Assembly: GCF_001983935.1 (NCBI RefSeq)
Contig: NZ_CP017641.1
Location: 186,001-250,000 of the forward strand
DNA: 64,000 nt
Source of the DNA: Fuerstiella marisgermanici
Lineage (GTDB): Bacteria > Planctomycetota > Planctomycetia > Planctomycetales > Planctomycetaceae
Reading direction: 5' to 3'
Under the pieces are notes generated by a model. That model was not told the origin of the DNA. It searched no databases and was given only the letters and a program-made list of their open reading frames with translations. A program made the translations under genes and the position numbers. Positions 1-64,000 of the stretch are shown here, piece by piece (positions within the stretch are counted from its first letter, which is position 1; each line of letters starts with the position of its first letter).

Positions 1-102
1 AATCGCATCGCCCAAACAAAACTGCCGAATTTGCCCCGACAGCGCATAGGGCACGGCGTAGGTGATACCACGACCGGTGCCCCAATCGCCTCGAGTACTC
101 AT
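1..102 (-). CDS. N-terminus of an unidentified protein, cut by window edge
   Basis: An open frame runs from an ATG at 102 to the left edge and encodes 34 residues starting MSTRGDWGTGRGITYAVP. A strong Shine-Dalgarno GGAGG (plus-strand cctcc at 109-113) lies 6 nt before the ATG, which is the main reason to believe it. I do not recognise the family from so short a piece. It would be divergent from the asparaginase gene that follows. Confidence 0.5.
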   Translation of the reverse strand, partial: MSTRGDWGTGRGITYAVPYALSGQIRQFCLGDAI

Positions 103-479
103 GCGCCGCCTCCAGTTGTGCGGGCCGCATCTACAAATGTTGCACTGCCCCAGTGACGTATTCGACTGCGATTCAAGCTTGAGTTGCCCATTACGCCCGC
201 AACTGGCTTTGTTCTCCGGATCAGCGACGAGCATAGCCGCTCCGCTCGTTTGGCGTTTGTCACCGCGGCTGGCGACTGATCGCGTTCCGCCCTGTAGGCC
301 GCCGGTCGGATGCATCAGCCTTCTGCTTGCACCACACCACACCTCACTGCACCAAGTCACGATCGTTGACAGCCGAAAAATTCTGAGTGGACGATTGGCG
401 GGTGGTTCTGAAGACGGTAGAAAGGTGGAATTGCATTCTGAACGTCAGATCTGTTATTCCAAAGTGAAGGGCTTACTAA
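103..479. other. Intergenic region with no gene seen
   Basis: This 377-bp stretch separates the divergent partial gene from the asparaginase gene, so it should hold both promoters, but I cannot pick a convincing -35/-10 pair. An open frame crosses it on the plus strand from 62 but has arginine/serine/proline-rich, non-protein-like composition and runs out of frame into the next gene. Confidence 0.4.
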
Positions 480-2033
480 GTGAAACCATTCTTCCTGTTA
501 CTGATCAGCTGTGTGCTGTCGTTGAACGCTGCTGCTCAGGACAAAGCTGAATCTCCGTCTTACGCAATCGTCATTCATGGCGGCGCTGGTCGTGTTGCCA
601 AAGATGCGGAGCACATCAAACGCCGCGAAGCGGTTCTGGAGGAAGCTCTGTCATTAGGTGAGTCACTACTGAAGAGCGGGGAGAGCAGTCTGAAGGTGGT
701 GGAGCAGGTGATTCGAATTCTGGAAGATGCACCTGAGTTCAATGCGGGCCGTGGGGCGGTCTTCAACGCGGCGGGCGGTCATGAATTAGACGCGTCCATC
801 ATGGACGGTCGCAACCGCGCGGGCGGAGCGGTCGCGGGGGTTTCGACAATACGGCATCCAATCTCGCTGGCTCGTCATGTTATGACAGACACTCGACACG
901 TACTGCTGGCGACGGACGGTGCGGAAAAGTTTGCAGATGAACTTGGACCGGACACCATCTCGCGAGTACCCAACGATTGGTTTTCTACCGATCGCCAACG
1001 AGCCAACCTCAAGAAGGCTCAGGCCGCTATTCCGATGCCGGATCATTTTCGCATTGGAACCGTAGGTTGCGTAGCGCTCGACAACGACGGCAATATTGCG
1101 GCGGGGACTTCGACCGGTGGGCTGACGAACAAGAAGTATGGTCGAGTGGGCGATTCGCCGATCATCGGCGCAGGCACATTCGCGGACAACGCGACGTGTG
1201 GCGTCAGTTGCACTGGAGTTGGCGAGGACTTTATTCGCAACGCAGTCGCCTTCAATATTTCTGCGCTGATGGAATACAAAAGTGAGACTCTGGAAAACGC
1301 GGTCAAGGCGACACTTCATCATCCGACACACAAAATCAGCGGTGGTATCATCGCGATTTCTGCTGCTGGCGAAATTGAGATGCAGTTCAATACTGAAGGC
1401 ATGTCGCGAGCGGCTGCAGATTCGCAGGGACGACGCGAAATCGTGGTTGCCAACCCTGTGTTCCATGCCAACTTTGAAGACGGCAAGATGGATCGCTTCG
1501 AACCGACCGACGCATCAGCGTGGACGGTGGGCGTAGAAGATGGAAATCATTTTCTTTCGCTCACGAAGAAACGCAGCGACTTCGAACCGCCAGTCCGCTC
1601 GCCGTACAATCGAGCACTAGTCAAAGATTTGGAGGTGGACAGTTTCGTGATGGACGTCGACCTGCAGTCGACCATTCCGGATTACAACCACCGCGATCTG
1701 TGTTTGTTTTTCGGCTACCAGGACGACGCTCACCTTTACTACGTGCATCTCGGCAAGAAGACGGATGACCACGCCAATCAGATTTTTATCGTGAATGACG
1801 AGCCTCGTAAAAAGATTTCAACGAAGACGACGCCCGGCATTCCATGGAACGACGATTGGCATCACGCTCGGATTGTCCGTGACACAGCGACCGGCAGCAT
1901 CGAAGTCTACTACGACGACATGACGACACCCGTGATGACGGCAACCGACAAGTCGTTCGGTAAGGGGCGAGTGGGCGTGGGATCGTTTGACGACACCGGT
2001 AACTTCGACGAGATTCGAGTCTTCGCGAAATAG
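480..2033 (+). CDS. Secreted isoaspartyl peptidase/L-asparaginase with C-terminal jelly-roll-like domain
   Basis: Residues 28-325 are an Ntn-hydrolase of the plant-type asparaginase (type 2 isoaspartyl peptidase) family, which hydrolyses asparagine or beta-aspartyl dipeptides. The precursor is cleaved before a nucleophile threonine, here Thr194 in [12 protein letters not shown]; the N-terminal HGGAGR and the later GTSTGG are family signatures. The start is GTG at 480, giving a signal peptide ([17 protein letters not shown]), so the enzyme is probably exported. Residues about 330-517 are an additional domain (start [16 protein letters not shown], end [15 protein letters not shown]) that looks like a LamG/concanavalin-type beta-sandwich, as in many planctomycete secreted proteins. 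The family is normally about 300-330 residues, so this is a fusion. Confidence is high for the catalytic half and moderate for the fold of the tail. Confidence 0.88.
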
Positions 2034-2050
2034 AGCGAGTGCAGGAAGCT

Positions 2051-2080
2051 CGCCCGCTCGTACGGCATGTTCGGGCGGGC
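2051..2080. terminator. GC-rich inverted repeat between convergent genes
   Basis: GCCCGC at 2052-2057 pairs with GCGGGC at 2075-2080 around a 17-nt loop, between the stop codons of the asparaginase gene (plus) and lutC (minus). It could be a bidirectional terminator, but there is no T-tract, so this is a weak call. Confidence 0.3.
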
Positions 2081-2103
2081 GTGCCTCGAATGGTGTCCTG
2101 GCG

Positions 2104-2712
2104 TTACAACTCGTCAACCGCGAACACCGTTAGTGATCTTGCTCCGTGAGCACCGATCACCAGGGATTGTTCGATGTCGGCGGTCTTAGACGGCCCCGAA
2201 ATGAACCCTGCAAAGGCATGTTTGCCGACTTCGATCCGGTCGTACGCTTCGTGCATGTTGTTCACGATCTGCGAAGCCGGGATCACCAGGGAAATGTGTT
2301 GCGGAACAAAGTACAGCACGCGATGCTTCAGAGTGTCATCTGTTACCCAGATGGCTCCGTTTTCTGCGACACCAAAGTGCCCACGCAGCACGGCGTAGTC
2401 CACGTTTTCGAGATCATGAGGATCTTCGATGGCGTTAATGTCGATTGTCGAATCGCCTAGTCCATCGACGACGGAGACTTTGACCTTAGCAGCTTGGTAC
2501 GGTTCAATCTTTGCCAATTGATCGTTCGCTTCGGCGATTGTGGCGACTCGTTGACAGTCGCCACCAACGGTGCCAAGCACTTCGCAAAAGCGGGCGAACG
2601 GATCGTCGAAGGTTTGCCACGGACCACTTGGTGGCAGGTCCGGCAGCGGTGACGATTCCGGCAACGCGGCTCGCAAGTTGGTAAAGATTGTTTCGCGAGA
2701 CGAACTACTCAT
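2104..2712 (-). CDS. lutC: Lactate utilization protein C (LUD domain)
   Basis: A 202-residue LUD-domain protein of the LutC/YkgG type, the third subunit of the LutABC L-lactate dehydrogenase complex that oxidises lactate to pyruvate in the cytoplasm. The sequence starts MSSSSRETIFTNLRAALPES and contains the family stretch NGAIWVTDD followed by HISLVIPASQIV and GPSKTADIEQSLVIGAHG, all typical of LutC. Its ATG overlaps the lutB stop codon by 4 nt (ATGA), so it is translationally coupled as the last gene of lutABC. Length is close to the family norm (about 200-240). LutC itself has no Fe-S motif; the clusters are in LutA and LutB. Confidence 0.9.
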   Translation of the reverse strand: MSSSSRETIFTNLRAALPESSPLPDLPPSGPWQTFDDPFARFCEVLGTVGGDCQRVATIAEANDQLAKIEPYQAAKVKVSVVDGLGDSTIDINAIEDPHDLENVDYAVLRGHFGVAENGAIWVTDDTLKHRVLYFVPQHISLVIPASQIVNNMHEAYDRIEVGKHAFAGFISGPSKTADIEQSLVIGAHGARSLTVFAVDEL

Positions 2713-4100
2713 GACTTGTCTCCCGATTGCTTTTTGTGAGCCGCATACTGATCGCGAAACGAACTCTTCGGCGGCTCGGGCAACTCACGCTGTTTGCCCC
2801 ACCCGTTAAGCGGATTGTAAACGGCGAACCGAGGCAACCATCGCAGCGCCGTTCTGGCTGCACTGCCAGCCGTTGTGTACATCCATTTGTGTGACAGCAG
2901 GCCGGAGACAAACTTCATCGACAGCTTTTTGGACATCCCCAACAGTTTTTTTCGGTCGAGGAATCCTCGCATCGCGAGCAACTGATGGTGCAGGTCGATC
3001 TTCACCGGGCACACGTCGGTACATGAGCCGCACAGGCTGCATGCGAATGGCAACGAACTGTGGCTCTCGGGAGTTTTCAGCGGCGTAAGAATCGAACCAA
3101 TCGGGCCTGGCACGGCGGATTCATAACTATGTCCGCCACTGCGTCGATAAACCGGGCAGGTGTTCATGCAGGCGCCGCAACGAATGCAGTTCAGGCTGCG
3201 GCGAAATTCGGGGCTTTGCAGAATTCCACTACGACCGTTGTCGACCAGCACGATGTGCATTTCACTTCCTTCGCGCGGGCCGTGGAAGTGCGACGAATAG
3301 GTTGTGATGGGCTGTCCGGTGGCCGAACGAGCGAGCAGACGCAGGAACACGGCCAGGTCGGACGCTCGCGGCAGTAGTTTTTCGATTCCCATACAAGCGA
3401 TGTGCAGCTTCGGCAGTGACACGCCCAGGTCTGCATTGCCTTCGTTGGTACAGACGACGAAGCCGCCTGTTTCTGCAAGTGCGAAGTTGACACCAGTTAT
3501 GCCCGCGTCTGCAGAGCAGAATCGTTCGCGAAGGTGATTACGCGCCGCTTCCGTCAGGTAGTTGGGATCGGAGGCGCCTTTTTCTGTGCCGAGGTGTTCA
3601 TGAAAGCACTCGCCCACTTCTTCCTTTTTGATATGAATGGCGGGCAGCACGATATGGCTGGGCGGTTCGTTGCGTAGCTGGACGATGCGTTCGCCCAGGT
3701 CCGTGTCGACGACTTCGTACCCGTTCTTTTCCAAAAACGGATTCAGGTGGCATTCCTCCGTCAGCATCGACTTACTTTTGACGACGCGTTTGACGTTGTG
3801 CTGCTGAAGGATCTCATGCACGATCCGATTGTGTTCGTCGCCATCGATGGCCCAATGGACGTGGACGCCCAACGCCTTTGCGTTTTTTTCGAACTGCTCA
3901 AGGTAATTTGGCAGTTGCGACATCGTGTGGATTTTGATCGCTGACGCCTGCTGACGGAGTTCCTCCCATTCGGGGACCCCGTGAGCCATCCGGTCTCGCT
4001 TTTCGCGCACGAACCACAGAGCTTTATCGTGCCACTGGGCGCGAGGCTTATTGTTGACGAAACCTTTCGCGAGTGTTGGGTGTGACATATTACGCTCCAA
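2709..4100 (-). CDS. lutB: Lactate utilization protein B, iron-sulfur protein
   Basis: A 463-residue LutB/YkgF homolog. The N-terminal half is an LUD domain (VVKSKSMLTEECHLNPFLEKNG; ITGVNFALAETGGFV). Around residues 305-366 are two 4Fe-4S clusters, CIRCGACMNTCPVY and CSLCGSCTDVCPVK. The C-terminal segment is the usual LutB tail. It acts with LutA and LutC in electron transfer during L-lactate oxidation. Its start overlaps the end of lutA by 11 nt, and its stop overlaps the lutC ATG, so the three genes form one operon. Length and motif order match the family and nothing looks degraded. Confidence 0.94.
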   Translation of the reverse strand: MERNMSHPTLAKGFVNNKPRAQWHDKALWFVREKRDRMAHGVPEWEELRQQASAIKIHTMSQLPNYLEQFEKNAKALGVHVHWAIDGDEHNRIVHEILQQHNVKRVVKSKSMLTEECHLNPFLEKNGYEVVDTDLGERIVQLRNEPPSHIVLPAIHIKKEEVGECFHEHLGTEKGASDPNYLTEAARNHLRERFCSADAGITGVNFALAETGGFVVCTNEGNADLGVSLPKLHIACMGIEKLLPRASDLAVFLRLLARSATGQPITTYSSHFHGPREGSEMHIVLVDNGRSGILQSPEFRRSLNCIRCGACMNTCPVYRRSGGHSYESAVPGPIGSILTPLKTPESHSSLPFACSLCGSCTDVCPVKIDLHHQLLAMRGFLDRKKLLGMSKKLSMKFVSGLLSHKWMYTTAGSAARTALRWLPRFAVYNPLNGWGKQRELPEPPKSSFRDQYAAHKKQSGDKS

Positions 4101-4839
4101 TCGCTTCCGCCAGAATTTCGGAGAAATGCATGACTCGGATGTCGTGCTTCTGTCGTCGAATAATTCCTTCCAGATGCATCAGGCACGACATATCACCGGC
4201 CGTCAGAACTTTTGTTCCGGAATCCAGATGATCGCGAATTCGGTCCTCACCCATCATGCAGGACACGGCTTCCTCGGCGACCGCAAACGTTCCGCCGAAA
4301 CCGCAGCATTCGTCATTGCGTTGTAGCTTTGAAAACGTAATGCCGTTCAGGTTGTCGAGTAAGCCTCTTAACATATCGGGGCGTTTGGTCATCACTTCTG
4401 ACGACGACGATAATCGAAGCTCTCGCAGGCCGTGGCAGCTTTGGTGAATGCCCACCTGGTGCGGAAAGTTACCTTCGATGTCACCAACCTTCAGCACTTT
4501 GCACAGGAATTCAGTCAACTCCAGCGTTCGTTCTCGCACGCGGTTGGCTTTTTCATCACTGCTGTCGAAGAAAGCGTCGTAGTGATGACGTACCATCGAA
4601 ACGCAACTTCCGGACGGAGCGACGATGTGGTCGTAGCCATCGAATACGTCGATGTACTTTTCCGCCAGCGGTTTGGCTTCCGGCATACAACCGGAATTCG
4701 CCATCGGCTGACCACAACAGGTTTGACCTTCGGGGAATTCATGTTCGACGCCGAAGTGTTCCAGCACACGCACCGTCGCCATCCCCACCTGAGGATAGAA
4801 CTGGTCGACGTAGCAGGGAATAAATAGAGCGACCTTCAT
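4090..4839 (-). CDS. lutA: Lactate utilization protein A, cysteine-rich (Fe-S)-binding protein
   Basis: A 249-residue protein with two CCG (cysteine-rich) domains, as in LutA/YkgE and the heterodisulfide-reductase HdrD/GlpC family. The motifs are CCGQPMANSGC near residue 42 and ECCGFGGTFAV near residue 177. It starts MKVALFIPCYVDQFYPQVG, which is diagnostic for LutA. It is the first gene of lutABC; a 112-bp gap separates it from the upstream gene and should contain the operon promoter, though I see no clear operator. Predicted role: subunit of the cytoplasmic L-lactate oxidising complex. Confidence 0.94.
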   Translation of the reverse strand: MKVALFIPCYVDQFYPQVGMATVRVLEHFGVEHEFPEGQTCCGQPMANSGCMPEAKPLAEKYIDVFDGYDHIVAPSGSCVSMVRHHYDAFFDSSDEKANRVRERTLELTEFLCKVLKVGDIEGNFPHQVGIHQSCHGLRELRLSSSSEVMTKRPDMLRGLLDNLNGITFSKLQRNDECCGFGGTFAVAEEAVSCMMGEDRIRDHLDSGTKVLTAGDMSCLMHLEGIIRRQKHDIRVMHFSEILAEAIGA

Positions 4840-4951
4840 AGATTAAACACCGGTGATATGCGAATACCGAATAAATGCGGGCCGCAGAGTAGCAAAATTT
4901 GGCGGCTAATGGAGGGAATAGGTAATCACGTTCATTAACGTCGATGGGCAG

Positions 4952-6160
4952 TCACGTCTTCTTCGTTGGTTCTGTCAGCAATTGTATGTTTCGCACGGCC
5001 AGTTGGCGCAACCTTTGTTCGCTGACTGTGATTCCAAGTCCCGGTCCAGGCAGCCGTTTTCCTCGTCCACCAAAGCGAAACGTCAGGTCCTCAACGGTCA
5101 ACGAATCGCGGACAAGAAAACGATCGAAGCTCCCTTCAAGGTAACGAATCCCCGCTACATTGCAGGCAAAATGGCGACCGGCGGCCGACAGAATACCGGT
5201 TTCTCCAACCTGACAACCAAGTTGATAGCCCAGACCGTTCTGTTTGGCCAGGATTGCGAGTCGGACACATGACACGAAACCGCCGCACTTCGACAGTCGC
5301 AGATTGAAAAAATCGCACGTCTTCCCATCGATCGCTCGCTGAGCGTCTTCGCGGCAGCACAGCGATTCATCCAGCATGATCGGGACCCCCAGGGCGTGCC
5401 GTAAATCTGCCAATCCGGCGACGTCCGCATGCCTTACGGGCTGCTCTAAACAGCTCGGGCGGAAGGGCAAAAGCGGCTTCATTTTGGCCACGACATCATC
5501 GCAGTGCCATGCTTCATTGGCATCCAGTCTCAGGTCGACTTTTCGACCGACAATCTTGCGTACTCGGTTTAGCAATGCGGCGTCGTCGATTCCTGAGGTG
5601 CCGACCTTTACCTTTAGCTGCGGAAAACGAAACAGTCGCATCTTTAAGGCGGATCTCCATTGCCTGAGCGGTGTCGCCGACGTGATGACCCCGCTGTAGA
5701 AGACCTCGTCACGTTGCGCCACGACGTTTGCTGCGTCCGGCAGCATCGACACCAAATCGCCGAGCGGTCTGTTGATCGAGCGGAATACGGCATCCAGAAT
5801 CGCGAGTTCCAACGCGCACCGCACGGTGTTGCCGAAGCATTCTCGCGCGATCACCCCGTCGTCGGTGGCGACGTCGGGAAGCTGGAAAGCATCTAACACC
5901 GTTACGGCGTCCAGCGGTCCACTGAAGTCTGCTTCCGCTAATTTAGAGAAGTCTGCCGCGTTTAGGTGTCGCCAGACGGAGTCGATGGACTCGCCGGTGA
6001 CATAGGTCCGCGGCAAGCCCTCGCCCCAGCCCACGCTGCCGTCGGTCAGCTCACAGCGAATGATCAGCGTATCGTTGTGATCGCGAACATGCGACGCATG
6101 GCGCACCGGCTTCTTCAATACCACGGGGACTTCGAAGGCGGTGAGTTCACGGATTCGCAT
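4952..6160 (-). CDS. Enolase-superfamily protein (mandelate racemase/muconate lactonizing type)
   Basis: A roughly 402-residue enolase-superfamily enzyme. The catalytic set is visible: KxK in LKVKVG (about residue 184), metal ligands in LDANEAW (about 209), CLEQP (about 236) and MLDES (about 262), and a distal lysine in RLSKCGG (about 289). This two-lysine arrangement suits the muconate-cycloisomerase/dipeptide-epimerase/o-succinylbenzoate-synthase subgroup; substrate cannot be assigned. The start is taken at the ATG at 6160 (MRIRELTAFEVPVV), because the longer frame back to 6259 overlaps the neighbour and has a non-protein-like leader. It lies 25 bp after the MfnF-like gene, in the same direction and probably the same operon, which hints at a linked biosynthetic role. 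Confidence 0.82.
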   Translation of the reverse strand: MRIRELTAFEVPVVLKKPVRHASHVRDHNDTLIIRCELTDGSVGWGEGLPRTYVTGESIDSVWRHLNAADFSKLAEADFSGPLDAVTVLDAFQLPDVATDDGVIARECFGNTVRCALELAILDAVFRSINRPLGDLVSMLPDAANVVAQRDEVFYSGVITSATPLRQWRSALKMRLFRFPQLKVKVGTSGIDDAALLNRVRKIVGRKVDLRLDANEAWHCDDVVAKMKPLLPFRPSCLEQPVRHADVAGLADLRHALGVPIMLDESLCCREDAQRAIDGKTCDFFNLRLSKCGGFVSCVRLAILAKQNGLGYQLGCQVGETGILSAAGRHFACNVAGIRYLEGSFDRFLVRDSLTVEDLTFRFGGRGKRLPGPGLGITVSEQRLRQLAVRNIQLLTEPTKKT

Positions 6161-6185
6161 TTTCGGGGCGGGACTTCCGGATGAC

Positions 6186-7271
6186 TCACACGAACTTAAC
6201 AAATTCCAGCAGGTCGTCGCGGCACAGTGTGTGCGCGAGTCGTGCGGCCGCAAAGGCACACGCCGCTTCTGCGACCGGACGGTGATACATTGTCGTTACG
6301 TCCAATGTCTGAGCGAACCGTTCAGGACCGAGCTGCGATAACAGGCGAGTCGCCACGAATGCTCCGCTGCCGCTAATCAGGACAGATGGTTTCTCAATGC
6401 TCAGCGTTCGATGTCCGTCCGCCACCAGTTGCTGCTCAAGATGTTCCAGCACCTGCTCCGCCGCTGTTGTAAGTTGCGTTAGTTGAGCGTCAACGGTCGA
6501 TTGAGCCAGTTCGACAATTTCGTCCTCGGTCAGCTCCGTCGCGTCGCAGCAAATTGTATGAGCCATCCGGTTTAGCGAATGAGTCCGCGTGAACGGTCGG
6601 CCATCGGCGGTATCGCTGTTGGACGCGTCTTCTTCAAGCTGCTGCAGCACCAGAAATGCATCCGCCATCGTGGCAAACAACTCTGCGGCGACCGGACACG
6701 CTCGTCCACGAAACTGAAGCGTCTGCGTCACTGCGCAGATTGGAGTGCGGCGGCTTCCCGAATACACCAATTCGCCGCACTGCATGCGAGAGCAATCGTT
6801 TGTCCCCGCAGGAACCGGCCGGCCATCTAACAGCGGGATGATGTCGGTCGTTGTTGAACCCACGTCAATCAGCAGGGCAGGACCGTCGGGAATGGCTTGC
6901 GCGGCCCACGTCGCCAGCACGTGCCAGTTGGCTGCGCCAGCCAGTTCGGGCATAGCGATGGCATCCGCCGGTTCGACAAATTCGCCAGACGTCAACCAGA
7001 CGCGAATTGGGACGTTCGGGAAGGTTGCTTCGGTGGCGGCGATCACGAACTCCACGCCTTCCGCTTTCGTGACGAAGCAGTCCGCCAGTTCCGCCGTCAT
7101 CGTCAATGCGATCAGGTCCGGCGTCGTAAAGTGTTTGGCGACGACGGCTGCAAGTTGCGAAGAAAGGCTTTCCTTTTCCATCCAGATCGCGAAGGGCACC
7201 GACGCTGTATTACCGTCTGCGTTCGCCACCTTTATGTTTGCACCGCCAATGTCCAGGCCGATGACGTTCAT
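6186..7271 (-). CDS. MfnF-like kinase-fold protein (H4MPT-linked C1 / methanofuran pathway)
   Basis: About 361 residues of the hydantoinase/oxoprolinase-like ASKHA ATPase fold. It starts NVIGLDIGGANIKVA (phosphate-1 motif) and contains LLIDVGSTTTDIIPL (phosphate-2) and LISGSGAF (adenosine motif). This combination matches the family annotated as 'H4MPT-linked C1 transfer pathway protein', which includes archaeal MfnF of methanofuran biosynthesis. Planctomycetes are known to carry tetrahydromethanopterin-linked C1 genes, so this fits. An in-frame GTG lies two codons upstream, but the ATG at 7271 seems better. It sits between a secreted methyltransferase-fusion gene (32-39 bp away) and the enolase-superfamily gene. 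Family call good; exact reaction inferred. Confidence 0.78.
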   Translation of the reverse strand: MNVIGLDIGGANIKVANADGNTASVPFAIWMEKESLSSQLAAVVAKHFTTPDLIALTMTAELADCFVTKAEGVEFVIAATEATFPNVPIRVWLTSGEFVEPADAIAMPELAGAANWHVLATWAAQAIPDGPALLIDVGSTTTDIIPLLDGRPVPAGTNDCSRMQCGELVYSGSRRTPICAVTQTLQFRGRACPVAAELFATMADAFLVLQQLEEDASNSDTADGRPFTRTHSLNRMAHTICCDATELTEDEIVELAQSTVDAQLTQLTTAAEQVLEHLEQQLVADGHRTLSIEKPSVLISGSGAFVATRLLSQLGPERFAQTLDVTTMYHRPVAEAACAFAAARLAHTLCRDDLLEFVKFV

Positions 7272-7309
7272 GAGCACTCGCCTGGAAATATGTTCTTTAC
7301 CATTCGAAA

Positions 7310-10261
7310 TTACTTAACCGGTTTGCGGAAACGCAGCAGATAGTTCTCTTTGAATTCCGGGATTCTAACCTCATCTATGAATTCAAAACCAGCGGCTTCT
7401 ACTTCAGCCTGGAAAGTCTGCTTGTCTGCTCGCACATGATTCACTACCCACTCGCGCGAGGTGCCGGGGATTCGGTTGAAGTCGATCAAAATCAATTCAC
7501 CACCCGGCTTTAAGGCGTCCATAATCGACGCCAGCATCGATTCGTAATATTCGAAGTGATGATACGTGTCGCAGACGAACACTCGATCAACCTTGCGGTC
7601 GCCCAGCTTGGCCGACTTCTCATCACTTTGAACGACTTCAACATTGTGAAGCTCTTCTGCTTTCACTCGTCGGCGGACAAAGTCGACCAGTCGCGGTGAA
7701 ATGTCGACGGCGTAGACTCGCCCTTCGGTGCCGACTTCCTTTGAAAACAGACCCACGTATAAACCGGTTCCTGAGCCGATGTCAGCGATAGACATGCCCG
7801 GTTTTAGACCGACTGCTTTCAGGATACTACCGCGAGCGGCAAAGACTTCGCGGCTTTCGATTTCGAATCGGTTGACCCATTCACTTGGGTCGAGGTCCGG
7901 ATCCAGAAAACTATCGTTGATGCCGTCCGGAATCGTCGCTGATTGCTTCTGTTCGTCGGTCGCCGGCTTTTCCTGGTCAGGTGCTGCCTTGGGCGAAGCG
8001 GTTTGCTCTGCTGTCGGTGCTGCCTGCTCACTTTCTGTTGTTTCGGCCACCGGTGTATCAGTGTCCGTGTCTTCTTCAACCGCTTCAGCAGTCTCAATGG
8101 TAAGCGTGCTCAACGTAGCAGGTGTGGAAGGTTGACCCTCTGACGGCTCAGCTTCGGTGTCGTCGTTCTCTGCCGACGCTTCCACAGCCGACGTCTTGAC
8201 CTCTTCGGTCGCAGATGAATCTGTATCGGCGGCCGGTGCGGGCTGAGGTTGCGGTCCTGTGACGTTGGTTTCAGTCGGCGTGGTAGCCGGTTCCTGTTCG
8301 TCGGCAGGTTCATGTGTAGTTGCGGGTTCAGGTGTGGCCGCAGGGGCTGGTGTTGCCACAGGTTCTGGTGTGGCCACTGGTGCAGGAATGGCCAACGGTA
8401 TCGGCAGCGAATTCACCGTGCGTTCAGCATCCGTGAACGGCACGATTGGGACCGGACGCGGCATGGAAACCGACTTCACCGGAACCGAAGAACGGCTACC
8501 AGAAGATTTGTCGTCAGTTGAGCTTTCATCGGACGGCACCGCTGGGGTGGTCGATTCGGCAGTGCCCGACTCGTCCAAATCCATGAGTGCTCCGTTAATC
8601 GCATCGGCTGGTTGCGGCGAGCCGTCGGCCTTGCCACGCGGATCCGATTTTTCCTGGGAAGGCGTGTCGGCACAGTTTTTCGGCATTCGAGGCAGCGGCG
8701 GCAGGCTTTCTTCGGCATTCTCTTTGTCCGGTGGGACGACGATCGGAAGACGGCGTTTCGGTGACGTCGCTTTCCAACGGTCTGCGTCGGATCGGATTTC
8801 AGCGGCAGACGGAGCGTCCGCCGACATCGAGTTCGGAACCGTGGGGGTGCGTTTCAGTGGTTTGGCCTGAACTTTCAGGGCTGGCTGTGATTGAGTGCTA
8901 GCAACGTCTGCAGATTCAGATTGATTGGCCGAATCGCGATTCATTGCCACGTCGTCGGCTGGTTCGTTGGTCACTTCCGATCCATCAGAATCGCGGCCTT
9001 GCGAGATGCCTCGGAACGGTACCGATCGCAATCTCGTCGCAGCGTCCTGAGTCGGCTGTGGTGCCTGAGCCGTTCGTCGATCTTCATGATCGGAAGCGAG
9101 TTCCTCTGTTTCCGTTTTCGGGTTCACTCGGTCCAGATAAATATTCAGTGCATTCACAGAGTGGTACAGCGGCGAACACTTCACGAATGCTTTGCGGTTA
9201 TCCATAAGGTCGCGAGCCGTCGCTTCGATGGCGCGACGTACCCACAGTTGATTCAGTTCTTTCTGCGGCAAGGCGATCATCAGGAATTCCAGAACGTGAC
9301 CGGCACTGGCCATGCGTTTGTTGAAGTCCGGATCGTATTTTTTGCCGCGGAAGAAGTTGGAAGACAGCGTACCGTTGCTGTTTTGTTGCATGCGAGCCGT
9401 GTTGATGTGCTTACGAATTTTCCATTCGGCCTGCATCCAGACGCCTCGCAGCGGCTTGCCCTGACGCAGATATACGTTGCGAGCATGCGCCAGTGCAAAC
9501 AGGCTATGCGTGCCACCGCAGGGAGCTCCCTGCATGGGCTTGTTGGTTTGAATCTGGACCAGCTTTTCGATGCTCCATGCTTCGCCCTGCTGATTTCGCC
9601 AGCGAGCGTTCGACGGCAGATAGCGGCTTAGGAACCAAAGCGTCCACGTCGGTTCGTCTTTGGTAGACACCGTCAATTGAGCGTGTCGGATCATTTCTCG
9701 CATCGAAACCGGCCCGTCGGCTGTTCCCAGCGTGTGATCCAGACCGACGCCACACATCGAAAGAATGGCCAGAAACTGGTTGGCGTGACCTTCAAACGCG
9801 TACGGCACGCTGTACGGATGAGCTCGTCCGCCAAGTTTCGTTTTTTCGAACCAGTGTTCGTTGGTGAAGACCTGTCCTTCGCTGACCCAGTCAAGGCCCG
9901 AAACAGGAGCTCCGTTATGAAGGATCTGAAATTCTTCTCGCAGCCCCAACAATGCGTGCATGATCTGCCACGGCGTATGCTGGTCGGTCGACAACATGCG
10001 GCGAGCTGTTGTGTCGACGGCTTCCTGGCACAATTGCACCAGCTTGTCTGACGAGGGTTGTCGGCGGGTGTGCGAGATCCGCCGATAGGGCGACGGGCCC
10101 TTATGTTCCGGCAATTCGATGGCCGGTTCTTTGTGATTGGTATTCAGTTCCGTTGGAAACTCATCGTCAAATTGCTGCGCGACAACGGTCGCTGGCGCAA
10201 CGAACGAGGCGGCGAACAGAATTAACGCGAACAGAAACGTGAGCAGCCGTTTAGGTTGCAT
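7310..10261 (-). CDS. Secreted protein with long low-complexity linker fused to a SAM methyltransferase
   Basis: A 983-residue protein from the ATG at 10261, chosen because it yields a clean signal peptide (RLLTFLFALILFAASFVAP, cleavage near VVA-QQ). The next ~335 residues form a helical domain I do not recognise (from RISHTRRQPSSDKLVQLCQE to NALNIYLDRVNP). Residues ~370-790 are a disordered Pro/Ala/Thr/Glu/Ser-rich linker with repeats such as PAPVATPEPVATPAPAATPE. The last ~190 residues are a class I methyltransferase: motif I is IADIGSGTGLYVGLF, then VYAVDISPR, VDRVFVCDTYHHF and LKPGGELILIDFNR. A SAM methyltransferase behind a signal peptide is odd, because SAM is cytoplasmic. Either the signal is a membrane anchor facing inward or two genes have fused. 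Substrate unknown. Confidence 0.8.
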   Translation of the reverse strand: MQPKRLLTFLFALILFAASFVAPATVVAQQFDDEFPTELNTNHKEPAIELPEHKGPSPYRRISHTRRQPSSDKLVQLCQEAVDTTARRMLSTDQHTPWQIMHALLGLREEFQILHNGAPVSGLDWVSEGQVFTNEHWFEKTKLGGRAHPYSVPYAFEGHANQFLAILSMCGVGLDHTLGTADGPVSMREMIRHAQLTVSTKDEPTWTLWFLSRYLPSNARWRNQQGEAWSIEKLVQIQTNKPMQGAPCGGTHSLFALAHARNVYLRQGKPLRGVWMQAEWKIRKHINTARMQQNSNGTLSSNFFRGKKYDPDFNKRMASAGHVLEFLMIALPQKELNQLWVRRAIEATARDLMDNRKAFVKCSPLYHSVNALNIYLDRVNPKTETEELASDHEDRRTAQAPQPTQDAATRLRSVPFRGISQGRDSDGSEVTNEPADDVAMNRDSANQSESADVASTQSQPALKVQAKPLKRTPTVPNSMSADAPSAAEIRSDADRWKATSPKRRLPIVVPPDKENAEESLPPLPRMPKNCADTPSQEKSDPRGKADGSPQPADAINGALMDLDESGTAESTTPAVPSDESSTDDKSSGSRSSVPVKSVSMPRPVPIVPFTDAERTVNSLPIPLAIPAPVATPEPVATPAPAATPEPATTHEPADEQEPATTPTETNVTGPQPQPAPAADTDSSATEEVKTSAVEASAENDDTEAEPSEGQPSTPATLSTLTIETAEAVEEDTDTDTPVAETTESEQAAPTAEQTASPKAAPDQEKPATDEQKQSATIPDGINDSFLDPDLDPSEWVNRFEIESREVFAARGSILKAVGLKPGMSIADIGSGTGLYVGLFSKEVGTEGRVYAVDISPRLVDFVRRRVKAEELHNVEVVQSDEKSAKLGDRKVDRVFVCDTYHHFEYYESMLASIMDALKPGGELILIDFNRIPGTSREWVVNHVRADKQTFQAEVEAAGFEFIDEVRIPEFKENYLLRFRKPVK

Positions 10262-10906
10262 TCGAACACTCCAGCGGTGTGAGGCAGACTCTGGTGGTGA
10301 CTGAGGATGTGCCCGAAAAGGGCGCGTCACTTTGATATTCGGCCAACCAACCGAGCGGCTTGACGATCTCTACATCCGACAGAAGGCAAATATCCGTCAC
10401 AACCTGAACTGTTCCGGCTTGGTAATTCGGGCTGCTTATGCGGGCGACCAGTGTCTATTTTTGGCGGCATTCCTTGCCGCACTGGCATAACGCCAACGTA
10501 CCGGCAGATTCAGCGGGTGCGTGCGATGGCAGGCTTCGAGATGAGCAGCTGAAAACCGATGCGATGCAAACACAGCCTGCCCTCGTTTTGTCACCGGAGC
10601 AGGCGAGCCGACGCTGCTTGTTTGAAGAAACGCCAAGCGACATCTGGTGACCCGCGCGATTCCGCCGCCTGAGAAAGCTTTGGCGGCACGCAATCGAAAG
10701 CCGGAGCGAAATGTGGATTCCTCAACGCGGTGCCTACCGTCGGGAATTCCGGAGTGATAAAACACGTTCTTGAGTTGGCAGCCTGTCAGGATTTCCTTGT
10801 TTTTTGCGTCCTGCAGATGCATTTACCTGCGGCAAAAGCCTTAGGGCGAAGGTGCGACGCAGTCCAGACGACTGGTTAGCTCAGACGTTGCTTCTGACTC
10901 TTAAAA
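10262..10906. other. Intergenic region between divergent genes; no gene seen
   Basis: This 645-bp stretch lies between the secreted methyltransferase fusion (minus) and gcvT (plus) and should hold both promoters. A 128-codon minus frame (10436-10822) has no family resemblance and poor composition. I looked for a glycine riboswitch upstream of gcvT, expected from the pathway, and found none of its conserved core pieces. Confidence 0.4.
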
Positions 10907-12010
10907 GTGAAAAACAACTCTATGAACAGCCCCCCACGGCAATCTCCCCTTCACGAAGTCCACGTGGCCGCCGGTGCGCGGATGGTGCCGTTTGCCGGGT
11001 GGGAAATGCCGGTGCAGTACGAAGGCATTATGCCCGAACACAAGGCCGTGCGAGAATTTCTGGGCGTGTTCGACATTTCGCACATGGGACTGCTTGCCGT
11101 CGCCAGCAGCGAACCGGAAGTTTCTACCAAGTGGCTGGACGGTCTGTTGACAAACAACGTTGCGTCGCTGGAAGTCGGACAAGGGCAGTACACAATGCTG
11201 CTGAACGAAACCGGAGGTGTGATTGACGACCTGATCGTCTACAGCAAGGGGTGTTCAGAATATTATCTTGTAGTGAATGCGTCGAAGACGGCAGAAGATT
11301 ATCAGTGGATGCTCGATCATCAACCGGAATCGGGCATCATGTTCGCGGATGTCAGCGGCAGCTACGCGGGCCTCGCTGTACAAGGCCCGGACACGGTCGC
11401 TGCCTTCGCCAGGTTGTTCGGCGACGACGTCACGATTCCTGAACGTTTCTACATGGCAGAAATCTCAACGCCGCACGGCGACGTGCTCGTATGCCGCACC
11501 GGCTACACCGGTGAAGACGGCTTTGAATTGTTCTGCAAAGCGTCCGATGGTCCGGACTGGTGGCAGCGGTGTCTGGATGCAGGCGCAAAGGCGTGCGGAT
11601 TGGGAGCACGCGATTCGTTGCGACTGGAAAAGTGCTACCCGCTAAACGGCAACGATCTGTCGCCCGAACGTTCGCCGCTGGAAGCTGGACTGGGATTCGC
11701 CGTCGACTTGCATAAAGACTCGTTCATCGGCCGCGACACACTGTTAAGGCAAAAGACCAAAGGTCTGCATCGGCGTTTAGTCGCGATCAAACAAACGCAA
11801 AAGTCGCCCCCACCGCGTCCCGGCTACGCTGTGTATGCTGGTGATGAACAAGTCGGAACGCTGACCAGCGGCGGGATGTCACCGAGTCTCGGAGTTGGCA
11901 TTTCGTTGGCGTATCTCAGCATTGATCACGCGAAGGTCGGCACTCCGTTGCACCTTGAAATTCGCGGCAAGCGATTTGCTGCCGAAGTCGTCAAGAAGCC
12001 GTTCTTATAG
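10907..12010 (+). CDS. gcvT: Glycine cleavage system T protein (aminomethyltransferase)
   Basis: A 367-residue GcvT. It transfers the methylene group from aminomethyl-lipoyl GcvH to tetrahydrofolate, releasing ammonia. Diagnostic stretches are VPFAGWEMPVQYEGI near the N-terminus, FDISHMG, CRTGYTGEDGFELF and ARDSLRLEKCYPLNGNDLSP. The start may be GTG at 10907 or ATG at 10922; the alignable part begins just after both, so the choice is not decided by sequence. It is the first gene of a gcvT-gcvH-gcvP array with gaps of 92 and 161 bp, and is presumably co-transcribed with them. Length is normal for the family. Confidence 0.95.
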   Translation: MKNNSMNSPPRQSPLHEVHVAAGARMVPFAGWEMPVQYEGIMPEHKAVREFLGVFDISHMGLLAVASSEPEVSTKWLDGLLTNNVASLEVGQGQYTMLLNETGGVIDDLIVYSKGCSEYYLVVNASKTAEDYQWMLDHQPESGIMFADVSGSYAGLAVQGPDTVAAFARLFGDDVTIPERFYMAEISTPHGDVLVCRTGYTGEDGFELFCKASDGPDWWQRCLDAGAKACGLGARDSLRLEKCYPLNGNDLSPERSPLEAGLGFAVDLHKDSFIGRDTLLRQKTKGLHRRLVAIKQTQKSPPPRPGYAVYAGDEQVGTLTSGGMSPSLGVGISLAYLSIDHAKVGTPLHLEIRGKRFAAEVVKKPFL

Positions 12011-12102
12011 GAAACAGCCGCCGCAGCTCGATTCATTGAGTTCGTCGAGCCACTGCGAGAAACGAATCATCTGCCATATCACCAACCAAGGAATGACAAA
12101 GA

Positions 12103-12486
12103 ATGAACGTCCCCGATGAACTAAAATACGCCCAGTCGCACGAGTGGGTGCGAGTCGACAATGGCGACATCGTCACGGTCGGCATTTCTGATTTTGCTCA
12201 GGCCGAAATGACAGAACTCGTTTATGTTGAACTTCCCGAAGTTGGTCGGAGTTACAGTGCGGGCGATGAGGTGGCTGTCGTAGAGAGTGTCAAATCGGCC
12301 AGCGACATTTACACGCCTGTCAGTGGCGAAATTGTCGAAGTGAACGAAGCGTTGAATGACAATCCATCACTGGTGAACAGTTCTCCGTTTCAGGATGGTT
12401 GGATGTTCAAGATCAAAATCAGCGATGCCGCACAGTTAGACAAGCTGCTGGACGCCAACGGCTACAAAGACAGCATCAGCTCGTAG
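12103..12486 (+). CDS. gcvH: Glycine cleavage system H protein (lipoyl carrier)
   Basis: A 127-residue GcvH, the lipoylated shuttle of the glycine cleavage complex. The lipoylation lysine is Lys64 in [17 protein letters not shown]. The N-terminus ([15 protein letters not shown]) and [12 protein letters not shown] near the end are family signatures. An AAGGA sequence lies about 11 nt before the ATG. It is located between gcvT and gcvP, with a full-length sequence and no oddities. Confidence 0.97.
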
Positions 12487-12647
12487 GTTGTTGGAAGGCG
12501 TTTATTGCTGCGAGCGGCAAGTCGCTCGCGGCCGGTTACTGCAGGCGTACTCCCTTCGATCATCGCCATACAGTATACAGTTTACGCGCGTAGGTAACCG
12601 TTCGGCTGCTTACCTCTTTCGTTTTCTCCCGCGGACGGAAACTCTTC

Positions 12648-15506
12648 GTGTCGATATCTTCTCCCCCTGCCCTTTCCTCAAAGCCGCAGTTAGACGCATT
12701 TCGCAACCGCCATCTGGGCGTTTCCCTGGACGAAGCTGAAACCCTCGCGAAGGAAATCGGTTTCGAGTCGCTGCAACAACTGGTCGACGCAGCCGTGCCC
12801 GGTTCGATTCGTCGGCAGCAGGCATTCGACCTGCCGGAGCCAAAGTCTGAAACTGATGCTCTGGCGTGGCTGAAGTCGATCATGAGCCGCAATCAGGCGA
12901 CGCGATCACTGATTGGCATGGGTTACCATGATTGCATCACTCCGTCTGTCATCCTTCGCAACATTCTGGAAAACCCCGGCTGGTATACAGCTTACACTCC
13001 ATACCAGCCCGAAATTTCACAGGGGCGACTGGAAGCGTGTCTGAATTTTCAGACGATGATCACGGAACTCAGCGGGCTGGACGTCGCGAATTCATCACTG
13101 CTGGACGAAGGTACTGCCGCCGCTGAAGCGATGGCAATGTGCGCTGGTGGGCATCGCAAGGCGAACCGGTTTCTCGTTTCTGATGGCTGCCATCCTCAAA
13201 CGATTGCCGTGTTGCAAACCCGAGCCGAACCTTTGGGCATCGAAATCGTTGTGGCCGCTCACGACGACTTCGAATTCACCGATGATGTCTTCGGTGTGTT
13301 GGTGCAATATCCCGACACCAGTGGCGGAATTTACGACTTCGAATCGCTGATCAAGGCCGCTCATGATGCCAAAGTAAAAGTCGTGATGGCCGCCGATTTG
13401 CTGGCGCTGACATTGCTGAAACCACCTGGACAAATGGGAGCTGACATCGCAATCGGCAACAGCCAACGCTTTGGCGTGCCGCTCGGCTTTGGCGGTCCGC
13501 ATGCTGCATGGATCGCGTGTACTGATAACCTGAAGCGAAAACTGCCCGGGCGCTTGGTTGGAGTTTCCAAAGACGCCAATGGAAAGCCCGCCTATCGACT
13601 GGCGCTGCAGACTCGCGAACAGCACATCCGTCGTGACAAAGCCACCAGCAACATCTGCACGGCTCAGGTTCTGCTGGCGGTCATCGCGTCGATGTATGCG
13701 GTTTATCATGGGCCGAAGGGGCTGCGTGAGATTGCTGAGCGAGTTTCCGAACGGACCAGAAGTCTTGCGACGAGTCTGCTGAATTTGGGTTGGAAACTCG
13801 TCCATGAAAATTACTTCGACACGCTGCGAATTGAATGCGAAAACGGTGCCGCGATTGTTAACAAAGCGGCGGACGCCGGATTCAACCTGCGGCTGTTTTC
13901 TAACGGCGACGTAGGCATCACGCTGGATGAACGCACAGATCAGGACGAACTCGCCAGAATTGTCACGTTGTTTGATACAGACAATTGTGATCACGATGCG
14001 GCCGTTCCCGATCATCATCAGTCTGTTGAACTGTGTCGGGCCGACGACTACCTGCAGCAGCCGATCTTCAACAGCTACCACACCGAAACAGAAATGATGC
14101 GTTACCTGCATCGTCTGGAAGCAAGAGACCTGGCTTTAAATACCAGCATGATTCCGCTGGGATCCTGCACGATGAAGCTGAACGCTGCTTCCGAAATGAT
14201 GCCGCTAAGCTGGCCGGAAGTGAACGGCATTCACCCGTTCGCTCCTAAGGATCAGTGGCAGGGTTATGCGGAAATGATTCAGCAACTGGAAGACTGGTTG
14301 GCCGCCTGCACGGGGTTCCATGCTGTATCGTTGCAACCAAACGCGGGTTCTCAGGGCGAATACGCTGGTCTGCTGGCCATCCGCGAATTCCACAAAACCA
14401 ACAACCAGGGATCACGCAACGTCTGCCTGATTCCCACGTCGGCTCACGGCACGAACCCCGCCAGCGCCGTCATGGCGGGCATGAAGGTTGTCGCTGTGGA
14501 CTGCGATGATGAAGGCAACATCGACATCCTCAGCCTGAAGGCCAAGGCCGAAGAACACGCCGATCGACTCGCCGCGCTAATGGTCACTTACCCGTCGACG
14601 CATGGCGTGTTTGAGGAAGGCATCAAAGACATCTGCCAGATCGTCCACGACAAAGGCGGACAGGTCTACATGGATGGAGCCAACCTGAACGCTCAGTTGG
14701 GCTTGTGTTCTCCCGGCGAAATCGGCGCCGATGTGTGCCATTTGAACCTGCACAAAACCTTCTGCATTCCTCACGGCGGCGGTGGTCCTGGTGTGGGGCC
14801 GATCGGAGTCGCAAAGCATCTGGCTCCGTTTCTGCCTGGCCATCCGATGCATCTGGAAGGTGGCATCGGCCCGGTGAGTGCGGCTCCATTCGGTAGCGCG
14901 AGCATCCTCACCATTTCATGGATGTACATCGCGATGATGGGCCCCAAAGGTCTGACCGACGCCACATCGATTGCGATTCTAAATGCCAATTACATTGCTC
15001 ACCGCCTGCGACCGTATTTTCCAGTGCTGTATCAGGGCGCACAGAATTTGGTTGCTCACGAGTGCATTCTCGACCTGCGGCCGTTCAAGGATGAAACCGG
15101 TGTAGAAGTCGAAGACGTCGCCAAGCGTCTGATGGACTATGGCTTCCACGCGCCGACGATGTCGTGGCCGGTGTCAGGCACGTTGATGATTGAACCCACG
15201 GAGAGTGAATCAAAAGCGGAGCTGGATCGTTTCTGCGACGCGATGATTTCCATCCACGGCGAAATGATGGACATTCGAGACGGCCGAGCGGATCGCCAGG
15301 ACAACGCCTTCAAACATGCCCCCCACGCGGCTGACATCCTGCTCAGCGATGACTGGCAACACAGCTACTCTCGCGAACAGGCGGCGTACCCGGCCCCGTG
15401 GCTGAAGGACTACAAATACTGGCCGCCAGTCAGCCGAGTCGACAATGTCTACGGTGACCGTCACCTAATCTGCACGTGCCCCGACCTTGAAGACCTAACT
15501 GAATAA
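12648..15506 (+). CDS. gcvP: Glycine dehydrogenase (decarboxylating), full-length P protein
   Basis: A 952-residue single-chain P protein, which decarboxylates glycine with PLP and passes the aminomethyl group to GcvH. It contains both halves that are separate subunits (GcvPA/GcvPB) in some bacteria. The PLP lysine is Lys703 in [17 protein letters not shown]. The N-terminus ([19 protein letters not shown]) and [21 protein letters not shown] are typical. The start is taken as GTG at 12648; no earlier in-frame candidate is better. Last gene of the gcv set. The length is normal for the fused form (about 950). Confidence 0.97.
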
Positions 15507-15773
15507 GCCAGCTCGTATCGGCGAGCCATCAGCGCGGCGGAAGGTGATGTCTTGCAAACTCGATTGCTGAAGGAGCCAGGATGCTAAAGCAGCCATGTTA
15601 ATGTGGCTGGCCACCGTCGGCGTGGAAAAAGAAGGTGGTCCGGCTTTTTAGAAATCTGATCCATTTGCAACAACGGGCGCACGCTGCGAGTCAATCGTCT
15701 TTGTGCGGGCACTTTCCAGCCATCGCAGCAGAAATTGGCTACCGCTGCCGCGATTCTTCAATGCTCAAGAATC

Positions 15774-16751
15774 TCAAGCGGCACGATTGGCCAGAGCTGC
15801 ACTCGGTACGGGCGAATTAGCTAAGCCGCCGCAGTCTTTGATAAGTTGATCTACAAACCTTTGTGCGCGAGCGTACTCGTCGACATAGCCGACGAGTTTT
15901 TTCAGGCGATCCCTGAGGTACCGCAGCCGTAGCGTGTAAGGTACGGCGTTCGTTCGAGCCAATTCGTGGACCGTACGCTGGTAGTTTGCGGAGTCGATTT
16001 CCATTTGGGGCTCGCCGCAGTGCTGAAACAGCATTTGCAGATTTGGGTCCTGCTCATCGCCAAAACGCTGTACGAGCTGAAACCCGCACGACCTGGCCAG
16101 CATCATCAAAGTGGACGGCACAAAATTGTGGATATGAGCCGTGTGGAACAGCCGACTGCGACGAGCGAACGGAGCCTGGAGATTCGGGCATTCCACATAG
16201 AACATGCCGCCCGGCTTTATCAGCCCAGCAATGTGTTCAAGTGCTGCGCGAGGTGACCGAACGTGTTCGATGACATGCACCAGAAGAATGGCATCGTAGT
16301 CACTGCGTCGCGGCAGGTCATAGACATTTGCCGTATGTACCTTCGCCTTTAATTTGTCGCGTGAAAACGCCAGAAATTCGCTGCCAGGATCGATACCTTC
16401 GGCATTAAAACCGTTCTGGTCGAACACTTTCACCGTGCAGCCGATTCCCGCGCCCACTTCCAGCACTCGACCTTGTGGTTTCAGATGCGGCTGCACTTGG
16501 CGGCAAATTCTAGTTCCGTTCTTCCACGCTCGCATGATGCGCCGGACGCCTGGCGAACTTTCACCATTATAGGCCTTGCGATAGTTGGTCGAATAGAATT
16601 CCTGCAGTTCCTGTTCCGTCGGAACAACTGCATGCCGTACCAGTCCGCATTGTCGACACGCAACTGTTTCAAGCATTTCGCCGTGGCGGTCCTTCTGCGA
16701 AATCGCTTCAAAGTCGCGATTACCACAAAGGTCGCATTCTGCCAGTTCCAT
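15774..16751 (-). CDS. Class I SAM methyltransferase with N-terminal zinc ribbon
   Basis: A 325-residue protein. Four cysteines near the N-terminus (ECDLCGNRDF and VACRQCGL) form a zinc ribbon, followed by a Rossmann methyltransferase: motif I VLEVGAGIGCTVKVF, then AEGIDPGSE, YDAILLVHVIEHV and LIKPGGMFYVECPN. This architecture is common in sugar or polysaccharide C- and O-methyltransferases encoded in envelope gene clusters. It heads the minus-strand side of the envelope locus, 238 bp from the ELM1-type gene. The substrate is unknown; a sugar methyltransferase is an inference from the architecture and neighbours. Confidence 0.82.
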   Translation of the reverse strand: MELAECDLCGNRDFEAISQKDRHGEMLETVACRQCGLVRHAVVPTEQELQEFYSTNYRKAYNGESSPGVRRIMRAWKNGTRICRQVQPHLKPQGRVLEVGAGIGCTVKVFDQNGFNAEGIDPGSEFLAFSRDKLKAKVHTANVYDLPRRSDYDAILLVHVIEHVRSPRAALEHIAGLIKPGGMFYVECPNLQAPFARRSRLFHTAHIHNFVPSTLMMLARSCGFQLVQRFGDEQDPNLQMLFQHCGEPQMEIDSANYQRTVHELARTNAVPYTLRLRYLRDRLKKLVGYVDEYARAQRFVDQLIKDCGGLANSPVPSAALANRAA

Positions 16752-16989
16752 CTGACTTGTCTTTCCAATCCTGGGGCGGTCTAGGCTCTATGGATGTATT
16801 CCAAGTTGGCAACGCGAAACAAGTCGGCCGTTATAATACGCAGTGTGAGCAATTGAATCATGGCAATTGCGGTACCAGCCTGCCTGTTGCGTTGCAGCGA
16901 CACCAGTGTAACTGATGTGGCAGAAATTGCGGAATGCGAGATTTGATGAATTCTGGTCGCTATTTTACTTCCAATTCATTGAGGAGCTA

Positions 16990-17946
16990 TCAGGCTGCTT
17001 TTTGCCCAATATCCTGCGAAGCACGATTCGGGAATAGCCGGTCTAGCAGCAGCGCGGCGCAACGGTCTGCCTCAGAAAACGGAGCTTCTGCCTTTTTCAA
17101 TTGCCGCGTCTCGCACCATTGAGTCCAACGGACTGCGCGTTCCGAATCGACGAGTGAATCGATACAGTCGGTGACTCGATTTTTTTGCCAACGAACCAGT
17201 TCCAGTATTCCAACACTAGCGCCCGACGTAAGAGCCTCATACGTCATGGAAACGCTGTCTTCGGTCACCCAAACAGTGGCTGCCGCGTCGAGCTGAGCCG
17301 GAAGCCAGTCGGGGCCGACGTCCGCTGCGGAGACCAACCGTGCTACTGAAGCGTTTGTCCGCCAAAAATTGAAGAAATCATCTGGCGTGCGGCGAGACGT
17401 GGCGACGGTCCAGCAGACATCGGATGTTCGTTGTACGACATCGCAAATCTGTTGATAAACGAGTTTACTGTCCCAGCGATAGTGTCCGCTTGGGCCACCA
17501 ACGAGGAACATGCCACGGCGAGCGTCCTTATGGCGGCCGGGCAAAACTCGATTCAGCACTCCTGTCGTCAGAATTGTGTTGTCGGGAACACGACGAAGTC
17601 TATGAACATCGGGGATCAGGCAGAAATCGAACAGTGATAGCGGCAGCGAGGGTTTCATTAGCACAATCGAACGACCACCGAACCGCCAGCGAAACATGCA
17701 TAACGGAAAATGAGACGCATGTCCGGCACCGATGATCAGGTCAGGGGCCAAGTCAGGGAGTCGACGTCGATCACAACGAATGAGCGACCGAAGGCCCTGG
17801 TTCCAACCTGACAATTCGACCGAATGGATTTCCGCGCACGTAAGGCGTTGAATGGCATCCGCGCAGCCCTGTACCTGATTCTGATGACCCGCTTTACCGT
17901 CCAACAGACACCAGATCGACAAACGATTTTCGGCCAGGTTTGACAT
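16990..17946 (-). CDS. ELM1/GtrOC1-family putative glycosyltransferase
   Basis: A 318-residue member of the ELM1/GtrOC1 family (mitochondrial-fission ELM1-like; GT-B-like fold). Visible family pieces are LLDGKAGHQNQVQG near the start, LIIGAGHASHFP, VLMKPSLPLSLFDFCLIP, MFLVGGPSGHYRWD and VTEDSVSMTYEALTSGA. Bacterial members are usually in LPS or capsule loci and are thought to transfer or process sugars on the inner face of the membrane. It sits 21 bp downstream of the MsbA-like transporter in the same direction, so probably one transcription unit. The exact reaction is not known for this family. Confidence 0.82.
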   Translation of the reverse strand: MSNLAENRLSIWCLLDGKAGHQNQVQGCADAIQRLTCAEIHSVELSGWNQGLRSLIRCDRRRLPDLAPDLIIGAGHASHFPLCMFRWRFGGRSIVLMKPSLPLSLFDFCLIPDVHRLRRVPDNTILTTGVLNRVLPGRHKDARRGMFLVGGPSGHYRWDSKLVYQQICDVVQRTSDVCWTVATSRRTPDDFFNFWRTNASVARLVSAADVGPDWLPAQLDAAATVWVTEDSVSMTYEALTSGASVGILELVRWQKNRVTDCIDSLVDSERAVRWTQWCETRQLKKAEAPFSEADRCAALLLDRLFPNRASQDIGQKAA

Positions 17947-17967
17947 GAAAATATAACCGTAGTGCTG

Positions 17968-19962
17968 CTAAGCGGCAGCCTTGTGTCCGCCGAGCCCCGC
18001 TTGAGTTAGCCGTTGATACAAGGCACATTTCTGCATCAACTCGGCGTGCGATCCCACAGCTGCAACCCGCCCCTGATCCATGACAACAATGCGGTCCACA
18101 AGATCCAGAAACGTTTCGCTTAGTACGTGAGTGATAATAAACACGGTGCGCCCTTTAGAAAACGACTTCAGCACGCCGTGAATCATGTCTTCGCTACGCG
18201 CGTCAATGGCGGACGTTGCTTCATCCAAAATCAGGATGGCGGGATTCCGCACGATCGCTCGCGCCAGAGAAATCCGCTGCCGCTGACCGCCGGATAAGCG
18301 ACCGCCGCCGGCTCCGATATGTGTGTCGATTCCATCGGGAAGTTCGGAAATAAAGTCCCACGCGTGAGCCTGTCGCGCGGCTTCGATGATGGTTTCGCGG
18401 TCCGCCGAAAAGTTGCCGTACCGAATGTTTTCCAGAATCGAATCGTTGAACAGCATCGTTTCCTGACTGACAAGGCCGATTTGGCTGCGCAAATCGCTTG
18501 TGCTGTATTCCGAAATGTCCTTCCCATCGATTCGGACGACTCCGGACTCCGGATCGATAAAACGCGGCAGCAAGCTCGTCAGTGTTGACTTTCCGGAACC
18601 ATTGCTGCCGACCACTGCCACCACTTCGCCAAATTTGACCTCCAACGAAACATTCTGCAGTACCATTGAACGTACTTCGCTTTCACCTGCGGAAAGGTAA
18701 CGGAACGAAACGTCTTCGAAGCGAATGGACTGCGTATGGCTACTGAAGACAGCGGGAGATTCAGGTTCGCTGATGACACTTTGGGTGTCGATCAGTTCGA
18801 AAACGCGGTCAGCACCCGCCAGCCCCTGACGAACCTGCCCGAAGACCGTCGACAATTTTCGCACAGGGTCCAGCACGCCGGCCAGCAGCACGTACATCGT
18901 CATCAATTCCGTGATCGTCATTGCCTCTGCTGCCAACTGGATGCCAAAAACGGAATCCGTGTTGCGAAGGACCATGTAAGCGCCGGGTGTAAACGCTACG
19001 ACCACGATGATTACGGCCATGATTTCTGATGTGGGCCGAATTAATGCGTTCATCCGAACGCACTTCATCTTATACAGGTAGTAGTCGTCGTTGGCCTTCA
19101 GGAACTGTTCCTGCTGACGTTTCTCACCACTAAACGCCTGCACCACCTTGAAACAATCGAACGTTTCGCCGATGCAGTCATAGATGACGGCCACGCTTTC
19201 CATCGCGCTTTTGGCCGCTTTTTTCAACATCCGTCCCAGTTTTGCCAGGAAGAAACCCATCAGGGGCACCAGCAGTATGGCGGTCAGCGTCAGTCGCCAG
19301 TTGATGAAGAATGCAGCCGCAATGCACGCCGATGCCTTGAGGGGTTCACGAATCATGCGTGTCCCAAACGCTCCCAGCCCCACAGTCATCTGTTGGATAT
19401 CATTTGTCATTAGCGACAGAATCTTAGTCGTGCCTTTTGCAGATACGGTCTGCATATCCAGTCGCTGGGAGGTGGCGAAGCAGTCGCGGCGAATATCGTT
19501 GGCCGTGCGGTTAACGACGATTCCCACCAGAATTTCCTGTCCATACACAAAGACACTCTTCAACACGGTGCCGAAAACGATGAACAGCACGATCAATGCA
19601 ATCGTGTTGAACTTGTCACGCGGTACAAATGGCAGAATGTACTGCTTGACCTGTGTGTAAGTGTGAAGGCTGCGAGTTGCGTCGGTCACGCGACTCTGCA
19701 GTTTGGTCCGTCGCTCCAAGGCGCTGTCATCAAGCACCGCCAGCCGCTCAGAATCACTCTGGATTTTTCGATTGGCATCATCGATCTGCTGATCGATGTA
19801 TTGGTGAAGGCTGTCATTTTCGAACAGCACTTTCACGACAGGAGCTACCGCCGAAAGATTCATGCACCAGCATGTGGCGATACCAAGTGCACACAGCACA
19901 GAGCAGATAAGGGAGAAGCGGTAGACCCACAGGTAACCGGCGGTTCGAGTTAACGTATCCAT
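17968..19962 (-). CDS. MsbA-like ABC transporter (lipid/glycan flippase), permease-ATPase
   Basis: A 664-residue half-transporter with an N-terminal six-helix exporter domain and a C-terminal ATPase. The ATPase has Walker A VVGSNGSGKSTL (about residue 450), signature LSGGQRQRISLARAI, Walker B ILILDEATSAID and switch histidine FIITHVL. Homodimers of this kind (MsbA) flip lipid A or lipid-linked saccharides across the inner membrane. An unusual feature is a charged, coiled-coil-like stretch of about 75 residues between the first and second membrane helices (from YIDQQIDDANRKI to HTYTQVKQYIL), absent from typical MsbA. Co-directional with the ELM1-type gene. Lipid-linked glycan export is inferred from the neighbours. 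Confidence 0.9.
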   Translation of the reverse strand: MDTLTRTAGYLWVYRFSLICSVLCALGIATCWCMNLSAVAPVVKVLFENDSLHQYIDQQIDDANRKIQSDSERLAVLDDSALERRTKLQSRVTDATRSLHTYTQVKQYILPFVPRDKFNTIALIVLFIVFGTVLKSVFVYGQEILVGIVVNRTANDIRRDCFATSQRLDMQTVSAKGTTKILSLMTNDIQQMTVGLGAFGTRMIREPLKASACIAAAFFINWRLTLTAILLVPLMGFFLAKLGRMLKKAAKSAMESVAVIYDCIGETFDCFKVVQAFSGEKRQQEQFLKANDDYYLYKMKCVRMNALIRPTSEIMAVIIVVVAFTPGAYMVLRNTDSVFGIQLAAEAMTITELMTMYVLLAGVLDPVRKLSTVFGQVRQGLAGADRVFELIDTQSVISEPESPAVFSSHTQSIRFEDVSFRYLSAGESEVRSMVLQNVSLEVKFGEVVAVVGSNGSGKSTLTSLLPRFIDPESGVVRIDGKDISEYSTSDLRSQIGLVSQETMLFNDSILENIRYGNFSADRETIIEAARQAHAWDFISELPDGIDTHIGAGGGRLSGGQRQRISLARAIVRNPAILILDEATSAIDARSEDMIHGVLKSFSKGRTVFIITHVLSETFLDLVDRIVVMDQGRVAAVGSHAELMQKCALYQRLTQAGLGGHKAAA

Positions 19963-20190
19963 TGCCCGTCAAGCATCCTTTTGTCGGGTCGTGTCGATCA
20001 GGCTGTTGCTGACGCCAAAAACTGCCACGTCGATTCCATGACGTGAGTGGTCGGAATTAGACAGGTATTCGGGAAATCTGTCTACAGGAATTGCCATATT
20101 GACCCATGGAAGCCAATCCCGATAGCATCCGGGCGCAACGGGCGACTCGAAACCCTTCAATACAGAGCTCCGATTGCAAATTCTGGTGAC

Positions 20191-21033
20191 ATGAACTTAT
20201 TCGCCCTGCAAACGGTTGTGCTTAGCTCAAGCGCCATTGCGACAATGCTCGTCGCTGTTGGTTTGAGTTGCCGGTATGCCTGGTGGAAGCCGCCTGTAAA
20301 CTGGAGCATGCCTCGCGTGCTGATGTACCATATGGTCTCTCCGCACCGCAAAAAGGCGAGGTTCAATAAGCTGAGAGTCCTGCCGGAAAGATTTGAAGAG
20401 CAACTCGCGTGGCTGCAGGAAAACGGCTTTCAATTTGTCTTTGCCAGCCAGTTATGTGATGGCACCAAACTTCCGGGGAAAACGGTCTGCTTAACGTTTG
20501 ATGACGGCTACGCAGACAATCTGCTGATCGCGGATCCCATCATGGAAAAATACGGAGCTGTGGGTACGCTGTACTTGGTGGAAGATCGTTCTGGCGGCTG
20601 GTCCAGCAAAAAGAAAAGCCATCACGAAGACGACGAACTGGCCAGCGAACCGAAACTCACTGACCTACAGGTTGAACAGATGCTGCAATCCGGCCGATGG
20701 GAACTTGGCGGGCACACAGTCACTCACGCCAACCTGCCGAATCTCGACGGTGACGAAGCAGCTCGAGAAATCACAGATTCGCGGAATCGACTGACTGAAC
20801 AGTTTGGGCAGGAACTCAAGACCTTCGCCTACCCATTCGGGCTGCTGGGTGATCGCGAAGTCCGGCTGGCTCGTGAAGCCGGCTATTCAGCGGCCGTGAC
20901 AACAGAACCTCGGATTTACGATGCGGCTCATGACGACCTGATGATGATTCCTCGGATAAAGGTGTCTGGTACGGAGGGGATGGCGGCGTTTGCCATTCGC
21001 ATACGCACGGGACAACGTGGCTTGTTGAAATGA
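20191..21033 (+). CDS. Polysaccharide deacetylase family protein (NodB domain)
   Basis: About 280 residues from the ATG at 20191. An N-terminal helix (VLSSSAIATMLVAVGLSCR) probably anchors the protein in the inner membrane. The NodB catalytic motifs are present: TFDDGYADN (motif 1) and GGHTVTHANL (motif 2, metal-binding histidines), then FAYPFGLLGD (motif 3). Such enzymes remove N- or O-acetyl groups from peptidoglycan, chitin-like or surface polysaccharides. The longer frame from 20047 is rejected because it has no membrane or signal logic and a poor leader. It is divergent from the MsbA-like gene and followed by a second methyltransferase 94 bp later. Confidence 0.85.
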   Translation: MNLFALQTVVLSSSAIATMLVAVGLSCRYAWWKPPVNWSMPRVLMYHMVSPHRKKARFNKLRVLPERFEEQLAWLQENGFQFVFASQLCDGTKLPGKTVCLTFDDGYADNLLIADPIMEKYGAVGTLYLVEDRSGGWSSKKKSHHEDDELASEPKLTDLQVEQMLQSGRWELGGHTVTHANLPNLDGDEAAREITDSRNRLTEQFGQELKTFAYPFGLLGDREVRLAREAGYSAAVTTEPRIYDAAHDDLMMIPRIKVSGTEGMAAFAIRIRTGQRGLLK

Positions 21034-21127
21034 CTTGGAACACGCTTCACAAAACATGCGGCGAACGCGACGTTTGGTCAGACATATCTGAACGAAAACT
21101 ATTATTTCCACGGAAGGAACTATTGCG

Positions 21128-21874
21128 ATGAGTGTCATCAAAAACGTACTGCGTCCGGCAATTCATCGCATGGTGAAAATCGGGAAGCCGCACTTTGACT
21201 GTTCGATTTGTGGGTACCATGGCCCCTTCAAAGACAAGCGGATCACCAGAACTCCAAATCTAGTTCGAGTAGACTCGAAATGCCTCGGCTGTGGAGCGGC
21301 AGAGCGTCATCGCATGCTGAAGTTGGTTATTGAAGAACTGTTCGGGGAAGGCCAGGCAGATGGCAAAGCAGTGCTGCATATGGCTCCTGAAGCCTGTATG
21401 CAGCCGCTCATTTCTTCAAAGTTCGCTACCTACCACACGGCAGACCTCTTCATGGAAGGAGTCGACTTCCATGAAGATGTGCAAGACATGTCATTGGCCA
21501 GCGGCAGCTATGACTGTGTGGTCATTTCACGAGTACTCACGATTCCGCCGGACCTGAACGCTTCGATTCGCGAATTGCGCCGAATCCTGAAACCTGACGG
21601 CATCGCTATCATCGCAGAAATTCATTCGCACCAGGAAACGGTCGAATTCGGCGAAATGCGAAAACACCGCTCGCGACAGGTCGGGATCGACATCCTGAAC
21701 CGGTATGCCGAACACTTTTCGAGAGTCGAACGCTACGATGCCGCACGCTACGGTAGTCGCTTCCAACTAGTCAATCGCATGAAGCTGGACGGCATTACAA
21801 AAGATGACTACCCCGTCGAAGTGCGTGAACAAGGGCAGGGCTTCCGAGAGCTGGTCGCAGTCTGTTACGCGTAA
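21128..21874 (+). CDS. SAM methyltransferase-like protein with zinc-binding N-terminus
   Basis: A 248-residue protein. The N-terminus has two CxxC pairs, CSICGYHGPF and CLGCGAAERHR, and the remainder resembles a divergent class I methyltransferase: VLHMAPEACM at the motif I position, SYDCVVISRVL, LRRILKPDGIAIIAE. The glycine-rich motif I is altered (HMAPE rather than a GxGxG), which is seen in a subgroup of methyltransferases in polysaccharide loci. A GGAAGGAA Shine-Dalgarno lies 7 nt before the ATG. Substrate unknown; location between envelope genes suggests a sugar or lipid acceptor. Confidence 0.72.
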   Translation: MSVIKNVLRPAIHRMVKIGKPHFDCSICGYHGPFKDKRITRTPNLVRVDSKCLGCGAAERHRMLKLVIEELFGEGQADGKAVLHMAPEACMQPLISSKFATYHTADLFMEGVDFHEDVQDMSLASGSYDCVVISRVLTIPPDLNASIRELRRILKPDGIAIIAEIHSHQETVEFGEMRKHRSRQVGIDILNRYAEHFSRVERYDAARYGSRFQLVNRMKLDGITKDDYPVEVREQGQGFRELVAVCYA

Positions 21875-21920
21875 TGTTACTTCTGCACTGCAACTAAACT
21901 CACTTTTGATAAGTTCTGGT

Positions 21921-23207
21921 TCAATTTGGAGTGCGACCATTTTTGACGAACCAAATACTGGCGGCGATCCGTGACAGACTCTCAGCGGACTCCTTTAGTG
22001 CCGCGTCGTTGTTGAAGGCCAGGTAATTTGTCGGGCACCTCTGGCCGTGCAGAAGAAACATTGCGTCGTCATACTGTCGATGTCCGGCTTCGGTGATTTC
22101 GTCTTTTCGTCGGCTCACATTTTCATAGCTTGCCATGCAGTGGACCACGGGAATTCTCTTTCCGAAGACTCCCATTAAGGCGGACAGGCGGCTAAATCGA
22201 GGGTGGTCAGTTTTACGGTTGAGATACAAAAAGTCAGGCAGCGCGCGATCGACAAACGTATTTCCAGAACCAGCGAATAGAAGCTTCAGCCGCAGACCAA
22301 GGCATGCTCGCAGATAAACCAGCGGAGCGATGATTTCGTCAAAATTCTCTCTCGACTGGAACGTCAGTGGACGCACAAAAATCACAGCAAGCTTGTAAAT
22401 CAGCGATTTGCGATAGAGATGCTTTCCCGTGTAAACACGGCTTACCAGCGCCGTATCTTTGCAGATTTGCGTTGCCAGCGACGTCTTGCCGGCTCCGTCG
22501 CAGCCCATAATTGACACCCACTTCGTTTTTCGTGGCGCGGACAGCATTGCCTGAGCGACTCGCTTGAGTCGCGAGTCAGCCGTCCGCTCACTTCGCGAGC
22601 CAAGCTGCGAAGTCACGGTAGTCAGGCTGAAGGCCGCATCTGTTGACGAAACGACTCCTGACTGGCGAATCGCTGCCAGTCGCTGAGCAAGGTCATCGTA
22701 TCCTTCGGTGACACATTTCGCTTCGTATTGCAGCAGCCGTCGCAGCTGCTTATCGTCGGTCACACGCTTTCGTTTGCACACCAGATGCTGTAGAAAAAGA
22801 CAGGCCTCTACGTCAATCGGTAGCCGCAGGAACGAACCGTCGGACCTCTTTGCGCAGTGTTCCATTTCTTCGAAACACAATGACTGCTTTCCGCCGTCCA
22901 ACTGCGGCAGTTCAATCCAAAGATCGAAATGTAGGTAGTGCGCCCCATCTAAAGAAAACAGCAGCATCTCCACCTTGCGCCGGCGCTGCCTCACGATATG
23001 GACGTGGCACAACCCTTTGCGCACCCATTGCTGAGTTGCGACGATGACTGCCATGACGGATTCTTCCGTCGCCAGCAAATCGATATCGTCTCCATCAATC
23101 GAGTTCGCATCGGGCGTGTCATCGCGAAGCTGAATAAAAGCCCACTCGCCGTTTAGAATATGGCCGAGGCACTCCAGCAGTCCGTCGTGCGAGGCTTCGC
23201 TAGGCAT
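21921..23207 (-). CDS. Nucleotidyltransferase-like domain fused to thymidylate-kinase-like P-loop domain
   Basis: A 428-residue two-domain protein. Residues about 20-100 look like a nucleotidyltransferase fold: SIDGDDIDLL with acidic residues D40, D41 and D43, and a third acid in HFDLWIEL (D94). Residues about 230-420 are a P-loop kinase of the thymidylate-kinase type, with Walker A MGCDGAGKTSLA (235-243) and a DRA-type motif in FVDRALPDFLYLNRK. Its start overlaps the end of the GT4 gene by 8 bp, so it is the last gene of a tightly coupled operon. Proteins with this pairing occur in surface-polysaccharide loci, but no reaction is established that I know of. Phosphorylation of a sugar or lipid-linked intermediate is speculative. 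Confidence 0.7.
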   Translation of the reverse strand: MPSEASHDGLLECLGHILNGEWAFIQLRDDTPDANSIDGDDIDLLATEESVMAVIVATQQWVRKGLCHVHIVRQRRRKVEMLLFSLDGAHYLHFDLWIELPQLDGGKQSLCFEEMEHCAKRSDGSFLRLPIDVEACLFLQHLVCKRKRVTDDKQLRRLLQYEAKCVTEGYDDLAQRLAAIRQSGVVSSTDAAFSLTTVTSQLGSRSERTADSRLKRVAQAMLSAPRKTKWVSIMGCDGAGKTSLATQICKDTALVSRVYTGKHLYRKSLIYKLAVIFVRPLTFQSRENFDEIIAPLVYLRACLGLRLKLLFAGSGNTFVDRALPDFLYLNRKTDHPRFSRLSALMGVFGKRIPVVHCMASYENVSRRKDEITEAGHRQYDDAMFLLHGQRCPTNYLAFNNDAALKESAESLSRIAASIWFVKNGRTPN

Positions 23208-24396
23208 GACGACTCTCTGAACAGAGTTCGTGGTAAATTTTCAGAGTATCCGACTGCATTTTTTCCAATAGAAAGCTGGAGTTCTCCGTCGGCAGCGAGA
23301 TATTGCCGGCTTTCGCTGCCTGCAAACGATCCGCCAGCGCCGCGATGTCTCTAAGCGGTATCAGCCCATCAGGAAACACGGTCGACAGTACTTCTCCGAC
23401 ACCCCCGTGATTGTAACCGAGAGTGATTTTTCCCAGCCGGACTGATTCCAACACAGCACGGCCAAAACTTTCAGGTGGCTCTGCAGTCGTGGAAATCACG
23501 GCATCACATGCCACGATGACGTCTCGAATGTCCGATCGATGTCCTGTGAAAACGATTCGATCCTGCAACTGCAGATCCTCGACCATGGCACGAAGTTCAC
23601 AAGCATAGATTTTACGACGCGGGTCTTCTCCGCCAGCGATCACGCCGCATACTTTGACATCGCGATCAGCCAGTATTCGCAGCGCCTTCAGGAAATCGAA
23701 GTGCCCTTTCAACCTTGTCACTCGACCGGGGACGCAGGCAACGAACTGCCCCTTAAGCTGCGGATACTGCTGGTACCAGTTCGTTAGCCACTGTGAACTT
23801 GGTTGGTAACCGTACGGAAATTCGGTTGGGTCAACGCCGCGATGAACCACGGTGATTTTCTGTGGATCGACACCCGGATAATTTTTCAGCAGTACATCTC
23901 GGCAAGTGTTTGAAACCGCGATCACTCGTTCACCGGACGTCATTATCCGGCTGTAGGCGTTCGGGCGGTTCAGGCCATGAACCGTGGTCAGATATCGCGG
24001 CCGGGTCGGAACCGGCAGTTTTCGCCACGCCAGCCATGTGACCCATGCCGGTATTCGAGACCGTGCGTGCACGGCATCGGGCTTCACCTGCTGCATCCAA
24101 CGCCGAAGCTGGCCAACGGACCTCAATGTTCGGGGGCTTTTTTTCCAGATCTGCATTTCAACGTGCTCGCCGCCTTCGCATTCGAGCTGCGTGACCATCT
24201 GCCCGCCGCCGGAGATCACAATACTGCGATGACCTGCCGCCACCAATGCGCGGTTGATCTCAAGCGTGCCCCGTTCGACGCCTCCGTTGTGCAACTGCGG
24301 AACTAACTGAGCGATCGTGAGTGACTGAACCAACGGATTTCTTTCTGGCCACGGTCGCCCAAATTCAGAATCCAATGGACCGCCGTTACTAAGCAC
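23200..24396 (-). CDS. GT4-family glycosyltransferase (GT-B fold)
   Basis: A 398-residue GT-B glycosyltransferase. The N-terminal domain has IAQLVPQLHNGGVERGTLEIN, the typical acceptor-side motif of GT4 enzymes. The C-terminal domain has ACVPGRVTRLKGHFDFLKAL, then the EX7E region EPPESFGRAVLESVRLGK, which contacts the nucleotide sugar. It transfers a sugar from a nucleotide donor to a lipid-linked or LPS acceptor on the cytoplasmic face. It is coupled by 8-bp overlaps both to the upstream oxygenase gene and to the downstream nucleotidyltransferase-kinase. A shorter start (at SLTIAQLV) is possible. Donor and acceptor unknown. Confidence 0.88.
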   Translation of the reverse strand: MLSNGGPLDSEFGRPWPERNPLVQSLTIAQLVPQLHNGGVERGTLEINRALVAAGHRSIVISGGGQMVTQLECEGGEHVEMQIWKKSPRTLRSVGQLRRWMQQVKPDAVHARSRIPAWVTWLAWRKLPVPTRPRYLTTVHGLNRPNAYSRIMTSGERVIAVSNTCRDVLLKNYPGVDPQKITVVHRGVDPTEFPYGYQPSSQWLTNWYQQYPQLKGQFVACVPGRVTRLKGHFDFLKALRILADRDVKVCGVIAGGEDPRRKIYACELRAMVEDLQLQDRIVFTGHRSDIRDVIVACDAVISTTAEPPESFGRAVLESVRLGKITLGYNHGGVGEVLSTVFPDGLIPLRDIAALADRLQAAKAGNISLPTENSSFLLEKMQSDTLKIYHELCSESRHA

Positions 24397-25054
24397 TTTT
24401 TCGAAGTGAGCCGGAAACCCATTTTAGAAAGCGTGAGGTTCGGCCACGTTGCGTTTTCCTCAGTTTTTCAGCTTCACTGGTTAACCATGCCACCTGTATC
24501 ACGCGCCGCTCTCCCTGAAACGGCAGGTGCCCGTGAAACGAATTGTCTGCTCGGCGGAATGCTGCCAATGTGCCATACACGGGACGGACTTCCGGGACTA
24601 CCATCGCCTCAAAGTCATCGATTCGTTCCAGAAATCGCAGACACCCGTCGCTCGACTGCATCCAGTCCGGATTTAGATACAGCAATGCCGTTACAATCTT
24701 GGACGAGCCATCCGTGTGAATGCGTCCGTGGTGCTTTTTTAACGACCGGCAGATGGACACCATTGTTGGGTACTGGCCGAGATTGTCTACGCCCAGACTG
24801 TTGCCGATCGCATCGGCGAACTCGGGCGAAGTCATTTGATCAACAACCGATTCGATAGTCGGGCCACATTCCTGAGGTTCGAACGGCAGGTAACCGGCTT
24901 CCTTTTGACGTGGGAAATCCTTTTCCAATTCATCGGCAAGCTCTCCAGGCAACTGATTCTCAGCAATCAGCATCGGAAACGGTTCGCTCAGCACCAGGGT
25001 ATCCGGGCTTTTAAAACGTTCCAGTGACAGTATCGATTCCGTTCGATGCGACAT
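24389..25054 (-). CDS. 2OG-Fe(II) oxygenase-like protein
   Basis: About 221 residues from MSHRTESILSLERF (an in-frame start at 25090 gives 12 more). The double-stranded beta-helix iron site is visible: HTD in HHGRIHTDGSSK, a distal histidine in FHGHLPFQGERRVIQV, with R in GERRV as the 2-oxoglutarate ligand. It resembles prolyl-4-hydroxylase-type dioxygenases that hydroxylate sugars, lipids or amino acids; LYLNPDW is also typical of the family. It is the first gene of a three-gene operon with a glycosyltransferase and a nucleotidyltransferase-kinase, so hydroxylation of a sugar or a lipid A acyl chain is a reasonable but unproven guess. Confidence 0.78.
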   Translation of the reverse strand: MSHRTESILSLERFKSPDTLVLSEPFPMLIAENQLPGELADELEKDFPRQKEAGYLPFEPQECGPTIESVVDQMTSPEFADAIGNSLGVDNLGQYPTMVSICRSLKKHHGRIHTDGSSKIVTALLYLNPDWMQSSDGCLRFLERIDDFEAMVVPEVRPVYGTLAAFRRADNSFHGHLPFQGERRVIQVAWLTSEAEKLRKTQRGRTSRFLKWVSGSLRKSA

Positions 25055-25090
25055 TCTTTGCTCCATTCCAGACGGTCGACCGGCGATCAC

Positions 25091-25504
25091 GTGACAACCG
25101 GACGAATTTCCCTTCGGGGAATTGAAAATTTTACAATGGTGGACGCTAAATCCGATGAGCGACCTTGGTTGCGTGAATCGCTCTCAATCGTGGCTGAGAG
25201 AAGGTGCCCTCGTCTGCAGTAAGCGGGGATTTTTGACTAGATCCCAAACACTGTCCAGAACTTCGTGCTAACGCAGGCAGTGTTCAGCAGCCCGTTTTCG
25301 CTGGCCGCAGAATGAGAGAAATCCGGAATACTGTCAAGATGGAATCGGCCGACTGCAGGATGCTCGTTGTGCAAACCGATCTTTCCTTAGGACAGCAAAT
25401 GCAGCAAACTTTCGCGTCTGCGCGTACAGGCTGTTTCTTGCGATGCGAAGACGAACCTGGTTGAAGCAACGAACTGCAGAAAAACTGCTTGAAGGATCGG
25501 AAAA
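25091..25504. other. Intergenic region between divergent genes; no convincing gene
   Basis: This 414-bp stretch separates the oxygenase operon (minus) from the YrbL-like gene (plus) and should contain both promoters. The only short frame with any protein-like look is a 50-codon plus frame at 25312-25464, which has no clear ribosome-binding site; I do not call it a gene. Confidence 0.35.
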
Positions 25505-26224
25505 ATGGCGACTGACAGGCCATGCACAGAAGCCACTTTTATAAAACTCGCCGACCAGGAGCCATTTGGCGTCGGAGGCCGGCGGCTGTGTTTCACTCAC
25601 CCCGACGACCCCGGAAAATGTATAAAGGTTCTGCGGCAGGACCAGCAGCGTACGATCCGAGGGAAACGTAGCGGCATTGTCCCCGCCCGGCTGCGACGTA
25701 GATATGACAACAATGCTGACGAACAACAGATTCTTGAGGACCTGTATCGGCGCATCGGACCGGCAATGAGTCAGCATCTTCCGGTCAGCCACGGAATCGT
25801 TGCTACAGACCTGGGGCCTGGATTGGTTCTGGATTTGGTCCGTGACTGGAACGGGCAGATCTCCCGCAGCCTGCGTGAGTTGATTTCGACCGGTCACGAA
25901 TTGGATGAATTCCGCCCAGCCTTCGAAAAATTCGGCCAGTTTTTGATGGCCTACACTGTGCTGACTCGTTCGCTACTGGACCACAACCTGGCCGTTCAGT
26001 CACGTAGAGATGGATCGTGGCAGATCTATCTGATTGACGGCCTGGGAGACCCCGCCTTTCTTCCCGTAGCCCGCTGGGTGCAGTCCATTGGCGCCCGAAA
26101 GGTACGCAGGCGGTTGGCGGCAGCGTGGCCTCGATTCGAGCGATTCAATCGCAATGGAGGCGTGACACCGGAGCTGATCGCAAACAGCACATGGGGACAG
26201 GGCTTTCTGAATCATCGGGGCTGA
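25505..26224 (+). CDS. YrbL-family protein-kinase-fold enzyme
   Basis: A 239-residue protein resembling the PhoP-regulated YrbL family, a protein-kinase-like fold. Recognisable pieces are FGVGGRRLCFTHPDDPGKCIKVL (glycine-rich loop and the phosphate-anchoring lysine), EQQILEDLYRR (the alphaC glutamate), LVLDLVRDWNG, LLDHNLAVQ (catalytic loop, HN replacing the usual HxD) and IYLIDGLGDP (the DFG position, here DGL). In enterobacteria YrbL responds to PhoP and cell-envelope stress; its substrate is unknown. The neighbouring gene is a second kinase-fold enzyme in the same direction. A hairpin overlaps its stop codon. Confidence 0.78.
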   Translation: MATDRPCTEATFIKLADQEPFGVGGRRLCFTHPDDPGKCIKVLRQDQQRTIRGKRSGIVPARLRRRYDNNADEQQILEDLYRRIGPAMSQHLPVSHGIVATDLGPGLVLDLVRDWNGQISRSLRELISTGHELDEFRPAFEKFGQFLMAYTVLTRSLLDHNLAVQSRRDGSWQIYLIDGLGDPAFLPVARWVQSIGARKVRRRLAAAWPRFERFNRNGGVTPELIANSTWGQGFLNHRG

Positions 26225-26234
26225 TGATTCAGAA
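26205..26234 (+). terminator. Perfect 12-bp inverted repeat over the stop codon of the YrbL-like gene
   Basis: TTCTGAATCATC at 26205-26216 is repeated inverted at 26223-26234 with a 6-nt loop, and the TGA stop (26222-26224) lies within it. No T-tract follows, so it may be a processing or attenuation hairpin rather than a simple terminator. Confidence 0.45.
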
Positions 26235-26334
26235 CGAGAATGTGTCGGCGGATTTGCAATTTTCAATCAGCCGCAGAATCTTCGTCGAAGAATGGCGTCG
26301 AATTCAGTTAGAAATGTTTTGAAGGGGGTTGAAC

Positions 26335-27141
26335 ATGGCACTGGCGATTCGCTGGATTAAAAGACGTTACGAACATTCGTTGCTGTCGCCTCGTCGCAAA
26401 GAACTTGAACTGGAAATTTCGAATGCTTGGGGGCGGGCAATACGCTTAATCCCGGCGTCGACGTCCGAAAGTTACGACGAAATTCACTATGCTGTAGATC
26501 AGGGGCAGCGGCTTGCCGTTGTACGAGTCAACAGCCCGTTTCGAAAAACGCCGGAAGACGTGGCCCCGCACTGCGCCGGGTTTCCTCTGCAGCCAAAGCA
26601 ACGACTCAATCATGAATGGAATGCGTATTCGAAATTGGCACCCCATCAGCTAAGCCCGGAACCTTTGTGGCGCACGGACGATGCTATTGCCTGCTCATGG
26701 CTTAGCTGGCCTCGAGCATCCCGATATCTGGTGCAACACCGCAGCCGCTTCTGGGAAGTGATTCAGCGGGTACTACCCGCAATTCGTGCCATGCACGACA
26801 ACGGAGTTACGCATCTGGATATGAACCCGGGCAATCTGATGCTGGACCCCGACAGCAATCGTGTCGCCATCATTGACTTCGAATTCGCACCGTCCGAATG
26901 GATCACTCATGCTCAGCAAAAAGGCTTCGACTACCTGCGTCTGATGGCCGACTGCACGAAACGCCGTCGAGGTGGGCGTCAATTTGAAGCGAACGTCGAT
27001 CGCATGGTAAACCTGCTCGATCAATACGTCGACGAAGAATCGCGCGATGCGGACCTGAGATTTTCTACAACGCTACTTCAACGGCTGAACGCAAATCCGG
27101 AATTGTGCAACCAGCTTCGCAGGGTCTTTCGCAGACTGTAA
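26335..27141 (+). CDS. Lipopolysaccharide-kinase-like protein-kinase-fold enzyme
   Basis: About 268 residues from the ATG at 26335, which has a GAAGGGGG Shine-Dalgarno 6 nt upstream (an in-frame TTG at 26329 is less likely). The catalytic loop is HLDMNPGNLMLD and the metal-binding motif is IIDFEF, both as in the Kdo/heptose kinase (KdkA/WaaP/RfaP) group; RVNSPFRKTP carries the N-lobe. Such enzymes phosphorylate LPS core sugars on the inner face of the membrane. With the YrbL-like gene 110 bp upstream, it forms a two-kinase pair at the end of the envelope locus. The acceptor is not known, and membrane-lipid phosphorylation is an inference. Confidence 0.78.
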   Translation: MALAIRWIKRRYEHSLLSPRRKELELEISNAWGRAIRLIPASTSESYDEIHYAVDQGQRLAVVRVNSPFRKTPEDVAPHCAGFPLQPKQRLNHEWNAYSKLAPHQLSPEPLWRTDDAIACSWLSWPRASRYLVQHRSRFWEVIQRVLPAIRAMHDNGVTHLDMNPGNLMLDPDSNRVAIIDFEFAPSEWITHAQQKGFDYLRLMADCTKRRRGGRQFEANVDRMVNLLDQYVDEESRDADLRFSTTLLQRLNANPELCNQLRRVFRRL

Positions 27142-27354
27142 CAATAAAACGCATGCGGTTGAGTGCGTCACGTAGTTGAGCAGGCAATCCGCCTCGAATT
27201 TCGGATCTGTCGGGCGGCGGTACGATCAGCCTTCGTGAGGCGGCTGCGCGACGCATTGTCTACCAACGAGAGAAGAGATTACGCCCGAAAAGCCTGGTTT
27301 CTTAACTTACTGGCAGTACGCTGTGATTGCGTTGCCAATTTGCCGGGGCTGAAA

Positions 27355-27651
27355 TCAGGCCTTCTTCTTCGCCGTACCCTTTTTCAGCTTCCCGTTCTGC
27401 AGCTCTTCGACCACTTTCGCGAGTGCGGCGGGGTCTTTGGATTCCATGACGTGTGCGATCCGCGTTGGTGGAAGTTCCATTCGCGTCATGATGCCTTCTG
27501 CTGTCTCCCACATCTTTTCCTGCTTCTTTCCTGACGACAGGTACAGGTTCGTCACTAGTTCAGCCAAACGCTGATCGTCAATCGCGTCGCGGTTTTCGTA
27601 GTACCGCTTGATGACTTTTTGCTGGTGCGGTGAGAAGTCTCGATTTGCCAT
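27355..27651 (-). CDS. Small conserved hypothetical protein
   Basis: A 98-residue basic protein starting MANRDFSPHQQKVIKRYYEN and ending in a lysine-rich tail (LKKGTAKKKA). It is largely helical and has no signal peptide, membrane helix or catalytic motif that I recognise. I believe homologous small proteins occur widely in planctomycetes, but that is memory rather than a search. It stands downstream of sdhCAB in the same direction, beyond a terminator hairpin, and so is probably transcribed on its own. Lysine-rich tails suggest nucleic-acid or ribosome contact, which is only a guess. Confidence 0.7.
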   Translation of the reverse strand: MANRDFSPHQQKVIKRYYENRDAIDDQRLAELVTNLYLSSGKKQEKMWETAEGIMTRMELPPTRIAHVMESKDPAALAKVVEELQNGKLKKGTAKKKA

Positions 27652-27744
27652 GGCTGTTGAATTGTCAGTGAGTAACGTGAATCAGGAGTTGCGGCGTAGC
27701 ATAAGCAATCGCCGTGGTTGGAGGAACAGGGACTGCACACGAAA

Positions 27745-27775
27745 GAAGCCCGGCTCTTCGAAAAGGCCGGGCTTC
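27745..27775 (-). terminator. Terminator hairpin after sdhB
   Basis: A perfect 10-bp stem (GAAGCCCGGC at 27745-27754 and GCCGGGCTTC at 27766-27775) with an 11-nt loop lies 50 bp beyond the sdhB stop. On the minus strand it is followed by TTTCG, a short T-run. It probably terminates the sdh operon and may work in both directions. The GCCCGGC core matches the rpoZ terminator at 50.2 kb. Confidence 0.65.
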
Positions 27776-27826
27776 CATGTTTTCATCTTCGCGGATATCG
27801 CATGCAGGATGCAGCGTAGAAGTTCG

Positions 27827-28591
27827 TCAAGTTCCCGCCACGATCGATGCTCGCAGGTATTCGCGGTTCAACCTTGCGATGTTGCTCACGGAAATTTCTG
27901 CTGGGCAGGCGGCTTCGCATTCGTTGGTGTTGGTGCAGTGGCCGAAACCTTCGTCGTCCATCTTTGCGACCATCCCCAGCACTCGCTGATTTCGCTCGGG
28001 GACGCCCTGAGGTAAAATCGCAAGCTGTGAAACTTTGGCAGAGACAAACAGCATGGCCGACGCGTTCTTGCAGGCCGCAACGCACGCTCCGCAGCCGATA
28101 CAGGCGGCTGCATCCATGGCCACTTCCTGCCGGTTACCCGGTACGGGAATCGCGTTGCCGTCCGGTGCATTTCCGGTACTGACGGAAACGTAGCCGCCGG
28201 TGGAAATAATGCGGTCGAAGGCCGATCGATCGACAACGAGGTCACGAATGACGGGAAATGCAGACGCTCTCCAGGGCTCAATGGTGATCGTGTCGCCATT
28301 GTTGAAGCGACGCATGTGGAGCTGGCACGTCGTCGTGGCTTTATCGGGGCCGTGTGCCTGACCGTTGATCATCAAGCTGCACATGCCGCAAATACCTTCG
28401 CGGCAATCGTGATCGAATTCGACGGGCTCTTCACCCGATTCGATCAGCTGTTCATTCAGCACGTCCAGCATTTCGAGAAACGACATGTGCGTGCTGACGC
28501 CGTTTAACTGGTAATTGCGGAACGCACCTTTGTCGTCGGGCCCGGCCTGTCGCCAGATTCGCAATGTCAGGTTCAGAAGGTCGCCGCTCAT
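27827..28591 (-). CDS. sdhB: Succinate dehydrogenase iron-sulfur subunit
   Basis: A 254-residue SdhB/FrdB. The 2Fe-2S ligands are in [15 protein letters not shown] with the final cysteine in TTTCQLHM; the 4Fe-4S and 3Fe-4S ligands are in [14 protein letters not shown] and [15 protein letters not shown]. It passes electrons from the flavoprotein to quinone at the inner membrane. Its ATG overlaps the sdhA stop codon by 1 nt (TAATG), so the two are translationally coupled. Last gene of sdhCAB. The subunit set (long SdhA plus single cytochrome b) is of the Bacillus/Wolinella type. Confidence 0.96.
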
Positions 28592-30522
28592 TATTTATAG
28601 CTCCTTGTTGTCGGAGGTACGTTCTCGAAGGTCAGCGGCTCTTTGTGAAGAGTGGGCTCTTCGCCGACGCCGTGATGTTCCCATGCCGCCACGTAGCTAA
28701 AGTCATCGTCGTTACGTTTGGCTTCACCTTCTTCAGACTGATACTCTTCGCGAAAATGCCCGCCGCAGGATTCGTTGCGATTCAGAGCATCTGTTGCAAG
28801 CAGTTCTGAAAACTCCATGAAGTCGGCGACTCGCCCTGCTTTTTCGAGACTCTGGTTAAGAGTCTCGCCGCTACCGAGCACTCGAACGTCACTCCAGAAC
28901 TGTTCGCGAAGGTCTTTGATGTTGCCGATGGCGGATTCCAGACCGGCTTTGTTGCGGGCCATGCCGCAATTGTTCCACATGATCTTGCCAAGTTCCCGAT
29001 GGAAACTGTCGACCGTGCGTTTTCCGCCGACGCCCATCAGTTGATCGATGCGACTCTTGGCTGCCTGAACGGCTTCGACGCAGGCCGGGTGATCTTCCGG
29101 AACTTTCGGTAGCGTCGCCTTCGCAAGGTGATCGCCAATCGTGTACGGAATGACAAAGTAGCCGTCCGAAAGCCCCTGCATTAATGCACTGGCTCCCAGT
29201 CGGTTGGCTCCATGATCGCTGAAGTTGGCTTCACCGAGCACGAACAAACCGGGCACGTTGCTCATCAAATGATAATCCACCCACAAACCGCCCATCGTAT
29301 AGTGAACGGCGGGATAGATTTTCATCGGCTGCTTGTAGGGGTTTTCAGCCGTGATTTTCTGGTACATGTGGAACAGGTTGCCGTACTTCTTACGCACGGT
29401 GTCTTCACCGTCACGTTGGATGGCATCCGCGAAGTCCAGGTAGACGGCAAGCTGAGTATCGCCGACGCCGTAGCCGGCATCGCAGCGCTCTTTCGACGCT
29501 CGTGAGGCCACATCGCGCGGAACGAGGTTACCGAATGAAGGGTAACGACGTTCCAAATAATAATCTCGATCCGCTTCCGGGATCTCTGTGGGATGACGCT
29601 TGTCATCGGGACTCTTCGGCACCCAAACGCGACCATCGTTTCGCAGCGATTCACTCATCAACGTCAGCTTTGATTGGTAATCGCCACTGACAGGAATGCA
29701 TGTTGGATGAATCTGCGTGTAACACGGATTCGCGAAATAGGCACCGCGTTTGTGACAACGCCACGCTGCTGTAACGTTACAGCCCTTCGCGTTCGTGGAA
29801 AGGTAATAGGCGTTGCCATAGCCGCCCGTGCAAAGCACAACGGCGTCGGCCGTGTGGGTTTCCAGCTGACCGGTCGTCAGGTTTCGAACGACAATGCCAC
29901 GAGCCACGCCGTCCACGACGATCAGTTCAAGCATTTCACGCCGAGCGTACAGATCCACCTTGCCAAGCTGAACCTGGCGCATCATGGCCTGATAAGCACC
30001 CAGAAGCAGCTGCTGCCCGGTTTGGCCTCGGCAATAGAAAGTTCGGGACACCTGAGCGCCGCCGAAGGACCGGTTGGCCAGCGATCCGCCGTATTCGCGG
30101 GCGAAGGGGACTCCCTGAGCCACACATTGGTCGATGATGTTGTTGCTGATCTGAGCCAGGCGATAGACGTTGGCTTCGCGAGCTCGATAGTCGCCACCCT
30201 TCACCGTGTCGTAGAACAGTCGCCAGATGCTGTCGCCATCGTTGGGATAGTTCTTGGCGGCATTGATTCCGCCCTGAGCCGCGATGCTGTGAGCACGTCG
30301 AGGGCTGTCCTGAAAACAGAACGACTTCACGTGGTAACCGAGTTCGCCCAGCGACGCTGCGGCCGCTCCGCCAGCGAGGCCCGTGCCGACCACGATGACG
30401 CTGAACTTTCGTTTGTTGGCAGGGTTCACCAGCTTCATGTTGAAGCGGTGTTTGTCCCAGAGCGTTTCGATCGCTCCTTCCGGAACTCGTGAGTCCAGAG
30501 TTTCACTTGCCACATGAACCAT
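28591..30522 (-). CDS. sdhA: Succinate dehydrogenase/fumarate reductase flavoprotein subunit
   Basis: A 643-residue SdhA. The FAD-binding Rossmann motif is [19 protein letters not shown], followed by the FAD-attachment region [13 protein letters not shown]; the active-site region includes HPTCIP and [38 protein letters not shown]. It oxidises succinate to fumarate in the TCA cycle, or works in reverse as fumarate reductase. The gene order sdhC-sdhA-sdhB, with a 70-bp gap before and 1-nt overlap after, matches the b558-type enzyme. Complete, no oddities. Confidence 0.97.
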
Positions 30523-30592
30523 CAGTTTGCCTCAACTTATTGGTGCCCGTTCGACGGGTGTTTTCTGAGCCATTCAAAATCGGACCGGACAA

Positions 30593-31333
30593 CTAACCAG
30601 CCGTTGCAGGCGGTCCGTAAGAAAAGAACAACAGACTGATAAACCCGAGCGCGATCGCCCATGCGAAAACAACGCAGACAATCCGGATCAACTTATTCCA
30701 GCGTGAATGACTGATGCCCAGCGTTTGAAATGCGCTGCTGACGCCGTGAGTCAGATGAACCCCAAGGCCAAGCAGAGCAATCGCGTAGACGACTTTTGCG
30801 ATGGGGTTGCTGAGTACCTGCTTAACGTGTGCGTAAAGATTTTCTTCGCCATGTTCCAGGCCACGGACGTTAAATTTCATGTCGGCAATATGCAGAACCA
30901 GAAATACAAAAATCAGCAGTCCCGTCGGCAGCATCCAGTTGGCTGCTCCGCCGCCAGACATCACAACGTTGTCCTGCTTGGTCGCTTTTTCTTCATAGCT
31001 CTTACGACGGGCTCGCTTGCTCATCGCGGCTGTCGACAACGCTAGTCCAATATGAGCGAAGAAAAGTGCCAGCAGGCCGACTTCAGCGCCCCACAACACA
31101 GGGCCAAGGCTGTGCAGTTTTTCAGCGTATTCGTTGAACTGCTGTTCACCGGCATACAGCAGCAGATTGCCCGCAAGGTGAGCGACAAGGAACCCGCACA
31201 AAGCCAGCCCCGTCAACGCCATCAGAAGTTTCTGACCGACGGACGTGCCACAAACTTTCACAAGCGGCCCGATACCTGGCACCTTTGAAAGCAGCTCAGC
31301 AGGAATAGCGAATATTTTACAAAGAAAGTCCAA
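30593..31333 (-). CDS. sdhC: Succinate dehydrogenase cytochrome b558 subunit
   Basis: A 246-residue membrane subunit with five predicted helices (for example LLMALTGLALCGFLVAHLAGNLLLY, read here in parts, and AIALLGLGVHLTHGVSSAF). Histidines within the helices (AHLAGN, FAHIGLALS, LVLHIADMKF, GVHLTHG) suit a two-haem cytochrome b of the Bacillus/Wolinella type. It anchors SdhAB to the inner membrane and reduces quinone. It is the first gene of sdhCAB; the 416-bp region upstream should hold the operon promoter and also carries a hairpin element. Confidence 0.92.
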   Translation of the reverse strand: MDFLCKIFAIPAELLSKVPGIGPLVKVCGTSVGQKLLMALTGLALCGFLVAHLAGNLLLYAGEQQFNEYAEKLHSLGPVLWGAEVGLLALFFAHIGLALSTAAMSKRARRKSYEEKATKQDNVVMSGGGAANWMLPTGLLIFVFLVLHIADMKFNVRGLEHGEENLYAHVKQVLSNPIAKVVYAIALLGLGVHLTHGVSSAFQTLGISHSRWNKLIRIVCVVFAWAIALGFISLLFFSYGPPATAG

Positions 31334-31481
31334 AGCCCCGCTCCTTCAAGCGTGCATGAACGCGAACAACCCTCAAAACGCGCCGTGATTATAGAAGGCA
31401 TCTTTAGAACTTCAACGAAGCCGCAAACGTACTCGAAATGAGGAATGCTGGTGGACGTGGCAGCAACCACGGCGGTGACAG

Positions 31482-31648
31482 CAACCACGAAAGTCACGAA
31501 ACACACGAAAAGGAATGCGACGGCATAGAAGCAAAGTAGGGACAATTCTATGCAGGATGGGCGCTGTTCATGAGACAATCGGAACAGCAGTTGACTGGCA
31601 ATGCCCGTCCTGCTGTCTCTTTCGTGTGGTTCGTAAATTTCGTGGTTG
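31482..31648. repeat. Hairpin element copy A (CCACGAAAG family)
   Basis: A 29-nt arm at 31482-31510, beginning CAACCACGAAAGTCACG, is repeated inverted at 31620-31648 with 26 of 29 positions matching; a 109-nt spacer lies between. It is one of four copies of a dispersed element confined here to 31.4-39.4 kb. It sits between sdhC and the FN3-like gene. No open frame in the spacer is convincing. Confidence 0.85.
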
Positions 31649-31692
31649 AAACCTGCCGCTCTGCGATTCACTTCCGTGCGCAGACACAGCGC

Positions 31693-31720
31693 AAAAAAAA
31701 GCCGACGGTTTCCCATCGGC
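31693..31720 (-). terminator. Rho-independent terminator of the 31.8-32.4 kb gene
   Basis: On the minus strand, GCCGATGGGAAACCGTCGGC forms an 8-bp stem with one mismatch and is followed directly by eight T residues (plus-strand A-run 31693-31700). It lies about 30 bp beyond the stop of the gene ending at 31750. Confidence 0.85.
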
Positions 31721-31749
31721 TCGAAATGCCCTTCTGATTCTTCAAAACA

Positions 31750-32406
31750 TTACACAGCCGGAATCGTGCCGCCGAAGACGGGGCTCCACGGGCCGGTTTC
31801 GCCGCGAGTGTTCACCCAGCGAAGCAGGTAGTGAGCCGTCTTGCCGCCGTCTTCTGCCTTGAAGCTCACATCAGCGAAGTCGCGAGTGGCAATGGTGGCC
31901 AGGCGATAGTCTTCCGGATTTTCCGGAGCGTGATCGGCGACCGCCACATACACTTCGCAGCCTGTGACGCCATGAGGTTTCCCCTTACGCGTTCGTCGTT
32001 GGGGGTCGAAGATCGTGACGGTGTGACGCAGCAGGTCGGTGCTGATCACGGCACCCACAGGAAATTCGGTCGGCGTTTGCACCGGAGTTCTGTGAGAACT
32101 GCGAGGCGTCACGCCCAGCCGTTCCAGAGCCGCGTTGCTGACTTCGTCGTTGCCTTTGACAAAACGAAACGTCGACTGCAGAGCATCCAGCAGTTCGGTG
32201 CGAGCCACGTCTTTTTCGTTTGTGGCCGCCTTCGCTTCATCTTTGGCGGCTTCGTGAGCTGCCAGTTTTTCTTTGTAAACTTCCAGAGCCGTTTTGACTC
32301 GGTCGGTCCGCTCGCCCGCATGGTACTCGTTCGGAAATTCTTCCAGCACGGTGACAGCGTTCTGAGCGAAAGGCCCGAGTTCATGGGCGTTCTTGGGAAC
32401 AGCCAT
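31750..32406 (-). CDS. Hypothetical protein with fibronectin-III-like C-terminus
   Basis: A 218-residue protein from the ATG at 32406, favoured because AAGGAAG lies 7 nt upstream. The first half is helical and charged (VYKEKLAAHEAAKDEAKAATNEKDVARTE, read in parts), and the second half, about residues 125-218, looks like a beta-sandwich (VTGCEVYVAVADHAP then AHYLLRWVNTRGETGPWSPVFGGTIPAV), resembling the G-strand end of an FN3 domain. No signal peptide. Function not recognised. It has its own terminator and lies just upstream of the 21-bp repeat array, which is 300-540 bp before its start. Confidence 0.75.
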   Translation of the reverse strand: MAVPKNAHELGPFAQNAVTVLEEFPNEYHAGERTDRVKTALEVYKEKLAAHEAAKDEAKAATNEKDVARTELLDALQSTFRFVKGNDEVSNAALERLGVTPRSSHRTPVQTPTEFPVGAVISTDLLRHTVTIFDPQRRTRKGKPHGVTGCEVYVAVADHAPENPEDYRLATIATRDFADVSFKAEDGGKTAHYLLRWVNTRGETGPWSPVFGGTIPAV

Positions 32407-32704
32407 GAGCACTTCCTTTCGGAAAAGAACATCGCAGAATCATCCAGCCAACGTCTGTCGACGGCGAAGGGCACCCAACCGACAACACACAGCGTGAGGG
32501 GACAACACTGCCAAGAGTTACGCAGTCAACCCATCAAACCGGGCCTGCACAAAAAAGCTAGGCCCGAAAGTTCTCACGAACGCGGAAGAATTTTCTGCAG
32601 AAGGCCGAAGCCGCAAAACCACCCAGTTAATTTCTGCCGCCGACACGAATGCTAACGATAACGCAGCACATGCACTTCCTACGAACAGCACAACCAAACG
32701 CCTC

Positions 32705-32935
32705 GCTCACTCCGCCGAACAGTTGGACAGGTTCGCCGAAGAGTCTGACAAGTCTGTCAGACTCTTCGACAGGCCTGTCAGAAAGTTGGACAGAGCTGCC
32801 AGACAGTTCGACTGGTCTGTCAGAACGTCCGCACAAACTGTCCACCAATCCGCCAGCACAAAATTATTGTTCGACAGAGTTGTCAGCAACCTTTTCCAAC
32901 TCGCCAGACTTCCCACCAGCGCTGTCAAACCGCAG
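32705..32935. repeat. Tandem array of eleven 21-bp units with dyad cores
   Basis: Eleven consecutive 21-bp units run without a phase break from 32705 to 32935. The best units (starting at 32747, 32768, 32789, 32810 and 32873) begin with a near-palindrome of consensus GACAGNNCTGTC followed by AGANNGTTC/G; outer units are degenerate but keep phase. The spacing is two turns of B-DNA, so the dyads face one side of the helix. Alternatives are a binding-site array, a centromere-like or iteron-like site, or the remains of a heptapeptide-repeat gene. Confidence 0.85.
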
Positions 32936-32946
32936 GACGTCTAGAA

Positions 32947-33029
32947 CAACCACGAAAGGGACGAAATTCACGAAAGAATCGCAGAACTCGGGCCGTGCTT
33001 TTTCGTGTGTTTCGTTATTTTCGTGGTTG
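32947..33029. repeat. Hairpin element copy B (CCACGAAAG family)
   Basis: Arms at 32947-32975 and 33001-33029 are inverted repeats with 24 of 29 positions matching, around a 25-nt spacer starting GAATCGCAGAACTCG. This is a minimal 83-bp form of the element. It begins only 11 bp after the 21-bp array ends. Confidence 0.88.
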
Positions 33030-33089
33030 CCCAACCCACTCACCGAACAATCTGTTCCCATCCGAGCAGCCAGGAGTCAGTGAACCTAA

Positions 33090-33220
33090 GTAGGGCAGGC
33101 TCCCGCCTGCCGAATTCGATCGCGGTCGCTTGAAACACAACCGCTGGCCTGGCAGATGGTCGTAAGAAGTTGTTTTTCGCAGAAAAACAAAGACGTTGGC
33201 AGGCGGGAGCCTACCAACTA
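33090..33220. repeat. Composite palindrome with nested hairpins
   Basis: GTAGGGCAGGCTCCCGCCTG at 33090 and its approximate inverse GGCAGGCGGGAGCCTACC at 33198 flank about 86 bp. Each arm is itself a palindrome (GGCAGG/CCTGCC), and the interior contains a further hairpin, TGTTTTTC-GCA-GAAAAACA. This looks like a dispersed MITE- or REP-like element; only one copy is present in the window. Confidence 0.75.
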
Positions 33221-33835
33221 CCGGGACTTGAAGACATAGGCGACGAATGAGTCACGGTTGTTCCGCCATGACAATGTACGCAACTGAAGAACTAATGGAC
33301 CTGCAGGGACGCGTCGCGAATATGTCTTCCACCGCCCGTCTTCTCCATTTGGAAAGGAACACGCTGTTTCCCCCTTGACTTCAGTCCACCCATCTCGCAC
33401 GAGCTGTGTTCTGCGAACTTCGTCAAGAACCTCTTTGCCGAGGTACTTCCAACGAATGAGTGCATACACAGTTGCTGGTTTTATCAGTCGAAGTTGTCCA
33501 TGTCCCAGCCAACTGGCCGAATCTTCACCGGGCTGCCTGAGGAGCAGCACGCCGCCAGCAACTTCTGGTGGCAAAGCAGTAATTAAGTATTGACGAGCCG
33601 ATTGAATCGGAACCCCGATCTCAGCCTTCTTGAGAATCCAGGAATTCGGAGATGACTCAGTCAGTTCCACAAGATGATCTGAGTCTGTGGGGCTGTCATC
33701 GACTGGTGGGCCCGCTGGCGCTCCTTCAATGACAAACTGACCACTGACTTTCGCCACAATCTTATCATTGTCGTACGCAGCGAGTTCATATGGAATGGCC
33801 GATGGCTCCTCAGCGGACGCGTAGAATCGAAGATG

Positions 33836-35278
33836 GAGCAATTGTCAAATGTTGTGTTTTGGGTTTTTGATTTAGGCGGCGATATCATCCTGCATGATTC
33901 CGTCTTTGAAGGAACGTCCTTCGATGACGAGTGTGATCTTTTCGTGGCAGTTGAGTCGTCTCCATTTCTTCGATGCTGACTGAGCCAGCTTGAACATCAT
34001 CGCTAAGCTCGCCCGTCTTGTTCCGCTGCCTTTGGTCTTGCGGTGACGAAGGCGGATCGTCGCGAAGGTGGATTCGATCGGGTTGGTTGTCCGCAAGTGG
34101 CTCCAGTGTTCGGCCGGGAAATCGTAGAACGTCAGCAGCTCGTCGCGGTCCTTCTTCAGGCAATCGCAAGCCGCTGCATACTTCGCACCGTACTTTTCAA
34201 TGAATTTATCGAACGCTTTGTTCGCATCGTCCTTCGTTTCTGCCTGCCAGATTTCGTGCAGGTCGCCTTTCGCTTTGGGTTGAACGCTCTTAGGCATCTT
34301 GTTGAGAACATTGGCCGTCTTGTGAACCCAACAGCGTTGTTCACGAGTCTCGGGGAATACTTTGCGGATCGCGGCCCAGAAGCCAAGCGCACCATCGCCA
34401 ACGGCAACCTTCGGTGACAATTGCAGGCCACGTTGCTTCAAGTCGACCAGTAACTCGCACCAGCTCTGCTCGCTCTCGCGGTAACCGTCCAGCACCGCGA
34501 TCAATTCTTTCTGGCCTTCCGGCGTAGCCCCCATCAGCACCAGCAAACACTGCTTTTTATTGGCGTCATCCTCCAGTCGGACCTTCGCGTGAATGCCGTC
34601 GGCCCAGATGTAAACGTACTGCTTGTTCGATAGATCCCGCTTGCTCCAGTCATCGTATTCGCTGCACCACTGATCCTTGAGCCGGCAAACCACGTTGGGA
34701 CTCAGCCCGGCGGCCCGCTCGCCGACGAGCGACTGCAACGCCTCGTTGAAGTCACCCGTGGAAATTCCTTTGAGGTAAAGCCAGGGGATGAGTTCTTCAA
34801 TGGCCTTCGTTTTTCGCAGATAGCTCGGAAGCACGCTTGGCGAGAAAGCCACCCGTTTTTCGCGATCAGGATCGTTGTCGCGGACACGCCCCTGAGTGAC
34901 CGGAATCGCTCCGGCACCGGTGAGGATGTCCCGCTCCGGAAGGCTTCCGTTCTTGACGACCAGTCGCCGGCCGTGCTCGTCAGTCCGATCCGCATGCATG
35001 GCGACGAACGCATCCACCTCGGCATCGACTGCGGTTTGTAGCATCCGCCTGGCTCCCTCACGGACAATCTCGTCGAGCGGACTTCGCTCGTCGAACTGAG
35101 CCCGAAAGGAAATCACTTCGGGATCGAGCGCTTGACCCACTGGCACTTTGGTTCGGTCTGTTTTAGTCTTGCTCATAGCGTATTCCTTTGCCCACTTCGG
35201 GCCGTTGGAGAGGAGAAGTTCCAACAGGATGCGCCACCTTTCTCATTCACTCAAGAACACAACTTTCGACAATAACTC
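33836..35278 (-). mobile_element. IS256-family insertion sequence, copy 1 (1,443 bp)
   Basis: The left end GAGCAATTGTCAAATGTTGT and the inverted right end GAGTTATTGTCGAAAGTTGT form the terminal repeats. A perfect 9-bp duplication, TCGAAGATG, flanks it at 33827-33835 and 35279-35287, in line with IS256-family elements (8-9 bp). The single transposase gene is on the minus strand. The same 1,443-bp element recurs at 60587-62029 with identical translations in every frame I compared, so both copies moved recently. Confidence 0.95.
33872..35176 (-). CDS. IS256-family transposase (Mutator-like), copy 1
   Basis: A 434-residue DDE transposase from the ATG at 35176, which has AAAGGA 8 nt upstream (a longer frame to 35224 lacks such a site). 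The catalytic acids are in IWADGIHAKV (first D), AVGDGALGFW (second D) and TTNPIESTFATIRLR (E). The Mutator-family signature GDGALGFWAAIRKVFPET-RCWVHKTANVLNKMP, read in parts, is present. It catalyses cut-and-paste or copy-out transposition of its own element. The frame is intact, so probably active. Identical in sequence to copy 2. Confidence 0.97.
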   Translation of the reverse strand: MSKTKTDRTKVPVGQALDPEVISFRAQFDERSPLDEIVREGARRMLQTAVDAEVDAFVAMHADRTDEHGRRLVVKNGSLPERDILTGAGAIPVTQGRVRDNDPDREKRVAFSPSVLPSYLRKTKAIEELIPWLYLKGISTGDFNEALQSLVGERAAGLSPNVVCRLKDQWCSEYDDWSKRDLSNKQYVYIWADGIHAKVRLEDDANKKQCLLVLMGATPEGQKELIAVLDGYRESEQSWCELLVDLKQRGLQLSPKVAVGDGALGFWAAIRKVFPETREQRCWVHKTANVLNKMPKSVQPKAKGDLHEIWQAETKDDANKAFDKFIEKYGAKYAAACDCLKKDRDELLTFYDFPAEHWSHLRTTNPIESTFATIRLRHRKTKGSGTRRASLAMMFKLAQSASKKWRRLNCHEKITLVIEGRSFKDGIMQDDIAA

Positions 35279-35480
35279 TCGAAGATGACGGGCCTCCGCC
35301 AACGGAAGATCCAGCGTGGTTCCACCCAAACGAACATTGAGTTTCTTCAAGAGCATGGTATCAGAATAAAACTCGGTGTCATTGTGGCCCTTGTAGACCC
35401 ACACGGCATCCCTGCGTGAGATTTCCGGAATGTCTAACGCATGGGAAGATGCTCAACCTGATCCCAGTGGAGTTTCTGGT

Positions 35481-35723
35481 CTAGGGTGCGAATTCGTATT
35501 CGAAACAGCCACACAGGGAGAATGGGCGATTCTCCGAGTTCAACAAATCATGGCGTTCCAGATTCTTCTCGCACACGGCCGTTTCCCTGGTCGCGATCTC
35601 CTCGATGTTTTCGATCGTATCCCACTGCGCGGTCCGATCACACCAGAGCCATCGCAACTGACTCACATAATGGTTGCTCCACCGGTTGGTGACTCTCCCT
35701 CGTTTCAATTGGATTCTGGTCAT
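35481..35723 (-). CDS. Small hypothetical protein
   Basis: An 80-residue frame beginning MTRIQLKRGRVTNRWSNH. The start at 35723 is supported by a GAGGAAA Shine-Dalgarno 5 nt upstream. No family recognised; rich in charged residues with several tryptophans and cysteines (LRWLWCDRT, FSLCGCFEYEF). It ends 28 bp before the open frame of the split gene begins, in the same direction. It could be an independent small gene or the 5' part of that gene separated by a frameshift; continued coding-like sequence beyond its stop in another frame makes the second idea worth testing. Confidence 0.45.
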   Translation of the reverse strand: MTRIQLKRGRVTNRWSNHYVSQLRWLWCDRTAQWDTIENIEEIATRETAVCEKNLERHDLLNSENRPFSLCGCFEYEFAP

Positions 35724-36076
35724 GTTGATTTCCTCGCTCTCGTGGGCATAACGGATGCCGAGGCACAATTTGCCCGTCACTATGATGGCGAGCGTTGCTG
35801 GCCCGGCTGAAGAGAAACGATGCGTTTCCGGTCACCGATCCCGAGCGGTCTTGCACCGTCGCCCCCTGACGCCGCAGATTCATTCGGTGGACGCGAGCCG
35901 CTACATTTTCGGCGATTCAATGCATACACTGCTGGAAAGGCCATCGGTGATTTTTCGCGGTTCCCGATGGTCCGCTGCCGGGTTGCCTCGTACGTTATCC
36001 CACTTGCCTGATTCCCAGGTTGCGGTGAATGCTCATGCTGGCCTGTTGCGGCAAAATTGTGCCCGCTGGGTTTTGA
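35724..36076. other. Intergenic region; no gene seen
   Basis: A 353-bp gap between the small minus-strand frame and the divergent AlkX-like gene. Overlapping frames here have no protein-like composition and no start signals, and I see no clear repeat. Confidence 0.4.
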
Positions 36077-37282
36077 ATGTCCATGAACGAATCGCTCTCC
36101 ACCGAACAAGCCAGGAAACTTGTCCTGTTATCACAGCGGGTGCCGCCGGCGAAGCAGGCCGGTCGAGCAACGGAAGCGACACTGTCGGCGATTGAACATC
36201 TTGGATACATCCAGATCGACACCATCTCCGTCGTTCAACGCGCTCATCATCACACTTTGTGGAATCGCAATCCTCGCTACCAACCGAACCAGCTCGATCA
36301 GTTAGTTTCCGAGAAACGGGTGTTTGAATACTGGTCTCATGCGGCCGCTTACCTGCCCTTTCGCGACTTCCGGTTCAGCCTTCCTCGCAAACATGCGTTT
36401 GCAAATGGCGAGCAGCGGCATTGGTATCAACGTGATGAGCGGATGATAAAGCTGGTGCTCAAACGCATTGCCACCGAAGGCCCCTTGATGGCGAAAGATT
36501 TTTCGCATACCGGCAAGAGGGTCGGTGAATGGAAGGCTAAGCCCGCCAAACGCGCGCTGGAGTATCTGTTTATGCAAGGGGATCTCATGGTGCCCCGCCG
36601 CGTGAACTTTCACAAGGTTTACGATCTCACTGAGCGGGTGCTGCCCAAAGGGACTGACACCACCGTGCCTGATCGACAGGAATACGCCCGCTTTCTGATT
36701 ACACGCTACTTGCGAGCAAACGGTTTGGGCCAATCTGCCGAAATCGCGTATCTGCAGAACGGCGCAAAGCCGCTTATTGCTGCGACTTTGGAGGACATGG
36801 TTTCTAACAGAGAGCTGCAACGCGTTCGCGTCGCAGATCAGCTGTACTTCGCGTTGCCAGCCACGCTGGAGCTTCTCGGCAAACCGTTGGCTCGCAGCAA
36901 ACTGAAAATACTTTCGCCCTTCGACAACCTTGTCATTCAGCGCGATCGCGTGAAGGCGTTGTTCGGATTTGACTACCTGATTGAGTGCTACGTCCCTGAA
37001 CGCAAACGACGACACGGGTACTTTTGTTTGCCCATTCTGTGGGACGGAAAGCTGGTGGCTCGAATGGACTGCAAAACCGAGAGGAAGGAATCAATGCTAC
37101 ATATTCATCATCTGGTACTGGAACCCACAGCCTTGAAAACCGATGCGTTGTTCCTCGCCTTGCGCAAGGAACTGAAATCATTCCTAAAGTTCAATCACTG
37201 CACCAGGCTCAAGCTTCACAGAACGTCCCCCGCAAAGGCTAAGACGCAGTTACAGAAGTTTATCAGTGACCTCACGCAATGA
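36077..37282 (+). CDS. AlkX/YcaQ-type winged-helix DNA glycosylase (HTH_42 superfamily)
   Basis: A 401-residue protein of the HTH_42 (AlkZ/AlkX, YcaQ) superfamily. These enzymes use tandem winged helices to remove alkylated or cross-linked bases. The N-terminus has LSTEQARKLVLLSQ, and the catalytic QxD-type motif is in HLGYIQIDTISVVQRAHHHTLWNR, as in the AlkX branch (the AlkZ branch has QxQ). YWSHAAAYLPFRDF and ILSPFDNLVIQRDR are other family signatures. The length matches (about 400). Two in-frame ATGs (36077 and 36083) are near equivalent. It is flanked by IS elements, which fits an accessory DNA-repair or self-resistance gene, but genotoxin linkage is not seen. Confidence 0.85.
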   Translation: MSMNESLSTEQARKLVLLSQRVPPAKQAGRATEATLSAIEHLGYIQIDTISVVQRAHHHTLWNRNPRYQPNQLDQLVSEKRVFEYWSHAAAYLPFRDFRFSLPRKHAFANGEQRHWYQRDERMIKLVLKRIATEGPLMAKDFSHTGKRVGEWKAKPAKRALEYLFMQGDLMVPRRVNFHKVYDLTERVLPKGTDTTVPDRQEYARFLITRYLRANGLGQSAEIAYLQNGAKPLIAATLEDMVSNRELQRVRVADQLYFALPATLELLGKPLARSKLKILSPFDNLVIQRDRVKALFGFDYLIECYVPERKRRHGYFCLPILWDGKLVARMDCKTERKESMLHIHHLVLEPTALKTDALFLALRKELKSFLKFNHCTRLKLHRTSPAKAKTQLQKFISDLTQ

Positions 37283-37430
37283 CCGGCTCCAGTGATGTGT
37301 GAATTCAAACCCTAAGATTGCGTTTCAAATTTGAATTCACGACGACGGATCACCATCGCGCGCACACAAACGCACGTTGGTTCAGTTTTACCAATGGATG
37401 TGCAATTCACGGGCCCCGGAGACGCGGGGG

Positions 37431-38673
37431 ATTGCACGTTAAGTCATTTGCCGAACAGGACTTTCGCGAGGTATGTCTCATCCCAGGCAGCATTGAGTCT
37501 TTTGTTTTTGATCCCCACCTTGGCTGTGGATTCGTTTTTCAGAAGACTCAACGCCGTGCGGCGAAGGATGCTGAAGTTCATGTCTGCGTGGCCTTTACGG
37601 ATCCTCGATTGATCTTCCTGGAAAGTGACGTCCAGTTGCCAATGCAAATTGTTCTCGACACCCCAATGGCTCCGCACAGCTTCGGCGAAACGACGGCCGG
37701 AGACATAACGGCTTAAAATGTAATAGCGGATGCCGATGCACATTTTGCCGTCGCGGAGAGTGTTGTTGATCGCGATCCCGATCGCCTTCAGGTTCTTCCA
37801 GCGATGTGCGTCCGGAAGATCCTCCGGCGCACGACAGATCAGATACTGTCGCAAATCTTCGCGGCCGCCGGTGTTTTCTTTCGTTTCAAATCGTCGCACC
37901 GGACAGCGTGCAAAGTCATCTTCCAAATGGTCGGCGAAGAACGCGACAAGACCTGCGTGTAGCGTGGGCTGATTGCCTTTCGCGGCAAGACAATAGTCCG
38001 CCTCTGCGTCGACAATCTTCGACGCGATTTCCGTTTGGCAACCCATGGCGTCAATCGTCACTAAAGCACCGGAAACCTCGATCAATTCCAGCAGTTTGGG
38101 AATCGCCGTAATCTCATTACTCTTCGCATCGACGACGACTTGCCCGAGACTGATATGATTGGCTGTGGCCCATGCACTGACCATGTGGATGGCCGACTTG
38201 CCACTGGCTTTGTCATAGCTGCGACGGAGTGTCTTACCATCGATCGCGATGATTTGTCCGTCACTGATTTTCTGCAGAGAAGTGATCCAATTCAGTAAGC
38301 ACTTTTCAAATTCTGCAGGACGAATCAGAGCGAGGATGGCGTTGAAACGATCGTGCGACGGAATCCCTGCGGACAGATCGAGATACTTCGCAAACCAATC
38401 TCGTTTCGTTCTGCCAAACTTCGCAATCGCGACAAAATCATCCGCGCCACTGATCACAGCACAGACTGCAATGAACAGAATATTTTGAAGCGGATAGACC
38501 GGCTCACCGCGCCTTGGATCCGTAACATCAGAGAAATGATCGACAAAACTGGTGGACAAAGGCATGGCAGGAATCCTTTCGCGGCTCAAACATTTCAGCA
38601 CACATAGCAGCGTGAAACATCACACTGACACTGAAGGTTGCCATCTATACCATCTCACCTAATGTCGCGCAAT
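37431..38673 (-). mobile_element. ISAs1-family insertion sequence (boundaries approximate)
   Basis: About 1.24 kb around an ISAs1-type transposase. Weak inverted ends are visible: ATTGCACG with TTAAGTCA at the left (37431 onward) and, inverted, ATTGCGCGACATTAGGTGA at the right (ending near 38673). No clear target duplication was found, so the limits are uncertain by tens of bases and the insertion may be old. Confidence 0.6.
37444..38565 (-). CDS. ISAs1-family transposase
   Basis: A 373-residue transposase from the ATG at 38565 (MPLSTSFVDHFSDV). It has the N-terminal DDE_Tnp_1-associated domain (DPRRGEPVYPLQNILFIAVCAV, read in parts) and a DDE core: IIAIDGKTLRRSYD (first D), LVTIDAMGCQTEIA (second D), and HWGVENNLHWQLDVTFQEDQSR (E region). 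The H-repeat-associated proteins of E. coli belong to this family. The frame is complete, so it could be functional. It lies between the AlkX-like gene and the GxxExxY gene. Confidence 0.93.
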   Translation of the reverse strand: MPLSTSFVDHFSDVTDPRRGEPVYPLQNILFIAVCAVISGADDFVAIAKFGRTKRDWFAKYLDLSAGIPSHDRFNAILALIRPAEFEKCLLNWITSLQKISDGQIIAIDGKTLRRSYDKASGKSAIHMVSAWATANHISLGQVVVDAKSNEITAIPKLLELIEVSGALVTIDAMGCQTEIASKIVDAEADYCLAAKGNQPTLHAGLVAFFADHLEDDFARCPVRRFETKENTGGREDLRQYLICRAPEDLPDAHRWKNLKAIGIAINNTLRDGKMCIGIRYYILSRYVSGRRFAEAVRSHWGVENNLHWQLDVTFQEDQSRIRKGHADMNFSILRRTALSLLKNESTAKVGIKNKRLNAAWDETYLAKVLFGK

Positions 38674-38702
38674 CGACCTACAGCCTGACCTACAGAAGGG
38701 AA

Positions 38703-38784
38703 CAACTACGTAAGGTAAGAAATACTCCAATGAATCACAGAATACAGCCAGCCTTTTTCGTGTGTTTCGTAATTTTCGTGGTTG
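38703..38784. repeat. Hairpin element copy C (CCACGAAAG family)
   Basis: The right arm 38756-38784 matches the other copies well, while the left arm 38703-38731 is degenerate (about 20 of 29 positions agree with the family). The spacer AATCACAGAATACAGCC aligns with the copy B spacer. It ends 13 bp before the 3' end of the GxxExxY gene. Confidence 0.72.
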
Positions 38785-38797
38785 TTAAACACGCGGC

Positions 38798-39175
38798 TCA
38801 CCGAACGATCCGCTCCCATTCCAGTTTCGGATGGTGGCCAAAGTTGACCAGCAAGCCGAGGCGATGCCCGGTTGCTTTCAAATAGTTGTGAATCTGAGCC
38901 TGGTGTTCCTCGGTGAGTTTGGAGACAGCTTTGATTTCCAGAATGATCTTGCCGAAGCAGACGAAGTCCGGTTTGTAGACTTGAGTCAGTCGGCGTCCCT
39001 TGTAGCTCAATTCCAGTTCCTGCTGGGTAGCGAATGGGAGGGACTGAAGAGCCAGTTCGAGTTCCAGGCATTCCTGATAGACCGGTTCGACGAAGCCGGT
39101 GCCCTTTTCTTTGTAGACTTCGAAGCAGGCTCCCATGATCTTGTAGGATTCTTCTTTGAACAGAATCTCTGGCAT
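38798..39175 (-). CDS. GxxExxY protein, PD-(D/E)XK nuclease-like
   Basis: A 125-residue protein of the GxxExxY family (PDDEXK superfamily). The name-giving motif is G27-F-V-E30-P-V-Y33. The nuclease-type active site looks intact: D70 in YKPDFVCF and E80/K82 in IILEIKAV, with Q92/Q94 in EEHQAQIHNYLKATG. Its biochemical activity is unknown to me, but the residues suit metal-dependent DNA cleavage. The gene is flanked closely by two hairpin elements, copy C 13 bp after its stop and copy D 37 bp before its start. Length is normal for the family (about 125-140). A GGAAAGA lies 7 nt before the ATG. Confidence 0.88.
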   Translation of the reverse strand: MPEILFKEESYKIMGACFEVYKEKGTGFVEPVYQECLELELALQSLPFATQQELELSYKGRRLTQVYKPDFVCFGKIILEIKAVSKLTEEHQAQIHNYLKATGHRLGLLVNFGHHPKLEWERIVR

Positions 39176-39212
39176 CGCTGATCTTTCCGGCGAAGGGAGG
39201 GGCGGACGGGAG

Positions 39213-39320
39213 GAACCACGAAAGTCACGAAATACACGAAAGAAATCGCAGAGAGCCAGTCAGTCGGACTTTGTCCACGCACCTGTGCTTCTTTCGTGTG
39301 TTTCGTCTTTTTTGTGGTTG
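39213..39320. repeat. Hairpin element copy D (CCACGAAAG family)
   Basis: Arms at 39213-39241 (GAACCACGAAAGTCACGAAA at its start) and 39292-39320 are inverted repeats with a 50-nt spacer. The bases after the left arm, GAAATCGCAGAG, match copies B and C. It lies between the start of the GxxExxY gene and the stop of the MFS gene. Confidence 0.87.
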
Positions 39321-39355
39321 CAAATGCCCGAGCAACAAAAGGGGCGAGGTTTCGC

Positions 39356-40741
39356 TTATTTCTTCTCATGAATTTCGCTGTCTGCCGCTCCGCACTTTGC
39401 GAAGTACCAGACGACGGCCAGGATCAATGGCATTGCTCCGGCGAAGAAGAACATCTGGCGAAATCCGACGCCATCAAACTGAGGCAGGTCGATGATTTTG
39501 CCGAGCAGGGGGGCTGAAATTCCGCTTCCCAGATCCAGACAGCCCAACGTCAGGTTGATCCCGCTGCCTCGATAGCGAGGCGGAAACGTGCCCGATCCCA
39601 GTGACACAATTGAAGGGAACAGTAGCGCGTGGCCGAACCCGCACAGGACGGCGGAAAACAGGAGGTGCCACCAGGCCGAAACCGGAATCAGGGACCACAA
39701 ACCCAGCCCCTGAAAAATGAGTCCCATCAGGATCAAACGATACCGGCCGACTCGCTGACTAAGCGCTGCCGTCCGCAGCCGAAACGTGAATGCCGTGATG
39801 GCGTAGATGGTCCAGTAGGCGGCGATTCCACCGAAGTGTTCGTGCTGATTGAACCTCACCAAATACAACGACGGCACGGTAAAGACCAGTCCCATTGTCA
39901 TGGACACCACAACGACAAGGCCTGGCCAGTGTCGTCGAGTCAAAGTCAGCAACGATGGTCGAGCTTCATGCTTTTCGGGGCGCGGCAGGCCTTTTGTCAC
40001 CAGCAGCAAACAGACGATGTACGCGGCCAGCAATCCCGCCGCCAACATGAAGACTCGCGGAAAGAAAACGTTAACGTCGTCGTCGGCCAGCCATCGCAGG
40101 AAATCCGCCAGTTGCGGACCCAGAATCATTCCGACAAACCCGCTGCTGCCCAGTAGAGCGATAAATTCTGTACGGCGGAACTCCGGCACGCAGGACTGAA
40201 TATGAAACGTGCTGCAGGTGAACATTCCGGCCAGTCCCGTTGCAAACAGAACGCGTCCCAGCACCAGCAATGGCGAAACGGTGGTCAGTGTGGCGAAGAT
40301 TGAAATTCCGGTGAAAGCCAGCGAAGCCATCAACGCCCACACGCGACGCACACCAAACCTGTCGATGGATTGGCCAAGAAAAACGCGAACGCAAATGGCG
40401 GCAAGAATGCCGTACTGGATGATTCGGCCTGGCAGTTCCTCCTGATATGCGACTCCCGTTGTGCCGTGTTGAGCCAGCCATGCGACCCAGTCGGCGAACA
40501 CAAACGTCAGCGCATTGGCGGTGACCAGCAGCAGATTGGCGATGTACGACAGCACGAACACCGGGTGTCCGATGCCATTGATTGTCGCATCGCTGCCAGC
40601 GAGTGACGCGGTCCCCGCATTTTTTGCGACAGTGCCGGGCGAACGATACGGATCACTGCCTGCAGATCCCGATCCGATTTCACTGACGACATCTTCTGGC
40701 TGCGTATGATGTCCTGAGTCGTCAGCCACCGAACGCTCCAT
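39356..40741 (-). CDS. MFS transporter
   Basis: About 461 residues from the ATG at 40741 (MERSVADDSGH); a longer frame to 40828 has a poor leader. After a ~50-residue hydrophilic N-terminus there are about 12 membrane helices with a central charged loop (KGLPRPEKHEARPSLL). The GRxxDRxGxRR-type loop motif appears as GQSIDRFGVRRVWALM, and ALLFPSIVSLGSGTFPPRYRGSG is typical of the C-terminal half. It exports or imports an unknown small molecule by ion coupling. Its start overlaps the end of the ABC permease gene by 20 bp, so it may be in that operon. Confidence 0.85.
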   Translation of the reverse strand: MERSVADDSGHHTQPEDVVSEIGSGSAGSDPYRSPGTVAKNAGTASLAGSDATINGIGHPVFVLSYIANLLLVTANALTFVFADWVAWLAQHGTTGVAYQEELPGRIIQYGILAAICVRVFLGQSIDRFGVRRVWALMASLAFTGISIFATLTTVSPLLVLGRVLFATGLAGMFTCSTFHIQSCVPEFRRTEFIALLGSSGFVGMILGPQLADFLRWLADDDVNVFFPRVFMLAAGLLAAYIVCLLLVTKGLPRPEKHEARPSLLTLTRRHWPGLVVVVSMTMGLVFTVPSLYLVRFNQHEHFGGIAAYWTIYAITAFTFRLRTAALSQRVGRYRLILMGLIFQGLGLWSLIPVSAWWHLLFSAVLCGFGHALLFPSIVSLGSGTFPPRYRGSGINLTLGCLDLGSGISAPLLGKIIDLPQFDGVGFRQMFFFAGAMPLILAVVWYFAKCGAADSEIHEKK

Positions 40742-41564
40742 AGCGACGAACGCCGTAATGGAAGGCAATGCGATTCGCTGCGAACAGCACCACAATCCAC
40801 AATGCCTGGATACTGAGTTCTGCGGCAAGTGAGTCGGCGGGAACTCGTCCCAGCAAAATGGCGGCCGGGAAGTAGGCGAGGTACTTAAATGGCAGGTAGT
40901 AGACCCACGGGATCCATTCTGCGATCCATTCCAGCGGAATCATGTGTCCCGATAAAAAGTAGCTCATCATCATATAAATAAAGATCAGCGAGCTGACTTC
41001 CAGAAACCAGAATGAGATCAGGCCGATCAGCGATTCGATCAGAAACCCGATTAAAAATGCCATGGCCAGCGAGCACGCGCAGGCGAGGGCAACTTTGGGT
41101 TCCGGCCAGCCCGGCAGATAGTCGCGGCACAACCAGAACACCAGCGCGAATGGGCCGGTGGCGACGGCGTAGTACACGATCTTATGAGCCACTCGATGCC
41201 AGAACAGGTAGTCCAGCATGTCGACCGGTTGCAGCAGGTACTTGCGCACCGAGCCATCGCGAACTGATGCCGCGATCCCCGTTGACAGGCCTGGCATGCT
41301 GGAAAATGCGCGAGCCACCATGACCAGCAGGTAATACGATACCATCGACGGGTAGCTGTACCCGTTCATGACTCGCTGATTGTCGCCGGCAAAGATCGCG
41401 TTCCACAGGAATACCTGAGTCACAATGGGCAGAAAACGCACGAGCGTCGCGAAGGCAAAATCGCCACGATAAACCAGTCGTTCTTCCATCGCCGTACGCA
41501 GAATCAGCCACTTGACTCGGAGCGATCCGGCCAGACTGTTCGCGAATGAAGGGGACGACGACAC
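40722..41564 (-). CDS. ABC-2 family transporter permease
   Basis: A 280-residue membrane protein with about six helices, of the ABC-2-type permease family that pairs with an ATPase to export drugs, lipids or polysaccharides. Typical pieces are RTAMEERLVYRGDFAFATLVRF (N-terminal amphipathic stretch, read in parts), DGSVRKYLLQPVDML, and SGHMIPLEWIAEWIPWVYYLPFKYLAYFPAAILLG near the end. The ATPase gene lies 90 bp upstream in the same direction. These systems usually have two permeases; only one is next to the ATPase here, so a partner may be elsewhere or it acts as a homodimer. Confidence 0.86.
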   Translation of the reverse strand: MSSSPSFANSLAGSLRVKWLILRTAMEERLVYRGDFAFATLVRFLPIVTQVFLWNAIFAGDNQRVMNGYSYPSMVSYYLLVMVARAFSSMPGLSTGIAASVRDGSVRKYLLQPVDMLDYLFWHRVAHKIVYYAVATGPFALVFWLCRDYLPGWPEPKVALACACSLAMAFLIGFLIESLIGLISFWFLEVSSLIFIYMMMSYFLSGHMIPLEWIAEWIPWVYYLPFKYLAYFPAAILLGRVPADSLAAELSIQALWIVVLFAANRIAFHYGVRRYGAFGG

Positions 41565-41654
41565 GTTGTTTGTGCTTTCTGTTCTTGAATCGCAATTTTG
41601 GGTGTGCAGAAGCGGTTTCGTTCACCTTAAGTTTCGAACTTGAGGTCTCAGGGT

Positions 41655-42653
41655 TTAAACCGTATCCGCTCGCGACTCACTATCCGACGAAAACAATTCC
41701 GCGATCACATCTTCCAGTGGCCGTTCAGAAACACTCACGTCTTCGATATCGTATTCGCCAAGAATTCGCGACAACACGTCGGAGACCTTGTGTTTTTCTA
41801 CCTGCAGTTTCAGCATTGGAGGCCGGTTTTCCAGCACGACACCGTAACGATCAATTCCGTTTGGGGTGCTGTTGACCGCGAAATGCAGTTCAATGATTTT
41901 GTGCCGACTGAATCTGTCGATTATCTCATCCAGCGATCCGTCGTGGATCTTTGTGCCTTTGTTAATCACGATCGCTCGATCGCACAGCGCTTCCACATCC
42001 TTCATGTAGTGGCTTGTCAGAATAACAGTGATGCCCTGTTCCTTTTGGTACTTCAACAGGAACTGCTGCACTCGCCGCTGACTAATCACGTCCAGCCCGA
42101 TGGTTGGTTCGTCCAGAAACAGAACGTCGGGGCGATGGATCAGTGCCGCAATCAGCTCCATCCGCATGCGTTCGCCAAGTGACAATTCGCGGACGGGCTG
42201 TGACATCAGCTCGCCGACTTCCAGCAGCTCCGTCAATTCGTCCAGCCGCGATTTATAGTCCGCCGCGCTGACTCGGTAGATCTCTTTGTGAAGGCGGAAG
42301 GATTCCTGAGCCGGCAAGTCCCACCACAGCTGTTCCTTCTGGCCCGTTACCAAAGAAAACCGTCGCCGATAAGCGTCCTCACGTTTCCACGGGACGTGTC
42401 CGAGCACTGTGGCGCTGCCGGACGTGGGCACGATTAGACCGGACAACAGCTTCAGAGTAGTCGTTTTTCCGGCCCCGTTGGGCCCCAGGAACGCAACCAT
42501 CTCGCCTTCGTCGATACTGAAGCTGACGTCCTGCACAGCGTGGACTTCGCGATATTCACGGTGTAGCAAGCCGCGCACCGAAGCGAAGAGACCTTCTCGC
42601 TTGCGATACACCTTATAAGTGCGTCCCAGATTCTGAACTTCGATGGCAGACAT
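41655..42653 (-). CDS. ABC transporter ATP-binding protein
   Basis: A 332-residue ATPase of the ABC-2 exporter type. Walker A is [15 protein letters not shown], the signature is [16 protein letters not shown], Walker B is [16 protein letters not shown] and the switch histidine is [15 protein letters not shown]. The last ~80 residues are an extra C-terminal domain common in this subgroup. It energises the permease encoded 90 bp downstream. Substrate unknown. The start ATG at 42653 is well placed, and the gene is preceded by the convergent-free gap behind ileS. Confidence 0.92.
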
Positions 42654-42784
42654 TGGCAGGATCGTAGTTCAGTGCGGGGTTCGAACCAATTGGTCGAGGC
42701 AGCAGCGTTTGGAAAATCGCGGAAACGGCTTCCGCCATCGACCGAGGTCACGGCGTCGACGGTAGCCAAACAGTCCTTAGCGTA

Positions 42785-45700
42785 TTAAACCAACGTAACA
42801 ATCCACACCGTCGCCGCGACATCACCGACGTTCACCGATTTGGCGTTGCTGGCCGGTGCGGAGGCGAATTCGATGCTGTCTGCCAGAGTTTCTCCACAGA
42901 TGTAGTCACCCCATTCGGCTACCATCGCCTGCAGCAAATTGTTGTCGCTATTGTATTGGATCCTGATCCGGTCCTGAATGTGCAGGTCTGCGTCTTTGCG
43001 CAGTTGCTGCACCTGTCGCACGAAGTCGCGTGACATGCCTTTGCGGATAAGGTCGTCTGTCAGTACGGTGCTGATGGCGATCTGAATGCCTGCTTCGTCG
43101 CCGCACACCCAGTCTTCCGCCTGTTCAGTGCTGATCAGAACATCATCGGGAGTCAGGTCGATCGTGTTTCCGTCGATGTCGACCGAAAGACTTTCGCCGC
43201 GACGCAGCGGTCCCAACACGGCGTCGCCGAGTTCCGGCAGTTTGGTCCGAAGAACTCCCAGCAGCTTGCCGTATTTGGGGCCGAGCGTTTTTAGATTCGG
43301 CTTGTAGCTGTAGCCGACAAGGTCGTCCAGATTGTCCTGCTGCGTGACGTTTTCAATATTCAGTTCTTCCTTGATCACGTCGGCCAATTGCGCAACTGCG
43401 GATGCTGTTTCTGCATCGCTGGTGGCATACTGAAGCTCGGCCAGCGGCTGGCGAACTCGCAAAGTATTCTCTTCACGCAGCTTGTGTCCCAACTTCACGA
43501 CCAACTGAGCGGCTGCCATGCGGTTGTTCAACGCTTCGTCCAACAGCGCAGGATCTGCGGTCGGGTAGTCGCACAGATGAACGCTCTGCGGCAGTTCGCC
43601 GTCATCCGGCGATGCTTGAGCTGCGAATTCTGAAGCCCCTCTCACCAGATTCTGATACATCCGTTCCGTTAAGAATGGTACGCAGGGAGCCAGCAACTGG
43701 CAGAGTTTTACCAGCACTTCATACAGCGTTTCGTACGCGGCCGTTTTGTCCGTATCGCTGGCATCTTTGGAACGCCAGAACCGACGGCGGTTGCGGCGAA
43801 TGTACCAGTTGCTCAGATTATCAATAAATTCAGCCGCCGCCGCGCAGAAGGCGGGCGCGTTGTAGTCGGCGAGTTCGCGATGAGCAGTATCGATCAGCGT
43901 TTGCAGATTGGACAGCAACCACCGGTCGATTTCGGGACGGTCGGCGACCGGAACAAAACCGCTTTCCGCGTTCTGGCCTCTGCTCTTCCCACACACTCGT
44001 GCCCGCAGATCATCGCCTGGCACAAACCCATCCGCGATCGCGTAGTCCACGAAGAACTTGTAGCAGTTCCAAAGCGGAATCAGGATCTGCCGACGTGTTT
44101 CATCGGCCGGGCCACTGGTGACGGTCGCTGTCGGAACGCCTTCTTTGGTTTCGCTGATTTGACCGTCGGGCGTGTTTAACGTCACCGGCTGATCAGGATG
44201 TCGAGTTCCGAATCGCAGGTCGGTCGCGGGGTTGTGTTGCAGGTACATCCACCGCATCGTGTCCACGCCGATTTGTTCGGCCGCTTCTTCAAACCAGATG
44301 GCCGTGCCGTCCGACTTGTGCATCGGCTGCCCCTGTTCGTTTTGAACAAGGCGATGTCCGAGCAACGTGCGGAACGGTTTTTTTTCCTCCGCCGTTCGTT
44401 TTCCGTCCGGGTCGTACATCATCATCGTGGACAGCGACAGCATCGAATAAAACCAGTTGCGAAACTGGCCAGGAAAACATTCGGTGACCAGGTCAGCCGG
44501 ATACCAGTCGGCCCAGTTGACAGCTTCGGTGCTGAAACGTTCGTTGAAGTTCATCGTGCTGAAGGGAACGATTCCCGCATCCAGCCACGGGTTGCCGACG
44601 TCTTCGATACGAGTCATCAGGTTGCCGGTTTTCGGATTGCGGATTTTGACTCCATCGATCCACGGCCGATGAGGCGTCTGCCCTTCAAATCCGTCCCAGC
44701 CTTCGACAGCTCGTTCTTTGAGTTCCGCGAGCGAACCCATGACTTCGAAATCGCCCGATTCTTCGTCGACCCAAATCGGCAACGCCAAGCCCCAGAATCG
44801 CTTTTTGGAAATCATCCAGTCGCTCATGTTGGACAACCATTCGACTTCGCGATCCTGTCCGTCGATGCTATCCGGCAACCAGCGAATCTGCTTTGTCACG
44901 TCTTTGATTTCATCGCGCCAGTCCATGTTGATGAACCATTCGTCGACCAGACGAAACACAAGTTCGTCGCCGGTGCGCCAGCAATGCGGATAGATGTGCG
45001 GATAGGTTTCGACGGCGACCAGCAGCCCTTTTTCCTTCAGCTTTTCGAAAACCAGTTCGGCTGTTTCCGGTGCAATCGCTTCTTTACCGGCAAATTCACC
45101 GAACGGTTCGCCGTAGGTGCCGTCGTCATTGAGTGGCGCGATGATCGGCATGCCGATGGATGAGCCGATCTTGTGGTCGATGTCCCCACAGCCGGGAGCC
45201 ATGTGGACGATGCCTGTACCCTCTCCCGCCACGACGTGCGCGTTCCCTCTTGAGTCGCGACCTCCGTCGATAACCCGATGGAACTTTGCTGCTGATTTAT
45301 CCGATGCAATCCAATCCGCCGCATCTTTGTAAAGAGCACGAAGGCCAGTCGTCAATATATTGGCTAGGCTTTGCGCATCGAGTTCAGACGGTAACGCCTG
45401 ATTTCCATTAACTATCTCCAAGTCTTCGCGATCAAAACTCGATTGAGCGTTTGAATAGTCTCCGCAGCCGATTCGAACGAACGCCGCGAATCGTTCGGCG
45501 ATACTCGCGGGCAGATTCGAACGGATGAATGCATTTTGAAAACTTGGGATTTCATCGTTTTCATTCGGCGGGGCGGTCGGATCCAAAGTCCGTCGAATAC
45601 CGGACACGAATTGACTTAGTTGCGTCGCGATGTGGCTCGGATTGGGAATTATGTAGTTCGCTGAATTATCAGCCAACTGTTGCGCTCGAGAGACGTGCCA

Positions 45701-46843
45701 CGGCAATGCTTCCTGAGGGGTTAACTGAGCCGGTAGGTCATCAAACGGCCCTTCGTAAGCAAGACCAACAAGTTCCGAGCCTTTGACGGTCCCTAGTTCT
45801 TCGAAGCCGCCCTGTTCTTTGAATATCTGAGCGATCGTTTTCAGCTTGCCGACGCCTTCCGGCCATTTCCATTCGGGACGGCCGAAGCCATCTTTGAACT
45901 CGGAGGCGAGACGCTGAAAGTTCAGGTTCTCTTTGGCGAAGTAATATACCGCGTCGTCCTTCTTTGCCTTGATCTTCACGTAGTCGAGATCCACGTTCAC
46001 GGCCGCACCGACGTTACTTGTCAGCGTCCACGGCGTCGTCGTCCAGACCAGCAGGAACTCGTTTTCGCGATCCTTCAAGGGGAAACGTACGAAGACGGAT
46101 TTATGCGTGGTCAGCTTGCGGCCTTCCGCGATTTCCATCTGCGAATACGCGCTGCCGCCTCGGCCGGACCACGGCATTACGTCGTGGCCCTGATAAACTT
46201 TGCCTCGTTCAAAACACTTCTTCAGGAAGTCCCAGATCGTTTCGTTGTTCTCGGTGCTGAACGTGAAGTAGCTGCCGCCCCATTCCGGGTTGCCCAGTTT
46301 TTCGACCAGTTGATGAGCCTTCGCGGTTTCTGTTTGGCCACTCGGAGCGGTAAATTCAACTTCAGCGTCCGTTCCGAGGTATTCGGCAAGTTCCCGCAGC
46401 TGATCGGGATCGTCCCAATCCATCCAGTAGCCCAGCCGTTGAGACTGTTCTGTCTGCCGAGCTGCGAAGCGGAGGACTCGGCGCTTGCATTCGTTCACAA
46501 AGTTATCGATGCCGTATTCGTGGACGGCCGTCTTGGTGCCGAGGCCCAGCTGCTTTTCGACTTCGACTTCTACCCACAAGCCCTGGCAGTCGAATCCGTT
46601 TTGGTAGCGCTGGTCATGGCCGGTCATCGCAAAGAAACGCTGGTACGTATCCTTGTACGTGCGTCCCCAGGCATGGTGGACGCCCATCGGATTGTTGGCC
46701 GTGATCGGACCGTCCAGGAAGCTCCACTTTTCGCCGCCGCGATTCTTTTCGCGCAGTTTGCGGAAGGTGTCGTGCGCCGTCCAGAAGTTCAGAACGGAGT
46801 GTTCGCCAGGGATGAAGTTGCTGTCGGAAACGGGCTGGAACAT
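42785..46843 (-). CDS. ileS: Isoleucyl-tRNA synthetase with large editing-domain insertion
   Basis: A 1,352-residue IleRS, well above the usual 930-1,100. The HIGH-equivalent is [15 protein letters not shown] near residue 53, and [13 protein letters not shown] begins the editing domain. The editing core [19 protein letters not shown] resumes only after an extra ~150 residues (about 370-520), which have no motif I know. The catalytic KMSKS-equivalent near residue 838 is PMHKSDGTA, less standard than the MHKSxGN seen in related enzymes. The C-terminal tRNA-binding domain ([13 protein letters not shown]) is present. It charges tRNA-Ile. The frame is open throughout, so the insertion is real protein and not an assembly break visible here. 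Confidence 0.93.
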
Positions 46844-46973
46844 AAAATGCTGTCAGACTACGCGGCTGCGGGCCGCATGCTTGAAGAAAGACGGGGGTTC
46901 TAAAGGCGGAATTCTAATTGGCGGCGGCGTTTTTTGTAGTCCGGGCACCTTGCTCGGATACCGCCCTGTGGCT

Positions 46974-47384
46974 TCACGCCAACCCTACGCTGGCCACGTC
47001 ATCGATCGAAAACGGTCCATGCTGGATGGAATCCCCCGAAACGGGATCTCGAGCGACCAGTACCAGCACGCCACGTTCACTCTGACGCGAATCCGGATAC
47101 CCTGCGGCTTCGGTGCCATCCTTGAGTGTGACTCGCACTTGGTGAGTTTCATTGACGCCCGACATTTCCGGGTGAGCCAGCACGGGAAAGCGTTCCCAGG
47201 CCCACGTCCACAATGTCGCCTTCACGTCGACTCGGCCAGCAATGTCCAGCCATTCGACTTCCGCCTGCAGCAACTGCTTTCGGTTCGCCTGCTGACACCA
47301 CGGATGCAGGACGGAGTCGATCCAGTCGCGACGAGAGGCGGCGAGATCTGGAAATGACACAGGTGCGATGGAAGTGGAATTCAT
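46974..47384 (-). CDS. Conserved hypothetical protein
   Basis: A 136-residue protein starting MNSTSIAPVSFPDLAASRRDW, with protein-like composition and no signal peptide or membrane helix. Tryptophan-rich segments (WLDIAGR, TLWTWAWERFP) and a small beta-rich C-terminal part (HQVRVTLKDGTEAAGYPD, VLVLVARDPVSG) are visible. I do not recognise the family. It lies 130 bp upstream of ileS in the same direction and could be co-transcribed with it. Confidence 0.68.
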   Translation of the reverse strand: MNSTSIAPVSFPDLAASRRDWIDSVLHPWCQQANRKQLLQAEVEWLDIAGRVDVKATLWTWAWERFPVLAHPEMSGVNETHQVRVTLKDGTEAAGYPDSRQSERGVLVLVARDPVSGDSIQHGPFSIDDVASVGLA

Positions 47385-47834
47385 GGGGGCGATGAGAGAT
47401 TCTGCGGAAGAATGAGTTAGTGGTTGAGTCTACCGAGTTTTCACTCAGGCTGCAGCAATTCGGTACCGTAGTTGGTGAGTTCGTTCTGAAGTGTTCAGGC
47501 GGTTTCGTTCAGAATGCAAAAGCAACCTTCAGCGAATTGGAATCGAAAAAATTCATCAACCACTGGGTGTTTTGCCGCACTTAAAGGTCGAAATTTGAAA
47601 AATCGTTTATCGCTTTTGAGCATTCAGGCGGGACTTAGAAACGCGAGTTGACCGAACGGGGCACAGGGAGATAGTGTCCCATTGCTGACCCGCTGATTGT
47701 CGCCACGTGACTTTCGTGAAGCCGATGCGACGGCGGGTATTTTCACTGCTTACGACGGCGATCCGAGCTGGCGAGAGCTGGTATCGTCGATTGCTACGCC
47801 CCACCACGCTGGGGCTTCCCTTTCTGGAAATAAC
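47385..47834. other. Intergenic region; no gene seen
   Basis: This 450-bp stretch separates the divergent hypothetical gene and the SulP gene, so it should hold both promoters. A plus-strand frame extends the SulP gene upstream from 47697 but its leader lacks hydrophobic or domain character. No repeat or clear regulatory site is visible. Confidence 0.4.
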
Positions 47835-49514
47835 ATGCTGGATTTCTTTCGTCAGCGGTCCGCGTCCGCAAAAGACGACGTGCTGTCAGGTCTAACTGTC
47901 GCTCTTGCCCTGGTTCCTGAAGCAATTGCATTCGCCTTTGTTGCTGGTGTCTCGCCGCTTATCGGCCTCTATTCTGCCTTCTTTATCGGGCTGATTACCG
48001 CCATTTTCGGCGGCCGCCCCGGAATGATTTCCGGAGCCACCGGTGCGATGGCCGTTGTGATCGTGGCGTTGGTCGCTGATTATGGCGTGGAATACCTGTT
48101 CCCCACCGTGATTTTGTGCGGACTTCTGCAAATCGCGATCGGCTTGGGGCGACTCGGAAAACTCATTCGCATGGTGCCGCACCCCGTCATGCTGGGCTTT
48201 GTTAACGGGCTCGCAATTGTCATCGGGCTGGCTCAGCTGGGCAGTTTTAAGACGCTTTCCTCCGGTGGCGAGCTCGTCTTCCTGAACGGTAAGCCGCTGA
48301 TGCTGATGCTCTCTCTGGTAATCGCCACGATGTGCATCATCTGGCTTCTGCCCCGCTTTACCAAAGCTTTGCCAGCGTCGTTGGTCGCGATTTTGTTGGT
48401 GACCTTTGCGTCGATCGCCATCAACCGAAATGTAGAAACGCCGAATGGCGAAAATGTGCTGGCGACCGTGGGCGACATGCTGCGGACCAATATTAAAGCC
48501 GCTGAATTCGCGGAAGTCGGCGATCTGGCCACTGCTGGCGTCGCCACCGGTGCCGCCGGAGAAATTGCTGCGAAGGCGGATTCCGCTGCCGGCAGCATCA
48601 GCGGTGGCCTGCCTGTGCCGTTCTTTATGCAGTACGAAATGGTCCCGCTGAACTGGGAAACCCTGAAAATCATCTTCCCGTTCGCCATCATCCTGTGCGG
48701 CGTCGGCCTGATTGAATCCCTGATGACGCTGACTTTGATCGACGAAATTACCGAGACGCGCGGTAAGGGAAATCGTGAATGCGTTGGCCAGGGGGCTGCC
48801 AATATTGTGTGCGGCCTGTTCGGCGGAATGGGTGGTTGTGCAATGATCGGTCAGTCACTGATTAACGTGAATTCCGGCGGTCGAGGCCGTCTGTCCGGCG
48901 TTACGGCGGCCGTGTGTCTGCTGGCCTTTGTACTGTTTCTCGCTCCATGGATCGAACAGATTCCCATGGCTGCGCTGGTCGGCGTGATGTTTATGGTCGT
49001 GATCGGAACGTTTGAATGGGCGTCGTTGAAGATGTTCAAACGCATGCCCCGCAGCGACGTCTTCGTCATGCTGCTTGTGGCCGGCTATACGGTGTTTATG
49101 CACGACCTTGCGTCGGCCGTGATTCTGGGCGTGATTGTGTCGGCTCTCGTCTTTGCATGGCAGCACGCGACTCATATCGGAGCTGACTCGAAGTACAACG
49201 AGTTCGGCAGCCGCATTTATCAGCTGCACGGCCCATTGTTTTTTGCATCCGTTTCGTCGTTCAAGGACATGTTTAACGTGAACGAAGATCCGGATGACGT
49301 TGTGATCGACTTCTACTACAGCCGCGTGTATGACCAATCGGGACTGGAAGCAATCAACTGGCTGGCTGAAAAGTACGAAGGCTGTGGCAAGCGTTTGCAC
49401 CTGACTCACCTAAGCCCCGAATGCCGCAAGTTGCTGGACAAGGCTGGCGATCTGGTTGAGATCAACATGTCCGAAGACCCTCAGTACCACATCGCCACAG
49501 ACCGCTTGGCCTGA
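47835..49514 (+). CDS. SulP-family anion transporter with STAS domain
   Basis: A 559-residue SulP (SLC26) transporter from the ATG at 47835, chosen because GGAAA precedes it and the longer frame from 47697 adds an unlikely leader. The membrane domain has the family signatures [31 protein letters not shown] (read in parts), [18 protein letters not shown], and [27 protein letters not shown]. The C-terminal STAS domain begins near [15 protein letters not shown] and contains the conserved D in [17 protein letters not shown]. The family imports sulfate, bicarbonate or other anions; the specific ion cannot be read. There are no neighbours that narrow it. Confidence 0.92.
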
Positions 49515-49630
49515 TCGGTGGCTTCACCGCGCATTGTTGGTTCGTAGCGATACAGGTTTCGAGTTCGTCTCGGTCTACAAGCAAATAACCGGGGCGAACC
49601 CTCAGCAGTTAGTACTCGCAGCCTCAGTTC

Positions 49631-50182
49631 TTAGCCAGCGAACTGTACTTCCAGCCGCTGCAGGATGCTGGCCGGGCTGGCCATGCGACCCGCTCCGATC
49701 TGCCCACAGCTTAACCAGCCTTCTTCCGGATCAATCACAGTGATGCCGTCCGCAATCAATTGCTGGACGTTTCGTTGCACGGGTGGTTTAGCCCACATGT
49801 CGCAGTTCATCGCGGGCGCGACAAAAACGGGGGCTGTGGTGGCGAGTAACGCGGTTGTGAGCAGGTCGTCGGATAACCCCTGAGCCAACCGGGCGATTGA
49901 ACTGGCCGTGGCAGGAGCGACGACCACAGCTTCAGCACGTTGAGCCAGGCCAATGTGTTCGCCCTGGAAGTGTTCGTTTGCTTCGAACGGAGCCGTGTTG
50001 ACCGGGCGGCCGGTGAGGGCTTCAAATGTGGTGGCACCGATAAACTGGTGTGCGGCGTCGGTCATAATCACGGAGACCTTCGCCCCGGCCTGCACCAGCT
50101 TGCTGCACAGGTCGGCCGATTTGTACGCTGCAATCCCGCCCGTTACGCCCAGCAGTATTTCTTTATTGATGAGCGTAGACAT
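49631..50182 (-). CDS. coaC: Phosphopantothenoylcysteine decarboxylase (flavoprotein)
   Basis: A 183-residue HFCD-family flavoprotein equivalent to the N-terminal half of bifunctional CoaBC/Dfp. It starts with the FMN-binding ILLGVTGGIAAYKSADLCSKL. The catalytic histidine is in FQGEHIGLAQRAE, and the substrate motif PAMNCDMW plus PATASSIARLAQGLSDDLL are present. It decarboxylates 4'-phosphopantothenoylcysteine in coenzyme A synthesis. The CoaB half is absent here, so it should be a separate gene elsewhere. It lies just after the rpoZ terminator and is probably transcribed separately, although same-strand. Confidence 0.9.
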   Translation of the reverse strand: MSTLINKEILLGVTGGIAAYKSADLCSKLVQAGAKVSVIMTDAAHQFIGATTFEALTGRPVNTAPFEANEHFQGEHIGLAQRAEAVVVAPATASSIARLAQGLSDDLLTTALLATTAPVFVAPAMNCDMWAKPPVQRNVQQLIADGITVIDPEEGWLSCGQIGAGRMASPASILQRLEVQFAG

Positions 50183-50209
50183 GGGCGTTCACGATTCACG
50201 AGTTCAGCG

Positions 50210-50241
50210 AAAAAAGCCCGGCTTTCAGGTAAAGCCGGGCT
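50210..50241 (-). terminator. Rho-independent terminator after rpoZ
   Basis: A perfect 10-bp stem (GCCCGGCTTT at 50216-50225, AAAGCCGGGC at 50231-50240) with a 5-nt loop is followed on the minus strand by six T residues (plus-strand A-run 50210-50215). It should end the yicC-gmk-rpoZ transcript before coaC. Confidence 0.92.
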
Positions 50242-50280
50242 CATTTAGCGGTTACAGATTTCGCGGCTACAAGCAAGTGC

Positions 50281-50571
50281 CTAGTTCAAATCATCAATCC
50301 CCGGGCCATCATCGTCAGCCAGCAGGGCTTCCAGAGCGTCGACGGTTTCGGATTCGTCCTCGACAACCTTCACTTCGCCGGAAGTGTCCAGGTAGATTTT
50401 GTCCTGCATAATCTCAGCAACAACGATCTGCATCAGGTCCTTGGTCTGCATATCGACCAGTGCCCGAGCGCCTCGGTTAAGGGCGACCATGCGTTTTTGG
50501 ACCAGTGTGGAAAGCTTAAAGCGGCCGCCCACTTTGCGAGCAATCGCATCTTCACGAAATTCGTCATGCAT
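50281..50571 (-). CDS. rpoZ: RNA polymerase omega subunit
   Basis: A 96-residue omega subunit, which binds the beta' C-terminus and aids RNA polymerase assembly. The conserved core is [20 protein letters not shown], where RxxLxxxxxKR contacts beta'. The C-terminus is an acidic tail ([18 protein letters not shown]). Its start overlaps the gmk stop by 8 bp, as expected from the common gmk-rpoZ order. The terminator follows closely. Confidence 0.9.
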
Positions 50572-51175
50572 TCTCGTTCGTCTCCTCAGACTTCAGTATT
50601 TTACAGATTTCTGCGACAGCCCGATCGAGTTTGTCATTCACCACGATGTGGCGATATCGGTCTGTAAATTGTAGCTCTTTGGCGGCAGTCGCCAGCCGTT
50701 TTTGGATGATTTGTTCGCTTTCCGTCCCGCGCGCTCTCAGGCGGCGTTCGAATTCTTCCGGCGAGGGCGTCTTCAGGAAAATGGTAACAGCATCCGGATA
50801 CTGCTGCATCACGTTCAATGCGCCTTCGACGTCGATTTCCAGGAATGCCCACGCCTCCGCCTCCCGTGCTCGCCGGATTTCCGATTTTAGAGTCCCGTAC
50901 AGGAATCCAGACGAAAATACTTCGGCGTGCTCCAGAAACGCGTCCTCGGCCAACCGCTGACGGAATTCGGCATCAGACAGAAAGTAATAGTCTCCGCCCT
51001 CAATCTCACCCGGCCGAGGCTTGCGCGTTGTAGCAGACACGGCTTTCAAAAGCCGCACTGGGGATTCGGCCATCAGTCGGTTCACGATTGTCGTCTTGCC
51101 GCTGCCGCTGGGGCCGGACAGGATGACAACGCGGTGAGATTTCGCCTCTGTGGTTTGTGCGTCCTGACTACTCAA
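50564..51175 (-). CDS. gmk: Guanylate kinase
   Basis: A 203-residue guanylate kinase that phosphorylates GMP to GDP. The P-loop is [20 protein letters not shown]-binding residues are in [21 protein letters not shown], and the family lid region [15 protein letters not shown] and [22 protein letters not shown] are present. It overlaps yicC by 8 bp upstream and rpoZ by 8 bp downstream, giving a tightly coupled yicC-gmk-rpoZ operon, a very common bacterial order. Normal length. Confidence 0.96.
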
Positions 51176-52058
51176 CGTTCTGCAGCACTTCCCGGATTCG
51201 TTCGATGGCCGCCTTCATTTCGACGACGTTGTGAGCGATCGCCACGTTATTGGCCTTCGAACCGATCGTGTTGATTTCGCGAAACATTTCCTGACCAAGG
51301 AATTCCAGTTTTCGCCCCATTGATTTTTCGCTTTCCAAAAAGCGATCAAACTGGTCGAGGTGCGAACGCAGGCGAGTGATCTCTTCGTTGATGTCACACT
51401 TATCTGAAAATACGGCGACTTCGCGAATGACGTCTTTGCCATCGACCTGAACGTCGGTATCGGCCAGACTTTTGCGAACGCGGTCCAGAATTTTTTCGCG
51501 GTAAGCTGCAACGACTTCGGGAGCTCGTTTTTCGACTTCGTCGACCTGCGACGCAATCGTCTGGCACTGCCCCTTCAGGTCCTGAAGCATCGATTCGCCT
51601 TCCTTGCCGCGGAAGTCGTGGAAGTGCTGTAGTGCTTCCCGAAGCGTGCTTTCCAGCACAGGCCAGACGGATTCGACGATGTCGGGAGTGACTTCTGATT
51701 CGGTGACGACACCTGGAAGCGGCAGCAGGTCCGCCAAAGTTGGCTGTCGATCGGCTGGGGAATCAAGCTCACCCTGCACCGAAGCAATCTGCTGCAGATA
51801 GCGTTTGAGAGTCGGTTGGTCGATGGAATATCCGCCCGCTTCCGAATGCAGCCGGACTCGAAACGCAACCTGCAGGGAACCGCGAGCGATCTCTTCCCGA
51901 ATAATCTTTTCCAGATCCGTTTCGAAGCGAGCCACGAAGTCGGGCAGGCGCATAGAAACTTTAAGGTAGCGGTTGTTGACGGCTTTCAATTCCACGCTGA
52001 CATACGCCGCCTCATTTTGCTGAGTCGCGTTGCCAAACCCTGTCATGCTTAATAGCAC
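51168..52058 (-). CDS. YicC/YloC-family endoribonuclease-like protein
   Basis: A 296-residue YicC-family protein with the N-terminal YicC domain ([31 protein letters not shown], read in parts) and the C-terminal DUF1732 ([19 protein letters not shown] and [23 protein letters not shown]). Family members from E. coli and Bacillus are reported as endoribonucleases involved in RNA turnover and stationary-phase survival. It is the first gene of the yicC-gmk-rpoZ operon. The length and both domain signatures are normal. Confidence 0.92.
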
Positions 52059-52226
52059 AGAAAACCTCGCGTTTTGTTGACGGTGTGGGAGTATGGGAGC
52101 GAAATAGCGGGTGGCTTAACTCCCGAGCCCGCTCGGCCGGAATATCCATGGCTCCGCACTGTTACGCTGTGCCGGTGCCGTTCTGCGGCTGGTCCGTGAA
52201 GGACAAGCGAACACCGTCCACACCGT

Positions 52227-52877
52227 CTATTCAGCAGCTTCTTCTTTCGTGGCGTCAGGCTCTTCAGCAGACGTTTTATCGCTGGCTTCGTCGCCACCTT
52301 CAGGCTTCGCATCGGCCTCAGCTGGCTCGGCTGCCTTTTCTTCTTCAGCAGCGGTGTCGGCGTCCGCCTCTGGTTTCGCGTCAGTACCTTCTTCGGTCTT
52401 TGGTTCGGCTGGTGCGTCGCTTTCCGGTGCCTTGTCGCCCACAGCCTTTGCTGGCTCTTCTTCGGTGGCTTCTGCTTCTGCTTCTGCTTCTGCTTCTGCT
52501 TCTGCTTCTGCTTCCGTGGCTTCTGCCTCAACGGCCGCATCGTCATCAGCAGGATCGGCTCCCTTAACTGGTGCGGCGTCAGCGTCTTTCTGCTCTCCTT
52601 CCGGCAATTCCAGAGCGGTGTCCTTCGCGTTTTCTGCCGCTGTCGTTCGCATCGTAATGCCCAGCACGCCAGCAGAGATCACCCAAATCACAGCGACGAC
52701 GATCGTGATTTTTGTGAACACATCGCCAGCTCGAACACCCAAAGCACTCTGCCCGCCCATGCCGCCAAAAGCGCCGGCCAGGCCGCCGCCTCTGCCGCGC
52801 TGAATCAGTACCAGCAAAATCATTACGATGCTGGAAAACAGCAACAACGCACCCAGTGCATAAATCAGAAAGCTCAT
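52227..52877 (-). CDS. secG: Preprotein translocase subunit SecG with long acidic tail
   Basis: A 216-residue SecG. The N-terminal ~75 residues are standard: two membrane helices ([21 protein letters not shown] and [20 protein letters not shown]) around the conserved [13 protein letters not shown] loop. SecG supports SecYE-mediated export. The remaining ~140 residues are a Glu/Ala/Asp/Lys-rich disordered tail with an (EA)n run, far longer than the tails of typical SecG (70-120 residues total). The run is coded by a hexanucleotide microsatellite. It probably lies in the cytoplasm or periplasm depending on topology. Next gene upstream is tpiA, the usual tpiA-secG order. Confidence 0.88.
52468..52515. 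repeat. Hexanucleotide microsatellite inside secG
   Basis: Eight consecutive copies of GCTTCT (the last GCTTCC) encode the EA-repeat in the SecG tail on the minus strand. The unit is 6 bp, so slippage would change tail length without breaking the frame. Confidence 0.92.
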
Positions 52878-52937
52878 CGTTCCGGCACTCCGTCAGCAGC
52901 CTCAACAGGCTGATCTTGAAAAATTGAGGGCGATTAT

Positions 52938-53711
52938 TCAGGCAGACGCCAGCTTGCGAGCTGCGTCGATGATCGGGATAAATGCGTCTGCTTTCAGACT
53001 CGCACCGCCAACCAGAGCACCATCGACGTTAGGTTGCCCCAGAAGTGCTTCCGCGTTGTCCGCCTTCACGCTGCCGCCGTACAGAATTCGAATCTGGTCG
53101 GCGAACGCAGCAGTGTAATGCTTCGCCACCCATTTGCGAAGGTGATCGTGAGCAGATTCCGCCTGTTCTGTGGTTGCAACAACCCCTGTGCCAATGGCCC
53201 AAACGGGTTCGTAGGCGATCACGAGGTGATTCGCGTCGGATTCCGAAATATCAGCCAGGCCGCCTTCCATTTGGCGATCCAGCACAGCTTCTGTCTGAGA
53301 TGCCTCACGTTCGCTTAGCAATTCGCCAACGCACAGCACGACTTTCAACCCGCCAGCGATTGCGGCTTTGACCTTCTTGTTGATCGTCTCATCGCATTCG
53401 CCCATCACATGACGGCGTTCGCTGTGACCGATCAAAACGTACTGACAGCCGACATCCTTGAGCATGTCGACGGACACTTCGCCGGTGAATGCACCGCCCG
53501 CTTCGAAGTAAACGTCCTGAGCTCCCACCTGCACGGCACTGCCGGAAACCTTTTCGCTGATTGCACTTACGTACGGAAATGGTGGGCACACAAGGACTTC
53601 GACGCCCGCTTCTTCGGCCGAGGCATTTGCCGCTAGCGCGCCAGCCAACTCTTCGCCGGTGGCGCGAGTTGTGTTCATTTTCCAATTGCCAGCAACGAGA
53701 TACCGTCGCAT
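52938..53711 (-). CDS. tpiA: Triosephosphate isomerase
   Basis: A 257-residue TIM-barrel enzyme interconverting dihydroxyacetone phosphate and glyceraldehyde 3-phosphate. The start is the ATG at 53711 ([13 protein letters not shown]), because the longer frame adds a non-homologous leader. The catalytic lysine is in GNWKMN, the histidine is in [10 protein letters not shown], the glutamate is in [12 protein letters not shown], and LYGGSV binds phosphate. It lies just upstream of secG on the same strand. Normal length. Confidence 0.97.
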
Positions 53712-53809
53712 GCTGAGTACTCCGCAAGTTGTAAAGTGTGTGCCTGGAATGGGTTCCGGTGTGGCCACTTCAGATTTGAAGCGGCATCGTAGTCGGCGGC
53801 ACCCTCAGG

Positions 53810-54652
53810 TCAACCGCGATTGCCGCTATTCACGGCTTTCTCAGAAGTCGACAGCAGCGCCAGCCCGTGTAAAGCGAGGCTGTCGATGTATACGCTCGGG
53901 CTTAGGTACGGCGAAAGCTGCCTTCCGCCTCCGCCCGTCAACAGGCAGGCAGGGGCGGTGCGGTCTGAAAACTGCTCCACCGCCGCGAAACTCAGTCGAC
54001 TCTGCAGTTCCTTAATCGCCCCGAGTTGCCCCCAGAACAGACCGGACCGGATCGCTTGGTCGGTATTTCGGCCGGGCACGGGCGCATCGGAGGGTTCGAC
54101 AGGCTGGCCGATGTTGTCGGTGTTAATCAGGGGCAACCGAGCTGTGTAGTCGTGGAGGGCGTACGCTGAGAGCCGCAGTCCTGGCAGAATCGAGCCGCCT
54201 CGGAAGACGCCGTCACTCGTGACCAAATTGACCGTCGTCGCCGTGCCGGAATCCACGACAATCGCTGTCTGCCGCGCCGCGAACAATCGATGAGCGGCAT
54301 ACGCTGTCAGCAGCCGGTCAATGCCCACCCGGGCGGGTTCATCCACGTCCACTTCAATCGGGACGTCGACATGCGATTCGATAAGCCGTGGTGGCGAATT
54401 CGCCAGCGGCCAACTTTCAAGCAAGCTGTCACGGGCAGGCGGGTTCGAACCAGCGATGATCGCGCAGCGGATCTTTGAGACGCCGACGTTCGTCAGCCAT
54501 TGTTGCAGTTCGTGGGCCAGGTCTTCTGTGTCTGCCAGACGAACGGCACTGATTTCGACCACCTGCGGCGCGGCGGCAATCGCTGTTTCGAAGACACCGA
54601 ATTTCGCGCGAGTGTTGCCGACGTCGACGGCGAGTGTGAATTGCTGAGTCAT
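53810..54652 (-). CDS. coaX: Type III pantothenate kinase
   Basis: A 280-residue CoaX. This ASKHA-fold kinase phosphorylates pantothenate in the first committed step of CoA synthesis, is K+-dependent and is not inhibited by CoA. The phosphate motif is LAVDVGNTRAKFGVF, and AIVVDSGTATTVNLV, RVGIDRLLTAYAA, and FRGGSILPGLRLSAYALHDYTARLP are typical. It stops about 100 bp before the tpiA start and begins 7 bp after the end of the ferredoxin-like gene, on the same strand. With coaC nearby, this gives two CoA genes in the region. Confidence 0.93.
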   Translation of the reverse strand: MTQQFTLAVDVGNTRAKFGVFETAIAAAPQVVEISAVRLADTEDLAHELQQWLTNVGVSKIRCAIIAGSNPPARDSLLESWPLANSPPRLIESHVDVPIEVDVDEPARVGIDRLLTAYAAHRLFAARQTAIVVDSGTATTVNLVTSDGVFRGGSILPGLRLSAYALHDYTARLPLINTDNIGQPVEPSDAPVPGRNTDQAIRSGLFWGQLGAIKELQSRLSFAAVEQFSDRTAPACLLTGGGGRQLSPYLSPSVYIDSLALHGLALLSTSEKAVNSGNRG

Positions 54653-54658
54653 CGCGGA

Positions 54659-55696
54659 TCAAAACTCAAGCGCTTCGAGTTCGTCCATCAGTTGGTCCAT
54701 TTCGTCGCGATCACGTTGCTTGATGCCGACCGACATCCCTACCGCGTTGCGCCCGTCCAGAATCAGTTCCTGATCGCGTTCCTTCACGGCCATATCCAGA
54801 GCCGAAGTGCCGTCGTCGCCGCCGAACAGCTTGGATAAGTCGATTTTGATTCCGCCCACTTCGCCGTCGGCCCCTGCAATTGCAGGCGTTTTGTGCTGAG
54901 GGAAAATGATTGCGTTTTCCGGACACACTCGACTGCACGCCGGACAACCCTTTTTGCAATTGTCCTGCTCTTCGACAAGGATGCGATCCAGCGCATCCAC
55001 GCCGTAGACGCCGAAGAGGCAGAAATCGATGCACTCCATGCAGTTGGTGCAGCGGCTATAGTCGATGACGGGATACCAGCGACGGCGAGTGTCTTCAGGC
55101 AGCGATTCCTTGTCCGCGGTGTTCGCTGCACCGCTGTCGAATGCTTTTCGAGCCTCCAATTGGCGCTCCGGGTTCAGGTAACGCTGAAGCTGGTCGGCCT
55201 TCGGGTTTCCGTTGATGAAACTCATCAGGTCAACGGTTTGAACGCTGTTCTGTCCGACAATCCGGCGAATCTCTTCGATGTAATCCGCCGCATTCGGACG
55301 GACTCGCAGGTCCATGCAATAGATGTTTCGATCGGGCACATCGACAGTGCCAATGCCGCGTGGTGCGTGAGTTTCCTCGTCGTCGAGGTCTTCATCTTCG
55401 TCGCGTTCGCTGCGAATCAAGCTGATGCCCTCGTGGCCTCGCACGCCCGCTCGGTCCAGCGTCCACTGAGTCGCTCGTTCGTACAGCCAGCCCAGCACCA
55501 CCAGCGGGCCGGGCACGGATTTCAGGAAGAGCATGCCGGTGTGGTCCGCAGACATGTCGTACAGATGCGGGACCAGCGACGCATCGACGCCTGGTTCGGC
55601 GATTAACGCCGTGAGAATGTCTTCTTCCAGCTGCCGCTTGACGGGGTTTCGCCCCTGAGCCTGGCAGATCACCACGGTGATTTTTGTCGCCGCCAT
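54659..55696 (-). CDS. Ferredoxin-like protein with two 4Fe-4S clusters, role unknown
   Basis: About 345 residues from the ATG at 55696 ([15 protein letters not shown]); the longer frame has a basic leader. The centre and C-terminus hold two 4Fe-4S motifs, [17 protein letters not shown] and [20 protein letters not shown]. The N-terminal ~150 residues ([22 protein letters not shown]) are unrelated to any domain I know and include an acidic patch ([12 protein letters not shown]). I take it as a planctomycete-type ferredoxin family of unknown function. Cytoplasmic, no signal peptide. It sits upstream of coaX and may be co-transcribed. It could link an oxidoreductase to an electron carrier, but no partner gene is adjacent. 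Confidence 0.7.
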
Positions 55697-55896
55697 CGCT
55701 AGATTTCCCTGTGTTCGTCTGATTCGTTGCCGTTTGCGGACCTTAAAACGGCCGAAACTCATGACGCATCATAGCGTTCAAGCGAGCTCACTTCGACGCA
55801 AACGCATATTTCCCGATGTGTTCGACGGTGATAGAATCTGCAGTCGGCCTGTTCCTCACCGCTTATCGCTCGCCTCCCAGCCCCACCGCCGAACCT

Positions 55897-57504
55897 ATGC
55901 GAATTGCTGTCATCTCACTGATCGCCGTGGCAATCACGGTCGTGTCTGCCGCATCGACTGCTGACGCTCAACGAGCTGGCGTGTCTGAACGGCGACGTGA
56001 TCAGTACCAGGCATTGCGTCAGGAAGCGCTGAAAAATCTGCGGCACGAGATAACAGAGCTAAGCCAGCAATGCTACGACCAGAAGCTCATTCAGGCGGCC
56101 AGTGACCTCACCGAAATTTCGCTGGAACTCACCAATCCCGATCCCAACTGGACTTTACCAGACTTCGTGCAGCTGCCTGTCAGCAATCGATTGCCGGCAG
56201 AAGAAAAGGCGTGGCGGACTCGGCTACGCAAAATTCGGGAGGACCGAGCCAAGGAACTGTACAGTTTGGCTCGAAAAGCCCTGCGAGCTGGCCTGCCATC
56301 GCTGGCCTATGACATTGTCAACGATGTGCTGCGGCTCAACCCCGACGATACCAACAGTCGGTTGATCATGGGGCAGCGCCAGTTTCACGATCCACTACGA
56401 AAAGACGATCCAGCTTACGCTGGCGAATGGGTATCACCATTTGAAGCTCAGCAACGCAGCGGCAGCGAAGCGAAAACTCAACACCCGATCTACGGCTGGA
56501 TTCCCGTCGGCCACGTCGCGCGTTACGAAGCTGGCGAGCGGCCGTGGCGCGGAAAGTGGATTTCGGCTCAGAAGGAAGCCGAAATTCGACGCGACTTCGA
56601 AAACGCGTGGGAAGTCCGCAGCGAGCACTTCGAGGTAAAAACTAACACGAGTCTGGAAGAAGGTGTGGAGATTTCGCGCAAGCTGGAGGTGTTCTATCGC
56701 TGGCTGCAATCGCATTTCGCCGGCTTCTTTGATACTCCGGACGCCCTGGAAGAAAAGTTCGAACAGGCCAACGCGCGACGTCGCGGCCAGACTGTGTTCA
56801 AGCCAATGAAGGTGCTCTATTTTGCCACTCGCGAAGAATACGATCGCCGGATGCGTGGCAAGATTCCGCCCGGCCAGATCACCAACGGGCTGTACTGGGA
56901 ACCCGACAGCACTTCTTACTTTTTCCGCAACCCGGAAGACGCGGACCAAAGTACGGTCTTTCACGAAGCGACGCACCAAATTTTGGACCTGGCGACTCGC
57001 AGCGACAGAGTTGCTGCGGCGAAAAAACGCCAGCATGTGTTACGACAACCTCGCGCAGAACGCTGGAAGGTGGGTGACAAATCAAACTTTTGGATCATCG
57101 AAGGGCTGGCCTCCTATTTCGAATCGTTCGAAGTGAACGAAGGAGTCGCCAGTGTCGGCCGGCCGGACTTTATTCGATTCGTCGGCGCGAGGCAGCGTTA
57201 CCTTGTGGACAATTTCTTCATCCCGACCCAAACCTTCTGCAGCCTTGGTCAGGAGCACTTCATGTCGCATCCCAACCGAGCTCAGTTCTACACTCAAGCC
57301 TCGGGCCTGTGTCACTTCCTGCTGCATCACGACGACGGTATGTACCGTGACGACCTCGTGAAACTGTTGTCAGCCGTCTACCGCCCGGACCTGCGCAACG
57401 TGCTGGAACAGCCTTCGCTGGAAAAGATTACTCAGGTACGTTTCAGCACGCTGGATCAGCAGTATCGTGATCACCTTGAAAGCCTGGAAACTGACAGCGA
57501 GTGA
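55897..57504 (+). CDS. DUF1570-type secreted peptidase-like protein (HEATH motif)
   Basis: A 535-residue protein from the ATG at 55897 (MRIAVISLIAVAITVVSA), which gives a signal peptide ending at about ADA-QR. The middle is helical and tetratricopeptide-like (LKNLRHEITELSQQCYDQK, then ARKALRAGLPSLAYDIVNDVLRL). The C-terminal half has a zinc-protease-type motif HEATH in TVFHEATHQILDLATR (about residue 355), with a downstream glutamate in IIEGLASYFESFE, as in gluzincins. DUF1570 family members are common in planctomycetes, and their substrates are unknown. It converges with truD; only 4 bp separate the stop codons. Confidence 0.82.
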   Translation: MRIAVISLIAVAITVVSAASTADAQRAGVSERRRDQYQALRQEALKNLRHEITELSQQCYDQKLIQAASDLTEISLELTNPDPNWTLPDFVQLPVSNRLPAEEKAWRTRLRKIREDRAKELYSLARKALRAGLPSLAYDIVNDVLRLNPDDTNSRLIMGQRQFHDPLRKDDPAYAGEWVSPFEAQQRSGSEAKTQHPIYGWIPVGHVARYEAGERPWRGKWISAQKEAEIRRDFENAWEVRSEHFEVKTNTSLEEGVEISRKLEVFYRWLQSHFAGFFDTPDALEEKFEQANARRRGQTVFKPMKVLYFATREEYDRRMRGKIPPGQITNGLYWEPDSTSYFFRNPEDADQSTVFHEATHQILDLATRSDRVAAAKKRQHVLRQPRAERWKVGDKSNFWIIEGLASYFESFEVNEGVASVGRPDFIRFVGARQRYLVDNFFIPTQTFCSLGQEHFMSHPNRAQFYTQASGLCHFLLHHDDGMYRDDLVKLLSAVYRPDLRNVLEQPSLEKITQVRFSTLDQQYRDHLESLETDSE

Positions 57505-57508
57505 CCGG

Positions 57509-58576
57509 CTACTGAAGCGCTTCCACCACTTCTGCCAGAAGCACGGTCGCGAAAGACCCCGAAGACAATCCGAAGGTCGCCTGAATCGCTCCGTCTGGCA
57601 GCAGCGACGCCGACACGTCTGTCGGGAATTCAACAAAGCCGCGTCGCACGCCGGGCGTCAGCTTCGGATAGCGGCGGAAGTCGTCGTCCGTGATTCCAAG
57701 GTCCGCCAACCGATCGACTTCCTGTTGCAGGATGACGCCCGTCGCTGCCACCATTTTGGGCCCTGGCAGTGGCCCCATCGGCACCAGTGCGTCCTCAGCC
57801 GTGTCGCCTCGTTCGTCAAACAGAAACGGGCGGATGCCACCTTTTCGACAAACCACATCGCCAGACTTCGGGCTCGTAAACGACTCGTCCTGAACGCGGT
57901 CCGCCAGCACCAGATTGAACACGGCCGACTGAACCGCAGAAGCGACAAGGCGTTTCATCCGTCGACGTTGTTGCGGTTTCCAACGAGGTGCCGACTCGCT
58001 GTCCTGCAGCACCGCAATTCCGTCACGTACCGAATTGCCGTCGAAACCAAATCGTTGTGGGCCGAAGTAGTTCGGAAAGCCAGTCGTCGCCAACCCCGTC
58101 AGCCGCTGCCGCACTTCATCGGCCTGCGATTCTGTAAAGCACTCTCCGGCAGGATCACGCAGTACGATGCGAAATCGGTTTCCCTGAAGGTGCCCGGTGC
58201 GTAATTTGTTTCCGTGAGCCGAAAGCGACAGGATTCTGATCTGGCTATCCGAAAAATCACTCAGCCGTGCTTCGCAGCTTCGTGGTAAGGAAACGAACTG
58301 CCGAGTCACCGCTCGGCGATCCTTTTGCCCGGCAACGCCGATGTCGCGCGCCGAGACTTTTAGTTGTCGGGCGAGTCGGGAAATCAATTCTCCGCCGGAG
58401 ACATCCGTCTTTTCCACCCACAGATACAGATGTTCGCCGGTGCCATCCGGTAGATAGGTTGGAATTTCATCCACCTGAAAATCGTCCGGCGTCATACGAA
58501 TACGCGCCACCTTCAGCACGGGCGCGTTGGCCGCTGGAGGACGAATAATACGCGGCAGCAGAGTTTCAAATTCCAT
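57509..58576 (-). CDS. truD: tRNA pseudouridine synthase D
   Basis: A 355-residue TruD, which makes pseudouridine 13 in tRNA-Glu. The catalytic aspartate is in DIGVAGQKDRRAVTRQFVS (AGxKD motif). The N-terminus DDFQVDEIPTYLPDGTGEHLYLWVEKTD (read in parts) and GNRFRIVLRDP and NYFGPQRFG are family signatures. The insertion domain typical of TruD is present. The frame is complete, and it converges with the DUF1570 gene. Confidence 0.93.
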   Translation of the reverse strand: MEFETLLPRIIRPPAANAPVLKVARIRMTPDDFQVDEIPTYLPDGTGEHLYLWVEKTDVSGGELISRLARQLKVSARDIGVAGQKDRRAVTRQFVSLPRSCEARLSDFSDSQIRILSLSAHGNKLRTGHLQGNRFRIVLRDPAGECFTESQADEVRQRLTGLATTGFPNYFGPQRFGFDGNSVRDGIAVLQDSESAPRWKPQQRRRMKRLVASAVQSAVFNLVLADRVQDESFTSPKSGDVVCRKGGIRPFLFDERGDTAEDALVPMGPLPGPKMVAATGVILQQEVDRLADLGITDDDFRRYPKLTPGVRRGFVEFPTDVSASLLPDGAIQATFGLSSGSFATVLLAEVVEALQ

Positions 58577-58694
58577 TTCGGTACGTTAACAGTTGCCTAA
58601 CCGTTCGCAACTTTGGCGGTCGCCAGCTAAACTCAGTTAACACAAGATTGACCTCAGCACCGCTTTTTGACTGCCGAAGAATCAGCAGGATTTC

Positions 58695-59225
58695 ATGTTT
58701 GACGAATTTGATCGTGAGATGCATTTCCGAAGGTTGTGGGAATCCGTCCGCATCGAGCGACGGGTTCCGTATTCGCTGTTCACATTCGGCGATTCCGACC
58801 TTCCTTATTACCTTGTGACTCTTCAAAAGGAAGACGGCGAAACGGTACGAATTCGGCAGGGCCAGATTACGATCAGTCGGGCGAAAATTATCACCCCGGA
58901 CAGCATGCGGCCCGAATTTCGTGACTTCTTCGAAGAGAACGAAGACGCCGGCATGGCGGACTTTCTGATGGCTCGGTCCGCCGCGTTCTCTAATCTCAAA
59001 CTGAACAACAAACGCGGTTCTGAAGAAATCGTGACGGACACAGTCGAAGAAGCAGTTGATCGACTCAATCGTCGGCTGGATGTCGAAGAAGAAGACCGAG
59101 TTGCCATCTTGTCGGCCCCGCCCAGCATGGCGGGTGTCGCTTTGTTGAAGTACGCTTCCGAACGTATTATGGAAAGCGCCCCGGACAACTTAAACGAACT
59201 TCGCGATCGCGGTTTCCTGCCTTAG
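58695..59225 (+). CDS. Conserved hypothetical protein
   Basis: A 176-residue cytoplasmic protein starting MFDEFDREMHFRRLWESVRI. It is charged and mixed alpha/beta, with no catalytic motif that I recognise. The central stretch (RIRQGQITISRAKIITPD) and a helical C-terminus (RLNRRLDVEEEDRVAILSAPPSMAG, read in parts) look well conserved in style. It is followed 124 bp later by a ThiF-family gene in the same direction. A perfect hairpin overlaps its stop codon and may end or regulate its transcript. Confidence 0.7.
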   Translation: MFDEFDREMHFRRLWESVRIERRVPYSLFTFGDSDLPYYLVTLQKEDGETVRIRQGQITISRAKIITPDSMRPEFRDFFEENEDAGMADFLMARSAAFSNLKLNNKRGSEEIVTDTVEEAVDRLNRRLDVEEEDRVAILSAPPSMAGVALLKYASERIMESAPDNLNELRDRGFLP

Positions 59226-59246
59226 CGATGACTCATCGCTAAGGCA
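59218..59246 (+). terminator. Perfect 13-bp inverted repeat over a stop codon
   Basis: TGCCTTAGCGATG at 59218-59230 is repeated inverted at 59234-59246 around a 3-nt loop, and the TAG stop of the gene ending at 59225 lies inside it. No T-tract follows. This could act as a terminator or as an RNA processing or stability element, like the hairpin at 26205. Confidence 0.5.
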
Positions 59247-59348
59247 GAAGTTGAGTCGCTGCTGGTAAACAGTCCTGCTGGACGTTCAGTGAAGATTGTC
59301 GCCCGGCAAGTGACCCCGATGACCGCCCGACGACCAAAGACACACAAC

Positions 59349-60101
59349 ATGACGAGTCCACTACCGCAACTGACCGATGCTGAGAAAGCACGCTACGAAT
59401 GGCAAATGTGGACGCCGGACGTCGGTGAGGAAGGCCAGCGAAAACTGAAGGCCGCCAGTGTGCTGGTATCGCGGCTGGGCGGGGTCGGCGGCACCGTTGC
59501 ATACTACCTGGCCGCCGCCGGAATCGGCAAATTGGTTCTGGCTCACGCAGGCAACGTTAAACCCAGCGACCTGAATCGCCAGCTATTGATGACTACTGAA
59601 TGGCTCGGCCAGCCGCGAGTCGAATCTGCCGAGCGCCGATTGAAGGAACTGAACCCCAATATCGAAATTCACACGACGGCCGAAAATCTGTCCGATGAGA
59701 ACGCCGCTTCGCTGGTAGGTGAGGTGGACATCGTGGTCGATGGAGCTCCCTTATTTGCGGAACGCCACGCGATGAACAAGGCGGCCGTGAAGCAGAAGAA
59801 GCCGCTGGTCGAATGTGCGATGTACGATTTGGACGCTCAATTAACCACGATCATCCCCGGCCAGACGCCATGCCTTGCGTGCATCTATCCGGAACAGCCC
59901 CCTGACTGGAAGCGTGAGTTCCCCGTGTTCGGCGCGGTCTCCGGCATGATCGCATCGATGGCGGCCGTTGAGGTCATTAAGCTGGTCACAGGCATCGGCA
60001 CGCCATTGACAGGCCAGATGCTGTGGGCAAATCTCCGCACCATGGAATTCCGCAAACTACCGCTCACCAAACGGCCCGATTGTCCGGTTTGTGGAGTCTG
60101 A
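59349..60101 (+). CDS. ThiF/MoeB/HesA-family adenylyltransferase-like protein
   Basis: About 250 residues from the ATG at 59349. It has the ATP-binding fold of E1-like enzymes (VSRLGGVGGTVAYYLAAAGIGKLVL), which adenylate the C-terminus of a small sulfur-carrier protein. Two zinc CxxC pairs are present, CLACIYPE and CPVCGV. Two canonical pieces are changed: the usual RYSRQ start is RYEWQMW, and DGTDN is DGAPL. So activity may differ from MoeB or ThiF. No ThiS- or MoaD-like partner is next to it. The tRNA-Thr gene follows 76 bp later. Confidence 0.82.
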   Translation: MTSPLPQLTDAEKARYEWQMWTPDVGEEGQRKLKAASVLVSRLGGVGGTVAYYLAAAGIGKLVLAHAGNVKPSDLNRQLLMTTEWLGQPRVESAERRLKELNPNIEIHTTAENLSDENAASLVGEVDIVVDGAPLFAERHAMNKAAVKQKKPLVECAMYDLDAQLTTIIPGQTPCLACIYPEQPPDWKREFPVFGAVSGMIASMAAVEVIKLVTGIGTPLTGQMLWANLRTMEFRKLPLTKRPDCPVCGV

Positions 60102-60177
60102 GCCCGAACCCAACAGCGGAGTATTGCGTCAAGTTCTGGTGTTGGTTACCTTACGCCGCATCGGGCGTTCCTCCCGC

Positions 60178-60250
60178 GCCGCCGTAGCTCAGTTGGCAGA
60201 GCGATGCTTTCGTAAAGCATAGGTCGTGAGTTCGAATCTCACCGGTGGCT
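60178..60250 (+). tRNA. tRNA-Thr (anticodon CGU)
   Basis: A 73-nt cloverleaf. The acceptor pairs are GCCGCCG (60178-60184) with CGGTGGC (60243-60249), with discriminator T. The D-stem is GCTC/GAGC. The anticodon arm ATGCT-TTCGTAA-AGCAT has CGT as anticodon. The T-arm GTGAG-TTCGAAT-CTCAC is perfect. CCA is not encoded. An IS3-family element begins 60 bp downstream. Confidence 0.95.
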
Positions 60251-60586
60251 TCGTGTTTTTATTGACGTGCCATGTGTCCCGATCGGGAGCCGTCACTCAA
60301 CACGCTCCCTGAAGTGGACCCCATTTATTGGACCACGGGCGAGCGATTCTTAGAGAGAGTCAAAGTGGCTTTGAGCGTTTGGGACGGTAGACGGCCCATG
60401 GTGTTTGGCGGTCGAGCGACTGATGACGGCGCTGGTGTCCGTAGTAGTCGAAGTAACTCGTCAGCCCGTTTCTACAATCGGCTCCGGTTGCGTACTCCTT
60501 GAGATAGACCTCTTCGTATTTCACGGTTCGCCACAGCCGTTCGATCATCACGTTGTCTATCGCGCGGCCCTTGCCGTCCATACTGA

Positions 60587-62029
60587 GAGCAATTGTCAAA
60601 TGTTGTGTTTTGGGTTTTTGATTTAGGCGGCGATATCATCCTGCATGATTCCGTCTTTGAAGGAACGTCCTTCGATGACGAGTGTGATCTTTTCGTGGCA
60701 GTTGAGTCGTCTCCATTTCTTCGATGCTGACTGAGCCAGCTTGAACATCATCGCTAAGCTCGCCCGTCTTGTTCCGCTGCCTTTGGTCTTGCGGTGACGA
60801 AGGCGGATCGTCGCGAAGGTGGATTCGATCGGGTTGGTTGTCCGCAAGTGGCTCCAGTGTTCGGCCGGGAAATCGTAGAACGTCAGCAGCTCGTCGCGGT
60901 CCTTCTTCAGGCAATCGCAAGCCGCTGCATACTTCGCACCGTACTTTTCAATGAATTTATCGAACGCTTTGTTCGCATCGTCCTTCGTTTCTGCCTGCCA
61001 GATTTCGTGCAGGTCGCCTTTCGCTTTGGGTTGAACGCTCTTAGGCATCTTGTTGAGAACATTGGCCGTCTTGTGAACCCAACAGCGTTGTTCACGAGTC
61101 TCGGGGAATACTTTGCGGATCGCGGCCCAGAAGCCAAGCGCACCATCGCCAACGGCAACCTTCGGTGACAATTGCAGGCCACGTTGCTTCAAGTCGACCA
61201 GTAACTCGCACCAGCTCTGCTCGCTCTCGCGGTAACCGTCCAGCACCGCGATCAATTCTTTCTGGCCTTCCGGCGTAGCCCCCATCAGCACCAGCAAACA
61301 CTGCTTTTTATTGGCGTCATCCTCCAGTCGGACCTTCGCGTGAATGCCGTCGGCCCAGATGTAAACGTACTGCTTGTTCGATAGATCCCGCTTGCTCCAG
61401 TCATCGTATTCGCTGCACCACTGATCCTTGAGCCGGCAAACCACGTTGGGACTCAGCCCGGCGGCCCGCTCGCCGACGAGCGACTGCAACGCCTCGTTGA
61501 AGTCACCCGTGGAAATTCCTTTGAGGTAAAGCCAGGGGATGAGTTCTTCAATGGCCTTCGTTTTTCGCAGATAGCTCGGAAGCACGCTTGGCGAGAAAGC
61601 CACCCGTTTTTCGCGATCAGGATCGTTGTCGCGGACACGCCCCTGAGTGACCGGAATCGCTCCGGCACCGGTGAGGATGTCCCGCTCCGGAAGGCTTCCG
61701 TTCTTGACGACCAGTCGCCGGCCGTGCTCGTCAGTCCGATCCGCATGCATGGCGACGAACGCATCCACCTCGGCATCGACTGCGGTTTGTAGCATCCGCC
61801 TGGCTCCCTCACGGACAATCTCGTCGAGCGGACTTCGCTCGTCGAACTGAGCCCGAAAGGAAATCACTTCGGGATCGAGCGCTTGACCCACTGGCACTTT
61901 GGTTCGGTCTGTTTTAGTCTTGCTCATAGCGTATTCCTTTGCCCACTTCGGGCCGTTGGAGAGGAGAAGTTCCAACAGGATGCGCCACCTTTCTCATTCA
62001 CTCAAGAACACAACTTTCGACAATAACTC
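60587..62029 (-). mobile_element. IS256-family insertion sequence, copy 2 (1,443 bp)
   Basis: Same length, ends and reading frames as copy 1 at 33836. A perfect 9-bp duplication, CCATACTGA, flanks it at 60578-60586 and 62030-62038, and lies inside orfB of the IS3-family element. The order of events is therefore IS3 first, IS256 second. The transposase gene is intact. Confidence 0.96.
60623..61927 (-). CDS. IS256-family transposase (Mutator-like), copy 2
   Basis: A 434-residue transposase, identical in sequence to copy 1 over its whole length, including the catalytic D, D and E regions (IWADGIHAKV, AVGDGALGFW, TTNPIESTFATIR). The start at 61927 is preceded by the same AAAGGA site. Transcription probably starts inside the IS or reads in from the IS3 orfAB direction, which is the same strand. 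Intact frame, so possibly active. Confidence 0.97.
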   Translation of the reverse strand: MSKTKTDRTKVPVGQALDPEVISFRAQFDERSPLDEIVREGARRMLQTAVDAEVDAFVAMHADRTDEHGRRLVVKNGSLPERDILTGAGAIPVTQGRVRDNDPDREKRVAFSPSVLPSYLRKTKAIEELIPWLYLKGISTGDFNEALQSLVGERAAGLSPNVVCRLKDQWCSEYDDWSKRDLSNKQYVYIWADGIHAKVRLEDDANKKQCLLVLMGATPEGQKELIAVLDGYRESEQSWCELLVDLKQRGLQLSPKVAVGDGALGFWAAIRKVFPETREQRCWVHKTANVLNKMPKSVQPKAKGDLHEIWQAETKDDANKAFDKFIEKYGAKYAAACDCLKKDRDELLTFYDFPAEHWSHLRTTNPIESTFATIRLRHRKTKGSGTRRASLAMMFKLAQSASKKWRRLNCHEKITLVIEGRSFKDGIMQDDIAA

Positions 62030-62646
62030 CCATACTGATCGCGACGTCCTGTGACTTCAAAGCGCCGGTGAACTCACGGCTTGTAAACTGTGAACCCTGA
62101 TCGGTATTAAAGATTTCTGGTCTGCCGAATGACGAAAACGCGTTTTCCAAAGCATCCATGCAGAAGTCAACATCCATGCTGTTGGACAGGCGCCACGAAA
62201 GAACGTAGCGGCTGTACCAGTCCATCACGGCAACCAGATACAGAAAACCCAACCGCATGGGAATGTACGTAATGTCACAACACCAAACGTGATTTGGACG
62301 ATTGATTTCAAGGCCACGCAACAAATACGGAAAGACCTGATGACCTTCCATTCGCAGCGTCGTTCGACGTTTGGGGGAGATACCTTCGATGCCCATTTTT
62401 CGCATTAAACGTTGGATTCGCTTGCGATTCACCGTCATGCCCTGATCTTCAAAGAAGTCCACCATCTGCCGCGAACCACGATGCGGACGCTTCAAATGTT
62501 CTTCGTCCATCAGCCGCATCAGTCTAAGGTTCTCCCCGCTTTCCGGAACAGGTTCGTAGTACACATTGTTGCGATGAAGACCGAGAAGACGACACTGCTC
62601 ACGAATACTCAGTTGCCGATGATCGAAGTCAATCCACGACCTTGCT

Positions 62647-62952
62647 TCACTCACTGACTTCGGCCACTTTTTTTTTAAGCCACTCCAGCTGCACTTTGAG
62701 ACGACCAATCTGCTCGTACAGCTCGGCTGTCTGTGGTTCGTCGGTGACCGCCGGTTTGGTCTTCTTCGTGCCACTGCCAGTCTCGAAGACGCCTTCGGCT
62801 CCATCCAGAAGTTGCTTCTTCCAAAGGTTGATCTGAGTCGCATGCAACTTATGCTTCAACGTCAGCTCACTGATCGTTCGATGCCCCTTGATGGCCTCTA
62901 ACGCTACTTTCGCCTTAAACGGTGCACTGAAGATTCGACGCTTCCGAGACAT
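62647..62952 (-). CDS. IS3-family OrfA (helix-turn-helix, leucine zipper)
   Basis: A 101-residue OrfA, from the ATG at 62952 with AGGAG 9 nt upstream (a GTG two codons earlier is less likely). The N-terminus RRIFSAPFKAKVALEAIKGH and ISELTLKHKLHATQINLWKKQLLDGA form the helix-turn-helix that binds the IS ends. The C-terminal LYEQIGRLKVQLEWLKKKV is the leucine-zipper-like dimer region. It ends in the A9 run and overlaps OrfB by 8 bp. It works with OrfB as the IS3 transposase. It is intact, although OrfB is broken. Confidence 0.93.
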   Translation of the reverse strand: MSRKRRIFSAPFKAKVALEAIKGHRTISELTLKHKLHATQINLWKKQLLDGAEGVFETGSGTKKTKPAVTDEPQTAELYEQIGRLKVQLEWLKKKVAEVSE

Positions 62953-63055
62953 GCTCACAGCTCCTGAAAAATCCGGTTCGTTGAACTCACCGTTTTAACA
63001 CTCAGTGCCGTTTTCTCTATCTAACCCCGTGGTCCAAATATTGGGGTCCACTTCA

Positions 63056-63352
63056 CCCGGCTGGTCTCGACACTAGCAGAAAACCGTGGCCTCCAATTCG
63101 CTGATGATCGTTCCAGCGTAAGCCGTCTCGCCATCGACGTGAGGCCGGTCCTTGTCATTCACTGTCGCTCACAGAGCAATCTCGCAGCTCGCGGTTTTTG
63201 CACGGCATCCTTAGGCAATGCCGTTGCATGAATATTGCTAGCTGCCGGAACTGCGCTTCGCTTGGTCCGGCCTACGTTGCTACATCAATGGGGAGATGTG
63301 ACGGAAATGTGCGGCACGGTTTGATGGTCAATAGTGGTGCCCAGTGGGACCT
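63056..63352. other. Intergenic region; no gene seen
   Basis: This 297-bp stretch lies between the IS3 element and the edge gene. It has no convincing frame on either strand; the plus-strand frame from 63198 is antisense to the edge gene for most of its length. Confidence 0.4.
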
Positions 63353-64000
63353 CTATTCCGTTCGGTGGAAGACGGCTAATTGTGGTAGATGGTCGCTTAG
63401 TGCGAAGGATTCTTCGTCGTCAACATTTAGCCTGAACGCTCCCTCGAACAATGGCTTTGATTCCACGACTTGGTTTGCAATCGGGCCTGCGGCCATGACG
63501 AAATCGATTCGTCGTTTTGGGATGTCTGACTTGAACGTGAGGCCATCGCCTTTGCCGATCTTGGCGAACGTGTCTACCCAACCAGCATCGATCCAAAGTT
63601 TGTATTCGTCACTGTCTGGGCCGTGGTTGAGGTCGCCGATAACTAGCATGGGTTTTCCAGCATCGAAATCCGGCTTCATCGATTCGATCATTGCTTGAAT
63701 CTCTTTCAACCGAATCGTGGGGTCAGCGGTTGGGTATAGATGGGCCGAATGTACGATCAGAGGCTCGCCGTCTGGCGACTTGATGACCGCTCGACCCCAG
63801 TGTCGGGTGAACAATTCTTTCGGTCTCCCACCCTTCATTGGGGCATTCTGAGACTCGGTGATCTCGAATTTGCTCAACAGTGTTCCTGGCCAGTTGCCGC
63901 CGCTTGGAAAACGAACATGGTTCATTCCCATGAGTTTCGCAACCTCTTTGGTCAGTTCCTCCGATGGTGATTCTGAGAAGTTGATAATGTCCGGTTCATG
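63353..64000 (-). CDS. Endonuclease/exonuclease/phosphatase-family protein, 5' end outside the window
   Basis: The C-terminal ~215 residues of an EEP-fold protein. The frame is open to the right edge (upstream residues read DIINFSESPSEELTKEV), so the real start lies beyond it. Catalytic signatures are IVHSAHLYPTAD (equivalent to the core N/H strand), VIGDLNHGPDSDEY (GDLN motif) and ALSDHLPQLAVF (SDH motif). The family includes DNases, sphingomyelinases and phosphatases; the presence of all motifs suggests an active metal-dependent hydrolase. The substrate is unknown. No signal peptide can be judged because the start is missing. Confidence 0.85.
   Translation of the reverse strand, partial: HEPDIINFSESPSEELTKEVAKLMGMNHVRFPSGGNWPGTLLSKFEITESQNAPMKGGRPKELFTRHWGRAVIKSPDGEPLIVHSAHLYPTADPTIRLKEIQAMIESMKPDFDAGKPMLVIGDLNHGPDSDEYKLWIDAGWVDTFAKIGKGDGLTFKSDIPKRRIDFVMAAGPIANQVVESKPLFEGAFRLNVDDEESFALSDHLPQLAVFHRTE

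Follow-up and report, generated by a model that had tools for sequence, protein, structure and literature searches.

The GxxExxY gene of the window (the whole 64-kb stretch of DNA analyzed here) and the periodic inverted arms that surround it likely form one minimal selfish element of approximately 0.45 to 0.6 kb, a reading to which we assign a probability of about 0.66. Action of the nuclease on the arms and copying of the unit are inferred, and there are no biochemical data. The novelty would lie in a palindrome-bound selfish element with a new class of enzyme. A search of the open-access literature retrieved no description of GxxExxY genes in palindromic arms, with subscription papers and preprints lying outside the search.

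The GxxExxY gene of the window and four hairpins

The gene occupies positions 38798 to 39175 on the minus strand and encodes a 125-amino-acid PD-(D/E)XK protein (PF13366/TIGR04256) in which the catalytic residues D70, E80, and K82 are present. A hairpin at 38703 to 38784 lies 13 bp from the 3′ end of the gene, and a second one at 39213 to 39320 lies 37 bp from its 5′ end. Two further hairpins, at 31482 to 31648 and at 32947 to 33029 (83 bp, with a short loop), have the same arm type and contain no gene. The original prediction, made from the sequence alone, had placed four hairpins at these positions, two of them bracketing an intact GxxExxY gene at 13 and 37 bp, and both claims held, with the reservation that one hairpin is damaged. 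Computed against mononucleotide shuffles, the folding z-scores are −7.5 for the hairpin at 31482, −6.7 for that at 32947, −6.3 for that at 39213, and −1.4 for that at 38703, where the arm motif was detected on the right side only. This difference indicates that the left arm of the last hairpin has decayed, while the right arm is intact.

The single 29-nt arm sequence that had been proposed needs correction, as the arms are a degenerate periodic motif. Those of the hairpin at 39213 to 39320 are made of the 9-nt units CCACGAAAG TCACGAAAT ACACGAAAG, and the inner GAATCGCAGA stretch, first described as common to the hairpins, can be read as one more unit of the periodic arm. The sequence GAATCGCAG is present also in both arms of another GxxExxY copy of the genome, located at 7.59 Mb. 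An 18-nt arm core, searched with up to 3 mismatches, has 6 matches in the 64-kb window versus a shuffle mean of 0.07.

An 8-kb block (31418 to 39421) containing all four hairpins is absent from the same-genus genome G243, where the genes left of 31.4 kb, which we take to be those of succinate dehydrogenase, directly adjoin an MFS gene. Whether the block was gained in the genome of the window or lost in G243 is undecided. G243 was also rejected as an empty site for the window unit, given that the whole block is missing and is uninformative on a single unit. Hairpins are found near both ends of this block. An ISAs1 element (37426 to 38684) ends 18 bp from the hairpin at 38703 to 38784 and has three other copies in the genome at 100% identity, one of them 4 bases shorter. 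An exact 300-bp repeat is found at 33836 to 34135 and 60587 to 60886, with the first copy overlapping the end of an IS256-type transposase gene, and an imperfect repeat run around CTGTCAGA/GACAG was seen by eye at 32720 to 32900, immediately left of the second hairpin.

Sequence, predicted fold, and selection of the GxxExxY protein

The window protein matches PF13366 (PDDEXK_3) with an E value of 2e-41 and 141.5 bits (cutoff, 22) and TIGR04256 with an E value of 2e-41 and 141 bits (cutoff, 35). PF13366 is the sole family retrieved for the window gene in a Pfam scan at an E value of 1e-3. An alignment of 37 of the 50 proteins first listed shows that residues G27, E30, and Y33 of the GxxExxY motif and the catalytic residues D70, E80, and K82 are invariant, as are G25, Y98, N111, and F112; the same alignment contains no invariant or near-invariant cysteine.

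The structure model of the window protein has a pLDDT of 94.2. The nearest solved fold is that of SSO0001 (PDB 4ic1), which we take to be a Cas4 protein, with a Foldseek E value of 3.2e-4 and a VIA Z score of 10.0 (rmsd of 4.1, 100 aligned). The Z score for Hjc, a junction resolvase of archaea, is 6.8, which is not distinctive, and no solved relative was found by sequence at E values of up to 1. On the basis of the model, the fold is predicted to be nearest to Cas4 and not to a Y1 transposase; there are no biochemical data on the protein. The expectation that a PD-(D/E)XK enzyme stands in the place of the Y1 transposase held, the bracketed gene being PDDEXK_3 only. No strong match was obtained with PADLOC, in which the window protein weakly matched one candidate model (E value of 0.0012), and the Cas4 profile was weakly matched by a related protein (L026; E value of 4e-4) and not by the window protein. 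A PHROG search of the GxxExxY protein gave no match.

The GxxExxY gene is subject to purifying selection, with dN/dS values of about 0.09 to 0.115. The value is ∼0.115 for the window gene and its relative in genome G244 (0.195/1.699, with synonymous sites near saturation) and ∼0.11 and ∼0.09 for two species pairs carrying element A, a unit described below.

Copies and arms in the genome of the window

The window corresponds to bases 186001 to 250000 of a single 8.92-Mb contig, in which a TIGR04256 search retrieved five GxxExxY copies, two of which are broken. Inverted arms surround all five, with scores of 20.5, 28.5, 21, 32, and 23.5 versus shuffle maxima of 9.5 to 13. The arm units are CACGAAA in the window, CACGGAG at 4.52 Mb, CACGGAA/CACAGAC at 7.59 Mb, and CGCAGAG at 3.12 and 5.77 Mb. 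They share a common plan, usually an outer (A)ACC followed by approximately three CRCRRAR-type units with 1 to 3 bases between them. Of these copies, those of the YLKAT type (window and 7.59 Mb) are bounded by CACGRAA arms, and CACGGAG arms accompany the YMKL copy.

A strict search for this plan with an AACC start gave 12 matches in the genome and none in the reversed control. These matches include bare hairpins at 0.80, 4.27, 4.69, 5.38, and 8.54 Mb, with arms like those of the gene-bearing types; in the hairpin at 8.54 Mb, part of one arm has decayed. The arm type of the window itself (up to 3 mismatches) occurs genome-wide as 10 half-sites, with none in the reversed-pattern control; seven are in the four hairpins of the window, two are in one hairpin at 4.27 Mb, and one stands alone at 2.89 Mb.

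GxxExxY genes are tied to periodic inverted arms across many phyla

The association was examined in the best 80 of 581 confirmed loci, a sample that covers many phyla, was obtained with one profile, and is biased to the lineage of the query; it contains three archaeal loci (L052, L063, and L075). The left flank of each gene was compared with the reverse-complemented right flank (300 bp each), and scores of ≥14 were taken as positive. Inverted flanks were found for 57 of 78 GxxExxY genes versus 13 of 1,424 control positions of the same loci, the other 21 genes scoring below 14. Of the archaeal loci, L052 is negative and the other two are positive. The arm motif, which was defined after such arms had been seen, is present on both sides of 52 of 78 genes versus 2 of 1,800 control positions, on one side of 15 genes versus 69 controls, and on neither side (within 300 bp) of 11 genes versus 1,729 controls. 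Each of the two tests lost 2 of the 80 loci at contig ends. GxxExxY genes are thus tied to periodic inverted arms across many phyla, and the enrichment of arms beside these genes, by which the original prediction was to stand or fall, was found.

In 40 of the 52, the gene lies between two single arms, which is the most common arrangement; the others have the orientations L gene L (5 genes), R gene L (4 genes), and R gene R (3 genes). The two whole hairpins that had been taken as the frame of the gene are here a variant of this arrangement. Over 0.99 Mb, 151 of 242 matches to the arm motif lie at most 300 bp from the gene, and the reversed sequence has 16 matches. Away from the query gene, the convergent arm pairs of the 80 loci consist of 37 bare hairpins and 3 gene-sized pairs, two of which hold another GxxExxY gene, with the third lacking one.

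Within the phylum of the window, inverted flanks with scores of ≥14 were found for 55 of 66 genes from 65 genomes, and 11 genes scored lower. When left and right flanks were taken from different genes, 145 of 1,500 pairs were positive, and the own flank was strictly the best partner for 38 of the 66 genes. This sample drew on 30 loci, minus 5 cut by contig ends, all from the best-scoring profile matches, and on 40 further genes handpicked among the best-scoring rows with their flanks unseen at picking. One genome (G166) was counted twice, with one locus (L032) below 14 and another (L253) above it; without L032, the count is 55 of 65.

Matches to the region of the window gene were found in 14 further genomes of the family, of which 11 were read first and G087 (L282) later, with G225 and G240 being left out; one additional stretch (L344) was geneless. 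All 11 carry arm sequence on at least one side of the gene. The two-hairpin arrangement of the window recurs in L328, L331 (with a decayed arm), L342, and L343. In L282, one side of the gene carries two whole hairpins and the other side carries none, and the inverted-flank score is 8.

Two other families were examined in the same way. The control consisted of GIY-YIG genes, mostly small, from the phylum of the window; inverted flanks were found in 2 of 21 cases (9 of 30 loci were cut by contig ends), so that a parallel arm rule for GIY-YIG genes in general was rejected. Some small GIY-YIG genes (L201 of G203, L230, and L233) do lie between palindromic arms, ATTCCCGC...GCGGGAAT or TTGTCATTGCGAGG. 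Genes for four-helix-bundle proteins (TIGR02436; L127 to L156) have inverted arms with scores of ≥14 in 26 of 28 cases, 2 of 30 loci having been cut by contig ends. The best arm period is 7 in 19 of 26 four-helix-bundle loci and 8, 9, or 10 in 52 of 55 GxxExxY loci. An exception to this division of arm classes is L152, a four-helix-bundle gene in CACGRAG arms of the GxxExxY type. The GIY-YIG and four-helix-bundle loci together contain 6 GxxExxY-type arm matches in 185 kb. Direct, evenly spaced arrays of single arms were observed near the GxxExxY genes of L121 and L125 (spacings of ∼130 bp and 98 bp), in Psychromonas and Colwellia.

The arms vary with the protein

Among the 55 of 66 phylum loci that score ≥14, arm similarity correlates with protein similarity, with a Mantel r value of 0.459 that none of 2,000 permutations reached (maximum, 0.20). 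Where the last helix of the protein contains YLKL, the units are mostly ...GAG/...AAG, and most YLKAT-type proteins have ...GAT or ...GAA(A/T) units, with exceptions such as L249, L258, L275, and L279. Gene and arms descend together, as shown by a permutation test that was not corrected for host relatedness. The covariation is not by itself proof that the protein recognizes its arms, since shared inheritance could also produce it.

Empty sites, filled sites, and decay of the unit

The whole unit, gene plus arms, is present or absent at orthologous sites. At site 1, which is that of the L028 copy, 11 genomes of a single genus share orthologous flanking genes. The site is empty in G204, where the two genes overlap by ATGA with neither gene nor hairpin between them (frames checked), and this overlap indicates that site 1 is probably inside an operon. 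Element A, with arms CACCGCAGAG..., is present in 4 of the 11 genomes; it has an internal gap in G049 and a changed motif residue in G199. Element B or its remains, with arms AACCACAGATT..., are present in 6 of the 11. Most of the element B gene is retained in G202, G201, and G205, it is truncated in G153 and mostly gone in G070, and in G203, it is interrupted by a GIY-YIG open reading frame having palindromic arms of its own. With the exception of this insert, the A and B units read contain no second long gene. The proteins of A and B are only 36 to 40% identical, which shows that site 1 was entered at least twice.

At site 2, read in six genomes, two carry a gene-bearing unit with ACAGGAT arms, one carries bare ACAGGAT-type arms, and three carry unrelated periodic hairpins. 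These last (L336, L338, and L339) are made of AAACCGTTT-like units and stand where sister species carry the GxxExxY element. No clear target site duplication was found by reading at sites 1 and 2, which are both A+T rich.

Relatives of element A elsewhere in the genus, compared by reading, range from a full but decayed copy (L207) through internally deleted copies that share one locus (L208, L209, L210, and L212) and a more extensively deleted copy at a different locus (L211) to bare hairpins (L214 and L216). The series comprised ten stretches, from which L213 and L215 were excluded because they have an arm on one side only. It shows a decay from the gene-bearing unit through internal deletion to the bare hairpin. 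Two more points of the original prediction are thereby borne out: the search that it proposed for empty sites found some in related genomes, and the view that geneless hairpins are nonautonomous derivatives is supported by the deletion series. That the unit is mobile is inferred from the empty sites.

Distribution of GxxExxY genes

Of 199 genomes sampled from the phylum of the window, 96 have GxxExxY matches, with up to 15 in a single genome. Searches with one query each gave matches in 7 of 72,556 plasmid records and in none of 50,697 phage records; among 2.9 million viral contigs, 6 loci were found. Given this near absence, carriage by phages or plasmids was not supported as the means of spread, and ordinary vectors hardly explain the distribution. 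The six loci in viral contigs (L386 to L391) hold distant GxxExxY relatives with inverted flanks (scores of 15 to 57); two resemble the GxxExxY arm type, and three have long inverted repeats of another kind.

One query searched in 12 genomes found no near-identical paralogues, the closest other copy in the same genome being 73% identical. Recent transposition was therefore not supported within this scope, and movement is more likely to be old, rare, or mostly between genomes.

Proposed mode of spread

In the reading that we prefer, the PD-(D/E)XK nuclease would recognize its own arms, either extruded as a hairpin or cruciform or exposed as single strands at a replication fork, and would nick or cut either these arms or the target. 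A copy of the unit may then be made in another intergenic site by host repair or by template switching, and fold-back copying would keep the two arms complementary. A precedent is found in the Rpn nucleases, whose cleavage products were proposed to prime DNA synthesis in a template-switch model (PMC5350276). The stretch from 38703 to 39320 would be the gene-bearing copy, and the hairpins at 31482 and 32947 would be nonautonomous or decayed derivatives. The link between protein and hairpin, which the original prediction had inferred, is strongly supported as an association, and action of the nuclease on the hairpin remains an inference.

Under this reading, a large uncharacterized nuclease family gains a candidate substrate and a probable selfish lifestyle, and some intergenic hairpin repeats are explained as derivatives of GxxExxY elements. 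The many arm types, each with its own enzyme, offer a natural experiment on the covariation between a nuclease and its DNA ends. Should the nuclease alone drive the spread, it would represent a route of transposition without transposase chemistry.

A bolder reading, which we regard as less likely than not, is that these units belong to a class of minimal selfish elements of bacteria and archaea that combine periodic inverted arms of short units with one small protein. The class would include at least two unrelated protein lineages, namely, GxxExxY with 8- to 10-nt arms and the four-helix bundle with arms of ∼7 nt, and possibly some GIY-YIG proteins. Its members would spread by nuclease-started copying via hairpin DNA without a classical transposase and would give rise to intergenic hairpin repeats found in environmental genomes.

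Alternative explanations

The alternative that survives best, although unlikely, is an element acting at the RNA level, in which the arms pair as an RNA stem and thereby loop the insert out of the host transcript for processing, as RNase III does on 23S rRNA intervening sequences, with the role of the protein being RNA related or incidental. The intervening sequence of the Coxiella 23S rRNA has the same architecture: its terminal stem is 28 bp long, and it contains tandem heptamers together with a small open reading frame (PMC4990558). The four-helix-bundle genes in periodic inverted arms and the probable location of site 1 within an operon also favor this view. Against it, the mismatches on the sense strand of the gene show no G-U excess that would point to RNA-level selection on the arms (124 G-U versus 109 A-C in 112 elements; P = 0.36), a test of limited power. 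Residence in rRNA or a known RNA family was likewise rejected, with no Rfam matches in 20 loci and at the hairpins, and the fold is nearest to those of DNA nucleases. The window contains only one tRNA, at 60178 to 60250.

A second unlikely possibility is that of target preference, in which the hairpins are independent repeats and the GxxExxY genes, moved by other means, settle in or beside them, as some insertion sequences target REPs. This would agree with the repeated occupation of one site by different elements, with the position of the window gene between two whole hairpins, and with the one-sided hairpins of L282. However, the empty site has neither gene nor hairpin, gene remnants within hairpins show that the direction is from gene-bearing to bare, the arms vary with the protein, and the A and B units that were read carry no other gene except the GIY-YIG insert of G203.

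It is very unlikely that the unit is a module of the defense or toxin-antitoxin kind, with a toxic nuclease controlled by arm-derived repeat RNA. Type III toxin-antitoxin systems provide the comparison. A small nuclease beside short repeats and the weak PADLOC matches of L026 and the window protein speak for such a module, but the repeats are mostly inverted and do not form direct arrays, 37 of the arm pairs are bare hairpins, and PADLOC gave no strong match.

That the hairpins are passengers of neighboring insertion sequences, contained by chance in an island made by these, draws on the nearby ISAs1 with its three identical copies and on the 8-kb block lacking in G243 but is all but excluded by the wide sample, since the association persists in loci of many phyla picked regardless of insertion sequences.

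Comparison with known systems

REP/RAYT systems and REPINs (PMC2817692, PMC3116915, and PMC3733652) consist of a small transposase gene bracketed by palindromes and of dispersed geneless palindromes. GxxExxY units resemble them in having one small gene between palindromes of a type dispersed in the genome, together with geneless intergenic palindromes. In contrast, the GxxExxY enzyme is a PD-(D/E)XK protein with a predicted Cas4-like fold, and the bracketed gene contains no HuH/Y1 transposase. The GxxExxY arms are periodic, with units of 8 to 10 nt, several arm types occur in one genome, and copies are few, the 8.9 Mb of the window's genome holding 5 copies of the gene plus several bare hairpins. 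A GTAG or CGTC tag has been reported at the end of the palindromes of REP/RAYT systems (PMC3733652).

Rpn proteins (YhgA-like, PF04754) are likewise multicopy PD-(D/E)XK nucleases and are associated with RecA-independent recombination (PMC5350276), but the window protein has no PF04754 match in the Pfam scan at an E value of 1e-3. The terms “inverted repeat” and “flanked” do not occur in the main text of that report on Rpn.

Free-standing homing endonucleases include the PD-(D/E)XK enzyme I-Ssp6803I, and the GxxExxY gene is similar to these in being a lone nuclease gene that would act as a selfish element in intergenic DNA. Hairpin arms, geneless derivatives, and dispersal to unrelated sites are not known as features of homing. 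With Cas4, the GxxExxY protein shares the RecB-like PD-(D/E)XK fold, and only the fold. Conserved iron-sulfur cysteines are a feature of Cas4, whereas the GxxExxY alignment has no invariant cysteines, and the protein is 125 amino acids long versus ∼200. The terminal inverted repeats around GxxExxY genes are reminiscent of DDE transposons and MITEs, but there is no DDE transposase, the gene between the arms being PDDEXK_3.

The 23S rRNA intervening sequences are similar in enclosing a small open reading frame within complementary terminal arms that contain short tandem units, and that of Coxiella has been termed a selfish element (PMC4990558). GxxExxY units differ from them in being located between protein genes, with no Rfam match in 20 loci, in having arm units of 8 to 10 nt instead of 7, and in encoding a PDDEXK_3 nuclease fold instead of an S23p/four-helix-bundle open reading frame. 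The arms of the four-helix-bundle genes described above, mostly built of 7-nt units, resemble the heptamers of the Coxiella 23S rRNA intervening sequence.
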